From Thermoactinomycetaceae bacterium (GTDB lineage Bacteria; Bacillota; Bacilli; Thermoactinomycetales; Thermoactinomycetaceae), in the NCBI GenBank assembly GCA_025449975.1, contig JANWIG010000038.1, positions 42,389 to 106,388 of the forward strand: a stretch of DNA of 64,000 nucleotides, given 5' to 3'. The notes under the pieces are model-generated. The model worked only from the letters and a program-made list of their open reading frames with translations. It was not told the origin of the DNA and did no database searches. The translations under genes and the position numbers were made by a program. Of this stretch, positions 1 to 64,000 are shown one piece after another. Each line of letters starts with the position of its first letter. The first letter of the stretch is position 1.

Positions 1-1
1 T

Positions 2-892
2 ACGAAACATTTAAAAAACTACTATCGACAAGCAATGAACCCTCATGCATCCAATACCTCACTAAGACTTTTAGGTCATAAACTACAAAGCTGGTTTCGT
101 TATGAAGAGGCCATCATCTGGTTAAGGAAAGCCGCTAAGCAAAATGACTCCATTGCGATGTTCCAATTGGGAAAGTTGCTCACCGAACACGGACAAACAA
201 AAGAACAAGTCGAAGAAGGACATCAATGGTTAAAAAGAGCAGCAGATGCTGGCGAAAAGACGGCAATGTATCTGTTAGGATATTATTTGGTCGAAGGAAA
301 TCATCTGACCATGGATGTGGAAAAAGGGGAAGATTGGTTCCGGCGAGCAGCCCAATCCGGATATAAACCGGCACAAAAAATGTTATATTCACGTGCACAC
401 AAAAAACATCGTGAATTAAGAAAAAAGGTACAGGCAGGGAACAGATGGGCGATCTGCCAATTCCTCTTTCTCTTGATCGAATTCTGCTCCCACCAAGAGC
501 TTGCCGTCACCAATAAATGGATTCAAACCTTTCGCGGCATATTACCTTGGCCATCCTATGTCTTTTTTCGGATAAAATTCCAAATCAAAAAATTCAATCT
601 TAACTTAATGAACCGATTTTTTTACAACTATTCTCGCTTGGGATTACACTACAAAATCCTTTTCTACCTATTATCGTTTCTTCAAAACTTTCTCGTTTTG
701 ATATTTAGCTTCTCTGTCCTATCCAAATCGATTTGGCCCGTGTTCCTTAGTTTTCTGATTCCTCTTTATCCAGAAATCGAACTCTATCTAAACCAAGCTT
801 ACTATTGTGGTATGGGGATCACGATGAGCTATCAGTTTCTGCGGATCATCTTAAACTTCTTCTATCGTCGAGAGATTATCATCATCGACTAG
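2..892 (+). CDS. Sel1-repeat protein, 5' end probably beyond the window
   Basis: The reading frame is open from the first bases of the window to the stop at 892. The ATG at 35 in the ORF track is therefore not necessarily the start, and residues before it (KHLKNYYRQA) look like part of the protein. The N-terminal 130 residues hold Sel1/TPR-like helical repeats (WLRKAAKQND..AMFQLG, WLKRAADAGEKTAMYLLG, WFRRAAQSGYKPAQ). The C-terminal part is unrelated, aromatic and hydrophobic, with possible membrane segments around residues 205-275. Sel1 repeats usually act as protein-binding scaffolds; the partner is unknown. It is followed by two terminator-like hairpins. Function not assigned. Confidence 0.6.
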   Translation, partial: TKHLKNYYRQAMNPHASNTSLRLLGHKLQSWFRYEEAIIWLRKAAKQNDSIAMFQLGKLLTEHGQTKEQVEEGHQWLKRAADAGEKTAMYLLGYYLVEGNHLTMDVEKGEDWFRRAAQSGYKPAQKMLYSRAHKKHRELRKKVQAGNRWAICQFLFLLIEFCSHQELAVTNKWIQTFRGILPWPSYVFFRIKFQIKKFNLNLMNRFFYNYSRLGLHYKILFYLLSFLQNFLVLIFSFSVLSKSIWPVFLSFLIPLYPEIELYLNQAYYCGMGITMSYQFLRIILNFFYRREIIIID

Positions 893-938
893 TTTGGCTG
901 GAGCCTTTTGAGCCATAAATAAATCGATATCTACGATG

Positions 939-986
939 ACAAAACCCCCTTCTCGCGTACAATAGAAGGAGGTTTTGTTCGTTTTT
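939..986 (+). terminator. Rho-independent terminator after the Sel1 gene
   Basis: Long stem of ACAAAACC..CCTTCT with AGAAGG..GGTTTTGT around a loop ending gtacaat, followed by a short T tract. It lies 46 bases after the Sel1 stop. Confidence 0.65.
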
Positions 987-1038
987 GAGTCAATCCCAGT
1001 CCTCCCTTCTACCGATGATTCCATCGTTCTCACTATCA

Positions 1039-1098
1039 TATAATCAGGTCTGTAGAGACGTCCCCCCCTTCTTGTGTACAATAGAAGGGGGTTTTTGT
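1039..1098 (+). promoter_or_regulatory. Possible -10 box followed by a leader terminator (attenuator-like) before the STAND gene
   Basis: A TATAAT hexamer at 1039-1044 has only a weak -35. The transcript starting near 1051 would run at once into a perfect 9-bp stem, CCCCCTTCT/AGAAGGGGG (1064-1091), followed by TTTTTG, some 35 bases before the ATG at 1132. The loop sequence (gtacaat) matches that of the terminator at 939-986. It may be a second terminator of the upstream gene or an attenuator of the downstream gene; the sequence alone does not decide. Confidence 0.45.
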
Positions 1099-1131
1099 TA
1101 TACTTTTTTTACCTCATAAAAGGATGATGAT

Positions 1132-2472
1132 ATGTCTAAAAAAATAATAAATATCAAAGATAATTATGGACAGATCAATATTGCTACGGACCATTCTATC
1201 AATTATCCATACCAAACGACACTGAATAGACTGGGACAGCCTAGCTGGGATTCCGAAGGAGTAATCGTTCTCCAAAACCTCGCAGGATTTCAACCCTATT
1301 ATTCATTGTTTCATCAAGGAATTGAAGTCAGCCAACTAATCTTGCAGCATCCGCTTCAACATCTATTGCTCTTAGCTGATCGCGTCCTTTTACATGCACA
1401 ATACGATATCAATAAAAAAGAGTTAAAAGACCTCCCCAAACAATTGAAACAACGAAAGGAAAGCGGTTGGGACCAAATCAGCCCAGATATATTAAGCTTT
1501 TTATCGACAGCCCTTCGCCAATGGCTTGATACCCTGCATCGCTGTCTATTCCCAGAAAAATGGGAACAAAACAAAAATAAACCAGATGAAACACAAATTT
1601 GGTTCGATCTAGAGCTTCCTTCAATAAAAGAAGTTGCCGGTCTAACAAAAAAAGACTTTACGCTACAAGAGCTATTCCAGAGCAATGATCCTACAAACTT
1701 CTTTATACGATGGCTTGCTGCATTCGTTTTTCCATTGGACAAGCATTATCTCACGCTCCGCAAAGCTTTACGTAGCATTGTCTTACTCCAGCAGTCTGCG
1801 GAAGAACATGTTCATTTGCAAATGCTCAAAGAGGAAAGACAATTCCATCTCCAAAAATATGTGGATCGACCTGAACCCCTTCAGGAAGTGATCGAACAAT
1901 TAAAAAGTACGAAAGGAAAGTATCTGCTGATCACCAGAAAAGCTGGGATCGGAAAAACCGCTTTTTGTAGCAAGCTCTCGGAAGAGTTAGCAAGCTCATC
2001 AAAACATCGTTCTTTTCTTCCTTGGCTACCCAATCTCATCTTACATTACTGCAAACAATTAAAAACATCCAAGGAAATCTTACAAATATGGTTAATCCAA
2101 GCCAATCAGCTATTGATTAACAAATTGTCTCTCCCTCATTTTCATTTTGAGCAACAAGAAGCTCACAACCTGATGCGCAAAGCCATGTATCAAATTCTCC
2201 ATCAACTTACCTTGGAGTGTGGAGAGATTATCTTCCTCATCGATGCTTTGGATGAATTATCGATTCCTCTAGACGACTTAGCCTTTCTACCAAAAACATT
2301 ACCCGATGAGGCAAAAGTGGTGATCTCTGTTCGTAAAGGTTCGCCGACCCCGGATTGGCTGACTACTCATCGGCAAATGTCCATTTATGAGCTTGGTCCA
2401 CTGAAACGAGAGGAAATCCCCCTTTTTACAAAACGGGATGACAAGATCGAAAAAGAGTTTCATGATAAGTGA
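1132..2472 (+). CDS. STAND/NACHT-type P-loop NTPase, short form
   Basis: 446 residues with start ATG supported by AAAGGATGATGAT. A degenerate Walker A (KAGIGKTAF) sits near residue 270 and a NACHT-like Walker B (FLIDALDELS, with the DALDE acid cluster) near residue 370. About 260 N-terminal residues resemble no domain I can name; they could be an effector or a linker. STAND NTPases normally continue past the NTPase into winged-helix and repeat-sensor regions of several hundred residues. This protein stops about 70 residues after Walker B (end of ORF KEFHDK), so it is either a truncated relic or a minimal form. Bacterial NACHT proteins include antiphage factors, but a defence role here is only a possibility. 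Confidence 0.55.
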   Translation: MSKKIINIKDNYGQINIATDHSINYPYQTTLNRLGQPSWDSEGVIVLQNLAGFQPYYSLFHQGIEVSQLILQHPLQHLLLLADRVLLHAQYDINKKELKDLPKQLKQRKESGWDQISPDILSFLSTALRQWLDTLHRCLFPEKWEQNKNKPDETQIWFDLELPSIKEVAGLTKKDFTLQELFQSNDPTNFFIRWLAAFVFPLDKHYLTLRKALRSIVLLQQSAEEHVHLQMLKEERQFHLQKYVDRPEPLQEVIEQLKSTKGKYLLITRKAGIGKTAFCSKLSEELASSSKHRSFLPWLPNLILHYCKQLKTSKEILQIWLIQANQLLINKLSLPHFHFEQQEAHNLMRKAMYQILHQLTLECGEIIFLIDALDELSIPLDDLAFLPKTLPDEAKVVISVRKGSPTPDWLTTHRQMSIYELGPLKREEIPLFTKRDDKIEKEFHDK

Positions 2473-2509
2473 TGGGAAACTCCTCCGATCAATGATCGCT
2501 TATAAAAAA

Positions 2510-2545
2510 ATGCCCTTAAAGGTGCTTGTATACCTTTAAGGGCAT
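2510..2545 (-). terminator. Strong 13-bp hairpin between the STAND gene and the DUF4349 gene
   Basis: ATGCCCTTAAAGG/CCTTTAAGGGCAT is perfect. The run of seven A on its left makes it a textbook terminator for minus-strand transcription. It has no T tract in the plus direction but probably also slows plus-strand readthrough. Confidence 0.5.
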
Positions 2546-2757
2546 CCCTTCTACCGGCGATTTTATCAACTTTCTTTAAATATTACCCATTGAACAAAAA
2601 CCTTCCTTTATAAAAAATCCTCCTACAATTTAGACAAATCCATTACATAATAAAATCGATTCATCTGATTCTGTCAAAAATAAAAAGTACGATTGCAGTA
2701 TAATTGAGATAATTCCTTTATTATGGTTGTTAAAAATAGATTTCTGGAGGTAATCCT

Positions 2758-3645
2758 ATGTCCCTTCTTAAAAATGGGGGTAGATTTTTGATCATTTTAC
2801 TTACTTTTGCTTTCCTCTTTGGATGTAGCTCAGAAGAAGCCCCTCCATCTTCTGAAGCTCCGAAAGGCGGCGGAGCGTTGACTGATTCAGCGATCAACCC
2901 CTCGCAAACGGAAAGCCAACGTAGCAATCAAAGTAGTCAAAAAACAGGGGAATTGCCCTCTACCCAAGCCATCACCCAAAAGATGATCTACACCGCCAAC
3001 ATTGACCTTACCGTAAAAAATTACAACAATGCAAAAAATGACCTCGAAAAATTAGTAAGCAAATATAAAGGCTATATGGTCCATAGCACGGAGAGATCAG
3101 AGAAAAATATCGAAGGGCGCTTTACTTATCGCATTCCACAAGATAAATTTAATGCTTTTATCAAAGAGCTCCCCAAACTAAGCAAATCTCCACCATCGAT
3201 CGAAATTAATGGGACCGATGTTACAGAAGAGATGGTTGACTTACAATCCCGTTTAAAAGCCAAACAAGCCCTGGAAAAAAGGCTACTAGAGTTGATGGAA
3301 AAGGCGACGAAAACAGCTGATCTCCTCGATATCTCAACTCAGCTTAGTAATACGCAAGAGCAAATCGAACAAATCAAAGGAAGAATCAACTATTTAAACA
3401 ATCAAGTAGACTATTCGACCGTTCATATTAAAATGGAACAAAACGATTCACATCCTTATTCCTCTCAACCATTCGGTCAACGAATGAGTGAAGCTTTCTC
3501 AGATAGTATTGCCTCCTTAGGCACATTTGGTGTCGAAGCACTTGTCTTCCTATCTGGAGCGCTTCCCATCATCGTCATTGTCGTCATCTTCATCGTGCTC
3601 ATCCTTTGGATCCGCCGCCGTCGGAAACAAAAAACATTTAAATAG
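2758..3645 (+). CDS. DUF4349 lipoprotein with C-terminal membrane anchor
   Basis: 295 residues with ribosome site TGGAGG nine bases before the ATG. A lipoprotein signal peptide ends in LFGCSS (Cys about residue 23). A low-complexity Ser/Gln linker follows, then the DUF4349 core with its coiled-coil (roughly residues 100-220, including VTEEMVDLQSRLKAKQALEKRL), and one transmembrane helix near 255-282 ending in RRRRKQ. The family is found as surface-anchored envelope proteins in Bacilli; no enzymatic activity is known to me. Monocistronic, flanked by hairpins. Confidence 0.8.
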   Translation: MSLLKNGGRFLIILLTFAFLFGCSSEEAPPSSEAPKGGGALTDSAINPSQTESQRSNQSSQKTGELPSTQAITQKMIYTANIDLTVKNYNNAKNDLEKLVSKYKGYMVHSTERSEKNIEGRFTYRIPQDKFNAFIKELPKLSKSPPSIEINGTDVTEEMVDLQSRLKAKQALEKRLLELMEKATKTADLLDISTQLSNTQEQIEQIKGRINYLNNQVDYSTVHIKMEQNDSHPYSSQPFGQRMSEAFSDSIASLGTFGVEALVFLSGALPIIVIVVIFIVLILWIRRRRKQKTFK

Positions 3646-3655
3646 GTGAAGCTTA

Positions 3656-3694
3656 AACAACCCCATTCTGCTATTTATCGCGCATGGGGTTGTT
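3656..3694 (+). terminator. Terminator between DUF4349 gene and glpK (convergent)
   Basis: Perfect 11-bp stem AACAACCCCAT/ATGGGGTTGTT between two convergent genes; probably used from both sides. Confidence 0.65.
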
Positions 3695-3723
3695 ACTCGT
3701 TCGGGGCGAATAAGGTTACTTGT

Positions 3724-5932
<2,209 letters not shown>

Positions 5933-5944
5933 TATAAAGAAAAA

Positions 5945-5970
5945 TGGGTGAGGACTCCCTCACCTATTTA
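5945..5970 (+). terminator. Terminator between cotF-like gene and ABC permease (convergent)
   Basis: GGTGAGG-actc-CCTCACC stem followed by an AT-rich tract; sits between convergent genes. Confidence 0.5.
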
Positions 5971-5977
5971 TTATATA

Positions 5978-7135
5978 CTAAGCCTCAAAACGAATTCGAG
6001 AAATCCCGATTCCCAAAAATACGACCGCAAATCCCAGCAAAATAAGAACATACTCCCAGATGTCGCCGAGCGTTCCCCCTCGAGCCATCAGCTCTGTAAA
6101 TCCTTTCATCGCCCAAGTTTGCGGGACAAACTGCGCAACTTTTTGCATCAATTCCGGAACCACTTCAAGCGGCCAGAAAATTCCTCCCAACATGCAAGTA
6201 GAAACAATTACCAATGTCCCGATCGCGGACTGCTGTTCCACTGTTTTAACTATTCCTGCCAACAATAGACCCAAGCCAATCACAGCCAATAACACTGCTG
6301 AAACCAGCACAATCATGCCGAGCAAATCTCCCCACTCGATTCCAAAAAGGACTGAAGACAAGACCATGAGGATCGAAAATTGTAACCAGCCCATGAGGAA
6401 AAAAGCAAAAAGATAACCAAGCAGAATTTGCAATCGCGTCACTGGTGCAAGCATCAATCGCGACCATACACCGATCTGTCTAGCTTGTAAAATCGCTCCG
6501 GTCGCTGTTAAAATCATAAACATTAAAAACATGATGGAAAAACCAACTGCTTGCTGGGAAAGTTGGCTTAATTGCTTTGTCTTTGGGTTGGCGCTCAACT
6601 GCTCTGATTGCACCGAAACCACCGATTCATTTCTAGGTTCTATCAACTGTTTTAACAATTCCTCTTTTTTTCCGTCACTATATACGCTCCATAGATTAGC
6701 TGCTTTTACTTTCATCATCAGTTGACTGATGGTATTATCCAAGGTCTGCCTAATGGAGACAGCGATCGTGAGTTCCGGCCCATGACGAAAAATAACCGGT
6801 GATGAACCAGTCGTGATTTTTTCGGCAAATCCTTCTGGAATGAGGATTAAGCCCGCAGTCTTTTTTTCTTTTAAATCTTCTTCCCCGACGGATCGGCTCG
6901 CTTGTTTTATTTCAATAATCGGATCTTGGGACAATCGTTTGATAAAAGCTTTCGATAACATCGTCTGATCTTGATCAACAACAGTAATCTGCGTCTTTCT
7001 ATTTTCCACGTCACCAAAAAAGCTACCAAATATAAAGGTAAAAAGCAGTGGCATAACAAACATAATCACTAAGGAGCTTGGTGTACGAAGTAACTTCTTT
7101 ATCTCCAGCCATATAAGTGCGACTACTTGTAGCAT
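5978..7135 (-). CDS. ABC-2 type transporter permease (second permease of the operon)
   Basis: 385 residues from the ATG at 7135, preceded by a G-rich ribosome site (GGGGGGAAAGGG); the longer ORF start overlaps the preceding gene. ABC-2 architecture: an N-terminal transmembrane helix (SLVIMFVMPLLFTFIFGSFF), a large extracellular domain of about 190 residues, then five or six C-terminal helices. Paired with the next permease, as in heterodimeric exporters of the LnrLMN/YhaQP kind, which export lipophilic antibiotics or sodium. Last gene of a three-gene operon; the substrate cannot be read from the sequence. Confidence 0.85.
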   Translation of the reverse strand: MLQVVALIWLEIKKLLRTPSSLVIMFVMPLLFTFIFGSFFGDVENRKTQITVVDQDQTMLSKAFIKRLSQDPIIEIKQASRSVGEEDLKEKKTAGLILIPEGFAEKITTGSSPVIFRHGPELTIAVSIRQTLDNTISQLMMKVKAANLWSVYSDGKKEELLKQLIEPRNESVVSVQSEQLSANPKTKQLSQLSQQAVGFSIMFLMFMILTATGAILQARQIGVWSRLMLAPVTRLQILLGYLFAFFLMGWLQFSILMVLSSVLFGIEWGDLLGMIVLVSAVLLAVIGLGLLLAGIVKTVEQQSAIGTLVIVSTCMLGGIFWPLEVVPELMQKVAQFVPQTWAMKGFTELMARGGTLGDIWEYVLILLGFAVVFLGIGISRIRFEA

Positions 7136-7146
7136 CCCTTTCCCCC

Positions 7147-8355
7147 CTACCGCGCCTGCAAACGCCAAATTCCAATCGATAAAGTGCTCAGTCCAATTGC
7201 CAACAACACCCCAAAGGTTAGGAAGAGGTCAGACCAGCTTACCCCGGACATCACATCCAAAAATCCATCCAATGCCCAATAATTCGGCGTAAACAAGGCA
7301 ATGTTTCTCATCACTTCTGGAAAAACAAAGAGCGGAACCATCGAGCCTCCCAACATCGAAAAGATCTGCACACCGAATCCCGCCAGCTGATCAGCACTCT
7401 CTTCTGTCTTGACGATCGAAGCCAGCATCATGGCGATTCCAGCCACCGCAAAAGCATAGACAAAAGCAATGGTCACACTTTGCAAGATATTTTCACCCCA
7501 ACTCACTTGAAAGATCAAAAAGGTTGCCAACATAAAAAAGGAAATTTGGAAGACCGAAAATAGGAGGGTCCCTAAAAATTTCCCCACCAAAATCGAACTT
7601 TTCTGCGTGGGCGTAGTCAACAATCGCGAAAGGGTTCCCATCCGTTTTTCTCCTAAAATCGATTTGGCTCCATTGACTGAATTAAAGAGGAGAAACATCA
7701 CTGCCATCGCTGCGGCATAATATTGAAAGCTAGAGACGCTCTTTTTTCCAACAGATTGTTCTCGCACAAAATCATTTCTCGAATCTCCCGAATCATCTCC
7801 CAGTTGTTCTAGTTGTTGGACAAACGATTGCAACGAAGCTTGACCTCCTGGCTTAGCCAGTAAATCATTCGCCACCACTTGTGTAGCATCGGCAATCGCT
7901 GTGACTCGATCTGTATAAGCTGCTACCAATGATTCGACAATCTGACCGGATGTACTTTTTTCTGGATGGCGAAGAACAGTGATTTGCACCGACTGACCAT
8001 TGGTCAATTTTTTACTATAACCTGCAGGGATGATAATACCAGCATCTCTTTCTCCATCTTGAATGCTTTTGCGCAACTCTTTCTCAGAGGAATATTCCTT
8101 CAAGTGGATGTATTTTTTTAAGTCTTTATGTTGCAAAACACGCTCAGCTAAAATCGTACTCAACTCACTTTTCTCAGCATCATATAAACCGATCTCCATT
8201 TCCGGCATGGAGTCGGCTCCTGATGACATCACACCGCTTAAGGCCATTCCCAAAATTGCCGTTAAAACAATCGGCATCAAGAAAGTAAGGAGCAATCCTT
8301 TTCCATCTCGCAACCAGATTTTTAATTCGTTCCAAGCGATTGCTAAAGCCCTCAT
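7147..8355 (-). CDS. ABC-2 type transporter permease (first permease of the operon)
   Basis: 402 residues from the ATG at 8355 (MRALAIAWNELK), with AGGGGAGG seven bases upstream. One N-terminal transmembrane helix, a long extracytoplasmic loop, then the C-terminal helix bundle (GAKSILGEKRMGTLSRLLTTP, the conserved coupling segment of this family). Thirteen bases separate it from the ATPase gene and eleven from the next permease, so the three genes are one transcription unit forming ATPase plus two different permeases. Confidence 0.87.
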   Translation of the reverse strand: MRALAIAWNELKIWLRDGKGLLLTFLMPIVLTAILGMALSGVMSSGADSMPEMEIGLYDAEKSELSTILAERVLQHKDLKKYIHLKEYSSEKELRKSIQDGERDAGIIIPAGYSKKLTNGQSVQITVLRHPEKSTSGQIVESLVAAYTDRVTAIADATQVVANDLLAKPGGQASLQSFVQQLEQLGDDSGDSRNDFVREQSVGKKSVSSFQYYAAAMAVMFLLFNSVNGAKSILGEKRMGTLSRLLTTPTQKSSILVGKFLGTLLFSVFQISFFMLATFLIFQVSWGENILQSVTIAFVYAFAVAGIAMMLASIVKTEESADQLAGFGVQIFSMLGGSMVPLFVFPEVMRNIALFTPNYWALDGFLDVMSGVSWSDLFLTFGVLLAIGLSTLSIGIWRLQAR

Positions 8356-8368
8356 AGCCCATCCTCCC

Positions 8369-9298
8369 CTAATCACGCAAACTTCGCCCAGTTAAATGAA
8401 GAAATACCGCCTCTAAGTTAAGTTCTTGAATATCCAGTGTCTGGATTTCGATCTTTTCATCCATCGCTGTCGCAATGACCTGATGAATCAATTCTTGCTT
8501 ATTGGAGGTGGATAAAATAACAGTATCCTCCTGTACCACTATGTTTTGTACATTTGCCATTTCCTTTAGCTTCGCTAGCCAATTCTCGTGAATCCCTGCT
8601 GTTACAACACGAATCGATGTTCCACCTACTAAATACTGATACAACTCTTCTTTGCGACCGAGGGCAATCATCTTTCCATGGTCCATAATTGCAATTCGCT
8701 CACATAAAAATTCAACTTCTTCCATATAATGGCTGGTGTAAATCACGGTCATTCCTTGTTTATTTAATTCTTTTACCGTTTCTAAAATATGATTCCGCGA
8801 CTGTGGATCAATCCCGACTGTCGGCTCATCCATGATTAAATACGCTGGCTGATGAAGAAGAGCTGCGCCGATATTGATTCGCCGCTTCATTCCGCCTGAG
8901 TATTGATCGATTCTCTCTTTTGCTCGATCCGTCAAGCCGACGATTTCTAGCACTTCATCGACACGTTTTTTTAACATCGCTCCCCGCAAACCATACATTC
9001 TCCCCCAAAAATACAAATTCTCTTTGGCTGACAATGTTGGATATAGGGCAATCTCCTGCGGAACAACCCCCATTTTCTTTTTCACCGCCATTAGGTTCTT
9101 CTTTACAGAAAGACCATCGATCTCTACATCGCCGTGATCACTTGACAACAAACCCGATATCATTGAGATCGTCGTCGATTTACCAGCGCCGTTTGGTCCC
9201 AATAAGCCAAAACATTCTCCTTTATTTACTGTAAAAGAAATATCAGAAACCGCTTCACGATCACCAAATCGCTTTCTTAGTTCTTTTACTTGCAGCAC
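8369..9298 (-). CDS. ABC transporter ATP-binding protein, antibiotic-exporter class
   Basis: 309 residues with GTG start and AAGGAG ten bases upstream. Walker A GPNGAGKST (about 35-43), Q-loop, signature YSGGMKRR, Walker B YLIMDEPT and H-loop YTSHYMEE are all intact. The C-terminal 80 residues are the accessory domain seen in DrrA/LnrL-type ATPases. First gene of the exporter operon; powers the two ABC-2 permeases encoded downstream. Confidence 0.93.
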   Translation of the reverse strand: MLQVKELRKRFGDREAVSDISFTVNKGECFGLLGPNGAGKSTTISMISGLLSSDHGDVEIDGLSVKKNLMAVKKKMGVVPQEIALYPTLSAKENLYFWGRMYGLRGAMLKKRVDEVLEIVGLTDRAKERIDQYSGGMKRRINIGAALLHQPAYLIMDEPTVGIDPQSRNHILETVKELNKQGMTVIYTSHYMEEVEFLCERIAIMDHGKMIALGRKEELYQYLVGGTSIRVVTAGIHENWLAKLKEMANVQNIVVQEDTVILSTSNKQELIHQVIATAMDEKIEIQTLDIQELNLEAVFLHLTGRSLRD

Positions 9299-9300
9299 TG

Positions 9301-9622
9301 CGGACTCTCTCCTTTTGTTAACACTTTCACTAAGATCCGTTTAACTGATCAGCAAATCAACTCGAAAAAAAGAAAGTTCTTTAAAGAATATATCCATGTC
9401 CAAAACCATAGATCAAGAACTTATTTCACCTCTCATTGCAAAAATAGCTACCTGTAGCTGAATTTCCCGGGCAATATGATCCAATTAAGGAAGGAATCAT
9501 CCGCATCTGGCCCACACCATAAATGAAAAATGCCGATTTCAGCAGTAAGCAAAGAAAAAAAGCAATGAAATCAATGCCAGTCCCCAAATAAAACATCTTT
9601 CGCTTTGGAATAAAAAAAGAAA
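9301..9622. other. Intergenic stretch without a visible gene
   Basis: About 320 AT-rich bases upstream of the exporter operon and downstream of the zinc-ribbon gene. It must contain the exporter promoter. I see no ORF, RNA element or convincing operator in it. Confidence 0.5.
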
Positions 9623-9655
9623 GAAGCCGACTTCATAAAGAAGTCGGCTTCTTAC
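9623..9655 (-). terminator. Terminator of the zinc-ribbon gene
   Basis: GAAGCCGACTTC/GAAGTCGGCTTC stem followed on the minus strand by TTTCTTTTTTT; it overlaps the last codons of the gene. Confidence 0.8.
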
Positions 9656-10410
9656 CATCGAGATGATCGAGAGGATTCAGTGAAATCAAAGTCCTCAACC
9701 ATTCCCAACATAAAACTTTCCCCAAAAATATAAATTAAAATGAATACTACGATATAACTAATTAACACGGCATAATAAACATCCAAATCACTCTTCTTAT
9801 CCTTCTTGTAAGAATAGATTGTCAGAGGAATGCAAATAAGTATAGAAACCAGCGAAAATATTAAAAGAAAAAGAGTAAAGGTAATCACATTCACCATCGC
9901 TAGTAAAACAGAAACGATATTAAGGACGAGTGGAATCAACAATAGCGAACCAAAGCGCGCAATGACACTTTGAAAGGTTCCTTGCTCATTCATTCTTTGG
10001 CTAAATAAATAGATCACTGCTAGCAAACAAGCAAAAAAGACGAGAAAATAAAAAAATGGATAGAAAACAAATTCAACAAATGGTAGATACTTTCCAAAAG
10101 GAGCATTTGCTCTCAGAATGGTATAAAAGCCTAATGGAAAAATAAATGAAAACAATATGATCGTAATAAGACCATTGATAAAGTGTTTTTCATCCGCCTT
10201 TTCAGCCATCGCAACGGGACCTCTCAATGTTTCAAGGAAAAAGTTTAAATAGCTTGCGCCAATATTTTTTCCATGCTTGAGATATTGATTTTTACTAGTA
10301 TGTTGCGATCCCCCATTTGGAGAAACACCCTGCAATTGCGTTTGTGTCCCGCAATAGGTACAAAAGTTAGAGTCTTCTGCAATCGTTCGACCACAATGTT
10401 TACAGACCAT
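9652..10410 (-). CDS. Zinc-ribbon domain membrane protein (Yip1-like helical region)
   Basis: 252 residues, ATG preceded by CGGAG. The N-terminal zinc ribbon is complete (CKHCG..CTYCG, residues 3-21). A short linker is followed by five probable transmembrane helices (ITIILFSFIFPLGFYTIL, FVFYPFFYFLVFFACLLAV, FGSLLLIPLVLNIVSVLLAMV, FTLFLLIFSLVSILICIPLTIYSY, YYAVLISYIVVFILIYIFG). The C-terminus is acidic. Such zinc-ribbon plus membrane proteins are common in Bacilli and unassigned in function. Monocistronic. Confidence 0.75.
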   Translation of the reverse strand: MVCKHCGRTIAEDSNFCTYCGTQTQLQGVSPNGGSQHTSKNQYLKHGKNIGASYLNFFLETLRGPVAMAEKADEKHFINGLITIILFSFIFPLGFYTILRANAPFGKYLPFVEFVFYPFFYFLVFFACLLAVIYLFSQRMNEQGTFQSVIARFGSLLLIPLVLNIVSVLLAMVNVITFTLFLLIFSLVSILICIPLTIYSYKKDKKSDLDVYYAVLISYIVVFILIYIFGESFMLGMVEDFDFTESSRSSRW

Positions 10411-10699
10411 CCAAATTCTCCGTTACGAAAAACTTATAAAACCCCTGATCAATCATCTCCTACTTTTGCCACTACCCGATCCTAGACGCATCACTCACGG
10501 AACAGATCAGATCGGATTGATATCTCTACTTAAGTTAGCCCTTCTCTCATTGAGTTTTATAATGTTGCACGTTTTTCGGTAACGACCTTCCCTCCTTATC
10601 ATCTGATACTTGCGAGAAACTTTTCAATTGCAACCTTTTGAAATGTTTCCCTAGCCCTCATCCAAAAGATTCGGAATAAAAAGTAAAAACTGTCAAATA

Positions 10700-10960
10700 T
10701 TTGATTATAGAAAATGCCGTCCTGAAAGCCTACGATTTGAATCGTGGGATGAAAGACGGCGTTGCTTGGTAATCCCTTTATGGGATTGCTTAGAGCAACC
10801 ATTTTGTACAAGCTTGTTCCTAGGTACGTCATGGTATAGGGTTCGAGCAGCGAACAAACCTCTTCCACTGGTTAAAACCATGAGAGTGGGTAAGGTAGAA
10901 GGAGCTAGAACGCTGGTAACAGGCGTTCCGCCCATGTGGATACATCTTAAATGATAACAC
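10700..10960 (-). ncRNA. Orphan TnpB-type omega RNA (IS200/IS605 right-end remnant)
   Basis: The minus strand carries a compact, structured sequence ending in a compound hairpin: an outer GCCGTC/GACGGC stem and an inner palindrome ACGATT-tg-AATCGT, joined by symmetrical TGAAAG elements. This resembles the 3' scaffold of TnpB-associated omega (right-end) RNAs of IS200/IS605 elements. A related hairpin occurs at 33190. No tnpA or tnpB is present nearby. The 85- and 89-aa ORFs of the track here overlap in different frames and are not credible proteins. Exact ends are uncertain; the identity rests on my recollection of the family's right-end structure. Confidence 0.5.
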
Positions 10961-11169
10961 AATGTTATATTTTTATGAAGATACTACTATATTAGTATAC
11001 AAAATATATTATAAAAAATTAATATATTCTCTCTCCCTCTGTAAAATACGTTATATCTAGACCATCCTTCCTAAAATAGAAAAGTTTGCAAATCCCTTCA
11101 AGAAAAGATTATAAGAATCCTAAGCGCTAATCAGGATCTAAATACCTATCCTTTCGCTTTCCTTTTTTT

Positions 11170-11426
11170 CTTGCCCGCAATGGACTGGAATCTCTTCACA
11201 ATATTGCTTTTTCATTAAGCGTCCGAACTGCTTCAGCAAACCGCTGCCGCCCATCGCCTACAAACAGAATAAATCGCCAAGGCTCTATGACCGAATGAAA
11301 CGGTGCCCAGACTGCTTCCCTTAAAAGTTGAATGACGCTCTCTTTGGGTAGTGGTTAACCATTGAATTGACGGATCGTCCGACGATGGCGAATCGAATGA
11401 GTGACGCTTTCCATTACTGGTTGCAT
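11170..11426 (-). pseudogene. Nitroreductase-family remnant
   Basis: Reading from an ATG at 11426 (GGAG upstream) gives an N-terminal nitroreductase sequence, SIRHRRTIRQFNG, then a TAA stop, then PLPKESVIQLLREAVWAP and PWRFILFVGDGRQRFAEAV in the same frame. These are the FMN-binding N-terminal motifs of the YdjA/NfsB family. The homology fades after about 75 codons at a second stop, whereas the family needs about 190. It is a truncated and stop-interrupted pseudogene; the ORF 11233-11466 in the track is an out-of-frame shadow. Confidence 0.7.
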
Positions 11427-11480
11427 AATCATCATCTCCATCCTTTCGGAAAGGAATTATGCTCAAGAAAAATTTTCAAT

Positions 11481-11505
11481 AAAAAAAGAGCCATTGCGGC
11501 TCTTT
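11481..11505 (-). terminator. Terminator of ric
   Basis: AAAGAGCC-attgc-GGCTCTTT followed on the minus strand by seven T. Confidence 0.75.
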
Positions 11506-12232
11506 AATTTCTACTAAATTTTGAAGCTCGCCTCGCTCTTTCCAGTCGTGGAAACAGAATATTGTTTTCCAGATGAACATGTTGAAACATGTCCGCCTCC
11601 AGCTGCTGTAGTTTTTGGAAAGTAACGCGATAAGTAGTGCATGCCCCTGCTGGCAAGCGGTATTGGTTGGTGATTTCATTCATCTCTTTTAACAAATCCC
11701 CAGCATGATCATGTTCGGCTTCTAACTGCTTGATCGCTTTTGATGCTCGGTCTAAGCTCTCTGCTGACCCTGTTTCAGCATAATCTTTGATCAGCGGGAA
11801 AACCACTTGTTCTTCTTCAACCAGATGCTGTTCTAGTTCCATCTTCAATTCATGGAATCGTTTGTGCAGCTGTCCCAGCTCAGGATGATTTGCTCCATGA
11901 ACACGGAAGATTTTGGTCACAAATTCACTTAATATCGGCAGTTCTTTATATAAATACCCATGATGGTGATCCATGATATGTTCGATCAATTCGGCATAAG
12001 GCGCCTCACGCCAATCTTTTGGCTGATCTGCTCGCTGAATGGCTTCCCGATACGATTCGTTTAGTTCATCCAAAAATTGTTCTGCGTTCATTTTCTTCTC
12101 GGCTAATACCGTTGATAAGATGCGATTGCCACCACAACAAAAGTCAACGCTATTCGCTTTGAACAAATTACTGGCACCCGGAAATTCTGCGACAATCTCA
12201 CCGATTTTTTCGGATCCCGTAAATCGTTTCAT
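11504..12232 (-). CDS. scdA: Iron-sulfur cluster repair protein Ric/ScdA
   Basis: 242 residues, ATG with AAAGGAGG. The N-terminal ScdA_N domain (about 1-60) carries the conserved FCCGG motif. A hemerythrin-like di-iron domain follows, with HHHGYLYKELP, ELEQHLVEEEQVVFP, EAEHDHAG and FQHVHLENNILFPRL supplying the His/Glu ligands. The protein restores Fe-S clusters damaged by nitric oxide or oxidants in the cytoplasm. Its promoter carries an FNR-type site (see 12253-12295), which fits anaerobic or nitrosative control. Monocistronic; the leader is only about 14 bases. Confidence 0.92.
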   Translation of the reverse strand: MKRFTGSEKIGEIVAEFPGASNLFKANSVDFCCGGNRILSTVLAEKKMNAEQFLDELNESYREAIQRADQPKDWREAPYAELIEHIMDHHHGYLYKELPILSEFVTKIFRVHGANHPELGQLHKRFHELKMELEQHLVEEEQVVFPLIKDYAETGSAESLDRASKAIKQLEAEHDHAGDLLKEMNEITNQYRLPAGACTTYRVTFQKLQQLEADMFQHVHLENNILFPRLERARRASKFSRN

Positions 12233-12252
12233 AAAAACCCTCCTTTCTTTTG

Positions 12253-12295
12253 ATTATAAGACACCTCCAATTAGTCCGATGTGATTTGCATCACC
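12253..12295 (-). promoter_or_regulatory. FNR/CRP-type operator and promoter of ric
   Basis: TGTGA-TTTGCA-TCACC (12280-12295) matches the Fnr consensus TGTGA-N6-TCACA with one mismatch. A perfect TATAAT lies on the minus strand at 12258-12253. Taking +1 as 12246, the operator is centred at -41.5, the position for class II activation by FNR/CRP family regulators. No -35 hexamer is needed or evident. Confidence 0.7.
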
Positions 12296-12340
12296 ATTCC
12301 GAGCCATCATTTGGGGATCGACTTTTGAATCGATTGAATC

Positions 12341-12376
12341 AAAAAAGCCCCTCCTAAAAAGGAAGAGGCTCTTTTT
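12341..12376 (-). terminator. Terminator of ung
   Basis: Stem GAGCCTCTTCC/GGAGGGGCT with an A/T loop and T6 on the minus strand. Confidence 0.75.
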
Positions 12377-12387
12377 CATAAGTGATC

Positions 12388-13062
12388 TTACAGATCTGGA
12401 ATCTCCCAATCGATCTCTGTTTCACCCATTTGCCGCAAAAATTGATTGGTTCTCGAAAACGGACGGCTACCGAAAAAGCCGCGATCAGCGGAGTAAGGGC
12501 TCGGATGAGCAGACTCGATAATCAGATGGTGTGGACGAGTAATCAACGCTTTCTTCTGCTGGGCATTTCTACCCCACAAGATAAAAACACAGGGCTTTTC
12601 TCTTTCATTGAGCACCTGAATTACCCGATCCGTAAAATATTCCCATCCTTTACCACGATGAGAATTGGCTACACCCCGTCGAACAGTTAAGACCGTATTT
12701 AATAAAAGAACACCTTGCTCAGCCCATTTCACCAAATAGCCGTGATTGGGAACTTTACAACCTAAATCATGATGCAACTCTATGAAAATGTTTTGCAAAG
12801 ATGGTGGAATGGAGACGCCTGGCTTAACGGAAAAGCTTAAACCATGTGCCTGTCCTGGGCCATGATACGGATCTTGTCCTAAAATCACCACTTTGGTCTT
12901 TCGATAAGGCGTATAATGAAGGGCGGAATAGATTTCATACATATCTGGATAAATCGTCCGTGTTTTATATTCCTGAATTAAAAATTGCCGCAATTGCAAA
13001 TAATAAGGTTTGGTAAATTCTCCTCCTACCATCTCATGCCAATCATTTTTTAAGATCGCCAT
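12388..13062 (-). CDS. ung: Uracil-DNA glycosylase
   Basis: 224 residues, family 1 UDG. It removes uracil from DNA in base-excision repair. The catalytic water-activating loop [16 protein letters not shown] (about 62-77), [10 protein letters not shown], and the C-terminal Leu loop [19 protein letters not shown] are intact. Start ATG has AAAGGA ten bases upstream. Monocistronic, with its own terminator. Confidence 0.97.
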
Positions 13063-13445
13063 ATGATGTATCCTTTCTCTTATAATTATTGATATTTTTG
13101 CATAGTTTCGCTAACTATGTAAAGAAGAATAGACGATCATTCACCGCTTGCTTGATTTACATCGTCTCTTCCATTTAAAAGAGGGTGACTCACTTAGAAG
13201 CCACCCTTTTTTCCACACAATATCGTTCTTCATGTTGCGCCTTCAAATTCATTGTAAACAGATAGGAATAATATATAAAAATCTCTTGATTTTCGATCGA
13301 TAATAGAGGATACTAATAAAAAAATAAACACATCTTATCCGATTTGTATTGTAGGATTTATATTTCCTAGACAAGGGATCTTACATACCATGTCTAGTTT
13401 AGATAGATTGTTTTCTCTCAAACTGAGATCATAGGAGGTTATCAC
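13063..13445. other. Upstream region of the sulfate transport operon with two hairpins
   Basis: This 383-base stretch separates ung from the divergent sbp gene. At 13183-13212 there is a plus-strand stem (GGGTGaCT/AGaagCCACCC) followed by T6, terminator-like with no gene in front of it. At 13367-13397 CTAGACA and TGTCTAG form an inverted repeat about 50 bases before the start codon. Either could regulate the operon. No SAM (S-box) or T-box consensus was recognised. Confidence 0.4.
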
Positions 13446-14471
13446 ATGAAAAGAAAGCCGATTTTCTTCCTTGCTATTCTTCTTATTCTACTACTCACGG
13501 CTTGCTCTTCTACTCACGATTCATCTAATAGTCCATCTGGAAATGTCACACTTCTAAACGTATCGTATGATCCCACTCGCGAATTGTACCAAGAATATAA
13601 TGAAGCTTTTAAAAAGCATTGGAAGGAACAAACAGGTCAAGCGATCACGATTCAGCAATCCCATGGTGGTTCAGGAAAACAAGCTCGTTCGGTCATTGAT
13701 GGTCTAAAAGCAGATGTAGTCACGCTTGCCCTCGCTTACGATATTGACGCCATTTCAGAAAAAGGCTTGATCCAAAAAGGTTGGCAAGACAAGCGAAAAC
13801 ATAATAGCTCTCCTTATACTTCAACCATTGTCTTTCTTGTTCGCAAAGGAAATCCGAAAGGGATCAAGGATTGGACTGATTTAGTAAAGCCTGGCGTATC
13901 TGTCATCACCCCAAATCCCAAAACTTCCGGTGGGGCTCGCTGGAATCATCTTGCTGCATGGGGCTATGCCTTAAAACAAAACAACAACGACGAAGCGAAG
14001 GCAAAAGAATTCGTAACCAATCTCTATAAAAACGTTCCCGTCCTTGATTCAGGAGCTCGTGGTGCAACAACCACATTCGTCGAGCGTGGCATTGGTGATG
14101 TTTTGCTCGCTTGGGAAAATGAAGCCTATCTATCTCTGGAAAAACTGGGCAAAGATCAATTTGAAATCGTCGTTCCTTCGATCAGTATCTTGGCCGAGCC
14201 ACCCGTCGCAGTTGTAGACAAAGTCGTCGATCAAAAAGGAACTCGCAAAGTAGCTGAGGCTTATCTCGATTATCTTTATAGCGAGGAAGGCCAAGAAATC
14301 GCAGCAAAATATTATTACCGTCCTACTTTAGACAAAATAAAAGCAAAATACGAAAATAAATTCCCAAAAGTCAATTTATTTACGATTGATGAAGTATTTG
14401 GCGGATGGGAAAAAGCCCAAAAAACACACTTTTCCGATGGTGGCATTTTTGATCAAATCTACAAAAAATAA
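13446..14471 (+). CDS. sbp: Sulfate/thiosulfate ABC transporter substrate-binding lipoprotein
   Basis: 341 residues with AGGAGG upstream. The lipoprotein signal ends LLTACSS (Cys near 21). Family motifs: [40 protein letters not shown] and [20 protein letters not shown], which line the oxyanion pocket. It captures sulfate or thiosulfate outside the membrane and delivers it to the CysTW permease. First gene of the four-gene uptake operon. The gap before cysT holds a strong hairpin. Confidence 0.93.
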
Positions 14472-14520
14472 GCGATTGCTTGCATGTATAGGATAGAGCC
14501 CTGCGAACAGTTAACGAAAA

Positions 14521-14577
14521 CCAGTCGGTGTCAAGTGAAGTACATGGAGTTTATACTTCCATCGACACCGACTTTGG
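14521..14577 (+). repeat. Large intergenic stem-loop between sbp and cysT
   Basis: CCAGTCGGTGTC pairs with GACACCGACTTTGG, with an inner GAAGT/ACTTC helix. It has no T tract, so it is more likely an mRNA processing or stabilising hairpin that raises sbp over the permease genes, or a partial terminator. Confidence 0.55.
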
Positions 14578-14619
14578 ATTTAAATCATTTTCAGAATTTA
14601 CAATGATGGATGTGATGAA

Positions 14620-15456
14620 TTGTTGTTTAAACAAAATCGCGCTTTACCCGGTTTTGGACTTACATTGGGAATCACCCTATTGTATCTCAGTCTCATCGTA
14701 TTGATCCCACTTTCCGGTGTCTTGATCCAAACCGCTTCACTGAGTTGGGAGCAATTTTGGGAAACGATTAGCGATTCCCGTGTAGTTGCATCGTATCAAC
14801 TTAGCTTTGGAGCATCCTTTGTTGCCGCGGGAATCAATGTGATCTTTGGCTTACTCATCGCATGGGTACTCGTTCGTTACTCATTTCCCGGAAAAAGAGT
14901 GATTGATGGACTGATTGACCTTCCTTTTGCTTTGCCCACTGCTGTTGCTGGAATTGTTCTAACTACTCTCTATTCCCCAAATGGCTGGATTGGTTCCTTT
15001 TTTGATTCCTTTGGCATAAAAGTAGCTTTTACCCCGCTGGGAATTATCATTGCATTGACTTTCATCGGCTTGCCATTTGTCGTTCGAACCGTTCAGCCCG
15101 TCTTAGAAGATTTAGATAAAGAAATGGAAGAAGCGGCTTCGATCTTAGGCGCTAGTCGTTGGCAAACTTTTCGTTTTGTCATCTTGCCACCACTTTATCC
15201 GGCACTTCTAACCGGCTTTTCTCTCGCCTTTGCTCGTGCGCTCGGCGAGTACGGCTCGATCGTCTTTATCTCTGGAAACATGCCGATGAAAACAGAAATT
15301 ACTCCTTTGTTAATCATGACCAAATTAGAGCAATTCGATTACGCCGGAGCAACAGCGATTGCTCTCGTCATGTTAACTATTTCATTTTTATTGCTCTTTC
15401 TCATCAATGGTATTCAATGGTTCTCTCAGCGTCATCAAAGATCCGCAAGAAAGTGA
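14620..15456 (+). CDS. cysT: Sulfate/thiosulfate ABC transporter permease CysT
   Basis: 278 residues with six transmembrane helices and the binding-protein-dependent EAA loop ([27 protein letters not shown]). [17 protein letters not shown] is typical of sulfate/molybdate permeases. The only usable start in frame is TTG (14620 or the next codon), with a weak GGATGTGATG upstream, so translation may be poor. Forms the channel with CysW. Confidence 0.92.
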
Positions 15457-15467
15457 GTGATAACCAA

Positions 15468-16355
15468 ATGAAAAGTAGCGTGGCTCCATCCGAAGGCATC
15501 CCGCTCCAAAAGACCATACCGATCAAGCAGACCAAACGGTTTCGCTGGCTATTGATCAGTCTAGTCTTTCTCTTTTTGAGTTTGTTTTTATTGATTCCAT
15601 TAGTTGCCATCTTCGTTGAAGCTTTCTCTCAAGGATTGGATGTTTACTTCGAGGCCATCACTGAACCTTATGCGGCTTCAGCGATTCAGTTAACCCTACT
15701 TGTCGCCGCCATTGCGGTCCCCCTCAATCTTTTATTTGGGGTAGTGGCTTCTTGGTGCTTAGCCAAGTTTGATTTCCCAGGAAAAAATTTCATCATTACC
15801 TTAATCGATTTGCCATTTGCGATTTCTCCAGTGATCTCTGGGCTGATATTCGTCTTACTTTTTGGAACACAAGGACTACTGGGCGATTGGCTGATTGCCC
15901 ACAATCTTAGAATCGTCTTTGCTGTACCTGGTATTGTTTTAGCAACAGTTTTTGTAACCTTTCCTTTCGTCGCTAGAGAGTTAATCCCTTTGATGCAATC
16001 GCAAGGGATTCAAGAAGAGGAAGCAGCGACAAGTCTGGGCGCAAACGGATGGCAAGTCTTTTTTCGGATCACATTGCCCAACATCAAATGGGGGCTATTG
16101 TATGGTGTGATCTTATGTAACGCCCGAGCGATGGGTGAATTTGGTGCAGTTTCAGTCGTTTCAGGACATATCCGAGGGGAGACCAATACCATTCCTCTCC
16201 ATGTCGAAACTCTTTACAACGAATACAACTTTACGGCTGCTTTTGCTGTGGCTTCGCTCCTTACCTTATTGGCACTGATCACCCTGATCGTCAAAGGCTT
16301 TGTCGAATGGAAAACAAAACAAAGCGAAAATGAGAGTCAATCCGAGATTGGATAA
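15468..16355 (+). CDS. cysW: Sulfate ABC transporter permease CysW
   Basis: 295 residues from the ATG at 15468. A GTG at 15453, overlapping the cysT stop as GTGA, is an alternative. The ORF-track start at 15159 is an out-of-frame extension within cysT. Six membrane helices and the EAA loop ([26 protein letters not shown]) are present, with [23 protein letters not shown] near the end. Partner of CysT; translationally coupled. Confidence 0.92.
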
Positions 16356-16600
16356 TCGTTAAATCACTTTATGAGTTAGAGGAGATAGAAGGGGGGGAAT
16401 CCGTTTACGAAAAACGAATTGGTTAATCTATAGAAATGATCCCCTTTCCATGCGCTAGTGATGGAATCATCGGATCGTACCGTAAGTTACAAGGGAGTTT
16501 ACACCTGGAAAGTGTTCGTTCAAACGGTAGTGGCAAAGCAGGACACGATGAATCAAGAACAAAACAAAAACTCTTATCAAGTTTTTCGTAACGGAATAAG

Positions 16601-17659
16601 ATGAGTATAGAAGTGAAGAATGTCTCAAAAAAATTCGGAACCTTTCAAGCCCTACACAACGTGAATCTTAAGATCAACTCCGGTGAACTCATTGCTCTTC
16701 TCGGCCCATCTGGATCGGGAAAAACCACCTTACTGAGAATCATCGCCGGACTTGAGTCACCGGATTCTGGGCAAATTTACTTTGATGACCGTGATGTCAC
16801 TTTTTATCCTGTACAAGCTCGTGGAGTTGGCTTCGTTTTCCAACATTACGCTTTGTTTCGTCATATGACTGTCTTTGATAACATTTCATTTGGTTTACGT
16901 GTCCGTCCACGTAACAAACGCCCTTCTCCAACAGAAATAAAGGAGCGCGTTCAGGAACTGCTTCAGTTGGTTCAGCTCGAAGGATTAGCAGGTCGCTATC
17001 CGAGCCAATTGTCCGGTGGACAACGCCAACGAGTCTCATTAGCTAGAGCCTTAGCGGTTCAACCACAAGTACTATTATTAGATGAACCATTTGGAGCCTT
17101 AGATACCAAAGTGCGCCGCGAACTGCGCCGTTGGTTACGCCGCTTACACGATGAACTTCAGATCACCACCATCTTTGTGACTCATGACCAAGAAGAAGCA
17201 CTGGAATTAGCGAATCGGATTGTGATCATGAACCACGGACAAATTGAACAAGAAGGGACGCCTGAGGAAGTCTATGACCACCCAGCGAATCCTTTTGTCT
17301 TTGACTTTCTCGGTAGCGTAAATATCTTTCGAGGTAGAGTCAGCCACGGCAAAGCAACGTTGGGAGCGATTGAGATCCATGCTCCCGAATATGCGGATCG
17401 TAAAGATTCGCCTGCTGTCGCTTATGTCCGTCCTCATGAATGGGTGATTGATCGAAACAAAACCGACGATACTTCAATGGAAGTCGTGATCCGCTACGCC
17501 CATCCAGTCGGACCAACCATTCGTTTGGAAGTAGAACGCCTGGATGAAGAGGAAATTTTAGAAGTCGAATTAACAAAAGAACGCTTTCATGAGCTCGATC
17601 TATCGGTCAGTCAGCGGATCTTTATTAAACCTCGCAATATCAGGGTGTTCCCCATCTAA
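16601..17659 (+). CDS. cysA: Sulfate/thiosulfate import ATP-binding protein
   Basis: 352 residues. Walker [11 protein letters not shown]-loop [16 protein letters not shown], signature [15 protein letters not shown], Walker [13 protein letters not shown] and H-loop [11 protein letters not shown] are intact. The C-terminal 110 residues form the regulatory TOBE-like domain. A 245-base gap separates it from cysW; I saw no ORF there. It is probably still the last gene of the operon, followed by a terminator at 17670. Confidence 0.95.
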
Positions 17660-17669
17660 TCAGTATGAA

Positions 17670-17704
17670 AAACCCCCTCGCTGCAAACAGTAGCGCGGGG
17701 GTTG
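17670..17704 (+). terminator. Terminator of the sulfate operon (convergent)
   Basis: AACCCCCtcGCT/AGtagCGcGGGGGTT between convergent genes; GC-rich stem, short T tract. Confidence 0.65.
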
Positions 17705-17713
17705 CTTATTGGA

Positions 17714-18475
17714 TCAACGATAAAAAAAGTCCACTTTCGAGCCAAAAATACCGCATCGCTCTGTACCGACTTGGAGCAACCGAATCTTACCTTCCGACAC
17801 CCAAAACTCGACGCCATACGGTGGCAAATGATAAAAATAAACATCTGCGGACTCAGTTCCCGTATTGTCAAAAACTTGTTCCAATCGATAGTTATTTCCA
17901 AATACCTCTCTGACATGATCAAAAGTCATCGCTTCATAATGAGGCGGTAAACTACCACCTGGATTTTTCGTATATTGGAGAGTAATGGCACAGGTGTGAC
18001 CATTGTTTATATCCATCGATTCGGTATAAAATCCAACATCCTTATCATCAAACAACCAATACGGACTTCCTCTGAAAACATCGTCATGTGGCCCCCACAC
18101 CCGATTTACTTCACTTAGGGATCCATCTACAGAAAAAGGGACGCCATATACTTTTCCCTGCGCAGCATACTCTTTGATTTCTTTCGCCAGTTCTATTCCC
18201 CGCTCTTCCATGGTCGTAGAAGAGGAAGAATTCGAAGAAGCGCTTGCTGAATCTGAAGATGATTGATTCCCAAGGGAATTAATAGTGATCTTTTCGATCA
18301 CGGTAGCCGAATCTGTGACGGTAACCAAATCGGTATCCAATACAAACCAAAGATTCGCTGCAACAAGACCGATCATTAAGACAAGAATTCCGACTAGCCA
18401 CCTTCGTCCAATCCAAACATAAGAAGTTTTCTTTTTCACCTTAGAAGTAGTTGTTTGATCTTCTTCTTTTTTCAT
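17714..18475 (-). CDS. DUF4309 (YjgB-like) membrane-anchored protein
   Basis: 253 residues from the ATG at 18475, with TGGAGAGAAG just upstream. A cytoplasmic lysine-rich tail, one transmembrane helix (WLVGILVLMIGLVAANLWFVL, about 25-46), a Ser-rich linker, and a DUF4309 domain (AAQGKVYGVPFSVDGSLSEVNRVWGP.. to the end). The family is extracytoplasmic in Bacilli; YjgB in B. subtilis is of unknown function. No partner gene alongside. Confidence 0.7.
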   Translation of the reverse strand: MKKEEDQTTTSKVKKKTSYVWIGRRWLVGILVLMIGLVAANLWFVLDTDLVTVTDSATVIEKITINSLGNQSSSDSASASSNSSSSTTMEERGIELAKEIKEYAAQGKVYGVPFSVDGSLSEVNRVWGPHDDVFRGSPYWLFDDKDVGFYTESMDINNGHTCAITLQYTKNPGGSLPPHYEAMTFDHVREVFGNNYRLEQVFDNTGTESADVYFYHLPPYGVEFWVSEGKIRLLQVGTERCGIFGSKVDFFYR

Positions 18476-18953
18476 ACTTCTCTCCAAAAAGTCTTTGATT
18501 TAACACTCTTATAGCTGATGGGAGTCTCAGCTAGTTAGCAATTGCAGTCCATTCGGTTTAGGACTCCTTCAGTTAGAAGGGATCACTGGAGCCGAATACC
18601 TGCTCGCAGTGTTTCAGTAATCGATAAAAATACTTACTCCCAGTACGCTGAAAGCTCACATGTTCCATTATGCAGAACATTGTTACTCTTATCAATCCCA
18701 TAAGGATTTCAAAACAACGCCCATGATCCGCTAAAAAATATCGTTTTCTAGAAAAAATGCAACTACATGGCTAATTGGTGAATGCATTCCTTATTTCTAA
18801 CCATAATATGGATATCCATCTTTTTTTCTGCTTTCCTCCTGCTTTTATTATAAAATTAGGTATTGCCATAAACTCCAAATTTCGATATACTGTCCACTAT
18901 AGATGAACAGATGTTTTTACAACAGAAACAATTTAGTGATAGGAGATACATCG
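18476..18953. other. Long divergent intergenic region upstream of hom
   Basis: About 480 bases between the DUF4309 gene and hom. I looked for T-box, SAM, lysine and other leader consensus sequences on both strands and recognised none. The only notable items are the AT-rich 100 bases before hom and several short inverted repeats (for example GTCTCAGCTAG, TTCAGTTAGAAGG). The hom promoter must lie here. Confidence 0.4.
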
Positions 18954-20258
18954 ATGGAAAAGCAAGTAATCAAAGTAGGACTGATGGGCCTTGGAACAGT
19001 AGGCACTGGAGTCGTCCGAATCATCGAAGGTCATCAAGAAGATTTGCTTAAACAGACAGGTCTTCCGATTCAAGTAGAAAAAATCCTTGTCAGAAATAAA
19101 GATAAAAATCGGAGCATCGATGTTCCGATAGAAAAACTAACAACCGATGCAAATGAAATTCTCGACTCACCAGAGATCGATGTCGTTATTGAAGTAATGG
19201 GTGGAATTCATCCCGCAAAAGAATATATCTTAACTGCACTAGAAAAAGGGAAACATATCGTCACAGCAAACAAAGATTTAATGGCTCTTTATGGTGACGA
19301 AATTTTAAGTCTGGCAAAGAAGAATCATTGCGATGTTTTTTATGAAGCAAGTGTTGCCGGTGGGATCCCGATTTTACGGGCATTATCTGAGAGCTTTTCA
19401 TCCGACCGGATCACCAAAATCATGGGGATTGTGAATGGAACCACTAACTTTATTCTCAGTAAAATGAGTCAAGAAGGAGCAGACTACCACGAAGTGTTAG
19501 CCGAAGCGCAAGCACTCGGTTATGCCGAAGCAGACCCGACATCGGATGTCGAAGGTTTGGATGCAGCTCGGAAAATGGTTATTTTATCTACTCTCGGTTT
19601 CCATATCCCCATCAAACTGGAAGAAGTCTCCGTCAGAGGGATCAGTCAGGTTACAAAGGAAGATATTACGTATGCCAAAAATTTAGGATATGAAATGAAG
19701 TTGCTCGGCTTAGCTGAACAAAATGGCGAAGGAATTGAAGTGAGTGTCGAACCAACTTTGGTACATAAATCCCATCCTCTCGCCTCGGTGAATGGTGTGT
19801 ATAATGCGGTCTATGTACACGGACAGGCAGTCGGTGAAACCATGTTCTATGGTCCTGGAGCTGGTGAACTCCCAACAGCCACCGTCGTCGTCTCTGATTT
19901 AGTGACCGTTGTGAAGAATATGAAACTCCAAGTCAATGGTTTAGGAATCGCCTCTTCTTATAATGAAAAGAAACTAAAAAGCGATGATCAAAGATTTAGC
20001 AAATACTTCCTGCGAATGATCGTTCCGGATCAACCTGGAGTATTTACTCAGATTTCCCAAATCTTGGCTGAGAACGAAATTTCCTTGGCGACGATTCTAC
20101 AGCAGCCTAAATCGAAAGAGAAAAAAGCAGAAATCATCATCACCACCCATCGCGCTTCCAAACAAAGCTTTACAATGGCGCTCGCTCAAATGGAAAAAAT
20201 GGAGATCGTATCCGAGATCAAAAGTTACTATCGCATTGAGGGAGGAGAAACAGAATGA
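18954..20258 (+). CDS. hom: Homoserine dehydrogenase
   Basis: 434 residues from the ATG at 18954, with TAGGAG upstream; the earlier ORF start is rejected. It reduces aspartate semialdehyde to homoserine. The NAD(P) fingerprint [16 protein letters not shown] is N-terminal, the catalytic segment [11 protein letters not shown] and [16 protein letters not shown] are in the middle, and a C-terminal ACT domain ([30 protein letters not shown], about 350-425) probably gives threonine feedback. It overlaps thrC by the ATGA motif. Confidence 0.96.
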
Positions 20259-21319
20259 GCTACCCGATCAGCCAAGTAGGGATTATTCAGCGTTACCGTG
20301 AACACTTGCCCGTCACTGAAAACACCCCTATTCTTACCTTACACGAGGGAAACACCCCTCTGATTTATGCTGCCAACTTATCCAAGGAATTGGGACTGCA
20401 ACTTTATTTTAAATATGAAGGTCTAAACCCAACCGGCTCATTTAAAGACAGAGGAATGGTCATGGCTGTGGCCAAAGCAGTTGAAGAAGGAAATACCACC
20501 ATTATGTGAGCTTCTACTGGTAACACCTCCGCTTCTGCAGCTGCTTATGCCGCACGTGCCGGATTAGAGTGTATCGTTCTCATTCCAACGGGGAAAATCG
20601 CCCTTGGAAAGTTAGCACAAGCCGTCGCCTACGGCGCTAAAATCGTCTCGATCGATGGCAACTTTGACCAAGCTTTGGAGATTGCCCGGGAGATCACCGA
20701 TCATAAACCGATCACCCTAGTGAACTCGGTCAATCCATATCGGATTGAAGGACAAAAAACCTCTTCCTTCGAAATTGTCGATACCTTGGGCAATGCTCCT
20801 GACATTTTAGCTATTCCGGTGGGTAACGCAGGAAACATCACGGCTTATTGGAAAGGATTTAAAGAGTATTACAACGCTCAAAAGAGCAGCCAATTGCCAA
20901 AGATGTTCGGTTTCCAAGCTGCAGGTGCAGCCCCGCTCGTCCTCGGCGAACCCGTTCTTCATCCGGAAACCGTCGCTACCGCGATTCGGATCGGAAATCC
21001 CGCGAGCAAAGATGGAGCTCTCAATGCAGTAAAAGAGTCGGGTGGTTTAATTGATAGTGTGACAGATGAGGAGATTTTAGCGGCGCAACAACGATTGGCC
21101 CGTACAGAAGGAATCTTCTGTGAACCTGCCTCCGCTGCTTCCCTTGCAGGAGTCATCAAAAAACGGCAAGCCAAGCTAATTGCAGATGATACCACGATCG
21201 TCTGTGTATTGACAGGGAATGGCTTAAAAGATCCCGACATTGTTATTAACTCCATGAACTTCAAACCAGAGACCATCCCTGCTACTTATGACGCCGTACT
21301 CTCATTGATGGATAGGTAA
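20255..21319 (+). pseudogene. thrC: Threonine synthase with one in-frame TGA
   Basis: The frame is continuous over 354 codons except for a single TGA at 20507-20509 (codon 85). The PLP lysine motif TGSFKDRGM (Lys64), ASTGNTSAS directly after the [21 protein letters not shown] and [10 protein letters not shown] are all present. In B. subtilis ThrC the residue at this place is Cys ([11 protein letters not shown]), so TGC/TGT to TGA explains it. The start overlaps the hom stop, and thrB follows 14 bases later. It could be a recent null allele, a base-call error, or readthrough; nothing else in the gene is decayed. Confidence 0.85.
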
Positions 21320-21333
21320 AGGACGTGAGCGAA

Positions 21334-22281
21334 ATGCAACACTCCCCTACCGCTATAGAAGTAAAAGTTCCAGCAAGTACGGCAAATTTAGGTCCAGGTT
21401 TTGATACCATCGGTCTCGCTTTTCAACTTTATACCACGATCCGTATGCGTTTCGCTGATCAAATTGAGGTTATCTCGCACAACGAGGAGCTGAAAAGTCT
21501 CCCCACAGACAAAACCAACTTGATCTACCGTGTTGCTGCTGATTTATTTACTCGCGCTGGTTTACCCGAACCCAAGCTGGCGATTGATATTTACTCAGAT
21601 ATTCCCTTAACCCGCGGTCTGGGAAGTAGCGCAGCGGCGATCGTCGGTGGATTGATCGGTGCCAACTATCTTGCAGGGGAACCCTTCACACAAGAACAAT
21701 TATTTTCGATCGCTGTCCAATGGGAAGGACATCCAGACAATGTAGGAGCTTCGTTATTTGGCGGTATTGTTGTAGCGACCATGCCGGAAAATCCCGACGA
21801 TCCTGTCCCATATGTTCGTCTACCGGCACCACCGCTTCATATCTTGGTGACGATCCCTCATTTTCATTTGGCGACAACCAAAGCCCGTTCGGTTTTACCT
21901 GAGCAATACGAAAAAGAAGATGTTGTTTACAATATCGGTCGCAGTAGCCTCTTGGTCGCAGCACTGACGCAAGGACGTCTCGACTTACTGAAAAAAGCGA
22001 TGCGAGATCGCATTCATCAGCCTCATCGGGCAAGGCTCGTTCCCGGACTGGAAGAAATTATTCACCATGCCCCCGAACATGGCGCCTTAGGTGTCGCATT
22101 GAGCGGAGCCGGTCCCACTATTTTAAGTTTTTATCAAACTGAAGCAGAAAAAGAACAACTCATTTCCTTTATTGATCAAGTCATGACCAATCATCAAATC
22201 GATTACGAAAACATGCTCCTTACCCCTGACTCACAAGGAGCGCAAATCTGTACCACCCACTCATCCCTTTCCTCTTCTTAA
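21334..22281 (+). CDS. thrB: Homoserine kinase
   Basis: 315 residues from the ATG at 21334, with AAAGGA nine bases upstream; the GTG at 21325 is too close to that site. GHMP kinase: N-terminal VPASTANLGPGFDTIGLA, ATP loop PLTRGLGSSAAAIVGG (about 92-107) and C-terminal GVALSGAGPTILSF. It phosphorylates homoserine for ThrC. Last gene of the threonine operon. Confidence 0.96.
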   Translation: MQHSPTAIEVKVPASTANLGPGFDTIGLAFQLYTTIRMRFADQIEVISHNEELKSLPTDKTNLIYRVAADLFTRAGLPEPKLAIDIYSDIPLTRGLGSSAAAIVGGLIGANYLAGEPFTQEQLFSIAVQWEGHPDNVGASLFGGIVVATMPENPDDPVPYVRLPAPPLHILVTIPHFHLATTKARSVLPEQYEKEDVVYNIGRSSLLVAALTQGRLDLLKKAMRDRIHQPHRARLVPGLEEIIHHAPEHGALGVALSGAGPTILSFYQTEAEKEQLISFIDQVMTNHQIDYENMLLTPDSQGAQICTTHSSLSSS

Positions 22282-22294
22282 AAAGTGCTTAAAA

Positions 22295-22330
22295 AAGCCC
22301 GTTGATCCTTCTTGTCAACGGGCTTTCCTT
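22295..22330 (+). terminator. Terminator of the hom-thrC-thrB operon
   Basis: AAGCCCGTTGA-tccttcttg-TCAACGGGCTTT, an 11-bp perfect stem; usable from both sides since opuAB converges. Confidence 0.8.
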
Positions 22331-22376
22331 CCCTTTATACCCTTTCTGTGTCGAATCACATCCGATTGACTGTTTT

Positions 22377-23207
22377 CTAGCGATCTTTCTTGGCTACACT
22401 TTGCGCCAAACGCTTGAAGATCACAGCAATGATCACAATCGCCAATCCTGCTTCAAATCCTTTCCCCACTTGAAGATCTGTCAGCGACTGTAAGACTCGC
22501 TCACCTAAACCCCCCGTTCCAATGATCGACGCGATGATAACCATCGACAAAGATAACATCAGCGTCTGATTGATTCCTGCCATGATCGTCGGCCTAGCAA
22601 CCGGAATTTCTATCTTCCATAATTTTTGCGCCGGAGTCGATCCAAAAGCATCAGCCACCTCTAGTAATTCCTTCGGAACCTGCCGTAAACCCAAGCTGGT
22701 CATTCGAATCGTCGGCGGCATTGAAAAAATCACTGAAGCAATGATCCCCGAGACCGTCCCCAATGAAAAGAAAAAGACTGCCGGGATCAGATAGACAAAA
22801 GCGGGAATCGTCTGCATCAGATTCAACAGCGGTGAAACCACCTTATGCCCCGTCCGATTTCTTCCAAGCCAAATACCTAGTGGAATCCCGATAAGTATCG
22901 AAATAAGGGCGGAAGTCAATACGAAGGAAATCGTTTCGACACTTTCTTTCCAATAACCAAGATGATCAATGAGAAGAAGACCGAATAAAGAAAACAAACC
23001 CATTCGCCAACGTGCCAACCACCAGCTATATAAGGCAATTAGGACAATGGTAACGATTGGAGGCAGAATAGAAAAAATTCCTTGAAAGAAAGCAACGATT
23101 GGTTCAACGATTCCACTAATCAAAGAAAACAAAAAACCCAAGTGGGATTGCATCCAGTCGAGTAGCGCATCCACCCAGTCCGATAGAGGAATCTTTGGGA
23201 TCTTCAC
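22377..23207 (-). CDS. opuAB: Glycine betaine/proline-type ABC transporter permease
   Basis: 276 residues from a GTG overlapping the ATPase stop (GTGA). Six or seven helices and the coupling loop KELLEVADAFGSTPAQKLWKIEIPVARPTIMAGINQ, characteristic of OpuA/ProW permeases, are present. GGLGERVLQSLTDLQVGKGFEAG near the end also matches the family. It would form the membrane channel with the ATPase encoded just upstream. The usual third gene, for the substrate-binding protein, does not follow. Confidence 0.88.
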   Translation of the reverse strand: MKIPKIPLSDWVDALLDWMQSHLGFLFSLISGIVEPIVAFFQGIFSILPPIVTIVLIALYSWWLARWRMGLFSLFGLLLIDHLGYWKESVETISFVLTSALISILIGIPLGIWLGRNRTGHKVVSPLLNLMQTIPAFVYLIPAVFFFSLGTVSGIIASVIFSMPPTIRMTSLGLRQVPKELLEVADAFGSTPAQKLWKIEIPVARPTIMAGINQTLMLSLSMVIIASIIGTGGLGERVLQSLTDLQVGKGFEAGLAIVIIAVIFKRLAQSVAKKDR

Positions 23208-24400
23208 GACGTATTTCCCCCGTTCCCTGTTAAAGCTGCTAGAACACTTCCGCGTTCGACCATTCCAAGCAATTGTCCTCGTTCATCTGTGACAACAATC
23301 GGATGGAGCGGGTTATTTTTTTGCAATAGAGAAAGGATCTCGCTAATGGATGTCTCCCTCTTGACCCTAACTACTTCACGAATAATCATCTTCTCCCAAG
23401 GAATTCCTTGCAGCAGCGCCTTGTTAATCCCATCGATAGTAATGAAACCGATCAACTGATGATCGCGATCAGTCACGAGTAATGTAGGAATCCGTCTTTC
23501 TCGCATTTTCTTTAAAACTTGACGTGACCCATCTCTTCCGATCACTGCCCTTTCACCTTTTGTCATGACGGCACCAGCAGTTAAGATCTTACTCCGATTC
23601 ACATCCTTCACAAATTGTTCAACATATTCATTGACCGGACGATTCAATATCTCCTCCGCCGTCCCGATTTGGACCATCTCTCCATCTTTCATCACGGCAA
23701 TGCGATCGCCGAGACGCAGTGCTTCCTCGAGATCCTGGGTCGTAAAGACAATCGTTTTTCTCAAGCGTCTTTGCAATTCCATCAGCTCATCTTGCAGATC
23801 CTTCCGAACCAAAGGATCGAAGGCACTAAACGGCTCATCCATTAACAAAACATCGGGATCATTCGCCAAAGCGCGAGCCATCCCCACCCTCTGTTGCATA
23901 TCATCACTCAATTGCTCAGGAAAACGATCTGCCAACTGCTCCAAATCGACCATTTCCAAGCAAGCTGTCGCCTTCTTCTTTCTCTCCGCCTTCTCCACTC
24001 CCATCACTTCTAAGCCAAAGGCAACATTTTCCAATACCGTCCGATAGGGCAGAAGAGCAAACTTCTGAAACACCATGCTCATCTTTTTTTGGCGCACCTC
24101 CCTCAGCTGTTCGGGAGACATTTGCACCACATCTTTCCCATCGATCAAAATTTCCCCCTCGGTCGGTGGAATCAGCCGATTTAAGAGACGAAGCAAAGTG
24201 GACTTGCCACTTTCCGATAAACCCACAATAACAAAGAATTCTCCACTCTCTACATCAAAGCTCACTCGGTTCACACCTATGGAGGCATTGGTTTTTCGCT
24301 TAATGACCTCCTTCGACTCCCCTTCATGCAACAACTTCAACGCACTCTTCGTCGATGTGCCAAAAATCTTTGTTACATGTTTCACTTCAATCTTCGGCAC
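23204..24400 (-). CDS. opuAA: Glycine betaine-type ABC transporter ATPase with CBS domains and altered motifs
   Basis: 398 residues from a GTG at 24400 (VPKIEVKHVTKIFG), with AAAGGAGGG upstream; the ORF-track start is 18 codons earlier. OpuAA/ProV layout: ABC domain, then two CBS domains (about 280-398, RRIPTLLVTDRDHQLIGFIT, HPIVVTDERGQLLGMV) that sense ionic strength in OpuA. Walker A (GLSESGKST) and Walker B (VLLMDEPFSAFD) are intact. However, the signature normally read LSGGMQQR is LSDDMQQR, and the H-loop histidine (THDLDEA) is Gln (TTQDLEEA). ATP hydrolysis may be impaired. Confidence 0.85.
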   Translation of the reverse strand: MPKIEVKHVTKIFGTSTKSALKLLHEGESKEVIKRKTNASIGVNRVSFDVESGEFFVIVGLSESGKSTLLRLLNRLIPPTEGEILIDGKDVVQMSPEQLREVRQKKMSMVFQKFALLPYRTVLENVAFGLEVMGVEKAERKKKATACLEMVDLEQLADRFPEQLSDDMQQRVGMARALANDPDVLLMDEPFSAFDPLVRKDLQDELMELQRRLRKTIVFTTQDLEEALRLGDRIAVMKDGEMVQIGTAEEILNRPVNEYVEQFVKDVNRSKILTAGAVMTKGERAVIGRDGSRQVLKKMRERRIPTLLVTDRDHQLIGFITIDGINKALLQGIPWEKMIIREVVRVKRETSISEILSLLQKNNPLHPIVVTDERGQLLGMVERGSVLAALTGNGGNTS

Positions 24401-24518
24401 CCCTTCGTCTCCCTCCTTTGAAAAAAGGATAGCAAAAAAAAGCAGTACCATCAAAATGGTCTGCTTTTACCTGTATTCTCTCCTTTTTTCCATAAAAAAA
24501 CAAGGAAAAATCCGTCTA

Positions 24519-27500
24519 TTATGAGGATACCCCAATAATTTCTTCTGAATTACGATTAATTTCATCAATAATACGAATGATTGTCTTAGCATCCTCGAGA
24601 TTGTCACGAAAAAGCTCGACGATGCTTCCGACTGTTTTAAACGGCTCTTCCTGCAATACACTTTTTTCGATCCAGCCATTCTTGACAACATAATCCACGA
24701 TCATCTTAACAAATCTCATCTGATTCACATTGAGGCGCTCGGTTGAGAGAAACTCCGAAAAGGCTTCATTCGCCACTTGGGGATCCAATCCAACGATTTG
24801 CCGAACGAGCTTCGTAACGGGAGTATTTCCAAATTCCTTCTGATAATCTTCTCGTGTACCCAGCTTCTCCCACAAAATCGTTTCCAGCGTTCGCAGATCG
24901 GTAACCGTTAACTTTTTATTATTCCGCAACTTATAGATGGCAAGCTGGTCACGATGTTCATGCAGATATTGATTCACCTTTTTCCGATAATTTTGCAGGT
25001 CATTGGCATAGTATAGCGGACCATTTTCCTTTACTTCTAAGACTTGATCCGTAAAGTTGGTATAGACAACCTGTCGGGTTTCCCGCTCCAAAAATTTCAC
25101 CAAATCACGCAATGCTTCTCGGACTCGTTCCAGATCAAGCAGACGGGCTTCTTTCCAAAACTCACTATCTTGCACCAGCCGGATCGTCTCCGCTTGCTCA
25201 ACAACTTGGGGAATACTCTTTAATTTAGCTAACGCCTCCGCCGTTTGAACGACCCTGCGGATCGGATGGGTCGCATTCTTGGTTTGCAATCTGGCCAGTT
25301 GAATCGTATACATCAACAAATCAAACCGTTTGGCAAACTCATCATCCGTCGAGGGAATGATGATCGGGGAGATCTCTTGTTTGATCCGATTGACATCCAT
25401 CGTCGTCAACGAGTCCCAATTTTCCCGATTTTTAAATAGATGCACCGCCTCAATATGTTGCCGAACACGGAAATTATCTTCATCAAGTGCGTTGATGCTC
25501 GATAAAACATCCTCCACCAGCTGATGACGGTATTCTTGATCGGCTTCATCCGAAAATCGCGGCTCTTGTAATTCTTTAATCAGCTCCACCTTATGATGAA
25601 ACAATCTCTCTGTCAGACTAACAACCAGTCTTCCTTCCAATCCTTTTTCATTTGCTTTGAAAAAAGCAAAGTTCCCGCAGTAGTCAAAAATAAGGAAATA
25701 CTCTTTGTCCTTTCCTGCCTCTAATAAATCGGGACACAACCGTGTACCGCGTCCAATCATCTGCCAAAACTTTGCCTTGGAACGCACTTTCTTGAAGAAC
25801 ACCAAGTTGACCACTTCTGGTATATCAACACCTGTATCCAACATATCGACTGAAACAGCGATCTGGGGCATTTTCGTCTGCTCTGAAAAATCATCGATCA
25901 GTGTTTGATGGTATTTCACCTGATTATCGATCACCTTGGCAAACTCACCTTTATACTCAGGGAACAAAACGTCAAAGCGTTGGACGATTCGTACAGCATG
26001 ACGATGATTTTTGGCAAAGATAATCGTTTTGCCCAGCTTATCGCCGCCTTCCACTTTGATCCCTTTTTCCATCAAATCCTTGAGGACAATGTCAATCGTA
26101 CTGTCATTAAATACCCAGTTATTTAAAGCAGAACGATCGATATCATCCTGGCTATCAAACGTATTTTCGTATTCTTCTTTTTCTTCTTCCGACAAATCCT
26201 GATAGCAAATTCCTTCTTCGAGAAACTTCATCGTCGTCTCCATCGTATGATAATCGACCAAAAAGCCATCTTTGACCGCTTGTTCGAACTCATAAGCATA
26301 GGTAGGAACCCCGCTTTCCAAATCAAACACTTCATATGTATTCTTATCTACTTCGTCTTTGGGGGTTGCCGTCAGTCCGAGCAATATTCCATCAAAATAA
26401 TCAAAGATCGCCCGATATTTTTTATAGAGACTGCGGTGCGATTCATCGACAATGATCAGATCAAAATGCCCTACCGTAAAGAGACGTTTCCCGTCTTTTC
26501 GCTTTGCTTCATCAATTGCATTCATCATCGTCGGATAGGTGGAGAAAACCATCCGGCACTCTTCTGGGTTGTCTTTGCGATCCAGCAAATTACATAAAGT
26601 TAAGCTAGGCAATAGATTAGCAAAACTATTCTTCGCCTGCTTGACCAAAGTGGTACGATCTGCAAGAAACAAAACATTTTTCACCCAGTTATGACGTGTC
26701 AGCACATCGACCAAGGAAATCGCTGTACGTGTCTTCCCTGTCCCTGTTGCCATCACCAGCAACATTTTACGCTGTTTTTTCTCTAAAGCATCACATACCG
26801 CTAAGATCGCCTCTTTTTGGTAATAGCGATTGGTAATCTTATCACGGATCTCTACGCTTTTTAGCGAACGCTTCATCGTCCGCCGATCGATTAGCAAGCT
26901 GAGTTCTTCTTTGGTATAAAAGCCGGATACCTTGCGAGCAGGGTAAGCTAGATCATCCCAGAGATAGGTTTCAAACCCATTGGTATAGAAGATCACTGGG
27001 CGTTGGCCATATGCTTTCTCGAGACAGTCCGCATATAACTTCGCCTGTTGTTTCCCCGTGTGCGGATCGACGGTCGTCCGTTTCGCTTCGACGATCGCCA
27101 ACGGTTTTTGATTATCGCCAAACAGCACATAATCGACATAGCCAATTCCTTGGGCATTGGGCATTCCCTCAACGCGAACCTCTTCTCTCACATCTTGGCG
27201 AAACTCCCAACCCGCCAGCTTCAGATCGAGATCGATATATTTTTTTCTCGTATCGTATTCACTTAATTCATCGACACGGAACGCCCCCTCCTGCATCTGG
27301 GCTTCCCGTTTTTCCCTCAGTTTCGCCCGTAGCTCCGCATTCTCCTTCATCATCTCTTCCAAACGTCGATCTTTGGAGCTTAGCCGCTCATAGAGATCGC
27401 GCAATTCTTCGGGACGGGTCCGTTTGTCGTCACCAAGAGGAAGGAGAGATTCGTCAAAGTCAGGAGCGGTGAATTCATCGGAATAACAATAGTCGATCCA

Positions 27501-27860
27501 CGAGACAAATTGGTGGAGGTGATGCAGCGATAAGACCGCTTCATCCCGCTTTAACATCACATTGGTATGCACCGCTTGATTGCCCAATTTGACAATATAG
27601 CGCAATAACGGGGCCAGATTCGGATCAAGAATCGAACGAAACCCTTCATCATGAATCAAGCTGGATAAGTTCTCCTGATAGGGAACCTTCAGCGCACTAT
27701 CAAAGCGGTAAACCCACTTCACCGCCAATTCCAACGCTCGCCGACACAAAATCGCACACGTCGCCGGACTAACAAGCAAACTCTTCTCAGCTTCTAGGCA
27801 AGCTGGGGCAAAGCTCTCAAAATGCGCTTTGCCGGTTAAGAAGCCGAAATTGGATAACAC
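24519..27860 (-). CDS. hsdR: Type I restriction enzyme R subunit
   Basis: 1113 residues, GTG start with GGAGGG six bases upstream. An N-terminal DUF4145-like helical domain (about 1-130) and coiled coil are followed by the nuclease domain, VDYVLFG..LAIVEAKRT (D..ExK). The SF2 motor has Walker A MATGTGKTRTA, DEAD-type DESHRS, TATP and QMIGRGTR. The EcoEI-type C-terminal domain forms the rest. It translocates DNA with ATP and cleaves unmodified DNA when bound to M and S. Last gene of the hsd operon; it overlaps hsdS by 25 bases. Confidence 0.95.
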   Translation of the reverse strand: MLSNFGFLTGKAHFESFAPACLEAEKSLLVSPATCAILCRRALELAVKWVYRFDSALKVPYQENLSSLIHDEGFRSILDPNLAPLLRYIVKLGNQAVHTNVMLKRDEAVLSLHHLHQFVSWIDYCYSDEFTAPDFDESLLPLGDDKRTRPEELRDLYERLSSKDRRLEEMMKENAELRAKLREKREAQMQEGAFRVDELSEYDTRKKYIDLDLKLAGWEFRQDVREEVRVEGMPNAQGIGYVDYVLFGDNQKPLAIVEAKRTTVDPHTGKQQAKLYADCLEKAYGQRPVIFYTNGFETYLWDDLAYPARKVSGFYTKEELSLLIDRRTMKRSLKSVEIRDKITNRYYQKEAILAVCDALEKKQRKMLLVMATGTGKTRTAISLVDVLTRHNWVKNVLFLADRTTLVKQAKNSFANLLPSLTLCNLLDRKDNPEECRMVFSTYPTMMNAIDEAKRKDGKRLFTVGHFDLIIVDESHRSLYKKYRAIFDYFDGILLGLTATPKDEVDKNTYEVFDLESGVPTYAYEFEQAVKDGFLVDYHTMETTMKFLEEGICYQDLSEEEKEEYENTFDSQDDIDRSALNNWVFNDSTIDIVLKDLMEKGIKVEGGDKLGKTIIFAKNHRHAVRIVQRFDVLFPEYKGEFAKVIDNQVKYHQTLIDDFSEQTKMPQIAVSVDMLDTGVDIPEVVNLVFFKKVRSKAKFWQMIGRGTRLCPDLLEAGKDKEYFLIFDYCGNFAFFKANEKGLEGRLVVSLTERLFHHKVELIKELQEPRFSDEADQEYRHQLVEDVLSSINALDEDNFRVRQHIEAVHLFKNRENWDSLTTMDVNRIKQEISPIIIPSTDDEFAKRFDLLMYTIQLARLQTKNATHPIRRVVQTAEALAKLKSIPQVVEQAETIRLVQDSEFWKEARLLDLERVREALRDLVKFLERETRQVVYTNFTDQVLEVKENGPLYYANDLQNYRKKVNQYLHEHRDQLAIYKLRNNKKLTVTDLRTLETILWEKLGTREDYQKEFGNTPVTKLVRQIVGLDPQVANEAFSEFLSTERLNVNQMRFVKMIVDYVVKNGWIEKSVLQEEPFKTVGSIVELFRDNLEDAKTIIRIIDEINRNSEEIIGVSS

Positions 27861-29080
27861 GTTGATCCCTCCGTTGTTTGTTCGGGTTGTACGCTGTGAT
27901 TAGAAAACAATTCACCACGAAATGCCCGTTGCATCAGAGATTGGAAGTTATTTTCAAGCTGAACCAACTGAAGTTGATTTTTTTCCTTTTCTTTAATGAT
28001 CTTATAAAAAAGAGCGGTAAATTTTTCCTGTTGTTTTATAGAAGGTACCGGAACGAGCGTTTTCTTTATTTGTTTAAAATCTAAGTTATCTGCTGTAACT
28101 GAACGAACTCGATTTAACAATACTCTTTGATAAAAATGAAAAAAGTAAAGCAAATACTCGACAGTTACCTTCTTTTTATCCACAATAAAAGCCTTCATAT
28201 CTTGGTTCACCGTAACTTCCCTCATATTTATAGACAAAGGCAGTTTCTTCTTTAAAATTCCGCTACGAATCACCATTAAAAGGGAATGAGGTGGTATCCG
28301 TTTAGCTGAACTATTTGCAATCGCATTTTCATTTATATGATCCCTGCTATCATGAGTCAGAATCGACTTCATATCTTTAGGTGTAACCCATGGAATATCT
28401 CCTCGATAAAACTCGGGTTTTCTTTTTGAGGGAGTCCCACCACCCAAAATATGTGTACATAATTTTTCGACAGGTAATAAACAATAGTCAGAAGAATTTT
28501 TAATGGGATCACCAAACATCTCCAAAAACACGCTTTCGATTAATTGGTCTAGTGCTTCAATTTGGGCTTTTCGTTTATCAATCAGTTCTTGAGCTTTGTC
28601 GAGAACATCCGCAATCTGTTTTTGTTGATCGATACTAGGACAATATATTTTTAATTTCTTCAAATCTGAAACGGAAAAGCTCGCTTGATTGACTGACTTC
28701 TTAGTTATTTTCGGAATCTGTTTTTTAAAATCAAAGTGATTCAAGTAATAATAAACATACCTAGGGTATGCCTTCTTCTTTTTAGGTCTTAAACATAGCA
28801 AGTTCATCCCGTGAATAATCACGTCATCGCCTTCATAAATTGCTGTTTTACCTAAATGTTTTTCACTATTAATATGCGACATTAAAATATCTCCATCTTG
28901 AAGGAGATAGTCACTATACTTTTCTGGATCCGTTATCCCAGCATAACCCATTTTATTTCGATCGATGAAGCCATTGGAGATGGTCTCTATTCTCGTAATA
29001 GGATATCCACCTTCCAAGCCTTGTTTAATATTGACACCATTGCGTATAAACTCAAAGATATGACCCAATTTACAATCCAC
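27836..29080 (-). CDS. hsdS: Type I restriction-modification specificity subunit (copy 1)
   Basis: 414 residues from a GTG, with AAAGGGG upstream. Two target-recognition domains (about 1-145 and 190-340), each followed by a conserved helix: CPSIDQQKQIADVLDKAQELIDKRKAQIEALDQL, and a C-terminal one ending FQSLMQRAFRGELF. The domains read the two halves of the bipartite target. It lies 7 bases after hsdM and overlaps hsdR. A second, different hsdS sits in front of hsdM; the helices are alike while the recognition domains differ. Confidence 0.92.
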   Translation of the reverse strand: MDCKLGHIFEFIRNGVNIKQGLEGGYPITRIETISNGFIDRNKMGYAGITDPEKYSDYLLQDGDILMSHINSEKHLGKTAIYEGDDVIIHGMNLLCLRPKKKKAYPRYVYYYLNHFDFKKQIPKITKKSVNQASFSVSDLKKLKIYCPSIDQQKQIADVLDKAQELIDKRKAQIEALDQLIESVFLEMFGDPIKNSSDYCLLPVEKLCTHILGGGTPSKRKPEFYRGDIPWVTPKDMKSILTHDSRDHINENAIANSSAKRIPPHSLLMVIRSGILKKKLPLSINMREVTVNQDMKAFIVDKKKVTVEYLLYFFHFYQRVLLNRVRSVTADNLDFKQIKKTLVPVPSIKQQEKFTALFYKIIKEKEKNQLQLVQLENNFQSLMQRAFRGELFSNHSVQPEQTTEGSTCYPISAS

Positions 29081-29087
29081 AGGATAA

Positions 29088-30545
29088 CTACCCCTTTACC
29101 ATTTCCTCCAACTCCTCAATTCCCTGCATAATTTCCTCTTCCAACTTCTTCACCCTTGCTAAGATCACTTGCGGTGGGTCGTACTCCACTTCTTCGTATT
29201 CGATCTCCTTATATCTATTCATCGACAGATCATAATCATTTTCACGGATCTCATCCACTGGAACAAAGAAGGATTGCTCGGTTCGTTTACGCTTTGTCTC
29301 CTGCGCTCGATTGTGAAAACGCGCGATGATGTCGGGAATATCATTTTTTTCGATCGGGCTTCGTTTATCGTCGAGGGAATAGCCGTCCGCTTTCATATCG
29401 TAGAACCAGACTTGATCGGTTCCGCCTGCCCCTGTTTTGGTGAAGATCATAATCGCTGTGGAGACTCCAGCATAAGGTTTAAACACACCGCTCGGCATGG
29501 AGATGATCGCTTCCAATTTATGCTTTTCGATAATCTCCTTGCGGATCGACTTATGCGCTTTGGAGCTGCCAAACAAGACACCATCCGGTACGATCGAGGC
29601 ACAGCGTCCTCCTGTCTTGAGCATCCGCAGGAATAATGCTAAAAAGAGCAACTCCGTTTTCTTCGTTTTCGTCACTTTGAGCAAATCACCCGAGACGGCA
29701 TCGTAATCCAATGATCCTTTAAACGGCGGATTGGCGAGAATCAAAGTGTAGCGATCTTTGTCTTTGTTTTGTTCCGAGAGGGAATCACGATATTCGATAT
29801 TGGGATTTTCCACCCCGTGCAGCATCATATTCATCGCCCCGATCCTCAACATCGTGCGATCCATATCAAAGCCGTAAAACATCCGATTATTAAAATGTTC
29901 TTTTAATCCTTGGACAAGGAATAAATCACTGCGATTTCGTCGGAGATATTCCCCTGCTTCCACCAAAAAGCCCGCTGAACCCGCTGCCGGATCAACAATG
30001 ATATCTTCTGGAGTTGGCTGCATCAGTTCCACCATCATCTTGATAATATGACGAGGAGTACGAAACTGACCGTTGGTTCCGGCAGTCGCTACTTTAGAGA
30101 GCAAATACTCGTACAAATCCCCTTTGGTATCTCGATCTTTCATCGGGATTTTATCGATCCCATCGACGATCTTCGCCAAGAGTTGGGGAGTTGGAATCAT
30201 AAAGATGGCATCGTTCATATATTTGGAATAGGCTGAATCCTTCTGTCCATGCAGATTTTTGATAAAGGGAAACACTTCTTTGGAAACAATCTCATACATT
30301 TCCTCCACACCGCGACTTTTAAATTTACTCCAGCGCAAATGTTGCTTGTCCGGAGGAAAGATCCCCTCATACTCGATTCCTAGTAGGAGACTCTCGCTCT
30401 CTTTCGTCGTCTCTACTTCATCCAAACCTTTGATAAATAAGAGGTATGTAAACTGTTCAATCACTGACAGTGGATTGGTAATCCCCCCTGTCCAAAACGT
30501 TTCCCAAATTTTATCTACCCTTGTTCTGATCTCTCCCGTAATCAT
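29088..30545 (-). CDS. hsdM: Type I restriction-modification methyltransferase subunit
   Basis: 485 residues from the ATG at 30545 (MITGEIRTRVDKIW), with TAGGAGG upstream; the ORF-track start is in the upstream spacer. An N-terminal HsdM helical domain precedes an N6-adenine methylase with SAM motif I DPAAGSAGFLVEA and catalytic motif IV LILANPPFKGS. It methylates adenine in the target defined by HsdS and is required for restriction by HsdR. Confidence 0.96.
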   Translation of the reverse strand: MITGEIRTRVDKIWETFWTGGITNPLSVIEQFTYLLFIKGLDEVETTKESESLLLGIEYEGIFPPDKQHLRWSKFKSRGVEEMYEIVSKEVFPFIKNLHGQKDSAYSKYMNDAIFMIPTPQLLAKIVDGIDKIPMKDRDTKGDLYEYLLSKVATAGTNGQFRTPRHIIKMMVELMQPTPEDIIVDPAAGSAGFLVEAGEYLRRNRSDLFLVQGLKEHFNNRMFYGFDMDRTMLRIGAMNMMLHGVENPNIEYRDSLSEQNKDKDRYTLILANPPFKGSLDYDAVSGDLLKVTKTKKTELLFLALFLRMLKTGGRCASIVPDGVLFGSSKAHKSIRKEIIEKHKLEAIISMPSGVFKPYAGVSTAIMIFTKTGAGGTDQVWFYDMKADGYSLDDKRSPIEKNDIPDIIARFHNRAQETKRKRTEQSFFVPVDEIRENDYDLSMNRYKEIEYEEVEYDPPQVILARVKKLEEEIMQGIEELEEMVKG

Positions 30546-30639
30546 TTCGTTTCCTCCTATGACAATACTCCTACTATATACTTTCTCGTTTCTTCTACTA
30601 CTCGATGGAATTAGAAAGACAGCCAAATCCCTTCAACGA
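30546..30639 (-). repeat. Spacer before hsdM, similar to the leader of the upstream hsdS
   Basis: The sequence around TATATAGTAGGAGTATTG and CCATCGAGTAGTAGAAGAAACGAG resembles the region in front of the upstream hsdS (31900-31980, TATATAATAGGAGTACTG and CCATCTATTAACGGAAGAAAAGAG). The two leaders look like copies of one ancestral promoter region, with hsdS inserted or duplicated between them. Confidence 0.5.
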
Positions 30640-31866
30640 TCAGCCGCCACGGATCTGTTCTGGTTGCTCCTGCTGATCCAAAAATAATTCACCCCGAAAG
30701 GCTCGCTGCAACAGGGCTTGGAAGTTGTTTTGGAGTTCGGTTAAGCTTTGCTCTAGCATCGCTTTTTGGTCTTCAACTTTTCGGATGATTTCAGCAAATC
30801 GATTTTGCCGTTCGATAGGTGGTAAAACGACTTTATATTGATCAAAAAATTGTTTTGGTACCCGTTTTTGACCCGCACTGCCTGTCATATTCTTTTGCGC
30901 CAGTCTGCGAAAGGATGGTAAAACGGTTAAATAATATAACCAGTAGCTATTTACATTCGCTTTTGGTCTGAGTACATGAAACTCTGTTGAGCCAAACCCG
31001 ATTCCATTGACTAAGTTGCGAGCGATGGCACCTTTCCCATTTTCCATGCATGGCGTGATTTTAGCGAATAGGACATCATCATCTTTAAAATAGGTAAATC
31101 CATTCCGAACATCCTTTATTTTCTTCACAGTCGATAAATCGATTTCCCCTTTGTCGGACACGCTCGACATCGACAAAAAGGTTACCAATTGATCATCATC
31201 TATTTTTTCAGCTTCTTTTTTGGACGGATTGATCTGACAATAAGCGCTTAATGGCTGCTTTTCTCCTTCTAAATGACCGAACATCTCCAAAAATAGGCTT
31301 TTGGTCAATTGGTCTAGTGCTTCGATTTGGGCTTTTCGTTTGTCAATTAGCTCTTGCGTCTTATCGAGAACAAAAACGGTTTTTCGTTGCACTTCTTGAG
31401 AAGGTAAGCGAATCCTTAGCTTTTTAAGGTAGTGATCCAATTTTAAGTTGATGATCCCAGTCGTTTTATTTTGAAACTTTAAAACCGCTTTGGTTTGGTG
31501 TTTGTAAAATAAATAATAAAATAGATACTTATTTACGACCTTTTGACGGTTTGGTCTTAAAATGCTCGTGAAATTATTGCATAAATAAGTATCCTCCTTG
31601 AGATCGAAATAGACTACTCTACCCACGGGTTGATCCGGTGAGCCCCCCGATTTCTCAATAATAATGTCACCGCACTTTAGCTTCTTTGCAGATACCTTTT
31701 TTTCATCAATCGTTCGCAAGACCACTTCTTTTTCCAAATCTAGCCGCCCATCATTGGAAAAATTGGTGGTTCGAATCACTTTTATATCGTTCAGTCCTTG
31801 TGGTTCTTTTCCCCACTCCCCAGTGATGACATCGAGAAGTAGCTCTTTTATGGTTAGACTCTTCAT
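30640..31866 (-). CDS. hsdS: Type I restriction-modification specificity subunit (copy 2)
   Basis: 408 residues, ATG with GGAGG nine bases upstream. Two recognition domains and the two conserved helices (VLDKTQELIDKRKAQIEALDQLTKSLFLEMFG in the centre; FQALLQRAFRGELFL at the end), nearly identical in the helices to the hsdS located after hsdM but different in the recognition domains. First gene of the operon. Two specificity subunits would give the same M and R subunits two target sequences. Confidence 0.92.
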   Translation of the reverse strand: MKSLTIKELLLDVITGEWGKEPQGLNDIKVIRTTNFSNDGRLDLEKEVVLRTIDEKKVSAKKLKCGDIIIEKSGGSPDQPVGRVVYFDLKEDTYLCNNFTSILRPNRQKVVNKYLFYYLFYKHQTKAVLKFQNKTTGIINLKLDHYLKKLRIRLPSQEVQRKTVFVLDKTQELIDKRKAQIEALDQLTKSLFLEMFGHLEGEKQPLSAYCQINPSKKEAEKIDDDQLVTFLSMSSVSDKGEIDLSTVKKIKDVRNGFTYFKDDDVLFAKITPCMENGKGAIARNLVNGIGFGSTEFHVLRPKANVNSYWLYYLTVLPSFRRLAQKNMTGSAGQKRVPKQFFDQYKVVLPPIERQNRFAEIIRKVEDQKAMLEQSLTELQNNFQALLQRAFRGELFLDQQEQPEQIRGG

Positions 31867-31926
31867 TGAATGCTGCCTCCAACTCTTCCATCCACCGTAT
31901 GATCTCCCTTCAATGCCAGTACTCCT

Positions 31927-31955
31927 ATTATATACGCTCTCTTTTCTTCCGTTAA
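31927..31955 (-). promoter_or_regulatory. Promoter of the hsd operon
   Basis: On the minus strand TTAACG (31955-31950), a 17-base spacer and TATAAT (31932-31927) form a sigma-A promoter about 60 bases before the hsdS start. Confidence 0.6.
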
Positions 31956-32021
31956 TAGATGGAATGGGAAAAGAAGAATCATCCCATTTTATCTATTTCT
32001 TGGAATTCACTGATAAATACT

Positions 32022-32549
32022 CTACTCTTGATCGACTACACGATGGGTCTTTTTATCGATGCTCACCCGATACTCCTTTTCTTCAAACAATTCTTGTAAA
32101 ACAAACTCCCAAATGTTCTCTTTTTCTTGATAATGCTTGATAAATACAGTGTTTGTTTGATTTTGAAATACGAAGAGAGCTTGCTGAGCTGGTTGGGATA
32201 CTTTGCTTTCAAACACTTCAATCGATGCTGCTTCGGCTTGAGCGGGATAAGATTCTCTGATGACTCCCGTAACTTGTACTTCAACTAGATCGCCGATCTT
32301 TAAGTTAGCGCTGGAAATTTCTTTCCCGTTTTTCGTAATGGTGGTATTTGCTGTTACTTGGTAGTAGATCGCCTGAGGATTCATCTTTTTTTCAACTACC
32401 AAAATACCGCTTCCATCTAATCGTGTAATAAAGTTCTCCGTTTTAGGCGTATTCGCGCGATCTTCAGGCAATGGATCCTCATTTTCCGCTGAACACGCGG
32501 GGAAGATCCAGACCATTAGCAGAAATAAGACGAGTATCTTTCTATTCAT
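32022..32549 (-). CDS. DUF3221-type small lipoprotein
   Basis: 175 residues with AGGAGG upstream. The signal peptide ends in FPACSAE (lipobox). The middle section reads GILVVEKKMNPQAIYYQVTANTTITKNGKEISSANLKIGDLVEVQVTG, the beta-barrel signature of the YobA/DUF3221 family. The remaining C-terminal part is polar. Expected on the outer face of the membrane; no function is established. Monocistronic. Confidence 0.65.
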   Translation of the reverse strand: MNRKILVLFLLMVWIFPACSAENEDPLPEDRANTPKTENFITRLDGSGILVVEKKMNPQAIYYQVTANTTITKNGKEISSANLKIGDLVEVQVTGVIRESYPAQAEAASIEVFESKVSQPAQQALFVFQNQTNTVFIKHYQEKENIWEFVLQELFEEKEYRVSIDKKTHRVVDQE

Positions 32550-32572
32550 ATATCCTCCTTATATCAGAGACG

Positions 32573-33151
32573 TCATGACATCCCATGTAAAGTCAAGCTA
32601 TTATATTTAAGCACTTGTTTCGCCTTTTCTCTTACATCAGTAATATCAGAAAGATTTCGAAATTGGACGATAAACCTCTCATTTTCACGCTCTGGCATTT
32701 TTATCGCCTCGATACATATTTCCTCATCTATTTGATATGTATCCCACAGCCATCGGGCGTTCTCTTCAAGATCATCAACATGACTAACAAACATAATTCC
32801 GTGGTATTTCATCGCTACATTATGTGTGAAAAACCAGTCCTTCGCTACTTCTCTTTCTCTAAGTTGCCATTCAAAATATCGCGTATAAAAATCGACCGCT
32901 TTGGGAGGATATCCCAATGTAATTCCAAGGATATATTGACGTTCAGGAGTACCTGGTTTTATACCATTCATTTGCTTCATATATCGAGACTTCATTCTGT
33001 CATTTCGAAAAAACATCCAGAAGTCCCCAAACTCATTGATTTTAGGATATTTCATCAGCTTTGAGATGAGCTCAGGTCGTGATATGATGCCCAAATTCAC
33101 ATAAGTAGCTGGTTTCCGTCCTTCCAAAAAAGCTTCATAGGATGAGATCAA
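32573..33151 (-). CDS. Uncharacterised cytosolic protein
   Basis: About 192 residues. No ATG is in place: a TTG at 33166 lacks a ribosome site, while a TTG at 33151 has GGAG nine bases upstream and is preferred. The sequence is compact, mixed alpha/beta, rich in aromatic residues (FGDFWMFFRND, YTRYFEWQLRE, WFFTHNVAMKYHG) and without signal peptide or membrane helix. I do not recognise the family. It stands alone between a DUF3221 lipoprotein and IS debris, so it may have arrived with that debris. Confidence 0.45.
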   Translation of the reverse strand: MISSYEAFLEGRKPATYVNLGIISRPELISKLMKYPKINEFGDFWMFFRNDRMKSRYMKQMNGIKPGTPERQYILGITLGYPPKAVDFYTRYFEWQLREREVAKDWFFTHNVAMKYHGIMFVSHVDDLEENARWLWDTYQIDEEICIEAIKMPERENERFIVQFRNLSDITDVREKAKQVLKYNSLTLHGMS

Positions 33152-33189
33152 TTTATTACACTCCAATCTGCTAGATTACTTTATATTAT

Positions 33190-33240
33190 ATGTCTTTCAT
33201 ACCACGATTGAAACCGTGGGCTTTCAGGCGGCTTCTCCTG
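33190..33240 (+). repeat. IS200/IS605-type end hairpin
   Basis: The plus strand reads GTCTTTCAT, CCACG..CGTGG palindrome, GCTTTCAGGCGGC. The minus strand of 10700-10745 has the same layout (GTCTTTCAT, CACGATT..AATCGT, GGCTTTCAGGACGGC). The two are homologous end structures in opposite orientation. No scaffold precedes this copy. Confidence 0.5.
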
Positions 33241-33346
33241 TAAAATACTCAATTCAAGAATCATTTTTTGATTCCATTATGCTACCGCAGGTCAACGCTT
33301 TGCTATTAGCAGAGCTTACTATTATGTCCATTGCGAGACAAGAAAT

Positions 33347-33595
33347 TTGATAAGGGATACAGAGCAAATAGAAATAAATAAAAAAAACTCTCATCGTAAT
33401 TTATGGAATTATTGCGAAAGTCACAGAAATAGAGATTTTCGAAGGATGGGTCAGATTGGAAAAAGATTGAGGCAATCTAGGAATAATGCTGACTATGAAG
33501 ACGTCTTTAATAAGTTAGAAAGAGAATTGAAAACTTCTATTAAACAAGCCGATAAATTTAATGAATTAATGAGTAAATTAAAAAAAAGTTTCTAA
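33347..33595 (+). CDS. Small hypothetical ORF or gene fragment
   Basis: 82 codons from a TTG without a convincing ribosome site. The product is highly charged and probably helical (DVFNKLERELKTSIKQADKFNELMSKLKK). It is more AT-rich than the neighbours and lies between two IS-type remnants, so it may be the tail of a lost gene. No family recognised. Confidence 0.3.
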   Translation: MIRDTEQIEINKKNSHRNLWNYCESHRNRDFRRMGQIGKRLRQSRNNADYEDVFNKLERELKTSIKQADKFNELMSKLKKSF

Positions 33596-33785
33596 GTATA
33601 TAGAAAGCATGATCCCCAAGTGCGTAATCTAAAAAGACAACGAGTTTCGAATACGGATTCCTCCTCTTATAAAATCAGGGCATGCATTCCTACACCATAA
33701 TCAATCAATAGGATGTATGCCCTAGCCATTTGGTGTAAATCCATTATTGGATGGTCTCAATCATATCATAACAAGCCAAAACCTT

Positions 33786-33903
33786 AAAAAAGAGGCTTTA
33801 CGCCTCTTAATCACAGGAACCACAGGAAGTCGCTAAGCCAATGAAGGTCCCGTTAGAACCTTCTTCCTAAGAATGCACGATGATTTTAGCAATCAGTAGT
33901 TCA
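33786..33903 (+). ncRNA. Possible second IS605-type right-end RNA remnant
   Basis: A chain of short helices on the plus strand: AAGAGGC/GCCTCTT, GAAGGTcccgttaGAACCTTC, CGATG..CAATC, ending GTAGTTCAAAC. The phrase resembles right-end (omega RNA) segments of TnpB-bearing elements that I recall from Bacilli, but no transposase is present. The first helix, read on the minus strand, has a T6 tail and could instead be the terminator of the TauE gene. Confidence 0.3.
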
Positions 33904-33905
33904 AA

Positions 33906-34688
33906 CTACATTAACATATCCATCCAAATTTTTATCGTTGTCGCTAAAATGAGCATAGCTAAAATCGCTTGCAATACTTTGGCATTGGTTCGTTTGCCCA
34001 CCATGGCACCGAGTGGTGCAGCCAACAAACTAGCAATAATCATAACGACGGAAGGAACTAGCAAAACTTGCCCTGTCCAGATCTTTCCAAAAGTCGAGCC
34101 GATCGAGGAGATGAGGGTGATTGCAAGTGAATTCGCGATGGTAATGCGAGTGGGGATTTTGAGTACGACGAGCATAATCGGAACCAAAATAAAAGCACCC
34201 GCCGCTCCCACAATTCCTGAGGCAAAGCCTACAATCAAAGCGGAAGTGGAAGCGACCACTTTATTAAATTGAAGAGGTCCATTTAAGTCATGCTCTTCCC
34301 CTTTCTTGGGCATAAACATCATGATGACCGCAATGGTTGCCAAGATCGCATAGACCAAGTTAATGATCCACTCCGGAAAAAAGCGGGATATATAACCACC
34401 CAACAAACTACCGATCAGAATACTAACCCCCATATAGAGAATCAATTGGGATTGGAGATAGTTTCCTTTTCGATAAGCCCAAACGCCACCAATCGTAGCG
34501 AAAAAAACTTGTACCGCGCTAATACCGGATACTTCATGAGCGGTAAAAGCAGCTAGTCCTAACAAAGGCGGGATATAAAGGAGCATCGGATATTTGATAA
34601 TCGAACCGCCAATCCCGACTAAGCCAGAGATAAATGAGCCGATCAAACCTATTAAAAATATTACGGTATAAAATATCAGATCCTCCAC
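33906..34688 (-). CDS. TauE/SafE family anion exporter
   Basis: 260 residues from a GTG, with GAGGTGG upstream. Eight predicted helices in two halves; the first carries [24 protein letters not shown], the second [21 protein letters not shown], the repeated G-rich motif of the family. TauE/SafE proteins export sulfite, sulfoacetate or related anions. It lies 23 bases after the cydS micro-ORF and is probably the last gene of the cyd operon. This and the nearby sulfide-oxidation genes support a sulfite or thiosulfate export role (inference). Confidence 0.85.
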
Positions 34689-34711
34689 AAAACCACCTCA
34701 TACGTAAAGAA

Positions 34712-34822
34712 TTAATCGTCTTCTTCCGGAAATTGACTGGCTCTCCCTCCCCAAATAAACACAACGATCAGGGATATAACGACCAATAGGATTGGTGCAT
34801 AAGTTATCCAAAAGTTTTCCAC
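34712..34822 (-). CDS. cydS: Cytochrome bd oxidase small subunit CydS-like
   Basis: 36 codons, too short for the ORF track. GTG start at 34822 with GAGGTGAG five bases upstream. It encodes MENFWITYAPILLVVISLI.., a single transmembrane helix with an N-terminal YAP motif and an acidic tail (PEEDD). This matches the CydS subunit seen in Bacillus/Geobacillus bd oxidases, which packs against CydA. It lies directly after cydB (11 bases), where cydS is expected. Confidence 0.75.
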   Translation of the reverse strand: MENFWITYAPILLVVISLIVVFIWGGRASQFPEEDD

Positions 34823-34833
34823 TTATACTCACC

Positions 34834-35847
34834 TCATTTTTTTCCTTGAACATAGTCACGATTAAAGAGAAATAGTCTCATCAGCAAATACAATGAGGGG
34901 ACCAACACCAAGAGTCCTGCAACAAAAGAGAGAATCAACGTATTTGCCATCACTTCATTGGTAAAACCATCATGAATGGTCAACATCGGATACAGCAGGT
35001 ATGGGTAGTGAGAAAAACCATAGGCAAAAAAAGCGAGGCCAAATTGCGCCATGACCGCGACAAAAGCGATCCCATAATATTTTTGCCGATATTGCAAATA
35101 TACGGCAATTCCAAAGGCGACAAGTGACAAGAGAAATGCCCAAGATAGATTTAGCATTTCGTTATAGTGTACAGCATTATGCTGTTTCAATGTAAAAAAG
35201 ACGACGATGGCAGCTAAAATCGTTGGGAAACTCCAAGCGAGTGCATATTTCCTTAAGAGCTGAGTTGCTTTCTCATCCTTTGCTGCATGAGCATAGTATG
35301 TGAGAAAACTAGCGGAGATAAAAAGGACACTGACGATCGCTAACAAGACCACACTCCATGAATACGGACTTTTTAAAAGTTCGCCATAAAGCAATTGCAG
35401 CGTGCCAGCTTCCTCTTTGATAAACCCACCCTCCGAGATCGTTAATACGGTGGTCAGAGAAGCTGGGATCAATAAACCGGTCACTCCATACAAAAAGGTA
35501 AAAATTTTATTCTCCTTATGCCCATATGTTCCAAAGGCATAGTAGGAGCCGCGAATGGCCAGCAAAATAATGGAGATACTAATTGGAACAAATAAGGTTG
35601 TTCCGTAATAATAAGCCGTTTTAGGGAAAAAGCCAACGATTCCTACAAAGAAGAAGACCAAAAACACATTGGTCACTTCCCACACAGGGGACAAATAACG
35701 CTGAATCACTTTGTGCACAACATGTTTTTTACCAAACCAGTCACTATAGATACTAAAAAAACCGGCTCCAAAGTCAATCGAGGCAACAATCAAGTAGCCA
35801 TAGAGGAAAAGCCATAGGACAGAAATACCAATTAACTCTTGGGACAT
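34834..35847 (-). CDS. cydB: Cytochrome bd ubiquinol/menaquinol oxidase subunit II
   Basis: 337 residues with AGGGGGT upstream. Eight or nine transmembrane helices. The N-terminus (LWLFLYGYLIVASIDFGAGFFSIYSDW) has the CydB signature. It forms the oxidase with CydA; the short YthB-like version is typical of Bacilli. Middle gene of the cyd operon. Confidence 0.92.
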   Translation of the reverse strand: MSQELIGISVLWLFLYGYLIVASIDFGAGFFSIYSDWFGKKHVVHKVIQRYLSPVWEVTNVFLVFFFVGIVGFFPKTAYYYGTTLFVPISISIILLAIRGSYYAFGTYGHKENKIFTFLYGVTGLLIPASLTTVLTISEGGFIKEEAGTLQLLYGELLKSPYSWSVVLLAIVSVLFISASFLTYYAHAAKDEKATQLLRKYALAWSFPTILAAIVVFFTLKQHNAVHYNEMLNLSWAFLLSLVAFGIAVYLQYRQKYYGIAFVAVMAQFGLAFFAYGFSHYPYLLYPMLTIHDGFTNEVMANTLILSFVAGLLVLVPSLYLLMRLFLFNRDYVQGKK

Positions 35848-35884
35848 TTACCATACCCCCTATAGTATATTACTTTTGAACCAT

Positions 35885-37192
35885 TTATTGTAGTTCTTTT
35901 TCAGCCGGTTTATTTTTAAATAACTTGTGTAGCGCCGATAAACAAGCGATTGTAAGCACCGTATACAAAATAGCGAACAAACCGAGGAAAATGCCTACAT
36001 CGTCCGAAGTGGTCGCTGCTTCACTCACTTTCATCAATCCGCGAATAATCCATGGCTGTCTCCCCACTTCCGTAAAAAACCAACCAATTTCGATCGCCAA
36101 CATCGCCAGAGGAGCAGAACCGATGAGGATCGATAAAAAAAGTTTGGAGCGGACAAGCTGCGGCTTTTTTCGTTCAAACAAGACATAAAGAAAGGCGACG
36201 ATGGTAAGAGCGATCCCAATGACAACCATCAGGTCAAATAGATAGTGGATATAAAGAGGTGGTTGTTCTTCTTTGGGAAACTCATTCAGTCCGATTACTT
36301 CTCCATCAGGAGTTCCATAAGCGAGAATACTTAAAGCAGATGGAATTTTTATCGCCGATTCCACTTGATTCTCCTCATTCAATGTTCCAAATAAGACGAG
36401 AGGAGCATTTTTTTCAGTTTCAAAATGCCATTCAGCAGCAGCTAATTTTTCTGGTTGATACTTCGCTAAAAATTTTCCAGCAAAGTCTCCAGCAACTGCG
36501 GTCGCAACAGAAAAGACGAGCGCAGCAATCATGGTAACCCGTAAAGCTTTTTTATAATAAACATGCCGTTTTCCTTTTAGTAGGTGATAGGCAGCAATCG
36601 CCGCGAGAATAAAAGCAGATGTCATATACGAAGTAGTCAACACATGGGCCACTTTCGTCGCTGTCGCTGGGTTAAACATCGCTTCCCAAGGATTGATATT
36701 CACCAGCTGACCATCAACCAAATCAAACCCCGATGGTGTATTCATAAACGCATTGACGGTTGTGATAAATACAGCAGACATGGAACCGCCAATCGCGACA
36801 GGAACCAATAGTAGCAAATGTAGTTTTGGATTCTTCACTCGATCCCAGGTATACATGTAAATGCCCAGGAAAATCGCTTCAATAAAAAACGCAAATGTTT
36901 CTAAAAACAAAGGTAGACCAATCACTTGACCAGCTAATTCCATAAACTTTGGCCAGAGCAGAGAGAGCTGTAAACCGATGGCTGTTCCCGTTACCACGCC
37001 AACCGCTACCGTAATCACAAATCCCCGACTCCAGCGCCGAGCCAAAAGAAGGTAGTGAGGATCGTTATTTTTCACACCAATCCATTGAGCCAAGGCAATC
37101 ATAACAGGAACCCCGACGCCAATTGTTGCGAAAATGATATGAAAAGCCAAGGTTAATTCGGTCAACATACGACTAAAAAAGACGGAATCCAC
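35885..37192 (-). CDS. cydA: Cytochrome bd oxidase subunit I
   Basis: 435 residues taking the GTG at 37192 (MDSVFFSRMLTELTLAFHII), which has GGGGTGA five bases upstream; the GTG at 37201 is too close to that site. Nine helices with the heme-ligand histidine in LAFHIIFATIGVGVPV and the GRQPWIIRGLMK motif near the C-terminus. The Q-loop is short, as in Bacilli. It oxidises menaquinol and reduces oxygen to water. bd oxidases resist sulfide, which fits the adjacent sulfide-oxidation genes. Confidence 0.95.
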   Translation of the reverse strand: MDSVFFSRMLTELTLAFHIIFATIGVGVPVMIALAQWIGVKNNDPHYLLLARRWSRGFVITVAVGVVTGTAIGLQLSLLWPKFMELAGQVIGLPLFLETFAFFIEAIFLGIYMYTWDRVKNPKLHLLLLVPVAIGGSMSAVFITTVNAFMNTPSGFDLVDGQLVNINPWEAMFNPATATKVAHVLTTSYMTSAFILAAIAAYHLLKGKRHVYYKKALRVTMIAALVFSVATAVAGDFAGKFLAKYQPEKLAAAEWHFETEKNAPLVLFGTLNEENQVESAIKIPSALSILAYGTPDGEVIGLNEFPKEEQPPLYIHYLFDLMVVIGIALTIVAFLYVLFERKKPQLVRSKLFLSILIGSAPLAMLAIEIGWFFTEVGRQPWIIRGLMKVSEAATTSDDVGIFLGLFAILYTVLTIACLSALHKLFKNKPAEKELQ

Positions 37193-37210
37193 CTCATTCA
37201 CCCCTCTAGA

Positions 37211-37294
37211 TTAGATGACTTTGGATAACAATGCGAAAAACATCACAATAGCGACGATACCGGACAGCATAGCAAGCCATTTTTCATCTTTCAT
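37211..37294 (-). CDS. 27-residue membrane micro-protein upstream of cydA
   Basis: ATG at 37294 with a strong GGAGGG six bases upstream; the stop is about 18 bases before the cydA start. The product is MKDEKWLAMLSGIVAIVMFF.. ending SKVI, a charged head and a single hydrophobic helix. It is not CydS, which is present at the other end of the operon, and its sequence does not look like CydX. Its position, spacing and ribosome site argue for real translation and for a role in oxidase assembly or stability (inference). Confidence 0.6.
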   Translation of the reverse strand: MKDEKWLAMLSGIVAIVMFFALLSKVI

Positions 37295-37314
37295 TTTCTC
37301 CCTCCTCATATCCT

Positions 37315-37360
37315 AGTATATGGTGGAAGAGCCCCATAACCCATAGGGATTTCCCCCTAA
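37315..37360 (-). promoter_or_regulatory. Palindrome ATAGGGATTTCCCCCTAA and possible promoter of the cyd operon
   Basis: ATAGGG-N6-CCCTAA at 37343-37360 matches 16 of 18 bases of the palindrome upstream of sqr (42578). A TATACT box on the minus strand at 37320-37315 would put the palindrome centre near -43.5. S. carnosus NreC is reported to use TAGGG-N4-CCCTA. The NarL-type regulator gene lies just upstream, so it is the first candidate; a CsoR/CstR-type repressor is the alternative. Confidence 0.5.
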
Positions 37361-37427
37361 TTCTGTAAAGAAAGTTATCTTTTGTTTTTTAATATACTAT
37401 AAAAGTATGTTTATAAAATAGAACTAT

Positions 37428-37445
37428 TTGTGACATTTTTCACAA
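37428..37445 (-). promoter_or_regulatory. Rex (or FNR) operator upstream of the cyd operon
   Basis: TTGTGA-CATTTT-TCACAA is a full palindrome matching the Rex NADH/NAD sensor box and also the FNR form TGTGA-N6-TCACA. Rex repression of cyd genes is known in Bacillus. TATAAA and TATAGT boxes lie immediately downstream on the minus strand, so a bound repressor would cover a promoter. Confidence 0.7.
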
Positions 37446-37462
37446 GTGGTGCGTTTTGAAAA

Positions 37463-37520
37463 CAAAAAGATCCCATTTGTACTCACGATCAAGCCATTTG
37501 ACCGAATGATACAATGGGAA
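37463..37520 (-). terminator. Terminator of the two-component operon
   Basis: TCCCATTGTA/TACAAATGGGA with a long loop, followed on the minus strand by CTTTTTG. Confidence 0.5.
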
Positions 37521-37540
37521 AAGAATAACAAACAGTGCGA

Positions 37541-38182
37541 TCATGTCGACAGATCCAGATAATTGTTTTTGATCCCATACTGAATGAGCTGATGTTTATT
37601 TTTTAATCGAAGCTTATGCATAATGTTTGACTTATGATTTTCAACCGTTTTTGGACTGATGAGTAACTTTTTGGAAATCTCTTGGTTTGTAAAACCCAAT
37701 ACCGTTAGTCTGACGATTTCTTTTTCACGGATACTCAGTACAGAGCGAGACTTTACCTTAAACTTAAAAAGCTTACGGAGTTGTTCCTCAGGAATTCCCG
37801 TCTTATAAAATTTCTTCCCCTGATAGACACTGACAATCGCTTCATATAGCTCGCTCGCTTTACTATTCTTTAAGATAAAGCCTTGTGCATTGATCTGAAT
37901 CGCTTTTTGAATATATACTTCCTCATCATACATGGTAAGAATAATGATTTTTACATGCTCCATTTGCTTTAATATTTCTTGTGCCGAAGTAAAACCATCT
38001 AATCCATTTGGCATCGATAAATCCATCAAGATTACATCTGGATTGGTCCTCATTGCCACCCGGATCGCTTCTTCTCCATCACCCGCTTCTCCTACAATCT
38101 CAATCTCTGGATAACGTTCGAGCAATAAGATGATTCCCTTCCGAATCAAATCATGATCATCGACGATTAATACTTTGATCAT
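37541..38182 (-). CDS. NarL/NreC-type response regulator
   Basis: 213 residues, ATG with GGGAGAG upstream. Receiver domain with acidic pair VDDHD, phospho-acceptor Asp in DVILMDLSMPN (about residue 54) and the conserved Lys (FILKNSKA). C-terminal LuxR-type helix-turn-helix: LSIREKEIVRLTVLGFTNQEISKKLLISPKTVENHKSNIM. It overlaps the kinase gene by 26 bases. Located between the sqr and cyd operons, it is the candidate reader of the shared ATAGGG palindromes. Confidence 0.9.
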   Translation of the reverse strand: MIKVLIVDDHDLIRKGIILLLERYPEIEIVGEAGDGEEAIRVAMRTNPDVILMDLSMPNGLDGFTSAQEILKQMEHVKIIILTMYDEEVYIQKAIQINAQGFILKNSKASELYEAIVSVYQGKKFYKTGIPEEQLRKLFKFKVKSRSVLSIREKEIVRLTVLGFTNQEISKKLLISPKTVENHKSNIMHKLRLKNKHQLIQYGIKNNYLDLST

Positions 38183-39218
38183 CGGCTATACTCTCCCTTT
38201 CCAGTGGTACTCGAACCCAAATCGTCGTTCCTTTCCCCTGTTGAGACCAAATTCGAAAAGAGCCACTTAGCTGATCAATCCGTTCCGACATATGCTTTAA
38301 ACCTAAACCTTCTTCCACCTGATCAAGATCAAAGCCAATCCCATTATCCCGGATAATTAGTAAGATTTGTCCCTTTTTTACCTTTAGATCGATCTTCGCC
38401 TCGGTCGCCTGTGCATACTTAACGATATTATGGAGTGCTTCCTGAATGACACGATACAAATTGATCTCCACCATGGGATCAAACGATTCGACCACATTAT
38501 TCACGAAACGAATATTTAAGCCTTCCGCGCTCGCTTGAATCGATTGAATTAAACTTTTGATCGCAGGGATCAACCCTAGACGATCCAGCGTTTGCGGACG
38601 CAACTGGTAGGAATAAGCTTTGATATCTTGCATCACACTCTCCAACTCTTCACGTACCTCATCGAGATAACTGTGTAAGCGCGGAGACTTGACATAAGAC
38701 TCAATCGCTTGCAAGGCAACAGAAATCGTATATAGAGATTGTCCGACGCCATCATGCAATTCCTGAGCCAAACGCTTATGCTCGCTCTCCTGTACTTCGA
38801 TTAACTTCTGGATCATCTTTTTTGACATTTTTACTTCTTCTTCTTTTTGCTTTAAACTTTGATCTCTTAAGACGAGCAGATACTCTTTTTTTCCCGTTTT
38901 GGGATCATGGCAAATCATGGCTGTGCTCATTTCTACGTTGATCTTATTGCCATGATACGTAGGCATCTCCGATAAAAAATAAGGGACTTCTTCTCGTGAA
39001 ATCAAATAGCATTTATTTTCATTTGGACCTCTTTTTCGCGTTTCACAAAAAGAGCAATAGGGAACCTTATGCCCCAATTTCCATCCGGTTAATCGCCGAG
39101 CGGAAGGATTCATCATCATAATTTTACGGTTGTGATCCATCACAATGATCCCGTCTTGAATATGCTCAAAGATTTGCTTTAAATATTTATTCTCCAAAGG
39201 GAGCTCTTCATTATTCAT
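38157..39218 (-). CDS. Cytosolic PAS sensor histidine kinase, NreB-like
   Basis: 353 residues without a membrane segment. PAS domain (about 10-125), then HisKA_3 with phospho-acceptor RLAQELHDGVGQSLY, and an HATPase domain (IIRDNGIGFD, GLGLKHMSERI). The PAS core carries Cys55, Cys58 and Cys70 (C-x2-C-x11-C), the spacing of the first three Fe-S ligands of staphylococcal NreB; the position of the fourth (residue 73) is Ile. It may sense oxygen, redox state or sulfane sulfur by a cluster or thiol chemistry (inference). Confidence 0.88.
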   Translation of the reverse strand: MNNEELPLENKYLKQIFEHIQDGIIVMDHNRKIMMMNPSARRLTGWKLGHKVPYCSFCETRKRGPNENKCYLISREEVPYFLSEMPTYHGNKINVEMSTAMICHDPKTGKKEYLLVLRDQSLKQKEEEVKMSKKMIQKLIEVQESEHKRLAQELHDGVGQSLYTISVALQAIESYVKSPRLHSYLDEVREELESVMQDIKAYSYQLRPQTLDRLGLIPAIKSLIQSIQASAEGLNIRFVNNVVESFDPMVEINLYRVIQEALHNIVKYAQATEAKIDLKVKKGQILLIIRDNGIGFDLDQVEEGLGLKHMSERIDQLSGSFRIWSQQGKGTTIWVRVPLERESIADDQSINRR

Positions 39219-39253
39219 GACCGGTCCCTCCCTAAACTTCCTCTTTTGTCAAC

Positions 39254-39290
39254 AAGAGACTGGTTCTATTATAACAAGAACCAGTCTCTA
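39254..39290 (-). terminator. Terminator of the sqr operon
   Basis: GAGACTGGTTCT/AGAACCAGTCTC perfect 12-bp stem after cstB; short T tract on the minus strand. Confidence 0.65.
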
Positions 39291-39310
39291 TTTCGTGTAT
39301 CGTCATTCAT

Positions 39311-40711
39311 TTATACAGTTAAATGAGGAACCTCTTTGCTCCAACGATTGAATCCACCAGTTAGATTGTAAATCTTTTTGATCCCTTTCGCCTGTAAAAT
39401 GCTCGCAGCGATCGCCGAACGAGCACCAGAACGACATTGGACGACGACTGGACGATCTTTGGGAATTTCATTGTATCGATCCAGCAAAGTTCCTAACATA
39501 ATGTGACTCGCATTGGGAATATGTCCTTCCAACCACTCGGTCTGATTACGGACATCGATCAATGTCACTTCTCCTGATTCTACTTTTGCTGCTGCTTCTG
39601 CAGGAGTAATCTCTTCATAGCTTTCAAGGGACTGGCTACTAGCCAATGCCGTTTCTACATTCATATATCCTTTCACTTGATCGATTCCGATCGAGCGAAG
39701 AGCGATGAGCACATCATTCAATTGTCCTTCCTGTACTAACAGGTGAATCGGCTCTTCATAATTGACAAACCAACCAGCCCAATTGGTAAATGAACGATTA
39801 AAGGGAATATTGATCGTCCCATCGATATGCTTTTCGGCAAATTTACCAGCGGCACGGGTATCGATCACCATTTCGCCATTTTTCAGGGCTTTTTCAAGCT
39901 CTTCGATCGTCAATTCGGTCGGATCTTTTACATTTTCTAGCAGTGCGGGACCCACTTTATTCACGTGTTTCATCACAGCAAAATATTTTGGCGGTTCCGG
40001 TTGCCCCTCCAGCAGCGCTTGTACAAATTCTTCCTCATCTGTATAGGATAATGCCCAGTTAAATAGCTTCTCATAACCAACCGTTGAAGAAGGGACGGCA
40101 CCCAATGCTTTTCCGCAAGCACTTCCGGCACCATGTGCGGGCCAAAGCTGCAAATGATCAGGCAGTTGTTTGAACTTTTGCAGTGAGCGGAACATATCTC
40201 TGGCTCCTTGATCTGCCGTTCCTTGATAACCAGCCGCTTTCTCTAACAGGTCTGGTCGCCCAACATCTCCGACAAAAACAAAATCGCCGGAAAAAATACC
40301 CATAGGGGTATTTGCGCCGCGGTCTGTTAGCAAGAAAGAGATGCTTTCGGGGGTATGTCCTGGCGTATGCATCACTTCAAACATCAAATTCCCAATCGCA
40401 AAACGATCTTGGTCTTTTAACAAACGGTGCGAATAAGACTCCAGATTTTGATAGCGCCAATCAGGTCCTCCTTCATCCGAGACATATAAAGTGGCACCTC
40501 GTTTGGCTAGCTCGCGTCCTCCTGAGACAAAATCCGCATGAATATGTGTTTCCGCCGCAGCCGTAATTTTGACACCTTCTTTTTTCGCCGCTTCCAAATA
40601 AGGGGTGATATTGCGACCTGGATCGATGATAATCGCCTCGCCCGTCGCTTGGCAGCCAACCATATAAGAAGCATGAGCTAGCTTTTCATCATAGAAATAA
40701 CGTAATAACAT
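39311..40711 (-). CDS. cstB: Persulfide dioxygenase-rhodanese fusion, CstB-like
   Basis: 466 residues, GGAGGG upstream. An N-terminal metallo-beta-lactamase domain with THIHADFVSG and HTPGHTPES (non-heme iron persulfide dioxygenase of the ETHE1 type), then a rhodanese domain without the catalytic Cys (VIDTRAAGKFAEKHIDG), then a C-terminal rhodanese with active Cys in VVQCRSGARSA. In S. aureus CstB converts low-molecular-weight persulfides to thiosulfate. Third gene of the sqr operon, so it handles the persulfide released by SQR. Confidence 0.88.
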   Translation of the reverse strand: MLLRYFYDEKLAHASYMVGCQATGEAIIIDPGRNITPYLEAAKKEGVKITAAAETHIHADFVSGGRELAKRGATLYVSDEGGPDWRYQNLESYSHRLLKDQDRFAIGNLMFEVMHTPGHTPESISFLLTDRGANTPMGIFSGDFVFVGDVGRPDLLEKAAGYQGTADQGARDMFRSLQKFKQLPDHLQLWPAHGAGSACGKALGAVPSSTVGYEKLFNWALSYTDEEEFVQALLEGQPEPPKYFAVMKHVNKVGPALLENVKDPTELTIEELEKALKNGEMVIDTRAAGKFAEKHIDGTINIPFNRSFTNWAGWFVNYEEPIHLLVQEGQLNDVLIALRSIGIDQVKGYMNVETALASSQSLESYEEITPAEAAAKVESGEVTLIDVRNQTEWLEGHIPNASHIMLGTLLDRYNEIPKDRPVVVQCRSGARSAIAASILQAKGIKKIYNLTGGFNRWSKEVPHLTV

Positions 40712-40724
40712 CTATCTCCCTCCA

Positions 40725-41291
40725 TTATTTTCTGTTGCAGTTTTCTGTCCACACTTGTAGCAAAGCATGGATAAATTTTAAAGAATCTTGGACAGCGGGT
40801 TCCTTCATCCATCGTAGGATGGTAAAGAGTGAGACTTTTGTCTGATCTTGTTTCGCTCTTTCTTGTGCTTCTTTCACTAAGTCCAGCTTTTCTGTCACCG
40901 GTGCCAAATAGGATTTTACGCTTTCTCCTAGGTATTCAATCGAACTTTTATCCTGCATGAGCGATTGAACAAATAGTTGCACCTTCTCCAGCGTCTCGAT
41001 CATGGTGAGCAAAGTGGGCAGCTTATCTAAGAGTGTAATCAGCGCCTGCCATGTCTCTTCATTGATTTGATGGGTTTGTGTTAAGCGATCCCATTTTTCA
41101 CCAAGTTGTTTTAAACTAGTCTGGTCTTGGGCAATCGAAGAAACCAATACAGCTGCTTTTTCAGCCGAAAGTACCATCTCTTTAATCTGTGGAAGTTTTT
41201 GAATCAAAACCGTCAATGACTCCTGAACTTCTGGATCAGCCAGGGGATCTTGCCAAAGGGGTTGTTCCCCGACCGCTTTATTGTTTCCCAT
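40725..41291 (-). CDS. DUF1641 protein, companion of SQR
   Basis: 188 residues, helical, no membrane segment (ESLTVLIQKLPQIKEMVLSAEKAAVLV.., AYL-type repeats). DUF1641 proteins regularly sit next to sulfide:quinone reductases or formate dehydrogenases and are thought to be accessory factors without known catalysis. Lies between sqr and cstB with 14-base or shorter spacers; same transcription unit. Confidence 0.75.
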   Translation of the reverse strand: MGNNKAVGEQPLWQDPLADPEVQESLTVLIQKLPQIKEMVLSAEKAAVLVSSIAQDQTSLKQLGEKWDRLTQTHQINEETWQALITLLDKLPTLLTMIETLEKVQLFVQSLMQDKSSIEYLGESVKSYLAPVTEKLDLVKEAQERAKQDQTKVSLFTILRWMKEPAVQDSLKFIHALLQVWTENCNRK

Positions 41292-41305
41292 GAACTCCCC
41301 CCTCT

Positions 41306-42502
41306 CTACATCAATCCTTTAAGCATTCCGTTCCAGTACAAGATCGGCAATAAATCCTTTTTCACTAAATACATGCTAAAACGTTCTTGGGATTGATCAA
41401 TAGGAAACGATTCCTTCGGCTGTTTATTATAATCAAACTCAGCCATCACTAAACGATTGTAGCCTGTAACCAAAGGACAAGATGTATAACCATCATATTG
41501 TGCTCCGAGTACGTCACCTTGCATCGCAGAAACCAAGTTTTCGGCAACGACGGGCGCTTGCTTACGGATTGCTGCTCCGGTTTTAGAGGTTGGCAAGTTA
41601 GCACAATCCCCTAGCGCAAAAATATTATGATAACGACGATGTTGCAGAGTATATGGATCAACGTCCACCCAACCGTTTTGATCCGCTAACGGACTATTGC
41701 GGATGAAAGCCGGTGACTGCATCGGTGGAGTCACATGAAGCATATCGTACGCTAACACTTCTTGTTGTTTTGTTTCTAAGTTTTCAAACACGGCTTCTCT
41801 CTGGTCTGGGCGAACTTCGATTAAATTTCGTTTAAACATCGGGGAAATCTGTTTACGATGAACCACCTGTTCCAATGTTTTGGCATAGACCGGAACTTGG
41901 AAAATAGAATCGAGCGCTGTGGTAAAAATCACTTTTGACCGGTCACGAACACCCGCTTTACGGAAGGCATCATCAGCCAAATACATGATTTTTTGTGGAG
42001 CTCCCCCACATTTTACCGCTGTACTCGGCTGGGTAAAAATCGCTGTTCCCCCTTTAAAGTTGCGGATGGTCTCCCAGGTGTAGTCACAGTAATCATAAGA
42101 ATAGTTACTACAAACACCACCGGACCCCAAAGCTTCCTTCAGACCTTTGATCCCATCCCAGTTGATCTCAATCCCAGCTGCTACCACCAAAAATTGATAA
42201 CTGATCTGTTTCCCTTCTTGGGTACTAACCGTATTTGCTTCTGGATCAAATGTCGTCACTGCATCTTTGATCCAATCGACCCCTTCTGGAATCACAGAAG
42301 ACATTTCCCGCTCCGATGCTTTTTTATCGGTAACACCACCACCTACCAATGTCCAAAGCGGTTGATAATAATGCTTGGAAACAGGATCAAGGATAGCGAT
42401 CTTGCCCTTCAGTCCGGGATATGCACGCACTAAATTGGCGGATACCATAATCCCCCCTGTGCCTGCACCAACAACGACGATTGGATAATGTACCTGTGCC
42501 AT
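41306..42502 (-). CDS. sqr: Sulfide:quinone oxidoreductase
   Basis: 398 residues from the second of two adjacent ATGs (42502); a G7 ribosome site is five bases upstream. N-terminal FAD fingerprint VVVGAGTGGIMVSANL, second FAD segment NIFALGDCANLPTSKTG, and the redox-Cys region TAVKCGGAPQKIMYLADD, which resembles type II SQR such as the mitochondrial enzyme. Membrane-associated flavoprotein that oxidises sulfide to a persulfide and reduces menaquinone. First gene of sqr-DUF1641-cstB. Confidence 0.9.
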   Translation of the reverse strand: MAQVHYPIVVVGAGTGGIMVSANLVRAYPGLKGKIAILDPVSKHYYQPLWTLVGGGVTDKKASEREMSSVIPEGVDWIKDAVTTFDPEANTVSTQEGKQISYQFLVVAAGIEINWDGIKGLKEALGSGGVCSNYSYDYCDYTWETIRNFKGGTAIFTQPSTAVKCGGAPQKIMYLADDAFRKAGVRDRSKVIFTTALDSIFQVPVYAKTLEQVVHRKQISPMFKRNLIEVRPDQREAVFENLETKQQEVLAYDMLHVTPPMQSPAFIRNSPLADQNGWVDVDPYTLQHRRYHNIFALGDCANLPTSKTGAAIRKQAPVVAENLVSAMQGDVLGAQYDGYTSCPLVTGYNRLVMAEFDYNKQPKESFPIDQSQERFSMYLVKKDLLPILYWNGMLKGLM

Positions 42503-42577
42503 CATTTCCCCCCCGTGAATTGTTTTCTTCGGAAAGTATTTACATATATATTTTCCGTTAAAAAGTTTGGATAATCT

Positions 42578-42595
42578 ATAGGGATATCCCCCTAT
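42578..42595 (-). promoter_or_regulatory. Palindrome ATAGGGATATCCCCCTAT upstream of sqr
   Basis: ATAGGG-N6-CCCTAT, about 75 bases before the sqr start and just upstream of AT-rich -10-like sequence (TATATA). The same element, 16/18 identical, lies upstream of the cyd operon. Candidate site for the adjacent NreC-like regulator or for a CsoR/CstR-type repressor encoded elsewhere. Confidence 0.55.
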
Positions 42596-42678
42596 ATTTT
42601 TAAAGCGCTTACATTTTTATTATTTATAGTTTATACTTGTGAATCTAGATAGATTCACCAAAAGTAAAAAAAACAAAA

Positions 42679-42704
42679 AAACGCCATCCGAAGATGACGT
42701 TTTC
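42679..42704 (-). terminator. Terminator of the twin lipoprotein genes
   Basis: AACGTCATC-ttcg-GATGGCGTT stem followed by T7 on the minus strand; overlaps the stop codon. Confidence 0.7.
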
Positions 42705-43011
42705 ATTTTTCTTCGGCAATCACAGTCGCATTATAAATGATAATCCGTTTTCCGTTTAACTCAAACTTCACTTTTCGACCTTGTTCACTGTTTGGATCAA
42801 TATCAATTCGTCCTTCGTATTGTTTGATTACCCGACCGTTTTGATCATACACTGTAACCGTTCGATTTAATCCCCCATAGTAATTGGATTGGGCATCCTT
42901 CAATTGCCGTTCTGCTTCCGCCGTCGGTGGTGGTGGTGTGTTGGAACAAGCACTGAATAAAAGGAGCATGGAGAAAATAGCGAACGCATGAGCGATATAT
43001 CTCTTTTTCAC
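42703..43011 (-). CDS. Small lipoprotein, copy 2
   Basis: 102 residues from a GTG at 43011, with TGGAGG seven bases upstream; the ORF-track start is too far. Signal peptide ends LLFSACSN. The mature part reads LKDAQSNYYGGLNRTVTVYDQNG.. and KVKFELNGKRIIIYNATVIAEEK. It is about 80% identical to the product of the upstream gene outside the signal peptide, so the pair is a tandem duplication. Function unknown; surface-anchored. Confidence 0.65.
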   Translation of the reverse strand: MKKRYIAHAFAIFSMLLLFSACSNTPPPPTAEAERQLKDAQSNYYGGLNRTVTVYDQNGRVIKQYEGRIDIDPNSEQGRKVKFELNGKRIIIYNATVIAEEK

Positions 43012-43048
43012 TTTCATCCCTCCATCAAAGAAAATCGAATAGCTGAAA

Positions 43049-43351
43049 TTATTTTTCCTCCGCAATGACAGTCGCATTGTAGATGATGACCCGTTTTCCA
43101 TTTAACTCAAACTTTACCTTTCCTCCGCCATCGCTTTCAGGTGCAATGTCAATTCTACCTTCATAGGATTTAATCACTTTCCCGTTTTGATCATACACAT
43201 TGACCACGCGGTTCAATCCTCCATAATAATTGGACTGGGCATCCTTTAACTCCCGAGCTTGTTCTTCTGTTAATGGTGCAGAATTGCTACATCCTACCAT
43301 CAACAAAACCAGTGCACATATATAAAAAATTGAGAAAATTCTTTTTTTCAT
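43049..43351 (-). CDS. Small lipoprotein, copy 1
   Basis: 100 residues, TAGGAGGG upstream. Signal peptide with lipobox LMVGCSN, then ARELKDAQSNYYGGLNRVVNVYDQNGKV.. and the same C-terminus (IIYNATVIAEEK) as the downstream copy. The mature domain is short, probably a beta-rich fold. First of two tandem paralogues; I do not recognise an assigned function. Confidence 0.65.
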   Translation of the reverse strand: MKKRIFSIFYICALVLLMVGCSNSAPLTEEQARELKDAQSNYYGGLNRVVNVYDQNGKVIKSYEGRIDIAPESDGGGKVKFELNGKRVIIYNATVIAEEK

Positions 43352-43441
43352 TTGGTACCCTCCTATTTTTTCTGGTCAGTTATTATTTACCCGTTTTTTT
43401 AAGCCTCTTTTTTGAACAAATATTGTCTATAACTGTTTTTA

Positions 43442-43756
43442 TTAAGAGATTAATTTTAAGCCGACGGTTGCACTTAATACCACACTGATAAAAAAGATCC
43501 TTAGCCGATCTTTTGGCTCACCATAAAAAATCATTCCTAAGAGGGCTCCCCCAGCAGCACCGATTCCTGTCCAGACAGCATAGGCGGTACTCATCGATAA
43601 CGACTGCATCGCAATCGTAAGGAAAAGAAAACTTCCCCCAAACCCTCCCATCAACAGCAACAACGATTTTATATTCCTTTGGCGATGCCACAGGTTGATC
43701 ATCGCAACGCCGATCATCTCAAACAGACCAGCTACAATGAGACAAATCCACGCCAT
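43442..43756 (-). CDS. ykkD: SMR-family efflux subunit, YkkD-like
   Basis: 104 residues, four transmembrane helices, with SMR motif TAYAVWTGIGAAGGALLGMIFYGE. It aligns closely with B. subtilis YkkD (GVAMINLW.., FFISVVLSATVGLKLIS). Two bases separate it from the YkkC-like gene, so both are translated from one message and should form the heterodimeric exporter. In B. subtilis the YkkCD pair exports guanidinium-type cations. Confidence 0.87.
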   Translation of the reverse strand: MAWICLIVAGLFEMIGVAMINLWHRQRNIKSLLLLMGGFGGSFLFLTIAMQSLSMSTAYAVWTGIGAAGGALLGMIFYGEPKDRLRIFFISVVLSATVGLKLIS

Positions 43757-43758
43757 CT

Positions 43759-44091
43759 CTACGATTTAGCTCCCTTCTCCTTTGTCACCACTTTTAAACC
43801 GATGACACCGACTAACAAAACAGCAATCAAAGCGATCTTTAACGGCTCAAATGGCTCACCGAAATACACCATTTCAGCTAGTACCGTCCCAGCCGTCCCC
43901 AGACCTACAAAAACGGCATAAACCGTCCCTGTTGGCAGCTTCTTACCTGCCATGATCAGCAGTGAAAAACTGATCAATATGGCAACACCCGTTCCGATCC
44001 ATTCCCATACATGGTCAGCGTGCTTTAAGCCAACCACCCAAATCACCTCAAATACGGCTGCGATCAACACTTTTAGCCATTCCTTGTACAT
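43759..44091 (-). CDS. ykkC: SMR-family efflux subunit, YkkC-like
   Basis: 110 residues, AAAGGAG upstream. The sequence [21 protein letters not shown] and [26 protein letters not shown] closely follows B. subtilis YkkC, including the membrane Glu (FEV) used for proton-coupled exchange. First gene of the SMR pair. The leader contains a promoter, a short palindrome and a strong terminator but not the recognisable ykkC (guanidine-I) riboswitch core. Confidence 0.88.
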
Positions 44092-44111
44092 TCTGTTCTC
44101 CTTTCTTCAGC

Positions 44112-44303
44112 AAAAAAGCCGGAACAATATCGTTTTCGGATATTATCCCGGACTTTATATACAATGGATGGTTATACTTTTTCTCTTGGACTTTTAAGCT
44201 GATCAAGTCCTGAGAAACACCTTCCGCTAACGGTTTGAAAGTGAGAATCACTTATTATCAGCCAACTTTTTTCAGATTAACATATTTCCATATACTTTGT
44301 CAA
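44112..44303 (-). promoter_or_regulatory. Promoter and terminator-bearing leader of ykkCD
   Basis: TTGACA (44303-44298), an 18-base spacer and TAATCT (44279-44274) give a start near 44267. The leader of about 175 bases holds AAGTGA-gaa-TCACTT (44239-44253), a helix TCTCAGGACTT/AAAGTCCAAGAGA, and a strong terminator, GTCCGGGATAATATC/GATATTGTTCCGGC plus T6 (44157-44112), twenty bases before the ykkC start. This is the design of an attenuation switch. The guanidine-I core (ACUAGGGUUCCG, GGCUGGUCCGAGAG) is not visible. Confidence 0.6.
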
Positions 44304-44325
44304 TGAATGGATGGTTTACTAAGCC

Positions 44326-44835
44326 TTAGGAGCTGTGCTTTTGCAAATCCTCAGCAAATTGGTAAAGATTAGGATAGTCTTGCCCAATAAAAACAGTCCG
44401 ACATCCAGCCTTTCTTCCTGCAATGATATCCGGTTCCCGATCACCAACCATAAAGGATTGTTTTACATCTACTTGATACTGTCTAGCCAATTCGAGAATC
44501 ATTTTCGGTTGCGGTTTTCGACAATCACAGCCAGCCTTGGGATGATGGGGACAAAATCGAATATCATCGATGAGTGCTTGTTCGTTTTCCTTTAATAATA
44601 CCTCTCTCATCTTTTGATGGATTGCCTGCAATGACTTTTCATCCATAAAACCACAACCGATCCCTCCTTGATTCGTGACAACAAAAATGAGATACCCTAA
44701 CTTTCGTAGGATGGCAATCGCATCCGCAACTCCCGGCAGTAAATAAAAGTCTTCCGGTTTATTCACAAAGCGAACTCGCTCACTTAAAACTTCATTGATC
44801 ACTCCATCCCGATCCAAGAAAATCGCTTTATTCAT
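44326..44835 (-). CDS. HAD-family phosphatase, GmhB-like (D,D-heptose 1,7-bisphosphate phosphatase family)
   Basis: 169 residues, AAAGGTGAG upstream. HAD motif I FLDRDGVINE, motif II VVTNQGG, and the zinc-binding loop CPHHPKAGCDCRKPQP, the hallmark of GmhB and the histidinol-phosphatase half of HisB; motif IV MVGDREPDI. It hydrolyses a sugar bisphosphate, in Gram-positives usually for S-layer or glycan heptoses, but no heptose genes are nearby, so the true substrate is open. Confidence 0.85.
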   Translation of the reverse strand: MNKAIFLDRDGVINEVLSERVRFVNKPEDFYLLPGVADAIAILRKLGYLIFVVTNQGGIGCGFMDEKSLQAIHQKMREVLLKENEQALIDDIRFCPHHPKAGCDCRKPQPKMILELARQYQVDVKQSFMVGDREPDIIAGRKAGCRTVFIGQDYPNLYQFAEDLQKHSS

Positions 44836-44900
44836 TCACTCACCTTTTTATAGGAATTAGATATTTATTTATAGATAAGTATTTAATACTAAGCTAAAAA

Positions 44901-44930
44901 TAGGTTACAAAAGAATCCTTTTGTAACCTA
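44901..44930 (-). terminator. Terminator of the DUF3231 gene
   Basis: TAGGTTACAAAAG-aatc-CTTTTGTAACCTA, 13-bp perfect stem; TTTTT follows on the minus strand. Confidence 0.75.
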
Positions 44931-44980
44931 ATTCCTTTTTTATATGAAAAAGAGGTGGCTTACCATCATTCTATTCCTTT

Positions 44981-45499
44981 TTATCCGACATATTCCGGTA
45001 CTTTTTGATGAAGCGGTGGTGGAACCAGCCATCCTTTTTCTTTTGACAGTTGCAAGATCTTACCGGCATAGATGACGGTGGTCGCATGAAACTGCCCAAA
45101 CATCAATCCAATATCTTCACGAATCGATACACCCATCGCTCGGGAACATACAACCAAATTGGCTGCAAGTCCTGCTTGAATAATCATCGCTATTTCAGGA
45201 TCATTGATTCTGGCACCTACCGGAATACTCTCCAGGTCCGCATGAGGACGTTCAGGAGGTGCTGGCGGGAGAGCAATACCATTTGCTTTTAACACCTCTT
45301 GTGTTTGATTGATTTCTGTAGCGATCTTACCTTTCATAATGTCTTCAATCAAATTTTTTAGGTCTTGATCTCCTGCATGATTAGATAAAACCTGGTAATA
45401 CACTTTTGACGATTGAGCTGCCTGTAAATAAGTAAATATTTCAAACACTTCTCCATAATGCAATGGTTCTTTTACTGGATTACCACTTAAGATTCCCAT
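44981..45499 (-). CDS. DUF3231 protein
   Basis: 172 residues from the ATG at 45499 (MGILSGNPVKEPLHYGEV), with AAAGGAGG upstream; eight upstream codons in the ORF track are dropped. All-helical, ferritin-like DUF3231 domain (YLQAAQSSKVYYQVLSNHAGDQDLKNLIEDIM..). The family is common in spore-formers and related to coat or spore-associated CotF-like proteins; no enzyme activity is known. Monocistronic between two terminators. Confidence 0.75.
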   Translation of the reverse strand: MGILSGNPVKEPLHYGEVFEIFTYLQAAQSSKVYYQVLSNHAGDQDLKNLIEDIMKGKIATEINQTQEVLKANGIALPPAPPERPHADLESIPVGARINDPEIAMIIQAGLAANLVVCSRAMGVSIREDIGLMFGQFHATTVIYAGKILQLSKEKGWLVPPPLHQKVPEYVG

Positions 45500-45649
45500 T
45501 TTAAAATATCCTCCTTTGCACATTCAGTATCCATGAAAATAGAAATACAATCTTTCCACAGCTAGTCTTCTCCCAACAATAAACTTCTATGCTTTCGAAC
45601 TTATGCAAATATCCCCTACCAAAGTGGAGCGCTCACGAAAGAAAAATTA

Positions 45650-45675
45650 AAACCCTGCTATAAATAGCAGGGTCT
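45650..45675 (-). terminator. Terminator of the MBL hydrolase gene
   Basis: ACCCTGCTA-taaa-TAGCAGGGT followed by TTTTAATTTTT on the minus strand. Confidence 0.75.
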
Positions 45676-45678
45676 CTG

Positions 45679-46425
45679 TCAAATTCGAATTTCTAAGCCG
45701 ATCTTCGGCAGAAAAATTTCCCGTTGATAAATCTGCTCAGCTTCCTGCCGAATCAGAAGAGGATTGCCATCGGGATTCAAGTGTGTTAATAACAAACGTT
45801 TCGCCCCAATCCGCTTGGCCGCTGTTGCCGCTAACTTGGCAGATAGATGACCGATCGGCTGAGTAGGAAGATCTTTATGTAAAAAAGAAGCTTCACAAAT
45901 AAATAAGTCCGGATGCGAGCCCATCCGCTGCCAGTCCGTCCGCGGTCCACTGTCAGCACCATATAAGATCATCTTATTTTGATAAGAGAGTTTTATCGCG
46001 TAACAAGGAATAGCGTGATCCGTCCGAAAAAAGGAGATATTGACTCCATCGATGGTGATCCCTCTTCCTTCTTCCAGCGGAGCCAATTGGATCAGCTGAT
46101 GATATCGCAACCTTTCGTACCATGACTTCGGAGTTGTCGGAGCCCAAACCTTTAGCGGAGTCGTCCGCCATTTTTGCGTTTTTGCCACTAGCATCGCATA
46201 TTGCAAAATAAAAAAATCACTGATGTGATCATGGTGTAAATGGGAAAGGATTACTGCATCCAGTTCATACGGCTTTATGATTTTAGCTAAATTGGCGAGA
46301 ACCCCACTTCCACAGTCCAATAAGATCCGGATCCCCTCGACCTCTACTAAATAGCCTGGAGTTGCTCCAGCATAACTCGGAAAAGGAGATTGATAACCTA
46401 GCACTGTTAGCTTCATTTGCTTCAC
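45679..46425 (-). CDS. Metallo-beta-lactamase fold hydrolase, YhfI-like
   Basis: 248 residues, GGGGTGA upstream. Metal-binding motif SHLHHDHISDFF, followed by HAIPCYAIKL, YGADSGPRTD and LTHLNPD, as in RNase Z/YhfI-type phosphodiesterases; PhnP-like cyclic phosphodiesterases are the closest known activities. Acts in the cytoplasm; the natural substrate is unknown. It has a leader of about 170 bases and an FNR/Rex-type palindrome at its presumed promoter. Confidence 0.8.
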   Translation of the reverse strand: MKQMKLTVLGYQSPFPSYAGATPGYLVEVEGIRILLDCGSGVLANLAKIIKPYELDAVILSHLHHDHISDFFILQYAMLVAKTQKWRTTPLKVWAPTTPKSWYERLRYHQLIQLAPLEEGRGITIDGVNISFFRTDHAIPCYAIKLSYQNKMILYGADSGPRTDWQRMGSHPDLFICEASFLHKDLPTQPIGHLSAKLAATAAKRIGAKRLLLTHLNPDGNPLLIRQEAEQIYQREIFLPKIGLEIRI

Positions 46426-46600
46426 CCCAAAAAATTCCCGAAATTTTTCATACTTGACATCACTAATCCCTTGCTTGTCACAAAACTTTCATCTATTTTG
46501 CTCAATCTTCACACACCATCTTCAAATTTGCCGCAAAATATCTTTACGGTTTTGTGACAAATTGTAACAAACTATTTATTAATCTGCCGCTTTATATTAA

Positions 46601-46645
46601 TATATATTTGTGATTGTTGTGTCTTTCATGTGAACGATTTCACAA
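46601..46645 (-). promoter_or_regulatory. FNR/Rex-type operator and promoter upstream of the MBL gene
   Basis: ATGTGAACGATTTCACAA (46628-46645) matches TGTGA-N6-TCACA exactly and Rex (TTGTGAA-N4-TTCACAA) with one mismatch. A TATATA box at 46606-46601 on the minus strand would put the centre near -42. It lies downstream of the korB terminator, so it serves the MBL gene. Confidence 0.55.
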
Positions 46646-46660
46646 TATCCTTTGTTCCAC

Positions 46661-46695
46661 AAAAAAAGAGCTACTCCCAAAAAAGAAGTAGCTAC
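46661..46695 (-). terminator. Terminator of korAB
   Basis: AGCTACTTC/GGAGTAGCT stem followed by T7 on the minus strand, immediately after korB. Confidence 0.75.
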
Positions 46696-46710
46696 AAGAT
46701 TTCTATGATA

Positions 46711-47577
46711 TTACATGAATTCAGAAGCTAGCCTTTCAAAGTCTTCACGAGAAATTTTAAGATCTTGTTTGTATAGTGGTTCCTTTCTAAAACCTTTGAT
46801 CAGTTCTTCGTACGGTTGGCGATCTTTATTTTGATAAATAATTCCAGTAACAAGACTATTGTGTTCCATCAATGTTTGCATCGCCATATTACGATTAGAC
46901 GGATCATAGCCTTCGATATCATCCAAATTGACCAAGTTGTTTTTAAACCAATCGTACGTATTAATTTTATTGTACGTCACACAGGGACTATACACGTTGA
47001 TCAAAGAGAAACCTTTATGCTGAATCCCTGCTTGAATAATATTCGTTAATTGTTTGAGATCACTCGATACAGACTGGGCAACAAAGCCAGCTCCAACCGT
47101 TAAAGCCATCTCCATCGGTGCAATCGCTGCCTCAATCGAACCGCTTGGCGTACTTTTGGTTTTAAAGCCCAACTGACTTCGAGGAGAGGTTTGACCTTTT
47201 GTTAAACCATATACTTGGTTATCCATAACAATATAAGTGATATCTACATTACGCCGAATCGCATGAACCGTATGCCCCATACCGATCGCAAAACCATCTC
47301 CATCACCACCAGCAGCCACAACCGTTAAATCGCGATTTGCTAATTTTAATCCTTGAGCAATTGGCAGAGAACGTCCGTGAACGCTGTGAAATCCATAAGC
47401 ATTCACATAGCCAGAGATCCGACCTGAACAACCGATCCCTGACACAATCGCAACATCCTCAGGCTCTAGTCCAAGATTAGCAAATGCCCGTTGCATCGCC
47501 GCCAATACCGAGAAGTCACCACACCCTGGACACCAGTTTGGTTTTACTTTATTGCGGAAATCTTTAAATGTTGCCAT
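46711..47577 (-). CDS. korB: 2-oxoacid:ferredoxin oxidoreductase beta subunit
   Basis: 288 residues from the ATG at 47577 (MATFKDFRNKVKPNWCPGCGDFSVL), with AAGGAG upstream; it overlaps the end of korA by 14 bases. Thiamine diphosphate-binding subunit: WCPGCGDF, GDGDGFAIGMGHTVHAIRRN (TPP/Mg motif) and SPCVTYNKINTYDWF. Pairs with KorA to convert 2-oxoglutarate or another 2-oxoacid to the acyl-CoA with reduction of ferredoxin. Confidence 0.94.
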   Translation of the reverse strand: MATFKDFRNKVKPNWCPGCGDFSVLAAMQRAFANLGLEPEDVAIVSGIGCSGRISGYVNAYGFHSVHGRSLPIAQGLKLANRDLTVVAAGGDGDGFAIGMGHTVHAIRRNVDITYIVMDNQVYGLTKGQTSPRSQLGFKTKSTPSGSIEAAIAPMEMALTVGAGFVAQSVSSDLKQLTNIIQAGIQHKGFSLINVYSPCVTYNKINTYDWFKNNLVNLDDIEGYDPSNRNMAMQTLMEHNSLVTGIIYQNKDRQPYEELIKGFRKEPLYKQDLKISREDFERLASEFM

Positions 47578-49321
47578 GGACCAACAGCTCCTTACATTGT
47601 TTGTAGATTTCAGAAGGCAGGAATGGGTTTCCATTGTATTTGCCAAAAGGAACAATTTTTTCGGCCATCCCTACTTGCATTTTGATCACCTGAGCCAATT
47701 GTCCCGTTGCGTTATTTTCGACCACTACTACCTTGCGTGCTTTTTTCATTTCTTCCGCAATGATCTGGGTTGGGAATGGTAAGATCTGTGGAAGGTGAGC
47801 ATGGTTCACTCTCATACCTTCTGCCTCTAGACGTTCCATCGCTTCAGCAATTGTGCCACGTGTTGAGTTAAAACCGATCAGGAGTACATCGGCATCCTCA
47901 TATTTGGAGTCTAGATGCACTGGTTTGCTAAAGTTGATACCATTCTTTAATTTTCCTAGTCTTTTGTTCATCATTTTTACACGGTTGATTGTACTCTCGG
48001 ATGGACGACCTGTCTCATCGTGCTCTACTCCGGTTACATGGTGTAAGCCGTTCTTTTTACCTGGTAAAACCCGACGAGAAATTCCATCTTCCGTAAATCC
48101 ATAACGAGGGAACAACTCGGAGTTAGCCAATGGAGGTAACTCTTCATCATCCGAAACCAGTTTTCCACGGTTGATCTGAATTCGGTTATAATCTAGAGGC
48201 TCAACCGTTTGTTTACCCAATGAGAGAGCCAAGTCAGTCAAAATAATGACAGGACATTGATATTGCTCCGCTAAGTTAAATGCCTCGATCGTATCATAGA
48301 AGCATTCTTCAGCCGTACTTGGAGCAATCACAATTTTAGGAATCTCACCATGGGTACTGAATAACATGGCTAGCAAGTCACTTTGTTCTTGTTTGGTCGG
48401 TAATCCGGTACTTGGACCCCCACGCTGTGTATTGACAATGACTGCTGGTGTTTCGGTCATTCCAGATAATCCGATCGCTTCTGTCATCAATGAAAGCCCA
48501 GGACCAGCTGAAGCTGTCAATGTACGAACGCCACCGTAGTTGGCACCGATCACCATCGTAATGGCTGCAATCTCATCTTCTGTTTGGACAACCGTACCAC
48601 CAAATTCTGGTAAGCGTTTAATTAGCCATTCCATTATTTCGGAAGACGGAGTAATTGGGTATGCTGCCATTAAACGTGCACCCGCAGCTAAGGCACCAAA
48701 AGCAATGGCATCATTTCCAATCATATATAGACGCTTTTTGCCATCCGATTTCTCTAACTTTAGTTCGGATGCGTCAAGAAGTTCAGATTCTACATATTCT
48801 TTCCCGCGTGCAATCGCTTCTAAGTTTTTCTCTACAACTTTTTGTCCCTTTCTAGAAAACCGTTCTTCTAATACTTCACGAAATGCATCTATCGGCACAC
48901 CTAATAAGGCAGTGGACGCTCCAACCGCTACCATATTTTTCATTTGGGCCATTCCAACTTCTTCCGCAATCTTAGTAAACGGAACAGCGATCAAACGAGC
49001 AGATACCCCTTCTGGAACAGTTGGGTTAAATTTAGAATCCGCAATAATAATTCCATTTGATACCAATTCGCTAGCATTAAAATCAATCGTCTCTTGGTCA
49101 AATGCAACAAGAATATCTAATTCGTCTGAGATCGAACGAACTGGATTTACACTGATCCGAAGTTTTGTATTTGAGTGTCCACCTTTAATCCGGGATGAAA
49201 AGTGACGGTAGCCATAAAGATAATACCCCTTGCGATTTAGTGCGGTAGATAGAATTTCACCAGCACTATCAATCCCTTCACCTTGCTGTCCGCCCACTTT
49301 CCACGAAAGCTGCTTTTTCAT
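47564..49321 (-). CDS. korA: 2-oxoacid:ferredoxin oxidoreductase, fused gamma-alpha subunit
   Basis: 585 residues, AAAGGAGATG upstream. The N-terminal gamma domain (about 1-190, VGGQQGEGIDSAGEIL) is fused to the alpha domain (GNDAIAFGALAAGARLMAAYPITPSSEIMEWL, QRGGPSTGLPTKQEQSDL) as in the Bacilli and actinobacterial KorA type. Acts with KorB in the cytoplasm. The korAB-rny-ymdB-spoVS neighbourhood is conserved in spore-formers. Both genes share one message. Confidence 0.95.
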   Translation of the reverse strand: MKKQLSWKVGGQQGEGIDSAGEILSTALNRKGYYLYGYRHFSSRIKGGHSNTKLRISVNPVRSISDELDILVAFDQETIDFNASELVSNGIIIADSKFNPTVPEGVSARLIAVPFTKIAEEVGMAQMKNMVAVGASTALLGVPIDAFREVLEERFSRKGQKVVEKNLEAIARGKEYVESELLDASELKLEKSDGKKRLYMIGNDAIAFGALAAGARLMAAYPITPSSEIMEWLIKRLPEFGGTVVQTEDEIAAITMVIGANYGGVRTLTASAGPGLSLMTEAIGLSGMTETPAVIVNTQRGGPSTGLPTKQEQSDLLAMLFSTHGEIPKIVIAPSTAEECFYDTIEAFNLAEQYQCPVIILTDLALSLGKQTVEPLDYNRIQINRGKLVSDDEELPPLANSELFPRYGFTEDGISRRVLPGKKNGLHHVTGVEHDETGRPSESTINRVKMMNKRLGKLKNGINFSKPVHLDSKYEDADVLLIGFNSTRGTIAEAMERLEAEGMRVNHAHLPQILPFPTQIIAEEMKKARKVVVVENNATGQLAQVIKMQVGMAEKIVPFGKYNGNPFLPSEIYKQCKELLVHGNI

Positions 49322-49551
49322 GAACTCATCTCCTTTAATTCACAAAAAGAGAAACTATAATAACATTATTTATCAGCTCTTCACCTTTGACTCATTTGAT
49401 GATTGTGTTGAGATGATAACTTCATCATTTAATAATTCTAGTCTTCTACTAGTCAAAAAGCAACCTTTAATAAACTTCTCTTCTTTTATTTACTTCACAT
49501 TTTTAACGGTATTTAGCCTAGTTTAATATAAATAGCATTATTCTTTAATTT

Positions 49552-50505
49552 TTATCTATTTTTTGTAGCTAAATGCTCTTTATAAAACGAGTAACCATTT
49601 CCCCAAAACCATTTGCGAATTAAGCTGCTTGGATAGTGCTTTTCAAGCTCTTTCAATAAATGGTTCACATGACCGATATGCTCAAGTTCGGGAACTTTCA
49701 TCGTAAATCCATCAAAGTCAGATCCAAAATAGAGAATATCTTCGCCCCCCAGCTCACAAACATGCTCAATATGATGGATAACATCTCCTATTCTCGCTTT
49801 ATTTTCCATCTCATGTAAAAAAGAAGGGACGAAAGTAATCCCCATCAATCCCTTTTTTGAAATCAAAGCTAAGATCTGATCGTTCTCTAAATTTCGTTTA
49901 TGTGAACAGATAGACTTACAATTGGAATGCGATGCAACCACAGGAAGCGAATGATATTCGATGACATCCCAAAATCCTCTTACAGAGAGATGAGAAACAT
50001 CCAAAATCATCTGAAGTCGTTCCATTTCTTGAATAAACTGAAATCCAAATGAGGTTAATCCTCCTCCTCTTTCCTCACCAATTCCATCCGCTACTTCATT
50101 TGCCTGATTCCAGGTTAGCCCTACCTGCCTTACACCCAGACGATGAAACAAGCGCAAATAGGCTATCTCTCCATTTAATGCATCTGCTCCTTCCAATGAC
50201 AACAACGCTAAGCAAGTGCTTGCCGAAGAATTTTCTAAGTCCTCCGCGGATCGAACCAATTGCATTCCCGGTGCAGTCAGTACTTTTTCATAAAAATAAT
50301 CAATTTGTTTCAGAGCAACGTCCAATTTTTGTGCCTTAGGCACTTGGCTTGGAACAAAAATAGCAAATGTCTCCAGTCCTACATTCCCTTCTTTTAGGCG
50401 CTGAACTGTCACATCCAAAGCCGAATCCTCAGCATGAAATAAATACTTCTCGGGGTCTTTCCAAATCTTCCATAACACATCACAATGTCCATCCATAAAC
50501 CGCAT
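49552..50505 (-). CDS. Membrane dipeptidase (renal dipeptidase family)
   Basis: 317 residues, AAAGGAG upstream. Family M19 metal ligands and motifs: N-terminal DGHCDVLWK, SLEGADAL, LTWNQANEVADG, LDVSHLSVRGFWDV, SHSNCKSIC and the C-terminal YFGSDFDGF. A zinc dipeptidase of the cytoplasm in Bacilli, similar to those found near rny and korAB in related genomes. It stands alone, with 230 bases of AT-rich sequence on its upstream side relative to korA. Confidence 0.9.
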   Translation of the reverse strand: MRFMDGHCDVLWKIWKDPEKYLFHAEDSALDVTVQRLKEGNVGLETFAIFVPSQVPKAQKLDVALKQIDYFYEKVLTAPGMQLVRSAEDLENSSASTCLALLSLEGADALNGEIAYLRLFHRLGVRQVGLTWNQANEVADGIGEERGGGLTSFGFQFIQEMERLQMILDVSHLSVRGFWDVIEYHSLPVVASHSNCKSICSHKRNLENDQILALISKKGLMGITFVPSFLHEMENKARIGDVIHHIEHVCELGGEDILYFGSDFDGFTMKVPELEHIGHVNHLLKELEKHYPSSLIRKWFWGNGYSFYKEHLATKNR

Positions 50506-50526
50506 GATTTTCGCTCCTTTGAAAAA

Positions 50527-50555
50527 AACCTGTTTATTAATAAATAAACAGGTTT
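50527..50555 (-). terminator. Terminator of spoVS
   Basis: AACCTGTTTATT-aat-AATAAACAGGTT followed by TTTTTTC on the minus strand. Confidence 0.75.
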
Positions 50556-50581
50556 AAAAACAGGGGATATATTTTATTCAC

Positions 50582-50845
50582 TTAATGTCGAGGTTCAACA
50601 ATCAATTTAATTGCTGTACGCTCTTCACCATCGATGACGATATCCGTAAAAGCTGGTATGCAAATTAAATCAATACCACTCGGCGCCACAAATCCTCGTG
50701 CAATTGCAACCGCCTTCACAGCTTGGTTTAATGCTCCCGCACCAATGGCTTGCATCTCTGCTTGACCCCGTTCACGCAAGACTCCGGCTAATGCACCTGC
50801 GACAGAATTCGGATTGGATTTTGCTGAAACTTTTAATACTTCCAT
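50582..50845 (-). CDS. spoVS: Stage V sporulation protein S
   Basis: 86-87 residues from the ATG at 50845 (MEVLKVSAKSNPNSVAGALAGVL), with GAGGAGGT upstream; 15 extra codons in the ORF track are dropped. SpoVS is a small Alba-like DNA/RNA-binding protein needed for coat assembly and late sporulation control. The sequence is almost invariant in spore-formers (AIGAGALNQAVKAVAIARG), which makes this a secure call and a marker of sporulation ability. Confidence 0.97.
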   Translation of the reverse strand: MEVLKVSAKSNPNSVAGALAGVLRERGQAEMQAIGAGALNQAVKAVAIARGFVAPSGIDLICIPAFTDIVIDGEERTAIKLIVEPRH

Positions 50846-50975
50846 GTAGGTACCTCCTCGATAGTCTTCGATGGTTTGGAGTGAGTCCACTTTAATATCT
50901 ATTCGACTAACTCTTAAAAATTCCTGCTACTTTTTGTAGACTGGAATGAAAAAACCTAAATAATTTTATATAAAA

Positions 50976-51770
50976 TTAGCTAATTAATGGATGATCCTCA
51001 TCTATTCGGATTCTCCGCAATTTTTTGGTTCTTTTGGTCTGAACATCCAGCTCAATCAATACTGCATTCAATTGTTCCCTGCCTTTGGCTACTTCAAATC
51101 GGACAGGAAGTTGCGTTACAAAACGCCTGACGACTGCGTCTGTTTTCATTCCCAATACACCATCGTAAGGACCAACCATCCCTACATCGGATATATACCC
51201 TGTTCCACCCGGCAATATTCTTTCATCTGCCGTTTGTACATGTGTATGCGTTCCGACGATCGCCGAGACACGTCCAGCTGCATACCAAGCCATCGATTGT
51301 TTTTCCGAAGTGGTTTCTGCATGGAAGTCAATAAAAATATATTGATTCGGTGAGATCTGATTCAAGATCTTATCCAATGTCCGAAAAGGACAATCGATCG
51401 ATTGTAAAAAACTGCGTCCCATTAAATTGATAATCGTACATTTTCCTTTTGGAGTAGATAAGGAAACAAAACTGTGCCCCGGAGTTCCTTCCGGAAAGTT
51501 CCCAGGCCGTAGGAGCCTCTCTTCACTATCGATAAAGTCAAATATTTCCGGTTGTGCCCATGTGTGATTGCCCAAGGTAATGCAGTCGACACCTGCCGCC
51601 AATAGTTCGCGGGTGATTGCTCTTGTGATCCCTCTCCCGTTCGAAGCTGAATTTTCACCATTTACAACGACCACATCAGGAGCAAAAAGAGTTTTTAATT
51701 CTGGTAAATATCTCAGCAAAGTTCGACGGCCTAAATCACCTACGACATCTCCGATCATCAATATCTTCAT
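50976..51770 (-). CDS. ymdB: Metallophosphatase YmdB (2',3'-cyclic nucleotide phosphodiesterase)
   Basis: 264 residues, GGAGG upstream. Calcineurin-like dinuclear metal site: MKILMIGDVVGD, NGENSASNGRGIT, GNHTWAQPE, FHAETTSEK and GTHTHVQTAD. In B. subtilis YmdB regulates biofilm and motility genes and is transcribed with rny, as here. The gene lies 53 bases downstream of rny. Confidence 0.95.
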   Translation of the reverse strand: MKILMIGDVVGDLGRRTLLRYLPELKTLFAPDVVVVNGENSASNGRGITRAITRELLAAGVDCITLGNHTWAQPEIFDFIDSEERLLRPGNFPEGTPGHSFVSLSTPKGKCTIINLMGRSFLQSIDCPFRTLDKILNQISPNQYIFIDFHAETTSEKQSMAWYAAGRVSAIVGTHTHVQTADERILPGGTGYISDVGMVGPYDGVLGMKTDAVVRRFVTQLPVRFEVAKGREQLNAVLIELDVQTKRTKKLRRIRIDEDHPLIS

Positions 51771-51823
51771 ATTATATAATTTCCTCCAACCTACTTGAAA
51801 AAAATAAAGCGGCCGGAGCCACT

Positions 51824-53365
51824 TTATTTAGCATATTCCACAGAACGTGTCTCCCTAATCACTGTAACCTTAATATGACCGGGATATTCCAACTGCGCTT
51901 CAATCTGTTTCGTAATTTCTCTTGCCAGCCTACTGGCTTCAGCATCATCGACCTCTTCGGGCTTCACAATAATACGACACTCGCGACCGGCTTGAATCGC
52001 ATAAGACTTTTCTACTCCATCAAATGACTCACAAATATCTTCCAACTTTTCTAAGCGTTTAATATACGTTTCAAGCGTCTCCCGTCTTGCACCTGGACGG
52101 GCAGCAGATAGGGCATCTGCAGCTCGAACGAGAACAGCAATGACACTGGTTGCCTCCACATCACCATGGTGAGAAGCAATACTATTGATCACCACAGGAT
52201 GCTCTTTATATTTTTTGGCCAACTCAACACCAATTTCAACATGAGAGCCTTCAATCTCATGATCAATCGCCTTACCAATATCGTGAAGCAAACCAGCTCG
52301 TTTCGCGAGATGAATATCTTCACCCAACTCAGCAGCCAGCAATCCAGCAAGATGAGCGACTTCCATGGAATGCTTGAGAACATTTTGTCCATAGCTTGTT
52401 CGGAACTTCAGCCGTCCAATAATCTTAATCAAGTCGGGGTGGAGACTGTGCACACCTGTTTCAAAGGTAGCCTGCTCTCCATAATCACGAATACGCTCGT
52501 CCACATCTCGTCTGGCGCGATCGACCATCTCTTCAATCCGTGCTGGGTGAATACGCCCATCTGCTACCAGTTTCTCGAGAGCCACACGGGCCACTTCACG
52601 TCGAATCGGGTCAAACCCAGAGAGAATAACCGCTTCTGGGGTATCATCGATAATAAGATCAATTCCGGTTAATGTCTCCAATGTCCGAATATTTCTACCT
52701 TCTCGACCAATAATTCGACCTTTCATTTCATCGTTTGGTAAGGTTACAACAGAAACAGTGGTTTCCGCTATATGATCAGCAGCGCATCGTTGAATGGCTA
52801 ACGATAAAATATTGCGAGCTCGTTTTTCCCCTTCTTCAATGGCTTGCTGTTCCATCTCTTTCATGATCTGGGCTGTTTCATGTTTCATCTCATCTTCGAC
52901 CTTTTTCAAAATCAGCTGTCTTGCTTCCTCTGTTGTAAGCCCAGAAATCCGTTCCATTTCTTTTAGCTGGTCCTGATATAGCTGTTCAACTTTTTGTTCG
53001 CGCTTTTCAATCAGCTGTACTTTTTGACTTAATTCTTCACTACGCTGTTCAATTACTTGCTGTTTCTGCTCAAGAACTTCCTCTTTATGATTCAAGCGCC
53101 GTTCAATTCGCGCTAACTCATTGCGTTGTTCGCGGATTTCTTTTTCTACTTCACTACGGAATCGATGAACTTCATCGCGACCTTCAAAAATTTTTTCTTT
53201 CTTTACCGATTCGGCTTCTTTAGTCGCTTTTTCTAAGATTGCATTTGCTTCCCGCTCAGCACTCCCTATTTTCGCTTCGGCGGTTATTTTTCTCATCCAA
53301 TAACCAACAAATCCAGCGATTGGGATCAGAAGCAGCAAAATAATATCTAATGCTTCAAATGACAT
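51824..53365 (-). CDS. rny: Ribonuclease Y
   Basis: 513 residues from the ATG at 53365 ([23 protein letters not shown]), with GAGGGG seven bases upstream. Membrane anchor (1-25), long coiled coil (25-190), KH domain ([23 protein letters not shown]) and HD domain with the [10 protein letters not shown] metal site. Membrane-bound endoribonuclease that starts mRNA decay in Bacilli. A terminator and about 210 bases of unassigned leader precede it. Confidence 0.97.
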
Positions 53366-53400
53366 GTATTCGCCCCTCACCTCCCGATAACTTTCTTGGT

Positions 53401-53427
53401 AAAAAACAAGACCGACTATTTCGGTCC
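53401..53427 (-). terminator. Hairpin with T6 in front of rny
   Basis: GACCGA-aatag-TCGGTC followed by TTGTTTTTT on the minus strand, 35 bases before the rny start. It could end the repair operon upstream or attenuate rny. Confidence 0.6.
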
Positions 53428-53578
53428 TACGCGCTCGGTTCCCTGTTGTTGGCTATACCAGGTAAAGCCGGAATTCCAGCAATATCCTTTTCAAACATGA
53501 TCCATTAGTAAATAATGGAAATAGTGGTATCTTTTTTGTCTGAAAATCAAAGATACATAGTAATTTTATTATTTGTTT

Positions 53579-54250
53579 TTACCTATTGTCAAGGCAAGAG
53601 ACCGCCTCAACCTCAGATCTCGTTCCCAATAATCGAACCCGAAAAGCATGGTCAGCTGAAGCAGCGACATGCTCATTATGGGTTACCATAATCACTTGAC
53701 GCCCAAACGTATCGCAAAGCGATTTAATAAATTCGATCATCTGAATAACAAAGTCCTCACTCACATGTTTGCCTGGTTCATCGAGAATCACCGGTCCAGC
53801 CACACGTGGGCGGATCGTCTCCAATAGCGCAATCCTTAGCGCCAAAGAAATGATATCAATCACTCCCCCGCCTCGGGCATCCTGCGGCTTATTGCGCACA
53901 ATTTTTCCATCCACTTCCGTTACTACGTAGAACTCAGCAGTTGGACTCCCACCGCGATCGGCTAGCTCAATTTCAAACCGAAACATCGGTCCAAAAATAT
54001 ATTGCAAAGCTTTGGTGACCAATGCTTCCAATTGTAACTTGGCCTGCTCTCGCGCATGATCAGAGGACTTTTGCAATAAAAGCTGGACCCTTTCCAGTAA
54101 CTCTTTTTCTTGGATCACTTGTTGCAACTCCGCTTCGACCGCCTGCTGCTGCTGTAAGATCCGATCCCGTAATGCTGTTCGACGAGCTAATTCCATCTGA
54201 GCTTGCCTTAATTGCTCTTCCAATTGCATAAAGCTGGCTGGCTTCTCCAT
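53579..54250 (-). CDS. Rad50/SbcC-like ATPase, C-terminal half encoded as a separate protein
   Basis: 223 residues, ATG right after the preceding stop (TAGATG). A short coiled coil (about 1-75), then the second ATPase lobe: signature-like RGGGVIDIISLALRIALLE, Walker B GPVILDEPGKHVSE with catalytic Glu, and H-loop IMVTHNEHVA. There is no Walker A in this protein; it is encoded two genes upstream in the 530-residue partner. The two halves must assemble to make a functional Rad50-type head (inference). Last gene of the operon. Confidence 0.8.
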   Translation of the reverse strand: MEKPASFMQLEEQLRQAQMELARRTALRDRILQQQQAVEAELQQVIQEKELLERVQLLLQKSSDHAREQAKLQLEALVTKALQYIFGPMFRFEIELADRGGSPTAEFYVVTEVDGKIVRNKPQDARGGGVIDIISLALRIALLETIRPRVAGPVILDEPGKHVSEDFVIQMIEFIKSLCDTFGRQVIMVTHNEHVAASADHAFRVRLLGTRSEVEAVSCLDNR

Positions 54251-54496
54251 CTACCGTCTCAGCTCCTCTGGTAAACAAGCATTGGCTTCGGCAATCTCGC
54301 GATTGATTTCTTCTTCTAAGCGTTTAATCTCTTCGGATAATTGATCCGGTTTGACTCCTAGCTCATCTAACTCTTGTAATAAGTTTTCTTCTTGTCTTTT
54401 TAAATTTTCCAATTTTAATTCTGCCCGATATTTCATATCTTTCGCTTTTTCTAGCCTTAATTTTAAATCCTTAATCATATCCTCTAACTTTTTCAT
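54251..54496 (-). CDS. Small coiled-coil protein between the two Rad50 halves
   Basis: 81 residues from the ATG at 54496, with GGGGGAG six bases upstream. The whole product is a charged coiled coil (KLEDMIKDLKLRLEKAKDMKYRAELKLENLKRQ..) without other domain. Its stop is directly adjacent to the start of the C-terminal ATPase half. It could be the detached returning arm of the Rad50 coiled coil or a bridging subunit. Confidence 0.6.
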   Translation of the reverse strand: MKKLEDMIKDLKLRLEKAKDMKYRAELKLENLKRQEENLLQELDELGVKPDQLSEEIKRLEEEINREIAEANACLPEELRR

Positions 54497-54508
54497 CACT
54501 TTCTCCCC

Positions 54509-56101
54509 CTATTCAAATAAATGAGTTAGGATCTTCGCCGGCTCTACTTTCATCCCGCAAGTGGGACAACGTTCTTGCTTCGTCCATAAAGCAAGATATT
54601 GATCGCTTAATATTTCGATCTCCTTCACCTGGTCTTGATAGAACTGCTCTCCTCTTTCGAGCCGATCCCTTTTATCCAGCAACTCTTTTTCCAACTGTTT
54701 CAATTGCTCCCAGCGCGTTCGCTTCTGTTCAATGAAAACCAAACGCTCCTGACAAAGCGGGAGATGTTGCGTATCTTTTAACGCTTGCTCTTCTCTTTGC
54801 TTAGCGATCTGCACCGTCTGCCACTCTTTTCTTAGCTGCTCCAACAGCTCCAGACGAGCTAGCCGCTCCTCACTGATCGTTAAATGATGATCACATGGAG
54901 CCAACTCTCTTGTAACAGCAAGCGTCCGCTGGATCGGAATCTTTTGCTCTTGGAGTCTTAGCCATGCTTTCTGCTTTTCTTTTAAGTGATGATACTGTTC
55001 GAACTGGATGGTTAAATTTTCTAACAATTGATTCGCAGTGGACACCTTTTGACAGGAAGACACCTTCGCAGTAACCAACTGTAATTGATTTTGCACAGCT
55101 TCCCATCCTGTTTGGATATAAACCAGCTTCTGATAATATTCTTTCCTTCGTAAGAGATGGTTTAGTTTGCGCTCGCCTTCGTATACCCGTTCAGTTTGTT
55201 GTAAACTATTTTGAGTAAGCAGCATCTGTTCATGGTTTTGCTTCCAGCGATGGGCGAAATGGAGCAGCTGATTTCGTTTAAACAGCTTCCCTTCGATCGC
55301 CTCATACTTTGCCTCCACCAAGGGGAGCTGTTCCACTTGGTGGAGCAATTGCTGCTGCTCTTTTTGTTCCTGCTGGATCGCTTGATACCTTCGAGCCAGT
55401 TCCTTCAAACGCTCTTGCAATGCTTTCTTTCTTTGCGCTGATTGGTATAATCTCTCTGCTTTTGCCACCTGCTCCTTGAGCTGATCAAGGTTCTCATACG
55501 GCGCAGCCTCTTGTTCGAGCTGTTTTTTTCTTCCTTCTAAATACTTTAGCTGACTATTCAGTTGCTTCCGATCTTGAATGGTCCCCTTTAATGCTTGATC
55601 GATGATTTGCGCACCACTGATGCTTCCAATCACTTTTGCCTTGGCTTCACTCGATTCGGATAACAAGAATGCCCCTTCCAACTGAGTACCAAAATGAACA
55701 TAGATTTTATCTCGTGTTTGATCAATCTTTATCTTTAACGGCTTAACTTGATGAGCCTCCATAATCTCTAGCGGTACGGAACCGCCAAACCCTTCAAACC
55801 TTTGTTCCTTTCCTTCCGGATCAACCAAAATATAACGATTTACAGAACCTTTCCGCCGACGCTCCCGAATAATTTGCGTTCCATCTTCCAAGACCAACGT
55901 AACCTGACAACGGTCAGCTCCCTCGCGAATAAAGTCCGTTCCCCGCGGAAGATTAAACAAAACCCATCGGAGCGCTCGTAAAATCGCACTCTTTCCACTA
56001 TCGGAAGGACCAACAAAGACATGCAAGCCCCGAGCAAAGTTGACTTCTGTATGAACATGTGATTGGAAGTTTTCAATCACCAATTTTTGAAATCCCTTCA
56101 T
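54509..56101 (-). CDS. Rad50/SbcC-like ATPase, N-terminal half ending in a zinc hook
   Basis: 530 residues, start overlapping the nuclease gene stop (ATGA). Walker A GPSDSGKSAI at 31-40 and Q-loop region (ENFQSHVHTEVNF in front), then 300 residues of coiled coil, and the zinc hook RCPTCGMK at 511-518, only 18 residues from the C-terminus. In ordinary Rad50/SbcC the chain returns from the hook along a second arm to the C-terminal lobe; here it stops. The missing half is supplied by separate genes downstream. Confidence 0.85.
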   Translation of the reverse strand: MKGFQKLVIENFQSHVHTEVNFARGLHVFVGPSDSGKSAILRALRWVLFNLPRGTDFIREGADRCQVTLVLEDGTQIIRERRRKGSVNRYILVDPEGKEQRFEGFGGSVPLEIMEAHQVKPLKIKIDQTRDKIYVHFGTQLEGAFLLSESSEAKAKVIGSISGAQIIDQALKGTIQDRKQLNSQLKYLEGRKKQLEQEAAPYENLDQLKEQVAKAERLYQSAQRKKALQERLKELARRYQAIQQEQKEQQQLLHQVEQLPLVEAKYEAIEGKLFKRNQLLHFAHRWKQNHEQMLLTQNSLQQTERVYEGERKLNHLLRRKEYYQKLVYIQTGWEAVQNQLQLVTAKVSSCQKVSTANQLLENLTIQFEQYHHLKEKQKAWLRLQEQKIPIQRTLAVTRELAPCDHHLTISEERLARLELLEQLRKEWQTVQIAKQREEQALKDTQHLPLCQERLVFIEQKRTRWEQLKQLEKELLDKRDRLERGEQFYQDQVKEIEILSDQYLALWTKQERCPTCGMKVEPAKILTHLFE

Positions 56102-57087
56102 GTCTCTCTTTCTCCTTCTGCTTGTTCAGCCAACGAAATCCGTCGCAAAGCTTCGTTTCGCACCGGCAAATCGACTCCATCCGCTTGCGCAATCTGATGA
56201 ATGATTTCTCTCACATCTACTTTCCGAAAATCATTTACTGCTTCAATTCCCTGGACAAACAAATCCAGTTTTTCTTTTCGATCATTCGCTTGATCAATGT
56301 AAGAGCGGTCAATTACCTTTTCCCCTTTTTCGGCACATGTAAGGGAAAGTAAACGGATATCAATGCCTGTGGAGAGATCGATCAAAGCGACTTGCGGCAT
56401 ACGACTGATCTCACGGGAATGACTATTGATGCGAGCCATCGCCCCAGGATTGACAATATATTTTCCCTTTCTCTTTTGAATCGGAAATCCCGCATGGTAA
56501 TGCCCGGTCAGAAGGATATCCGGCAGATGAGATTGTTCCCAGAGATGTTGAACCATGGTGTAAGCAACCCCTTCGGGAAATGTTCCTTCCACAAGCATCC
56601 CATGAACCATATGAATGCAGTAATCGGCGTCCGTCTCATTTTCGACGCAATAATCGAGCTGACGATCCTGTTTATCTAAATCATAGTGGAAAGGTTGTCC
56701 ACTTAGTTGAACACGGATTCCCCGTTTCTCCAAAGTGATTTTTTGACCACGGTGAACCAAGCGGATCGTTCCAAAAGCCTCCAGTAATCCGAGCATGGTT
56801 CGATCCAGCGTTTCCGGATTATGCCCATAAATATCATGGTTTCCTGCCACAGCATAAATGGGCGCTGGCAACTCTCGCAACAGCTTTACAAAATCACGTA
56901 CCACTGCGGGAGAAAGATTCGGTCGATCAAACACATCCCCGCCATGAAGGATGAAATCGACTTGCTCCCGCCAAGCAATCTTGTTCACTTCGATCAATTT
57001 TTGACGGAGGGTTTGCGGAAAATCATCCGTCCGACTACGTGGTGACGTACCACGAATATGGGTATCCGTCAGATAGAGCAATCTCAT
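56098..57087 (-). CDS. SbcD/Mre11-like metallophosphoesterase nuclease
   Basis: 329 residues, GGAG nine bases upstream. Metal-binding motifs DTHIRG, HGGDVFDRP, GNHDIYGHNPE, HGMLVEG and TGHYHAGF, in the order of SbcD/Mre11 enzymes. Shorter than SbcD (about 380), with a brief C-terminal ATPase-binding extension (about 270-329). First of the nuclease-ATPase genes and directly downstream of recX; expected to process DNA ends with the split Rad50. Confidence 0.88.
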   Translation of the reverse strand: MRLLYLTDTHIRGTSPRSRTDDFPQTLRQKLIEVNKIAWREQVDFILHGGDVFDRPNLSPAVVRDFVKLLRELPAPIYAVAGNHDIYGHNPETLDRTMLGLLEAFGTIRLVHRGQKITLEKRGIRVQLSGQPFHYDLDKQDRQLDYCVENETDADYCIHMVHGMLVEGTFPEGVAYTMVQHLWEQSHLPDILLTGHYHAGFPIQKRKGKYIVNPGAMARINSHSREISRMPQVALIDLSTGIDIRLLSLTCAEKGEKVIDRSYIDQANDRKEKLDLFVQGIEAVNDFRKVDVREIIHQIAQADGVDLPVRNEALRRISLAEQAEGERET

Positions 57088-57088
57088 C

Positions 57089-57742
57089 CTACTTTTCTCC
57101 TTCTCTTTGATGCTGCCATTTTAGTTCCTGTAAGATCTCATACACGATCCCCATTGGAAAACCGCGATACAATAGGAATTGTCCTATTTTTCGTTCAATC
57201 TTGCTCCATGGTTCATGACAAATACGAAGATAGCGCCGCTTAGCCACTTCCAGGGCCAGTTGGCGCTCTTCATTTTCTTCTACATGAGAGATTGCTTCAT
57301 CGATCCATTGCGAAGCAATCCCTTTTTGTCTCAACTCATTCTTAATGCGATTGATGCCATAACTTTTACGATTTCTGCGTTCTTCCACCCAATCTTTCGC
57401 ATATTGTTGATCATTTAAATAACCTTGTTCCTTCATTTCTTCGACTATTTGATCAATATATCCTGCTGAAAAATCTTTTTTTGTCAAATATTGTCGTAAT
57501 TCCTGGGTAGTTCGTGGTCGGTAACTCAGATAACGCAACGCCGCCATCCGTACTTGATTGAATTCCTCCGCTCGCAGGAGTTCTCTGATCTTCGCCGCCT
57601 CTACTTCCATTCCTTTGTACAATCCTTGCTTGACCAGCACATCTTCATGAATGGATAGAAGCGGCTCACCATTGAAATAAATGAGATAACGCTTGGAAAG
57701 CGCAGATTTCCGTTCAATCCGAGTAATCATCCCACCATTCAT
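57089..57742 (-). CDS. recX: RecX, regulator of RecA
   Basis: About 217 residues. Of three close ATGs, the one at 57742 has GGTGA five bases upstream; 57754 is the ORF-track start. Three-helix RecX repeats: ALRYLSYRPRTTQELRQYLTKKDF, YLNDQQYAKDWVEERRNRKSYGINRIKNELRQKGI and a third near the end. RecX binds RecA filaments and limits or modulates recombination. It lies 23 bases after recA and only 2 bases before the Mre11-like gene. Confidence 0.93.
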   Translation of the reverse strand: MNGGMITRIERKSALSKRYLIYFNGEPLLSIHEDVLVKQGLYKGMEVEAAKIRELLRAEEFNQVRMAALRYLSYRPRTTQELRQYLTKKDFSAGYIDQIVEEMKEQGYLNDQQYAKDWVEERRNRKSYGINRIKNELRQKGIASQWIDEAISHVEENEERQLALEVAKRRYLRICHEPWSKIERKIGQFLLYRGFPMGIVYEILQELKWQHQREGEK

Positions 57743-57765
57743 ATCCGTCACCATCTATCGATTTT

Positions 57766-59751
57766 TTAAATGCTCTCCTCAGAACTGGCTGCTTTGCGAC
57801 CCCGTCTCTTTTTCTCAGGTTCTACAGCCGTTTCTTCTACCTTTTCTACAGGGCTAAGGGGCAATTGATAGTGAGCGCGGATCTGATTTTCGATCTTAAG
57901 GCAAATATCTGGGTGTTCCTTGAGAAATTGCTTAGCATTTTCACGTCCTTGTCCCAAGCGATCCCCTTCAAAAGAGTACCAAGCTCCACTTTTATGGACA
58001 ATATCCAGCTCTGCCCCAATATCTAGGATGCTTCCTTCTTTCGAGATCCCTTCTCCATACATGATATCGACATCAGCCACTTTAAATGGAGGAGCAACTT
58101 TATTCTTAACGACCTTGATTTTGGTACGGTTTCCAACCAATTCATTCCCCTGTTTGATTTGCTCTGCGCGTCGAACTTCTAAACGGACAGACGAATAAAA
58201 CTTCAATGCTCTTCCTCCAGGCGTCGTCTCTGGGTTGCCGAACATGACACCTACTTTTTCCCTAATCTGGTTGATAAAAATGGCAATCGTTTTGGATTTA
58301 TTAATCGCTCCAGAAAGCTTCCGCAGTGCCTGTGACATCAGTCGGGCTTGTAAACCAACGTGAGAATCTCCCATTTCCCCTTCGATCTCCGCTTTTGGCA
58401 CCAATGCAGCAACAGAGTCAATCACAATAATATCAATGGCACCACTGCGGACCAAAGCTTCAGCAATTTCCAAAGCCTGCTCGCCCGTATCCGGTTGACT
58501 CAATAAAAGCTCAGACGTATTCACTCCTAAATTGTGTGCATACGTGGGATCAAGGGATAGCGATAGGTAATAGTCACCTTCAGCATTACCCGGAAGGGCT
58601 ATTTTCCCCCGCTTCACACCGTGCGTGCGAGTTTCCCCGCACACGGCGTTCCATCGAGTATCCCGATTACTAATCAGCTCAAGACTTTACCCGTGTATGT
58701 ACTTTCTCGAGTTTTTTGATTACGCTCGTTTTTAAGTGATGTCCGTTTTGCTCACCGAAATCCTTGTGGATTTCCTCACGGCTTCCTAATCATCGTCTGG
58801 GTTAGTAACCTAAGATACTCGACTATGCCCCTTCGCTCTGCAGACATTACCCTGCTTCATCACTACTACGGGCTGCTGCCCCACCCCCTTAGCAGTCATT
58901 TCCTACTGCTTAGTGGCATCGGGGTGCGCACCCCTTGTCATCCACTGGGGTGGTTCACCTGTTCCACATCACTTATCCTTACATACTCCCTTAGGCTCCA
59001 TCTCTGACCCGTCAGCCATCTTTTCGTCCATGGTTGGGGGACTCAAGATAAAGATCCCCTACGGGATCAATCCAGACAAAGCAAACACGAATACTCAATC
59101 TGGGACTGAACCTCTCTCAGGAGGTGAGCGCCTTCCTTTTTTTCGGTGCCCCACGCCTTACGAGCCGTACTTCCGATGGTTCGTTCCAACGCTTATGCGT
59201 TCTCTAGCCATAGGAGTTTTATGGACCCCCGACTACTTCGCTAACCACTTCTCAGGTCCGCTTTTCGCCGTCCTCTCCGAGCTTCGTACAGTAATGTTGC
59301 GCATCATTACCGCACGTCGGGGTATTAGGGCAGGAATGCCAACCTTCATTCCTGTCTCGGACTTTCACCGAGCTCTCGGTGATGCAGTTAGGACCTACTA
59401 GGATTCGATCCCGCTAACTTTTCATATGGTGTTTCCACCATACTTGGGTTAGCAACAGGTCGCACCGTGTTCCGCGTCGATAAATGCCGCTTGCCCACCT
59501 TGCTTTTGCACCTCAGCGATCGCATGCAAAGCGACGGTCGTTTTACCTGAGGATTCAGGTCCATAAATCTCGATCACACGACCGCGGGGATAACCACCAA
59601 TTCCCAAAGCGATATCCAAAGCCAAAGCTCCGCTGGAAATTGTTTCCACCTGTGTAGATGCGTGATCTCCCAGTTTCATGACAGACCCTTTCCCAAACTG
59701 TTTTTCGATCTGTCTCAAAGCCATTTCTAATGCCTGACGGCGATCTGACAT
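57766..59751 (-). CDS. recA: RecA recombinase, interrupted by a group II intron
   Basis: Exon 1 is 59751-59466 (ATG with GAGGAG upstream, [12 protein letters not shown], Walker [10 protein letters not shown]); exon 2 is 58556-57766 ([12 protein letters not shown].., [26 protein letters not shown], the [27 protein letters not shown] loop). Joining them gives ..DAEHA-LDPTYA.. with no base gained or lost: 286 + 791 = 1077 bases, 358 residues. That is the expected RecA length and sequence at this point. RecA forms filaments on single-stranded DNA for recombination and SOS induction. Production depends on splicing of the 909-nt intron. A near-consensus SOS box and a good promoter are upstream. Confidence 0.93.
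58557..59465 (-). ncRNA. Group II intron in recA, without internal maturase ORF
   Basis: 909 nt. The 5' end is GTGCG, the 3' end CTAT (AY). Near the 3' end (about 58646-58613) lies domain V: CGCCGTGTGCGG-GGAAAC-UCGCACGCACGG, with GAAA loop, two-base bulge and CGC triad. Domain VI follows, GGTAAT..ATTACC, with an A about eight bases from the end as a possible branch point. EBS1 CGTGTT (59089-59084) pairs perfectly with IBS1 AACACG at the end of exon 1. No sense-strand ORF of useful size is present, so splicing would be self-driven or need a maturase in trans. The plus-strand 162-aa ORF is an antisense shadow. Confidence 0.88.
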
Positions 59752-59948
59752 ATTGTCACTCTCCTCATCCCTTAAAATAGTACATGGTTTCGTTTTCTTT
59801 AAAGACAATCTTACATCCACTTGATGTCGCCTTCCCTCTTCTTCATTCGAAAACGGACAAGGCTTTATTTTGATCCAATTCTGTGTCAAATTTTTAATAA
59901 TGAGGATCAAAAGTGAGCATATTGATACGAAATAGAACAACTATGAAC

Positions 59949-60000
59949 ATCATACCTTGTTTTTTTCTAATTGCCAAGGTTTTTTGCGAACATTTATTCG
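59949..60000 (-). promoter_or_regulatory. recA promoter with SOS (LexA) box
   Basis: TTGGCA (59977-59972), a 17-base spacer, and TATGAT (59954-59949) form a sigma-A promoter. CGAAC-ATTT-ATTCG (59987-60000), just upstream of the -35, matches the Bacillus LexA box CGAAC-N4-GTTCG with one mismatch. Confidence 0.7.
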
Positions 60001-60097
60001 TCTCTTTTTCCCATTATTTAGGATGCATATGAATGGTGTTAAGCTACTCCTTTTTTCGGGTAGTTAACTAATAACTCTTTAATTAGGAGGATGAAGC

Positions 60098-60412
60098 TTG
60101 GAAAAAGAACAATTAAAAGCGCGGATTTTAGAAGCGCTCGAAGAGGTGGAAGATCCCGAATTGGGCATCGATGTGGTTAACTTAGGATTGATTTATGGAA
60201 TCGAAATCGACGACGAAAGGAATGTCAAGGTCTCGATGACCCTAACGGCAATGGGTTGTCCGCTGGCTGGTGTCATCAAAAATCAAGCAGAGACTGCCAT
60301 CCAACAGATCGAGGAAGTAAATGAAGTGACTGTTCAAATCGTCTGGAATCCCCCTTGGAACAAAAACAGAATGTCACGTTATGCCAAAATCGCGCTCGGA
60401 ATTCCTGATTAA
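60098..60412 (+). CDS. DUF59/MIP18-family Fe-S assembly protein (SufT-like)
   Basis: 104 residues from a TTG start with AGGAGG nine bases upstream. The family core EALEEVEDPELGIDVVNLGLIYGIEID and MTLTAMGCPLAGVI, including the reactive Cys, is complete. These proteins help insert or repair Fe-S clusters. It is the only plus-strand gene in this stretch, sitting between recA and a DEAD-box helicase gene. Confidence 0.88.
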   Translation: MEKEQLKARILEALEEVEDPELGIDVVNLGLIYGIEIDDERNVKVSMTLTAMGCPLAGVIKNQAETAIQQIEEVNEVTVQIVWNPPWNKNRMSRYAKIALGIPD

Positions 60413-60419
60413 CTAAAAA

Positions 60420-60446
60420 AAGAAAACCGCCCATAAAAAGGCGGCT
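60420..60446 (-). terminator. Terminator of the helicase/DUF59 pair (convergent)
   Basis: CCGCC-cataaaaa-GGCGG followed by TTTTCTTTTTTT on the minus strand; serves the helicase gene and probably also the DUF59 gene. Confidence 0.65.
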
Positions 60447-60502
60447 AATCTTAAACATATTTTATTCTAACTGCTCGTATGCACCACGATTATCCTAGCT
60501 TT

Positions 60503-62089
60503 TTATGAAGATCTTGTGCGTGGGCGAGCTGGTTCCATATTGATCCGTGACCCCTTAATTTTCGTCTGCTTCAAAGCTTCGTAGACAAATGGAGCTAACT
60601 CCTTGGGAATTTCCACGAAGGAAAAGCGATCATAGATATTGATTTTCCCTACTTGCCGCATCGAGATACCAGCTTGCTCTGCGATTGCTTTTGACAATTC
60701 TTGAGGACCTAGATCGGCATTTCGACCGATATTGATAAAGAAACGCACCATTCCTGGAGCTGCACCCGTCTCCCCAAAATTATAAGTCGTCTCTTCATTT
60801 TTAGACAAACGATCAAAGAAAGCCAAATGGAAAGCAGCTGCCACCACTTTCTCGATCGAAAACTTCTCCGTTAGCTGTTTCACCATATCTTCCATCATCG
60901 TTAAATCAATATCTGATTGAATCGTTTCCTCAATCTGGGCCATCCAACTTTCTTGCTGCTTGGAAGCTACTTCTTCTAAAGTTGGAAGCTCTCTCAACTC
61001 CAAACGAGCCCCTGTTTCTTTCTCAATCTGCCGAAGCTGTTTCATTTCCCGTGGTGTAACGAGAGTCAGAGCCATTCCTTTCCGTCCAGCTCGACCGGTT
61101 CGGCCGATGCGGTGAACATAGCTTTCCACATCTTGCGGAATATCATAGTTGACGACATGTGAAACACTTCCTACATCGATTCCCCGTGCAGCTACATCTG
61201 TCGCAACCAGTAGCTCGATTTCTCCTTGACGAAAGGCATTCATCACGCGATCTCGTTGCTGCTGCGTCAAATCGCCATGCAATCCACCTGCCAAATAACC
61301 ACGAGCTTGCAAGGAATCCGTTAACTCATCGACCCCTTTTTTCGTGCGACAGAAAATAATGGATAACTCGATTTCTTCGCTATCCAAAATCCGACACAAC
61401 GACTCTACCTTGATGCTCTCCAACACCCGATAATAAATTTGGGTAATTGCTGGCGCAGTCACCTCACCACGGTTGACGGTGATAAATTTCGCCTTGCGCA
61501 TATACTTCTGCGACAACTGACGAATCAATGTCGGCATGGTGGCTGAGAACAGAAGCAACTGACGGCTCCCCGGCATAAAGCGCATGACTTCTTCGATATC
61601 GTCAATGAAGCCCATATCTAACATCTCATCCGCTTCATCTAAAACAACCACTTGTACTTGGTCCGTTTTCAATGTCCCTCGACGCAAATGATCCAAGAGG
61701 CGTCCCGGTGTTCCAATCACCACATGGACTCCTTGTTGAAGTGCTTTAATTTGACGGCTAATCGCTTGTCCACCATAAATGGGGAGCGTTCTTACCCGCT
61801 TCGGTCGACCAATGCTGCGAATCTCCTCAGAAACTTGGATAGCTAATTCTCTCGTCGGTGCTAAAATAATACTTTGCACCGTATTTTTGTCGGTTTGAAT
61901 CTTTTCAAGAATCGGGATTCCAAAGGCAGCTGTTTTTCCTGTTCCCGTTTGTGCTTGTCCAATTACATCCTCACCGTTTAAAATAGCTGGAATACATTTG
62001 ATTTGAATCGGTGAGGGTTCTTCAAAACCCAAATCACGAATTCCTCGTAAAATCTCAGGACTTAACTTAAATCTATCAAAACCATTCAT
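60503..62089 (-). CDS. DEAD-box RNA helicase, DbpA/CshA-like
   Basis: 528 residues. Motif I AQTGTGKTAAF, PTRELA, DEAD in VVLDEADEMLD, SAT, and HRIGRTGRAGR. The C-terminus carries the DbpA-type RNA-binding domain (VRFFINIGRNADLGPQELSKAIAEQAG..FSFVEIPKEL). The ATG overlaps the cinA stop by four bases (ATGA), so it is translated with cinA. Probably helps ribosome assembly or mRNA turnover, perhaps with RNase Y (inference). Confidence 0.93.
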   Translation of the reverse strand: MNGFDRFKLSPEILRGIRDLGFEEPSPIQIKCIPAILNGEDVIGQAQTGTGKTAAFGIPILEKIQTDKNTVQSIILAPTRELAIQVSEEIRSIGRPKRVRTLPIYGGQAISRQIKALQQGVHVVIGTPGRLLDHLRRGTLKTDQVQVVVLDEADEMLDMGFIDDIEEVMRFMPGSRQLLLFSATMPTLIRQLSQKYMRKAKFITVNRGEVTAPAITQIYYRVLESIKVESLCRILDSEEIELSIIFCRTKKGVDELTDSLQARGYLAGGLHGDLTQQQRDRVMNAFRQGEIELLVATDVAARGIDVGSVSHVVNYDIPQDVESYVHRIGRTGRAGRKGMALTLVTPREMKQLRQIEKETGARLELRELPTLEEVASKQQESWMAQIEETIQSDIDLTMMEDMVKQLTEKFSIEKVVAAAFHLAFFDRLSKNEETTYNFGETGAAPGMVRFFINIGRNADLGPQELSKAIAEQAGISMRQVGKINIYDRFSFVEIPKELAPFVYEALKQTKIKGSRINMEPARPRTRSS

Positions 62090-63339
62090 TTCAATAATTC
62101 ACCTTTCTTTAAACGTTGCTGTAAGATGAATAATGCATATTTCGCAGCGACAAGCTGAATTCTCTCACGTGAACCATTTAGATCCAAGCGATACACTTTT
62201 GTCGTTTTCCCTTTTTCAGCTAGACCGATCCACACTAGCCCTACCGGTTTCCCCTCTGCCGAACTCGGACCAGCTACTCCCGTTGTGCTTACGGCAAAAT
62301 CAGCATTTAACTGCGCACGAGTATTTTCCGCTAAAGCTTTAGCCGTTTGAAAACTTACGGCACCATATCTTTTTAAAAGATCATGAGGGACTTGAACAAG
62401 TGAAGCTTTTACCTCATCGGTATAACAGACAATTCCACCTTTTAGTACAGCACTCGATCCGGGAACAGTTGTCAATAAATGGGACAACAGACCGCCAGTA
62501 CAACTTTCTGCAAATGCTACACTCAGATTTTGTTTAGATAAAAGGCGAAACACGACTTGTTCCAATGATTCATTTTCTGTACTATAGCAATAATTTCCCG
62601 TTCGCTTGAAAATCTCATCCTCAATCGAAGCAAATAAGCTTTCTGCCTCTGCCTCTGTTTTCGCAAAAGCAGTCGCACGCAAAATGACTCCTACTTCAAG
62701 GGCATATGTAGCCAATAACGGATTTTTACTCTCTCTAATGAGATCGTTCAATACCTCAGCTAAACGAGACTCTCCTATGTCAAAAAAAGAGTAATTGCGA
62801 ATCACGATCTTTGCTTCAGTTGAAAGCTTCTCTAGCAAAAATGGACGCACCCTCGTTTCAAACATAGGTTTAAGCTCCCTCGGTGGTCCAGGAAGCAAAA
62901 TGTAGGTGACTTGATTTTTCGTAATAGCTAGTCCAGGAGCTGTTCCATGCTCATTATGGAAAACAATACCATTTTTAAATACATAACTTTGCTTAAAATT
63001 ATTGATAGGGATTGGAGCAGAACGCTTTTGAAAAAAACGCTTCAAATGGGCAACTACTTCAGGATCTTGGATAAGCTCTTCTTGCAAATACTGAGCCAAT
63101 GTCTCCTTCGACAAATCATCTTCCGTCGGACCTAACCCACCACAGATGAAAATGAGATTCGCCCGTTGGCTTGCTAGTTTCATTACTTCAAAAAGCTGCT
63201 GAGGATGATCGCCTACAGAAGTATGATAATGTACAGGAATACCTAGTGTAAAACATTCTCGAGATAAATAGTGCGAATGCCGATCAAGAGTCTGACCAGA
63301 AATCAGCTCAGTCCCGACAGTGATAATTTCAACTTGCAT
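62086..63339 (-). CDS. cinA: CinA, competence/damage-inducible protein
   Basis: 417 residues, AAAGGGA upstream. N-terminal MoCF-like/ADP-ribose pyrophosphatase domain (EIITVGTELISGQTLD, FICGGLGPTEDDLSKE) and C-terminal nicotinamide-mononucleotide amidohydrolase domain (SVAFAESCTGGLLSHLL, STTGVAGPSS). cinA precedes recA in most Bacilli, where it is part of the same operon. Here helicase and DUF59 genes have been placed between the two. Confidence 0.96.
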   Translation of the reverse strand: MQVEIITVGTELISGQTLDRHSHYLSRECFTLGIPVHYHTSVGDHPQQLFEVMKLASQRANLIFICGGLGPTEDDLSKETLAQYLQEELIQDPEVVAHLKRFFQKRSAPIPINNFKQSYVFKNGIVFHNEHGTAPGLAITKNQVTYILLPGPPRELKPMFETRVRPFLLEKLSTEAKIVIRNYSFFDIGESRLAEVLNDLIRESKNPLLATYALEVGVILRATAFAKTEAEAESLFASIEDEIFKRTGNYCYSTENESLEQVVFRLLSKQNLSVAFAESCTGGLLSHLLTTVPGSSAVLKGGIVCYTDEVKASLVQVPHDLLKRYGAVSFQTAKALAENTRAQLNADFAVSTTGVAGPSSAEGKPVGLVWIGLAEKGKTTKVYRLDLNGSRERIQLVAAKYALFILQQRLKKGELLK

Positions 63340-63364
63340 CAGTGAATCCCTTTCTCCCTTTTAT

Positions 63365-63946
63365 CTAAGATTTAGTTAGTGAAACGATCTTTCTATTTTT
63401 GTAAAAGTAATCCAACCCCGAAATAATGGTGATCAAGACCATCAGGATCGTTGCTATATCCGAAAATGGGAAGAAAAAGATGGAAAAAGGAACATTATTT
63501 AACATCAAGGAGACGATGGCAACAATCTGTATAATCGTTTTTAGTTTTCCCAGCGGACTTGCTGCAATCACGTATCCTTCAGCAACCGCAATCAAACGCA
63601 GACCGGTAACAGCAAATTCACGACTAATGATCACAATCGCAATCCATGCTTCAAGCCGTTGCATCTCAACGAGTGAAATTAAGGTAGCTGTGATTAATAA
63701 CTTATCTGCTAAAGGATCTAAAAACTTACCTAAATTGGTTACCATCTTCTTACGTCGTGCAATATATCCATCTAAACCATCCGTGACCGCTGCTAAGATA
63801 AAGATGAGTGTTGCAACAAATTCACTTATACTTAGCATGCTTTTCCCTAATTGAATCGAGCCTGCATCAATCTGTACCAATAAGAAAATCATCACCACAG
63901 GCACAAGAAAAATACGTGCAAGCGTAATCTTATTGGCCAAGTTCAC
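63365..63946 (-). CDS. pgsA: CDP-diacylglycerol-glycerol-3-phosphate 3-phosphatidyltransferase
   Basis: 193 residues from a GTG start (MNLANKITLARIFLVPVVM). The CDP-alcohol phosphotransferase motif DGLDGYIARRKKMVTNLGKFLDPLADK is complete (DG..AR..G..D..D). Membrane enzyme that makes phosphatidylglycerophosphate, the precursor of phosphatidylglycerol. First complete gene of the pgsA-cinA-helicase unit. Confidence 0.97.
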   Translation of the reverse strand: MNLANKITLARIFLVPVVMIFLLVQIDAGSIQLGKSMLSISEFVATLIFILAAVTDGLDGYIARRKKMVTNLGKFLDPLADKLLITATLISLVEMQRLEAWIAIVIISREFAVTGLRLIAVAEGYVIAASPLGKLKTIIQIVAIVSLMLNNVPFSIFFFPFSDIATILMVLITIISGLDYFYKNRKIVSLTKS

Positions 63947-63973
63947 CCAAACCTACCCCCCTAGTAATCGCCC

Positions 63974-64000
63974 TCATTGAATACGGAGGTTCTCCTCATC
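63974..64000 (-). CDS. Possible 3' end of the gene upstream of pgsA
   Basis: Reading in from the window edge gives DEENLRIQ and a stop. In Bacilli the gene preceding pgsA encodes the RodZ-like helix-turn-helix protein YmfM, but eight residues do not prove identity. Confidence 0.25.
   Translation of the reverse strand, partial: DEENLRIQ

Follow-up and report, generated by a model that had tools for sequence, protein, structure and literature searches.

The small subunit CydS binds CydA of the bd oxidase along its TM5/TM6 face. In the crystal structure of the G. thermodenitrificans enzyme, CydS is the third subunit, chain C of 5DOQ, and it is on this three-subunit structure that the mechanistic differences between the Geobacillus and E. 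coli enzymes are based, among them an open O2 channel and exchanged heme b595/d positions (PMC6853902, PMC8951039). A 2026 paper gives CydS as the only small subunit of this enzyme (PMC13189123). E. coli bd-I has a fourth subunit, CydH/CydY (YnhF), a 29-aa helix with its gene outside the operon; it blocks the lateral cleft for O2 that the Geobacillus structure shows as open (PMC6853902, PMC8951039). For Firmicutes, DUF1540/YthC was proposed earlier as a CydX-like protein (PMC5322542).

We analyzed a 64-kb window (by which we mean the whole stretch of DNA under study) containing a cyd operon with the gene order pep-cydA-cydB-cydS, in which the first ORF encodes a 27-aa peptide. The features are as follows:

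34712 to 34822, minus strand: cydS, the known small subunit (Pfam CydS PF22282, E=6.6e-11)
34834 to 35847, minus strand: cydB, bd oxidase subunit II (PF02322, E=5.3e-43)
35885 to 37201 (start may be GTG 37192), minus strand: cydA, bd oxidase subunit I (PF01654, E=3.3e-139; best PDB match 5doq_A)
37211 to 37294, minus strand: predicted 27-aa single-helix membrane peptide MKDEKWLAMLSGIVAIVMFFALLSKVI, opening the operon (profile match 30.8 bits; genome-scan match E=7.2e-9)
37300 to 37306, minus strand: Shine-Dalgarno sequence AGGAGGG, 5 nt ahead of the peptide ATG
37428 to 37445: palindrome TTGTGA-N6-TCACAA, a putative Fnr/Rex-type dyad, perfect match, upstream of the peptide

The peptide ORF, complement(37211..37294), runs from ATG to TAA, and its product combines an MKDEK head with a hydrophobic stretch (mean Kyte-Doolittle value of 2.35 over residues 9-27). 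AGGAGGG is read at 37306-37300 from the minus-strand sequence TATGAGGAGGGAGAAAATG; the in-frame ATG at 37309, which would give 32 aa and overlaps with this site, is an unlikely start. The distance from the TAA to cydA is 9 nt if cydA starts at GTG 37201, as in the ORF list, or 18 nt if it starts at GTG 37192; the latter start has AGAGGGG 8 nt upstream and yields the N-terminus MDSVFFSR, which is more like that of the relatives. The 438-aa window CydA aligns end to end with the short-Q-loop 5doq_A, and the window CydS aligns weakly with 5doq_C (E=0.06). The initial annotation had described an ATG with a strong, well-spaced ribosome site, a stop just before cydA, a single hydrophobic helix with a charged head, and CydS at the other end of the operon, and this description of the locus, which gave no strand, proved correct.

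The window peptide belongs to a recurrent family. In a starting sample of 80 cydA loci from named Bacilli, a short membrane ORF recurs upstream of cydA with the consensus MYKKQEKxLIWLAFIVAxIMLLSIIGRIFG, and the profile of these recurrent peptides also picks up the window peptide, which scored 30.8 bits (E=9e-6 for a database size of one million sequences) against a profile built without it. Among 50,079 reversed ORF segments used as a control, the maximum was 11.5 bits, and 133 real matches exceeded 20 bits. The profile was required for detection: with the 27 residues alone as the query, a search within the window's own family gave chance-like matches only. Iterating the profile expanded the set to 76 and then to about 118 distinct genes, with products of 27-36 aa that contain one hydrophobic stretch and share the core KQEK-x-L-(hydrophobic helix)-(R/K)-x-F, including a conserved A between the L and the R/K; MKDEKWLAMLSGIVAIVMFFALLSKVI is a diverged member. 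Chance was judged to account for the weak profile matches in L196, L225 and G112, the last of them partial and within a frame of 143 aa. Standard annotation overlooks the peptide gene, no family matching the window peptide was found in Pfam or NCBIfam, the plasmid collection contained no useful homologue, and a search of the open-access literature returned no description of the family.

Comparison of 51 close pairs, which overlap and are not independent and which included both standalone and operon copies, gave pN of 0.087 versus pS of 0.505, a ratio of about 0.17, with differences at codon positions 1, 2 and 3 numbering 212, 78 and 523, so that position 3 accounts for 523 of 813. This ratio indicates purifying selection at the protein level and hence coding. 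Thus, on strong evolutionary evidence for coding, we regard the peptide as a genuine translated single-helix membrane protein of an undescribed, unnamed Bacilli family. In three Neobacillus loci (L009, L010 and L015), the conserved frame apparently starts with ATT after a strong Shine-Dalgarno sequence; this seems to be either a rare start codon or a sign that the true start lies elsewhere.

The initial annotation had named a lack of conservation ahead of cydA in relatives as refuting evidence; instead, the peptide lies directly upstream of cydA at 79 distinct loci in many Bacilli families, with a median gap of 15 nt and, at 69 of these 79, a match to the Shine-Dalgarno sequence that is 4 nt or longer. 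At 5 more loci (3 Gottfriedia-type and 2 others) it is found downstream of cydB, so that it accompanies cydAB in a second position too. Two genomes with two cydAB operons each (G395 and G128) carry two copies of the peptide, one per operon. Standalone copies away from cyd were detected in about 33 genomes, next to, for instance, clpP (within the family and order to which the window belongs) or a gene for a universal stress protein. Of the 45 named genomes whose fetched cydA is not preceded by a copy, 28 carry one by profile, in 3 cases downstream of cydB (the Gottfriedia-type loci), in 6 beside another cydAB, and in 19 standalone; a weak second match in one genome (L196) was left out. Anoxybacillus and B. 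infantis share a different membrane ORF of 33-48 aa, FSGLVVFIIGNLPVFVVFIIFIGLLIF..., which is found ahead of cydA in L046 and L060, at a distance of about 160-300 nt, and also in L039; in genomes with this ORF, the copy of the peptide studied here lies elsewhere.

Like CydS, the peptide is a single helix of about 30 aa, from the cyd operon of Bacilli, associated with the same CydA type and often in the same operon, but its charged head is N-terminal whereas that of CydS is C-terminal, and its gene lies upstream of cydA (79 loci; 5 downstream of cydB) rather than after cydB. CydS follows cydB in most of the named loci with a cydA-linked peptide, and in the Paenibacillus loci a diverged CydS-like ORF was seen there by eye; the peptide thus usually coexists with CydS and is not a substitute for it. 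Neither the window peptide nor any of 19 family members matched the CydS profile PF22282, and a CydS paralogue was ruled out (hhalign probability 0.6). CydH is likewise a single helix of about 30 aa and a second small protein, beside CydX as the peptide is beside CydS, and its gene lies away from the operon, as do the standalone members of the peptide family; however, CydH accompanies the long-Q-loop enzymes of Proteobacteria, whereas the peptide accompanies short-Q-loop CydA and, apart from one weak partial match, was found only in Bacilli. Homology to CydH was also ruled out: hhalign gave a probability of 1.1 with a single aligned column, and the peptide HMM did not report CydH. CydX and AppX are small single-helix bd subunits with genes in the operon, but CydX is encoded after cydB, a slot that CydS fills in Bacilli; the NCBIfam CydX model did not match the window peptide and gave no match above its curated cut-off for six relatives. 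Membership in the CydH, CydS and CydX families is rejected as far as these comparisons go, and no Pfam match to DUF1540/YthC was found among the 19 peptide-family members examined.

The distribution of the peptide follows that of the enzyme. In a set of 400 Bacilli-class genomes, 334 encode any CydA, 229 encode a CydA of the window type, and 79 carry the peptide; all 79 peptide-positive genomes encode window-type CydA, and none of the 66 CydA-less genomes has the peptide (hypergeometric probability 6e-23 by genome, 1e-11 by genus and 3e-4 by family, calculations that ignore phylogeny). A broader profile raised the number of positive genomes to 84, of which one (G112, a weak partial match) falls outside the 229, and a phylum-wide draw of 260 genomes produced 4 matches, 3 from Bacilli and one weak partial. 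Many close relatives with CydA 58-67% identical, several of them with CydS, lack the peptide at the locus; one of them, L240, has a diverged candidate, MHMQKRETVYFWMAALVAFGSAISLMII, at the peptide's position. Since the peptide is missing in several relatives with this CydA and CydS, it is a dispensable accessory, not a universal component. The comparative data make a strong case for a link between the peptide and the bd oxidase.

In the CydA tree, 77 of the 80 members of one clade have an operon-linked peptide. The window CydA falls inside this clade and the CydAs of the window's own family fall outside it; identity of the window CydA reaches 70% with another family (f16), against 60-66% with its own family, many members of which keep a copy of the peptide elsewhere, often beside clpP. 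This grouping with another family suggests that the window operon (34712-37294) was probably acquired horizontally as a unit. Contrasting the conservation of CydA in peptide-bearing and peptide-less operons, so as to locate a docking face, revealed no clear surface, since the linked CydAs form a clade of their own.

The genes around the window operon likely represent a sulfide-oxidation neighborhood. Upstream of the operon, the minus-strand stretch 39311-42505 has genes for a fusion of metallo-beta-lactamase and rhodanese, for a protein of 188 aa that matched nothing in Pfam, and for a pyridine-nucleotide-disulfide oxidoreductase similar to sulfide:quinone reductase, and a TauE exporter gene follows the operon; bd oxidase is a sulfide-tolerant oxidase. 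Parts of this neighborhood are common to loci of family f16 (L143, L156). A CSFC-x11-C motif, which may be a site for sensing metal or redox state, lies in the PAS region of the sensor kinase adjoining the operon (38157-39218, minus strand).

The palindrome upstream of the peptide is of the TGTGA-N6-TCACA type known for Fnr or Rex sites, and fits control of the operon by one of these regulators; TTGTGA-N6-TCACAA with up to 1 mismatch is expected 0.16 times in 64 kb. With at most 1 mismatch, TGTGA-N6-TCACA occurs ahead of 26 of the 79 linked copies (0.9% expected) and of 6 of the 34 standalone matches (0.7% expected), three of these six being near-identical, which hints that some standalone copies may be under control shared with the operon. 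In many Geobacillus operons, two dyads of this kind precede the peptide.

Taken together, the 79 cydA-linked loci, the purifying selection and the co-occurrence with one CydA type favor the initial annotation's reading of a second small subunit or assembly factor. Synteny and co-occurrence agree with its assignment to the bd oxidase; peptide genes remote from cyd in some lineages, and the lack of a peptide in some close relatives, go beyond that reading or against it. Association with cydAB genes and co-occurrence with CydA, both found here, fit the class of small accessory proteins of bd oxidase. The peptide probably serves the short-Q-loop (5DOQ-type) bd oxidase of Bacilli as a second small accessory subunit. 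Its one helix would pack on CydA/CydB, and its charged K-[KQ]-x-E-[KR] head, by the positive-inside rule from which we infer the topology, would probably be cytoplasmic; physical binding to CydA/CydB and a role in assembly or stability of the oxidase are, likewise, presumed. The roughly 33 copies far from cyd may point to a wider role.

Ranked second to the subunit as an explanation, and rather unlikely in our estimate, is a factor for assembly or insertion, acting in heme loading or membrane insertion of CydA/CydB and not retained in the mature enzyme. Such a factor could be dispensable in some relatives, as the peptide is, and its gene would aptly come first in the operon, so that the peptide would be made before CydA; it could also be missing from 5DOQ although its gene directly precedes cydA in that species. 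However, the pairing of one copy with each operon, where a genome has two cydAB operons, agrees at least equally well with a dedicated partner, and the known small one-helix bd proteins CydX, CydS and CydH are subunits (PMC8951039). A small membrane protein with a general stress role, or a peptide resembling type I toxins, that is no more than a neighbor of cydA would be small and hydrophobic with charged ends, and could explain the standalone copies beside clpP or the universal stress protein gene in some families, but is improbable given its absence from CydA-less genomes and the persistence of operon-linked copies with cydAB in two positions and in duplicated operons. A regulatory leader peptide or upstream ORF controlling cydA, with an amino-acid sequence of little weight, would suit the location just upstream of cydA and the weak starts of some lineages (GTG or TTG, and perhaps ATT in Neobacillus), but is strongly contradicted, to the point of being very improbable, by selection on the protein, by copies downstream of cydB or far away, by a single hydrophobic helix whose ends are conserved, by the lack of any conserved series of regulatory codons, and by an Rfam search that found no regulatory RNA element at the locus.

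For the preferred reading, the second small subunit, the structure species is of particular relevance. One locus of the Geobacillus/Anoxybacillus family (L220) encodes a CydA 99.5% identical to PDB 5doq_A and thus comes from G. thermodenitrificans or nearly so; directly upstream of its cydA lies MWERHEKTLVFISFAVAAVALLSLIGRLFS, whose site reads GGGGGG. In the 5DOQ/5IR6 crystal structure, CydA, CydB and CydS are present and the peptide is absent, and no PDB chain sequence matches the peptide family, so that the solved enzyme was modeled without it. This absence may reflect weak binding, loss on purification, or a protein that is no stable subunit, and the bd oxidase structure of G. thermodenitrificans may have a missing part. 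A CydH-like mode of action, in which the peptide would plug the lateral TM1/TM9 oxygen cleft of CydA, is possible by analogy and speculative; that the peptide is a fourth subunit, lost or unmodeled in the G. thermodenitrificans crystal and capping this cleft as CydH does, we regard as doubtful. If it were true, a missing subunit would account in part for the oxygen entry described as 'open' and for the difference in mechanism deduced from 5DOQ. With a small gene ahead of cydA in the structure species itself, the question of a missing subunit is directly testable, and the peptide represents an additional protein family to annotate in an enzyme class that is a drug target.
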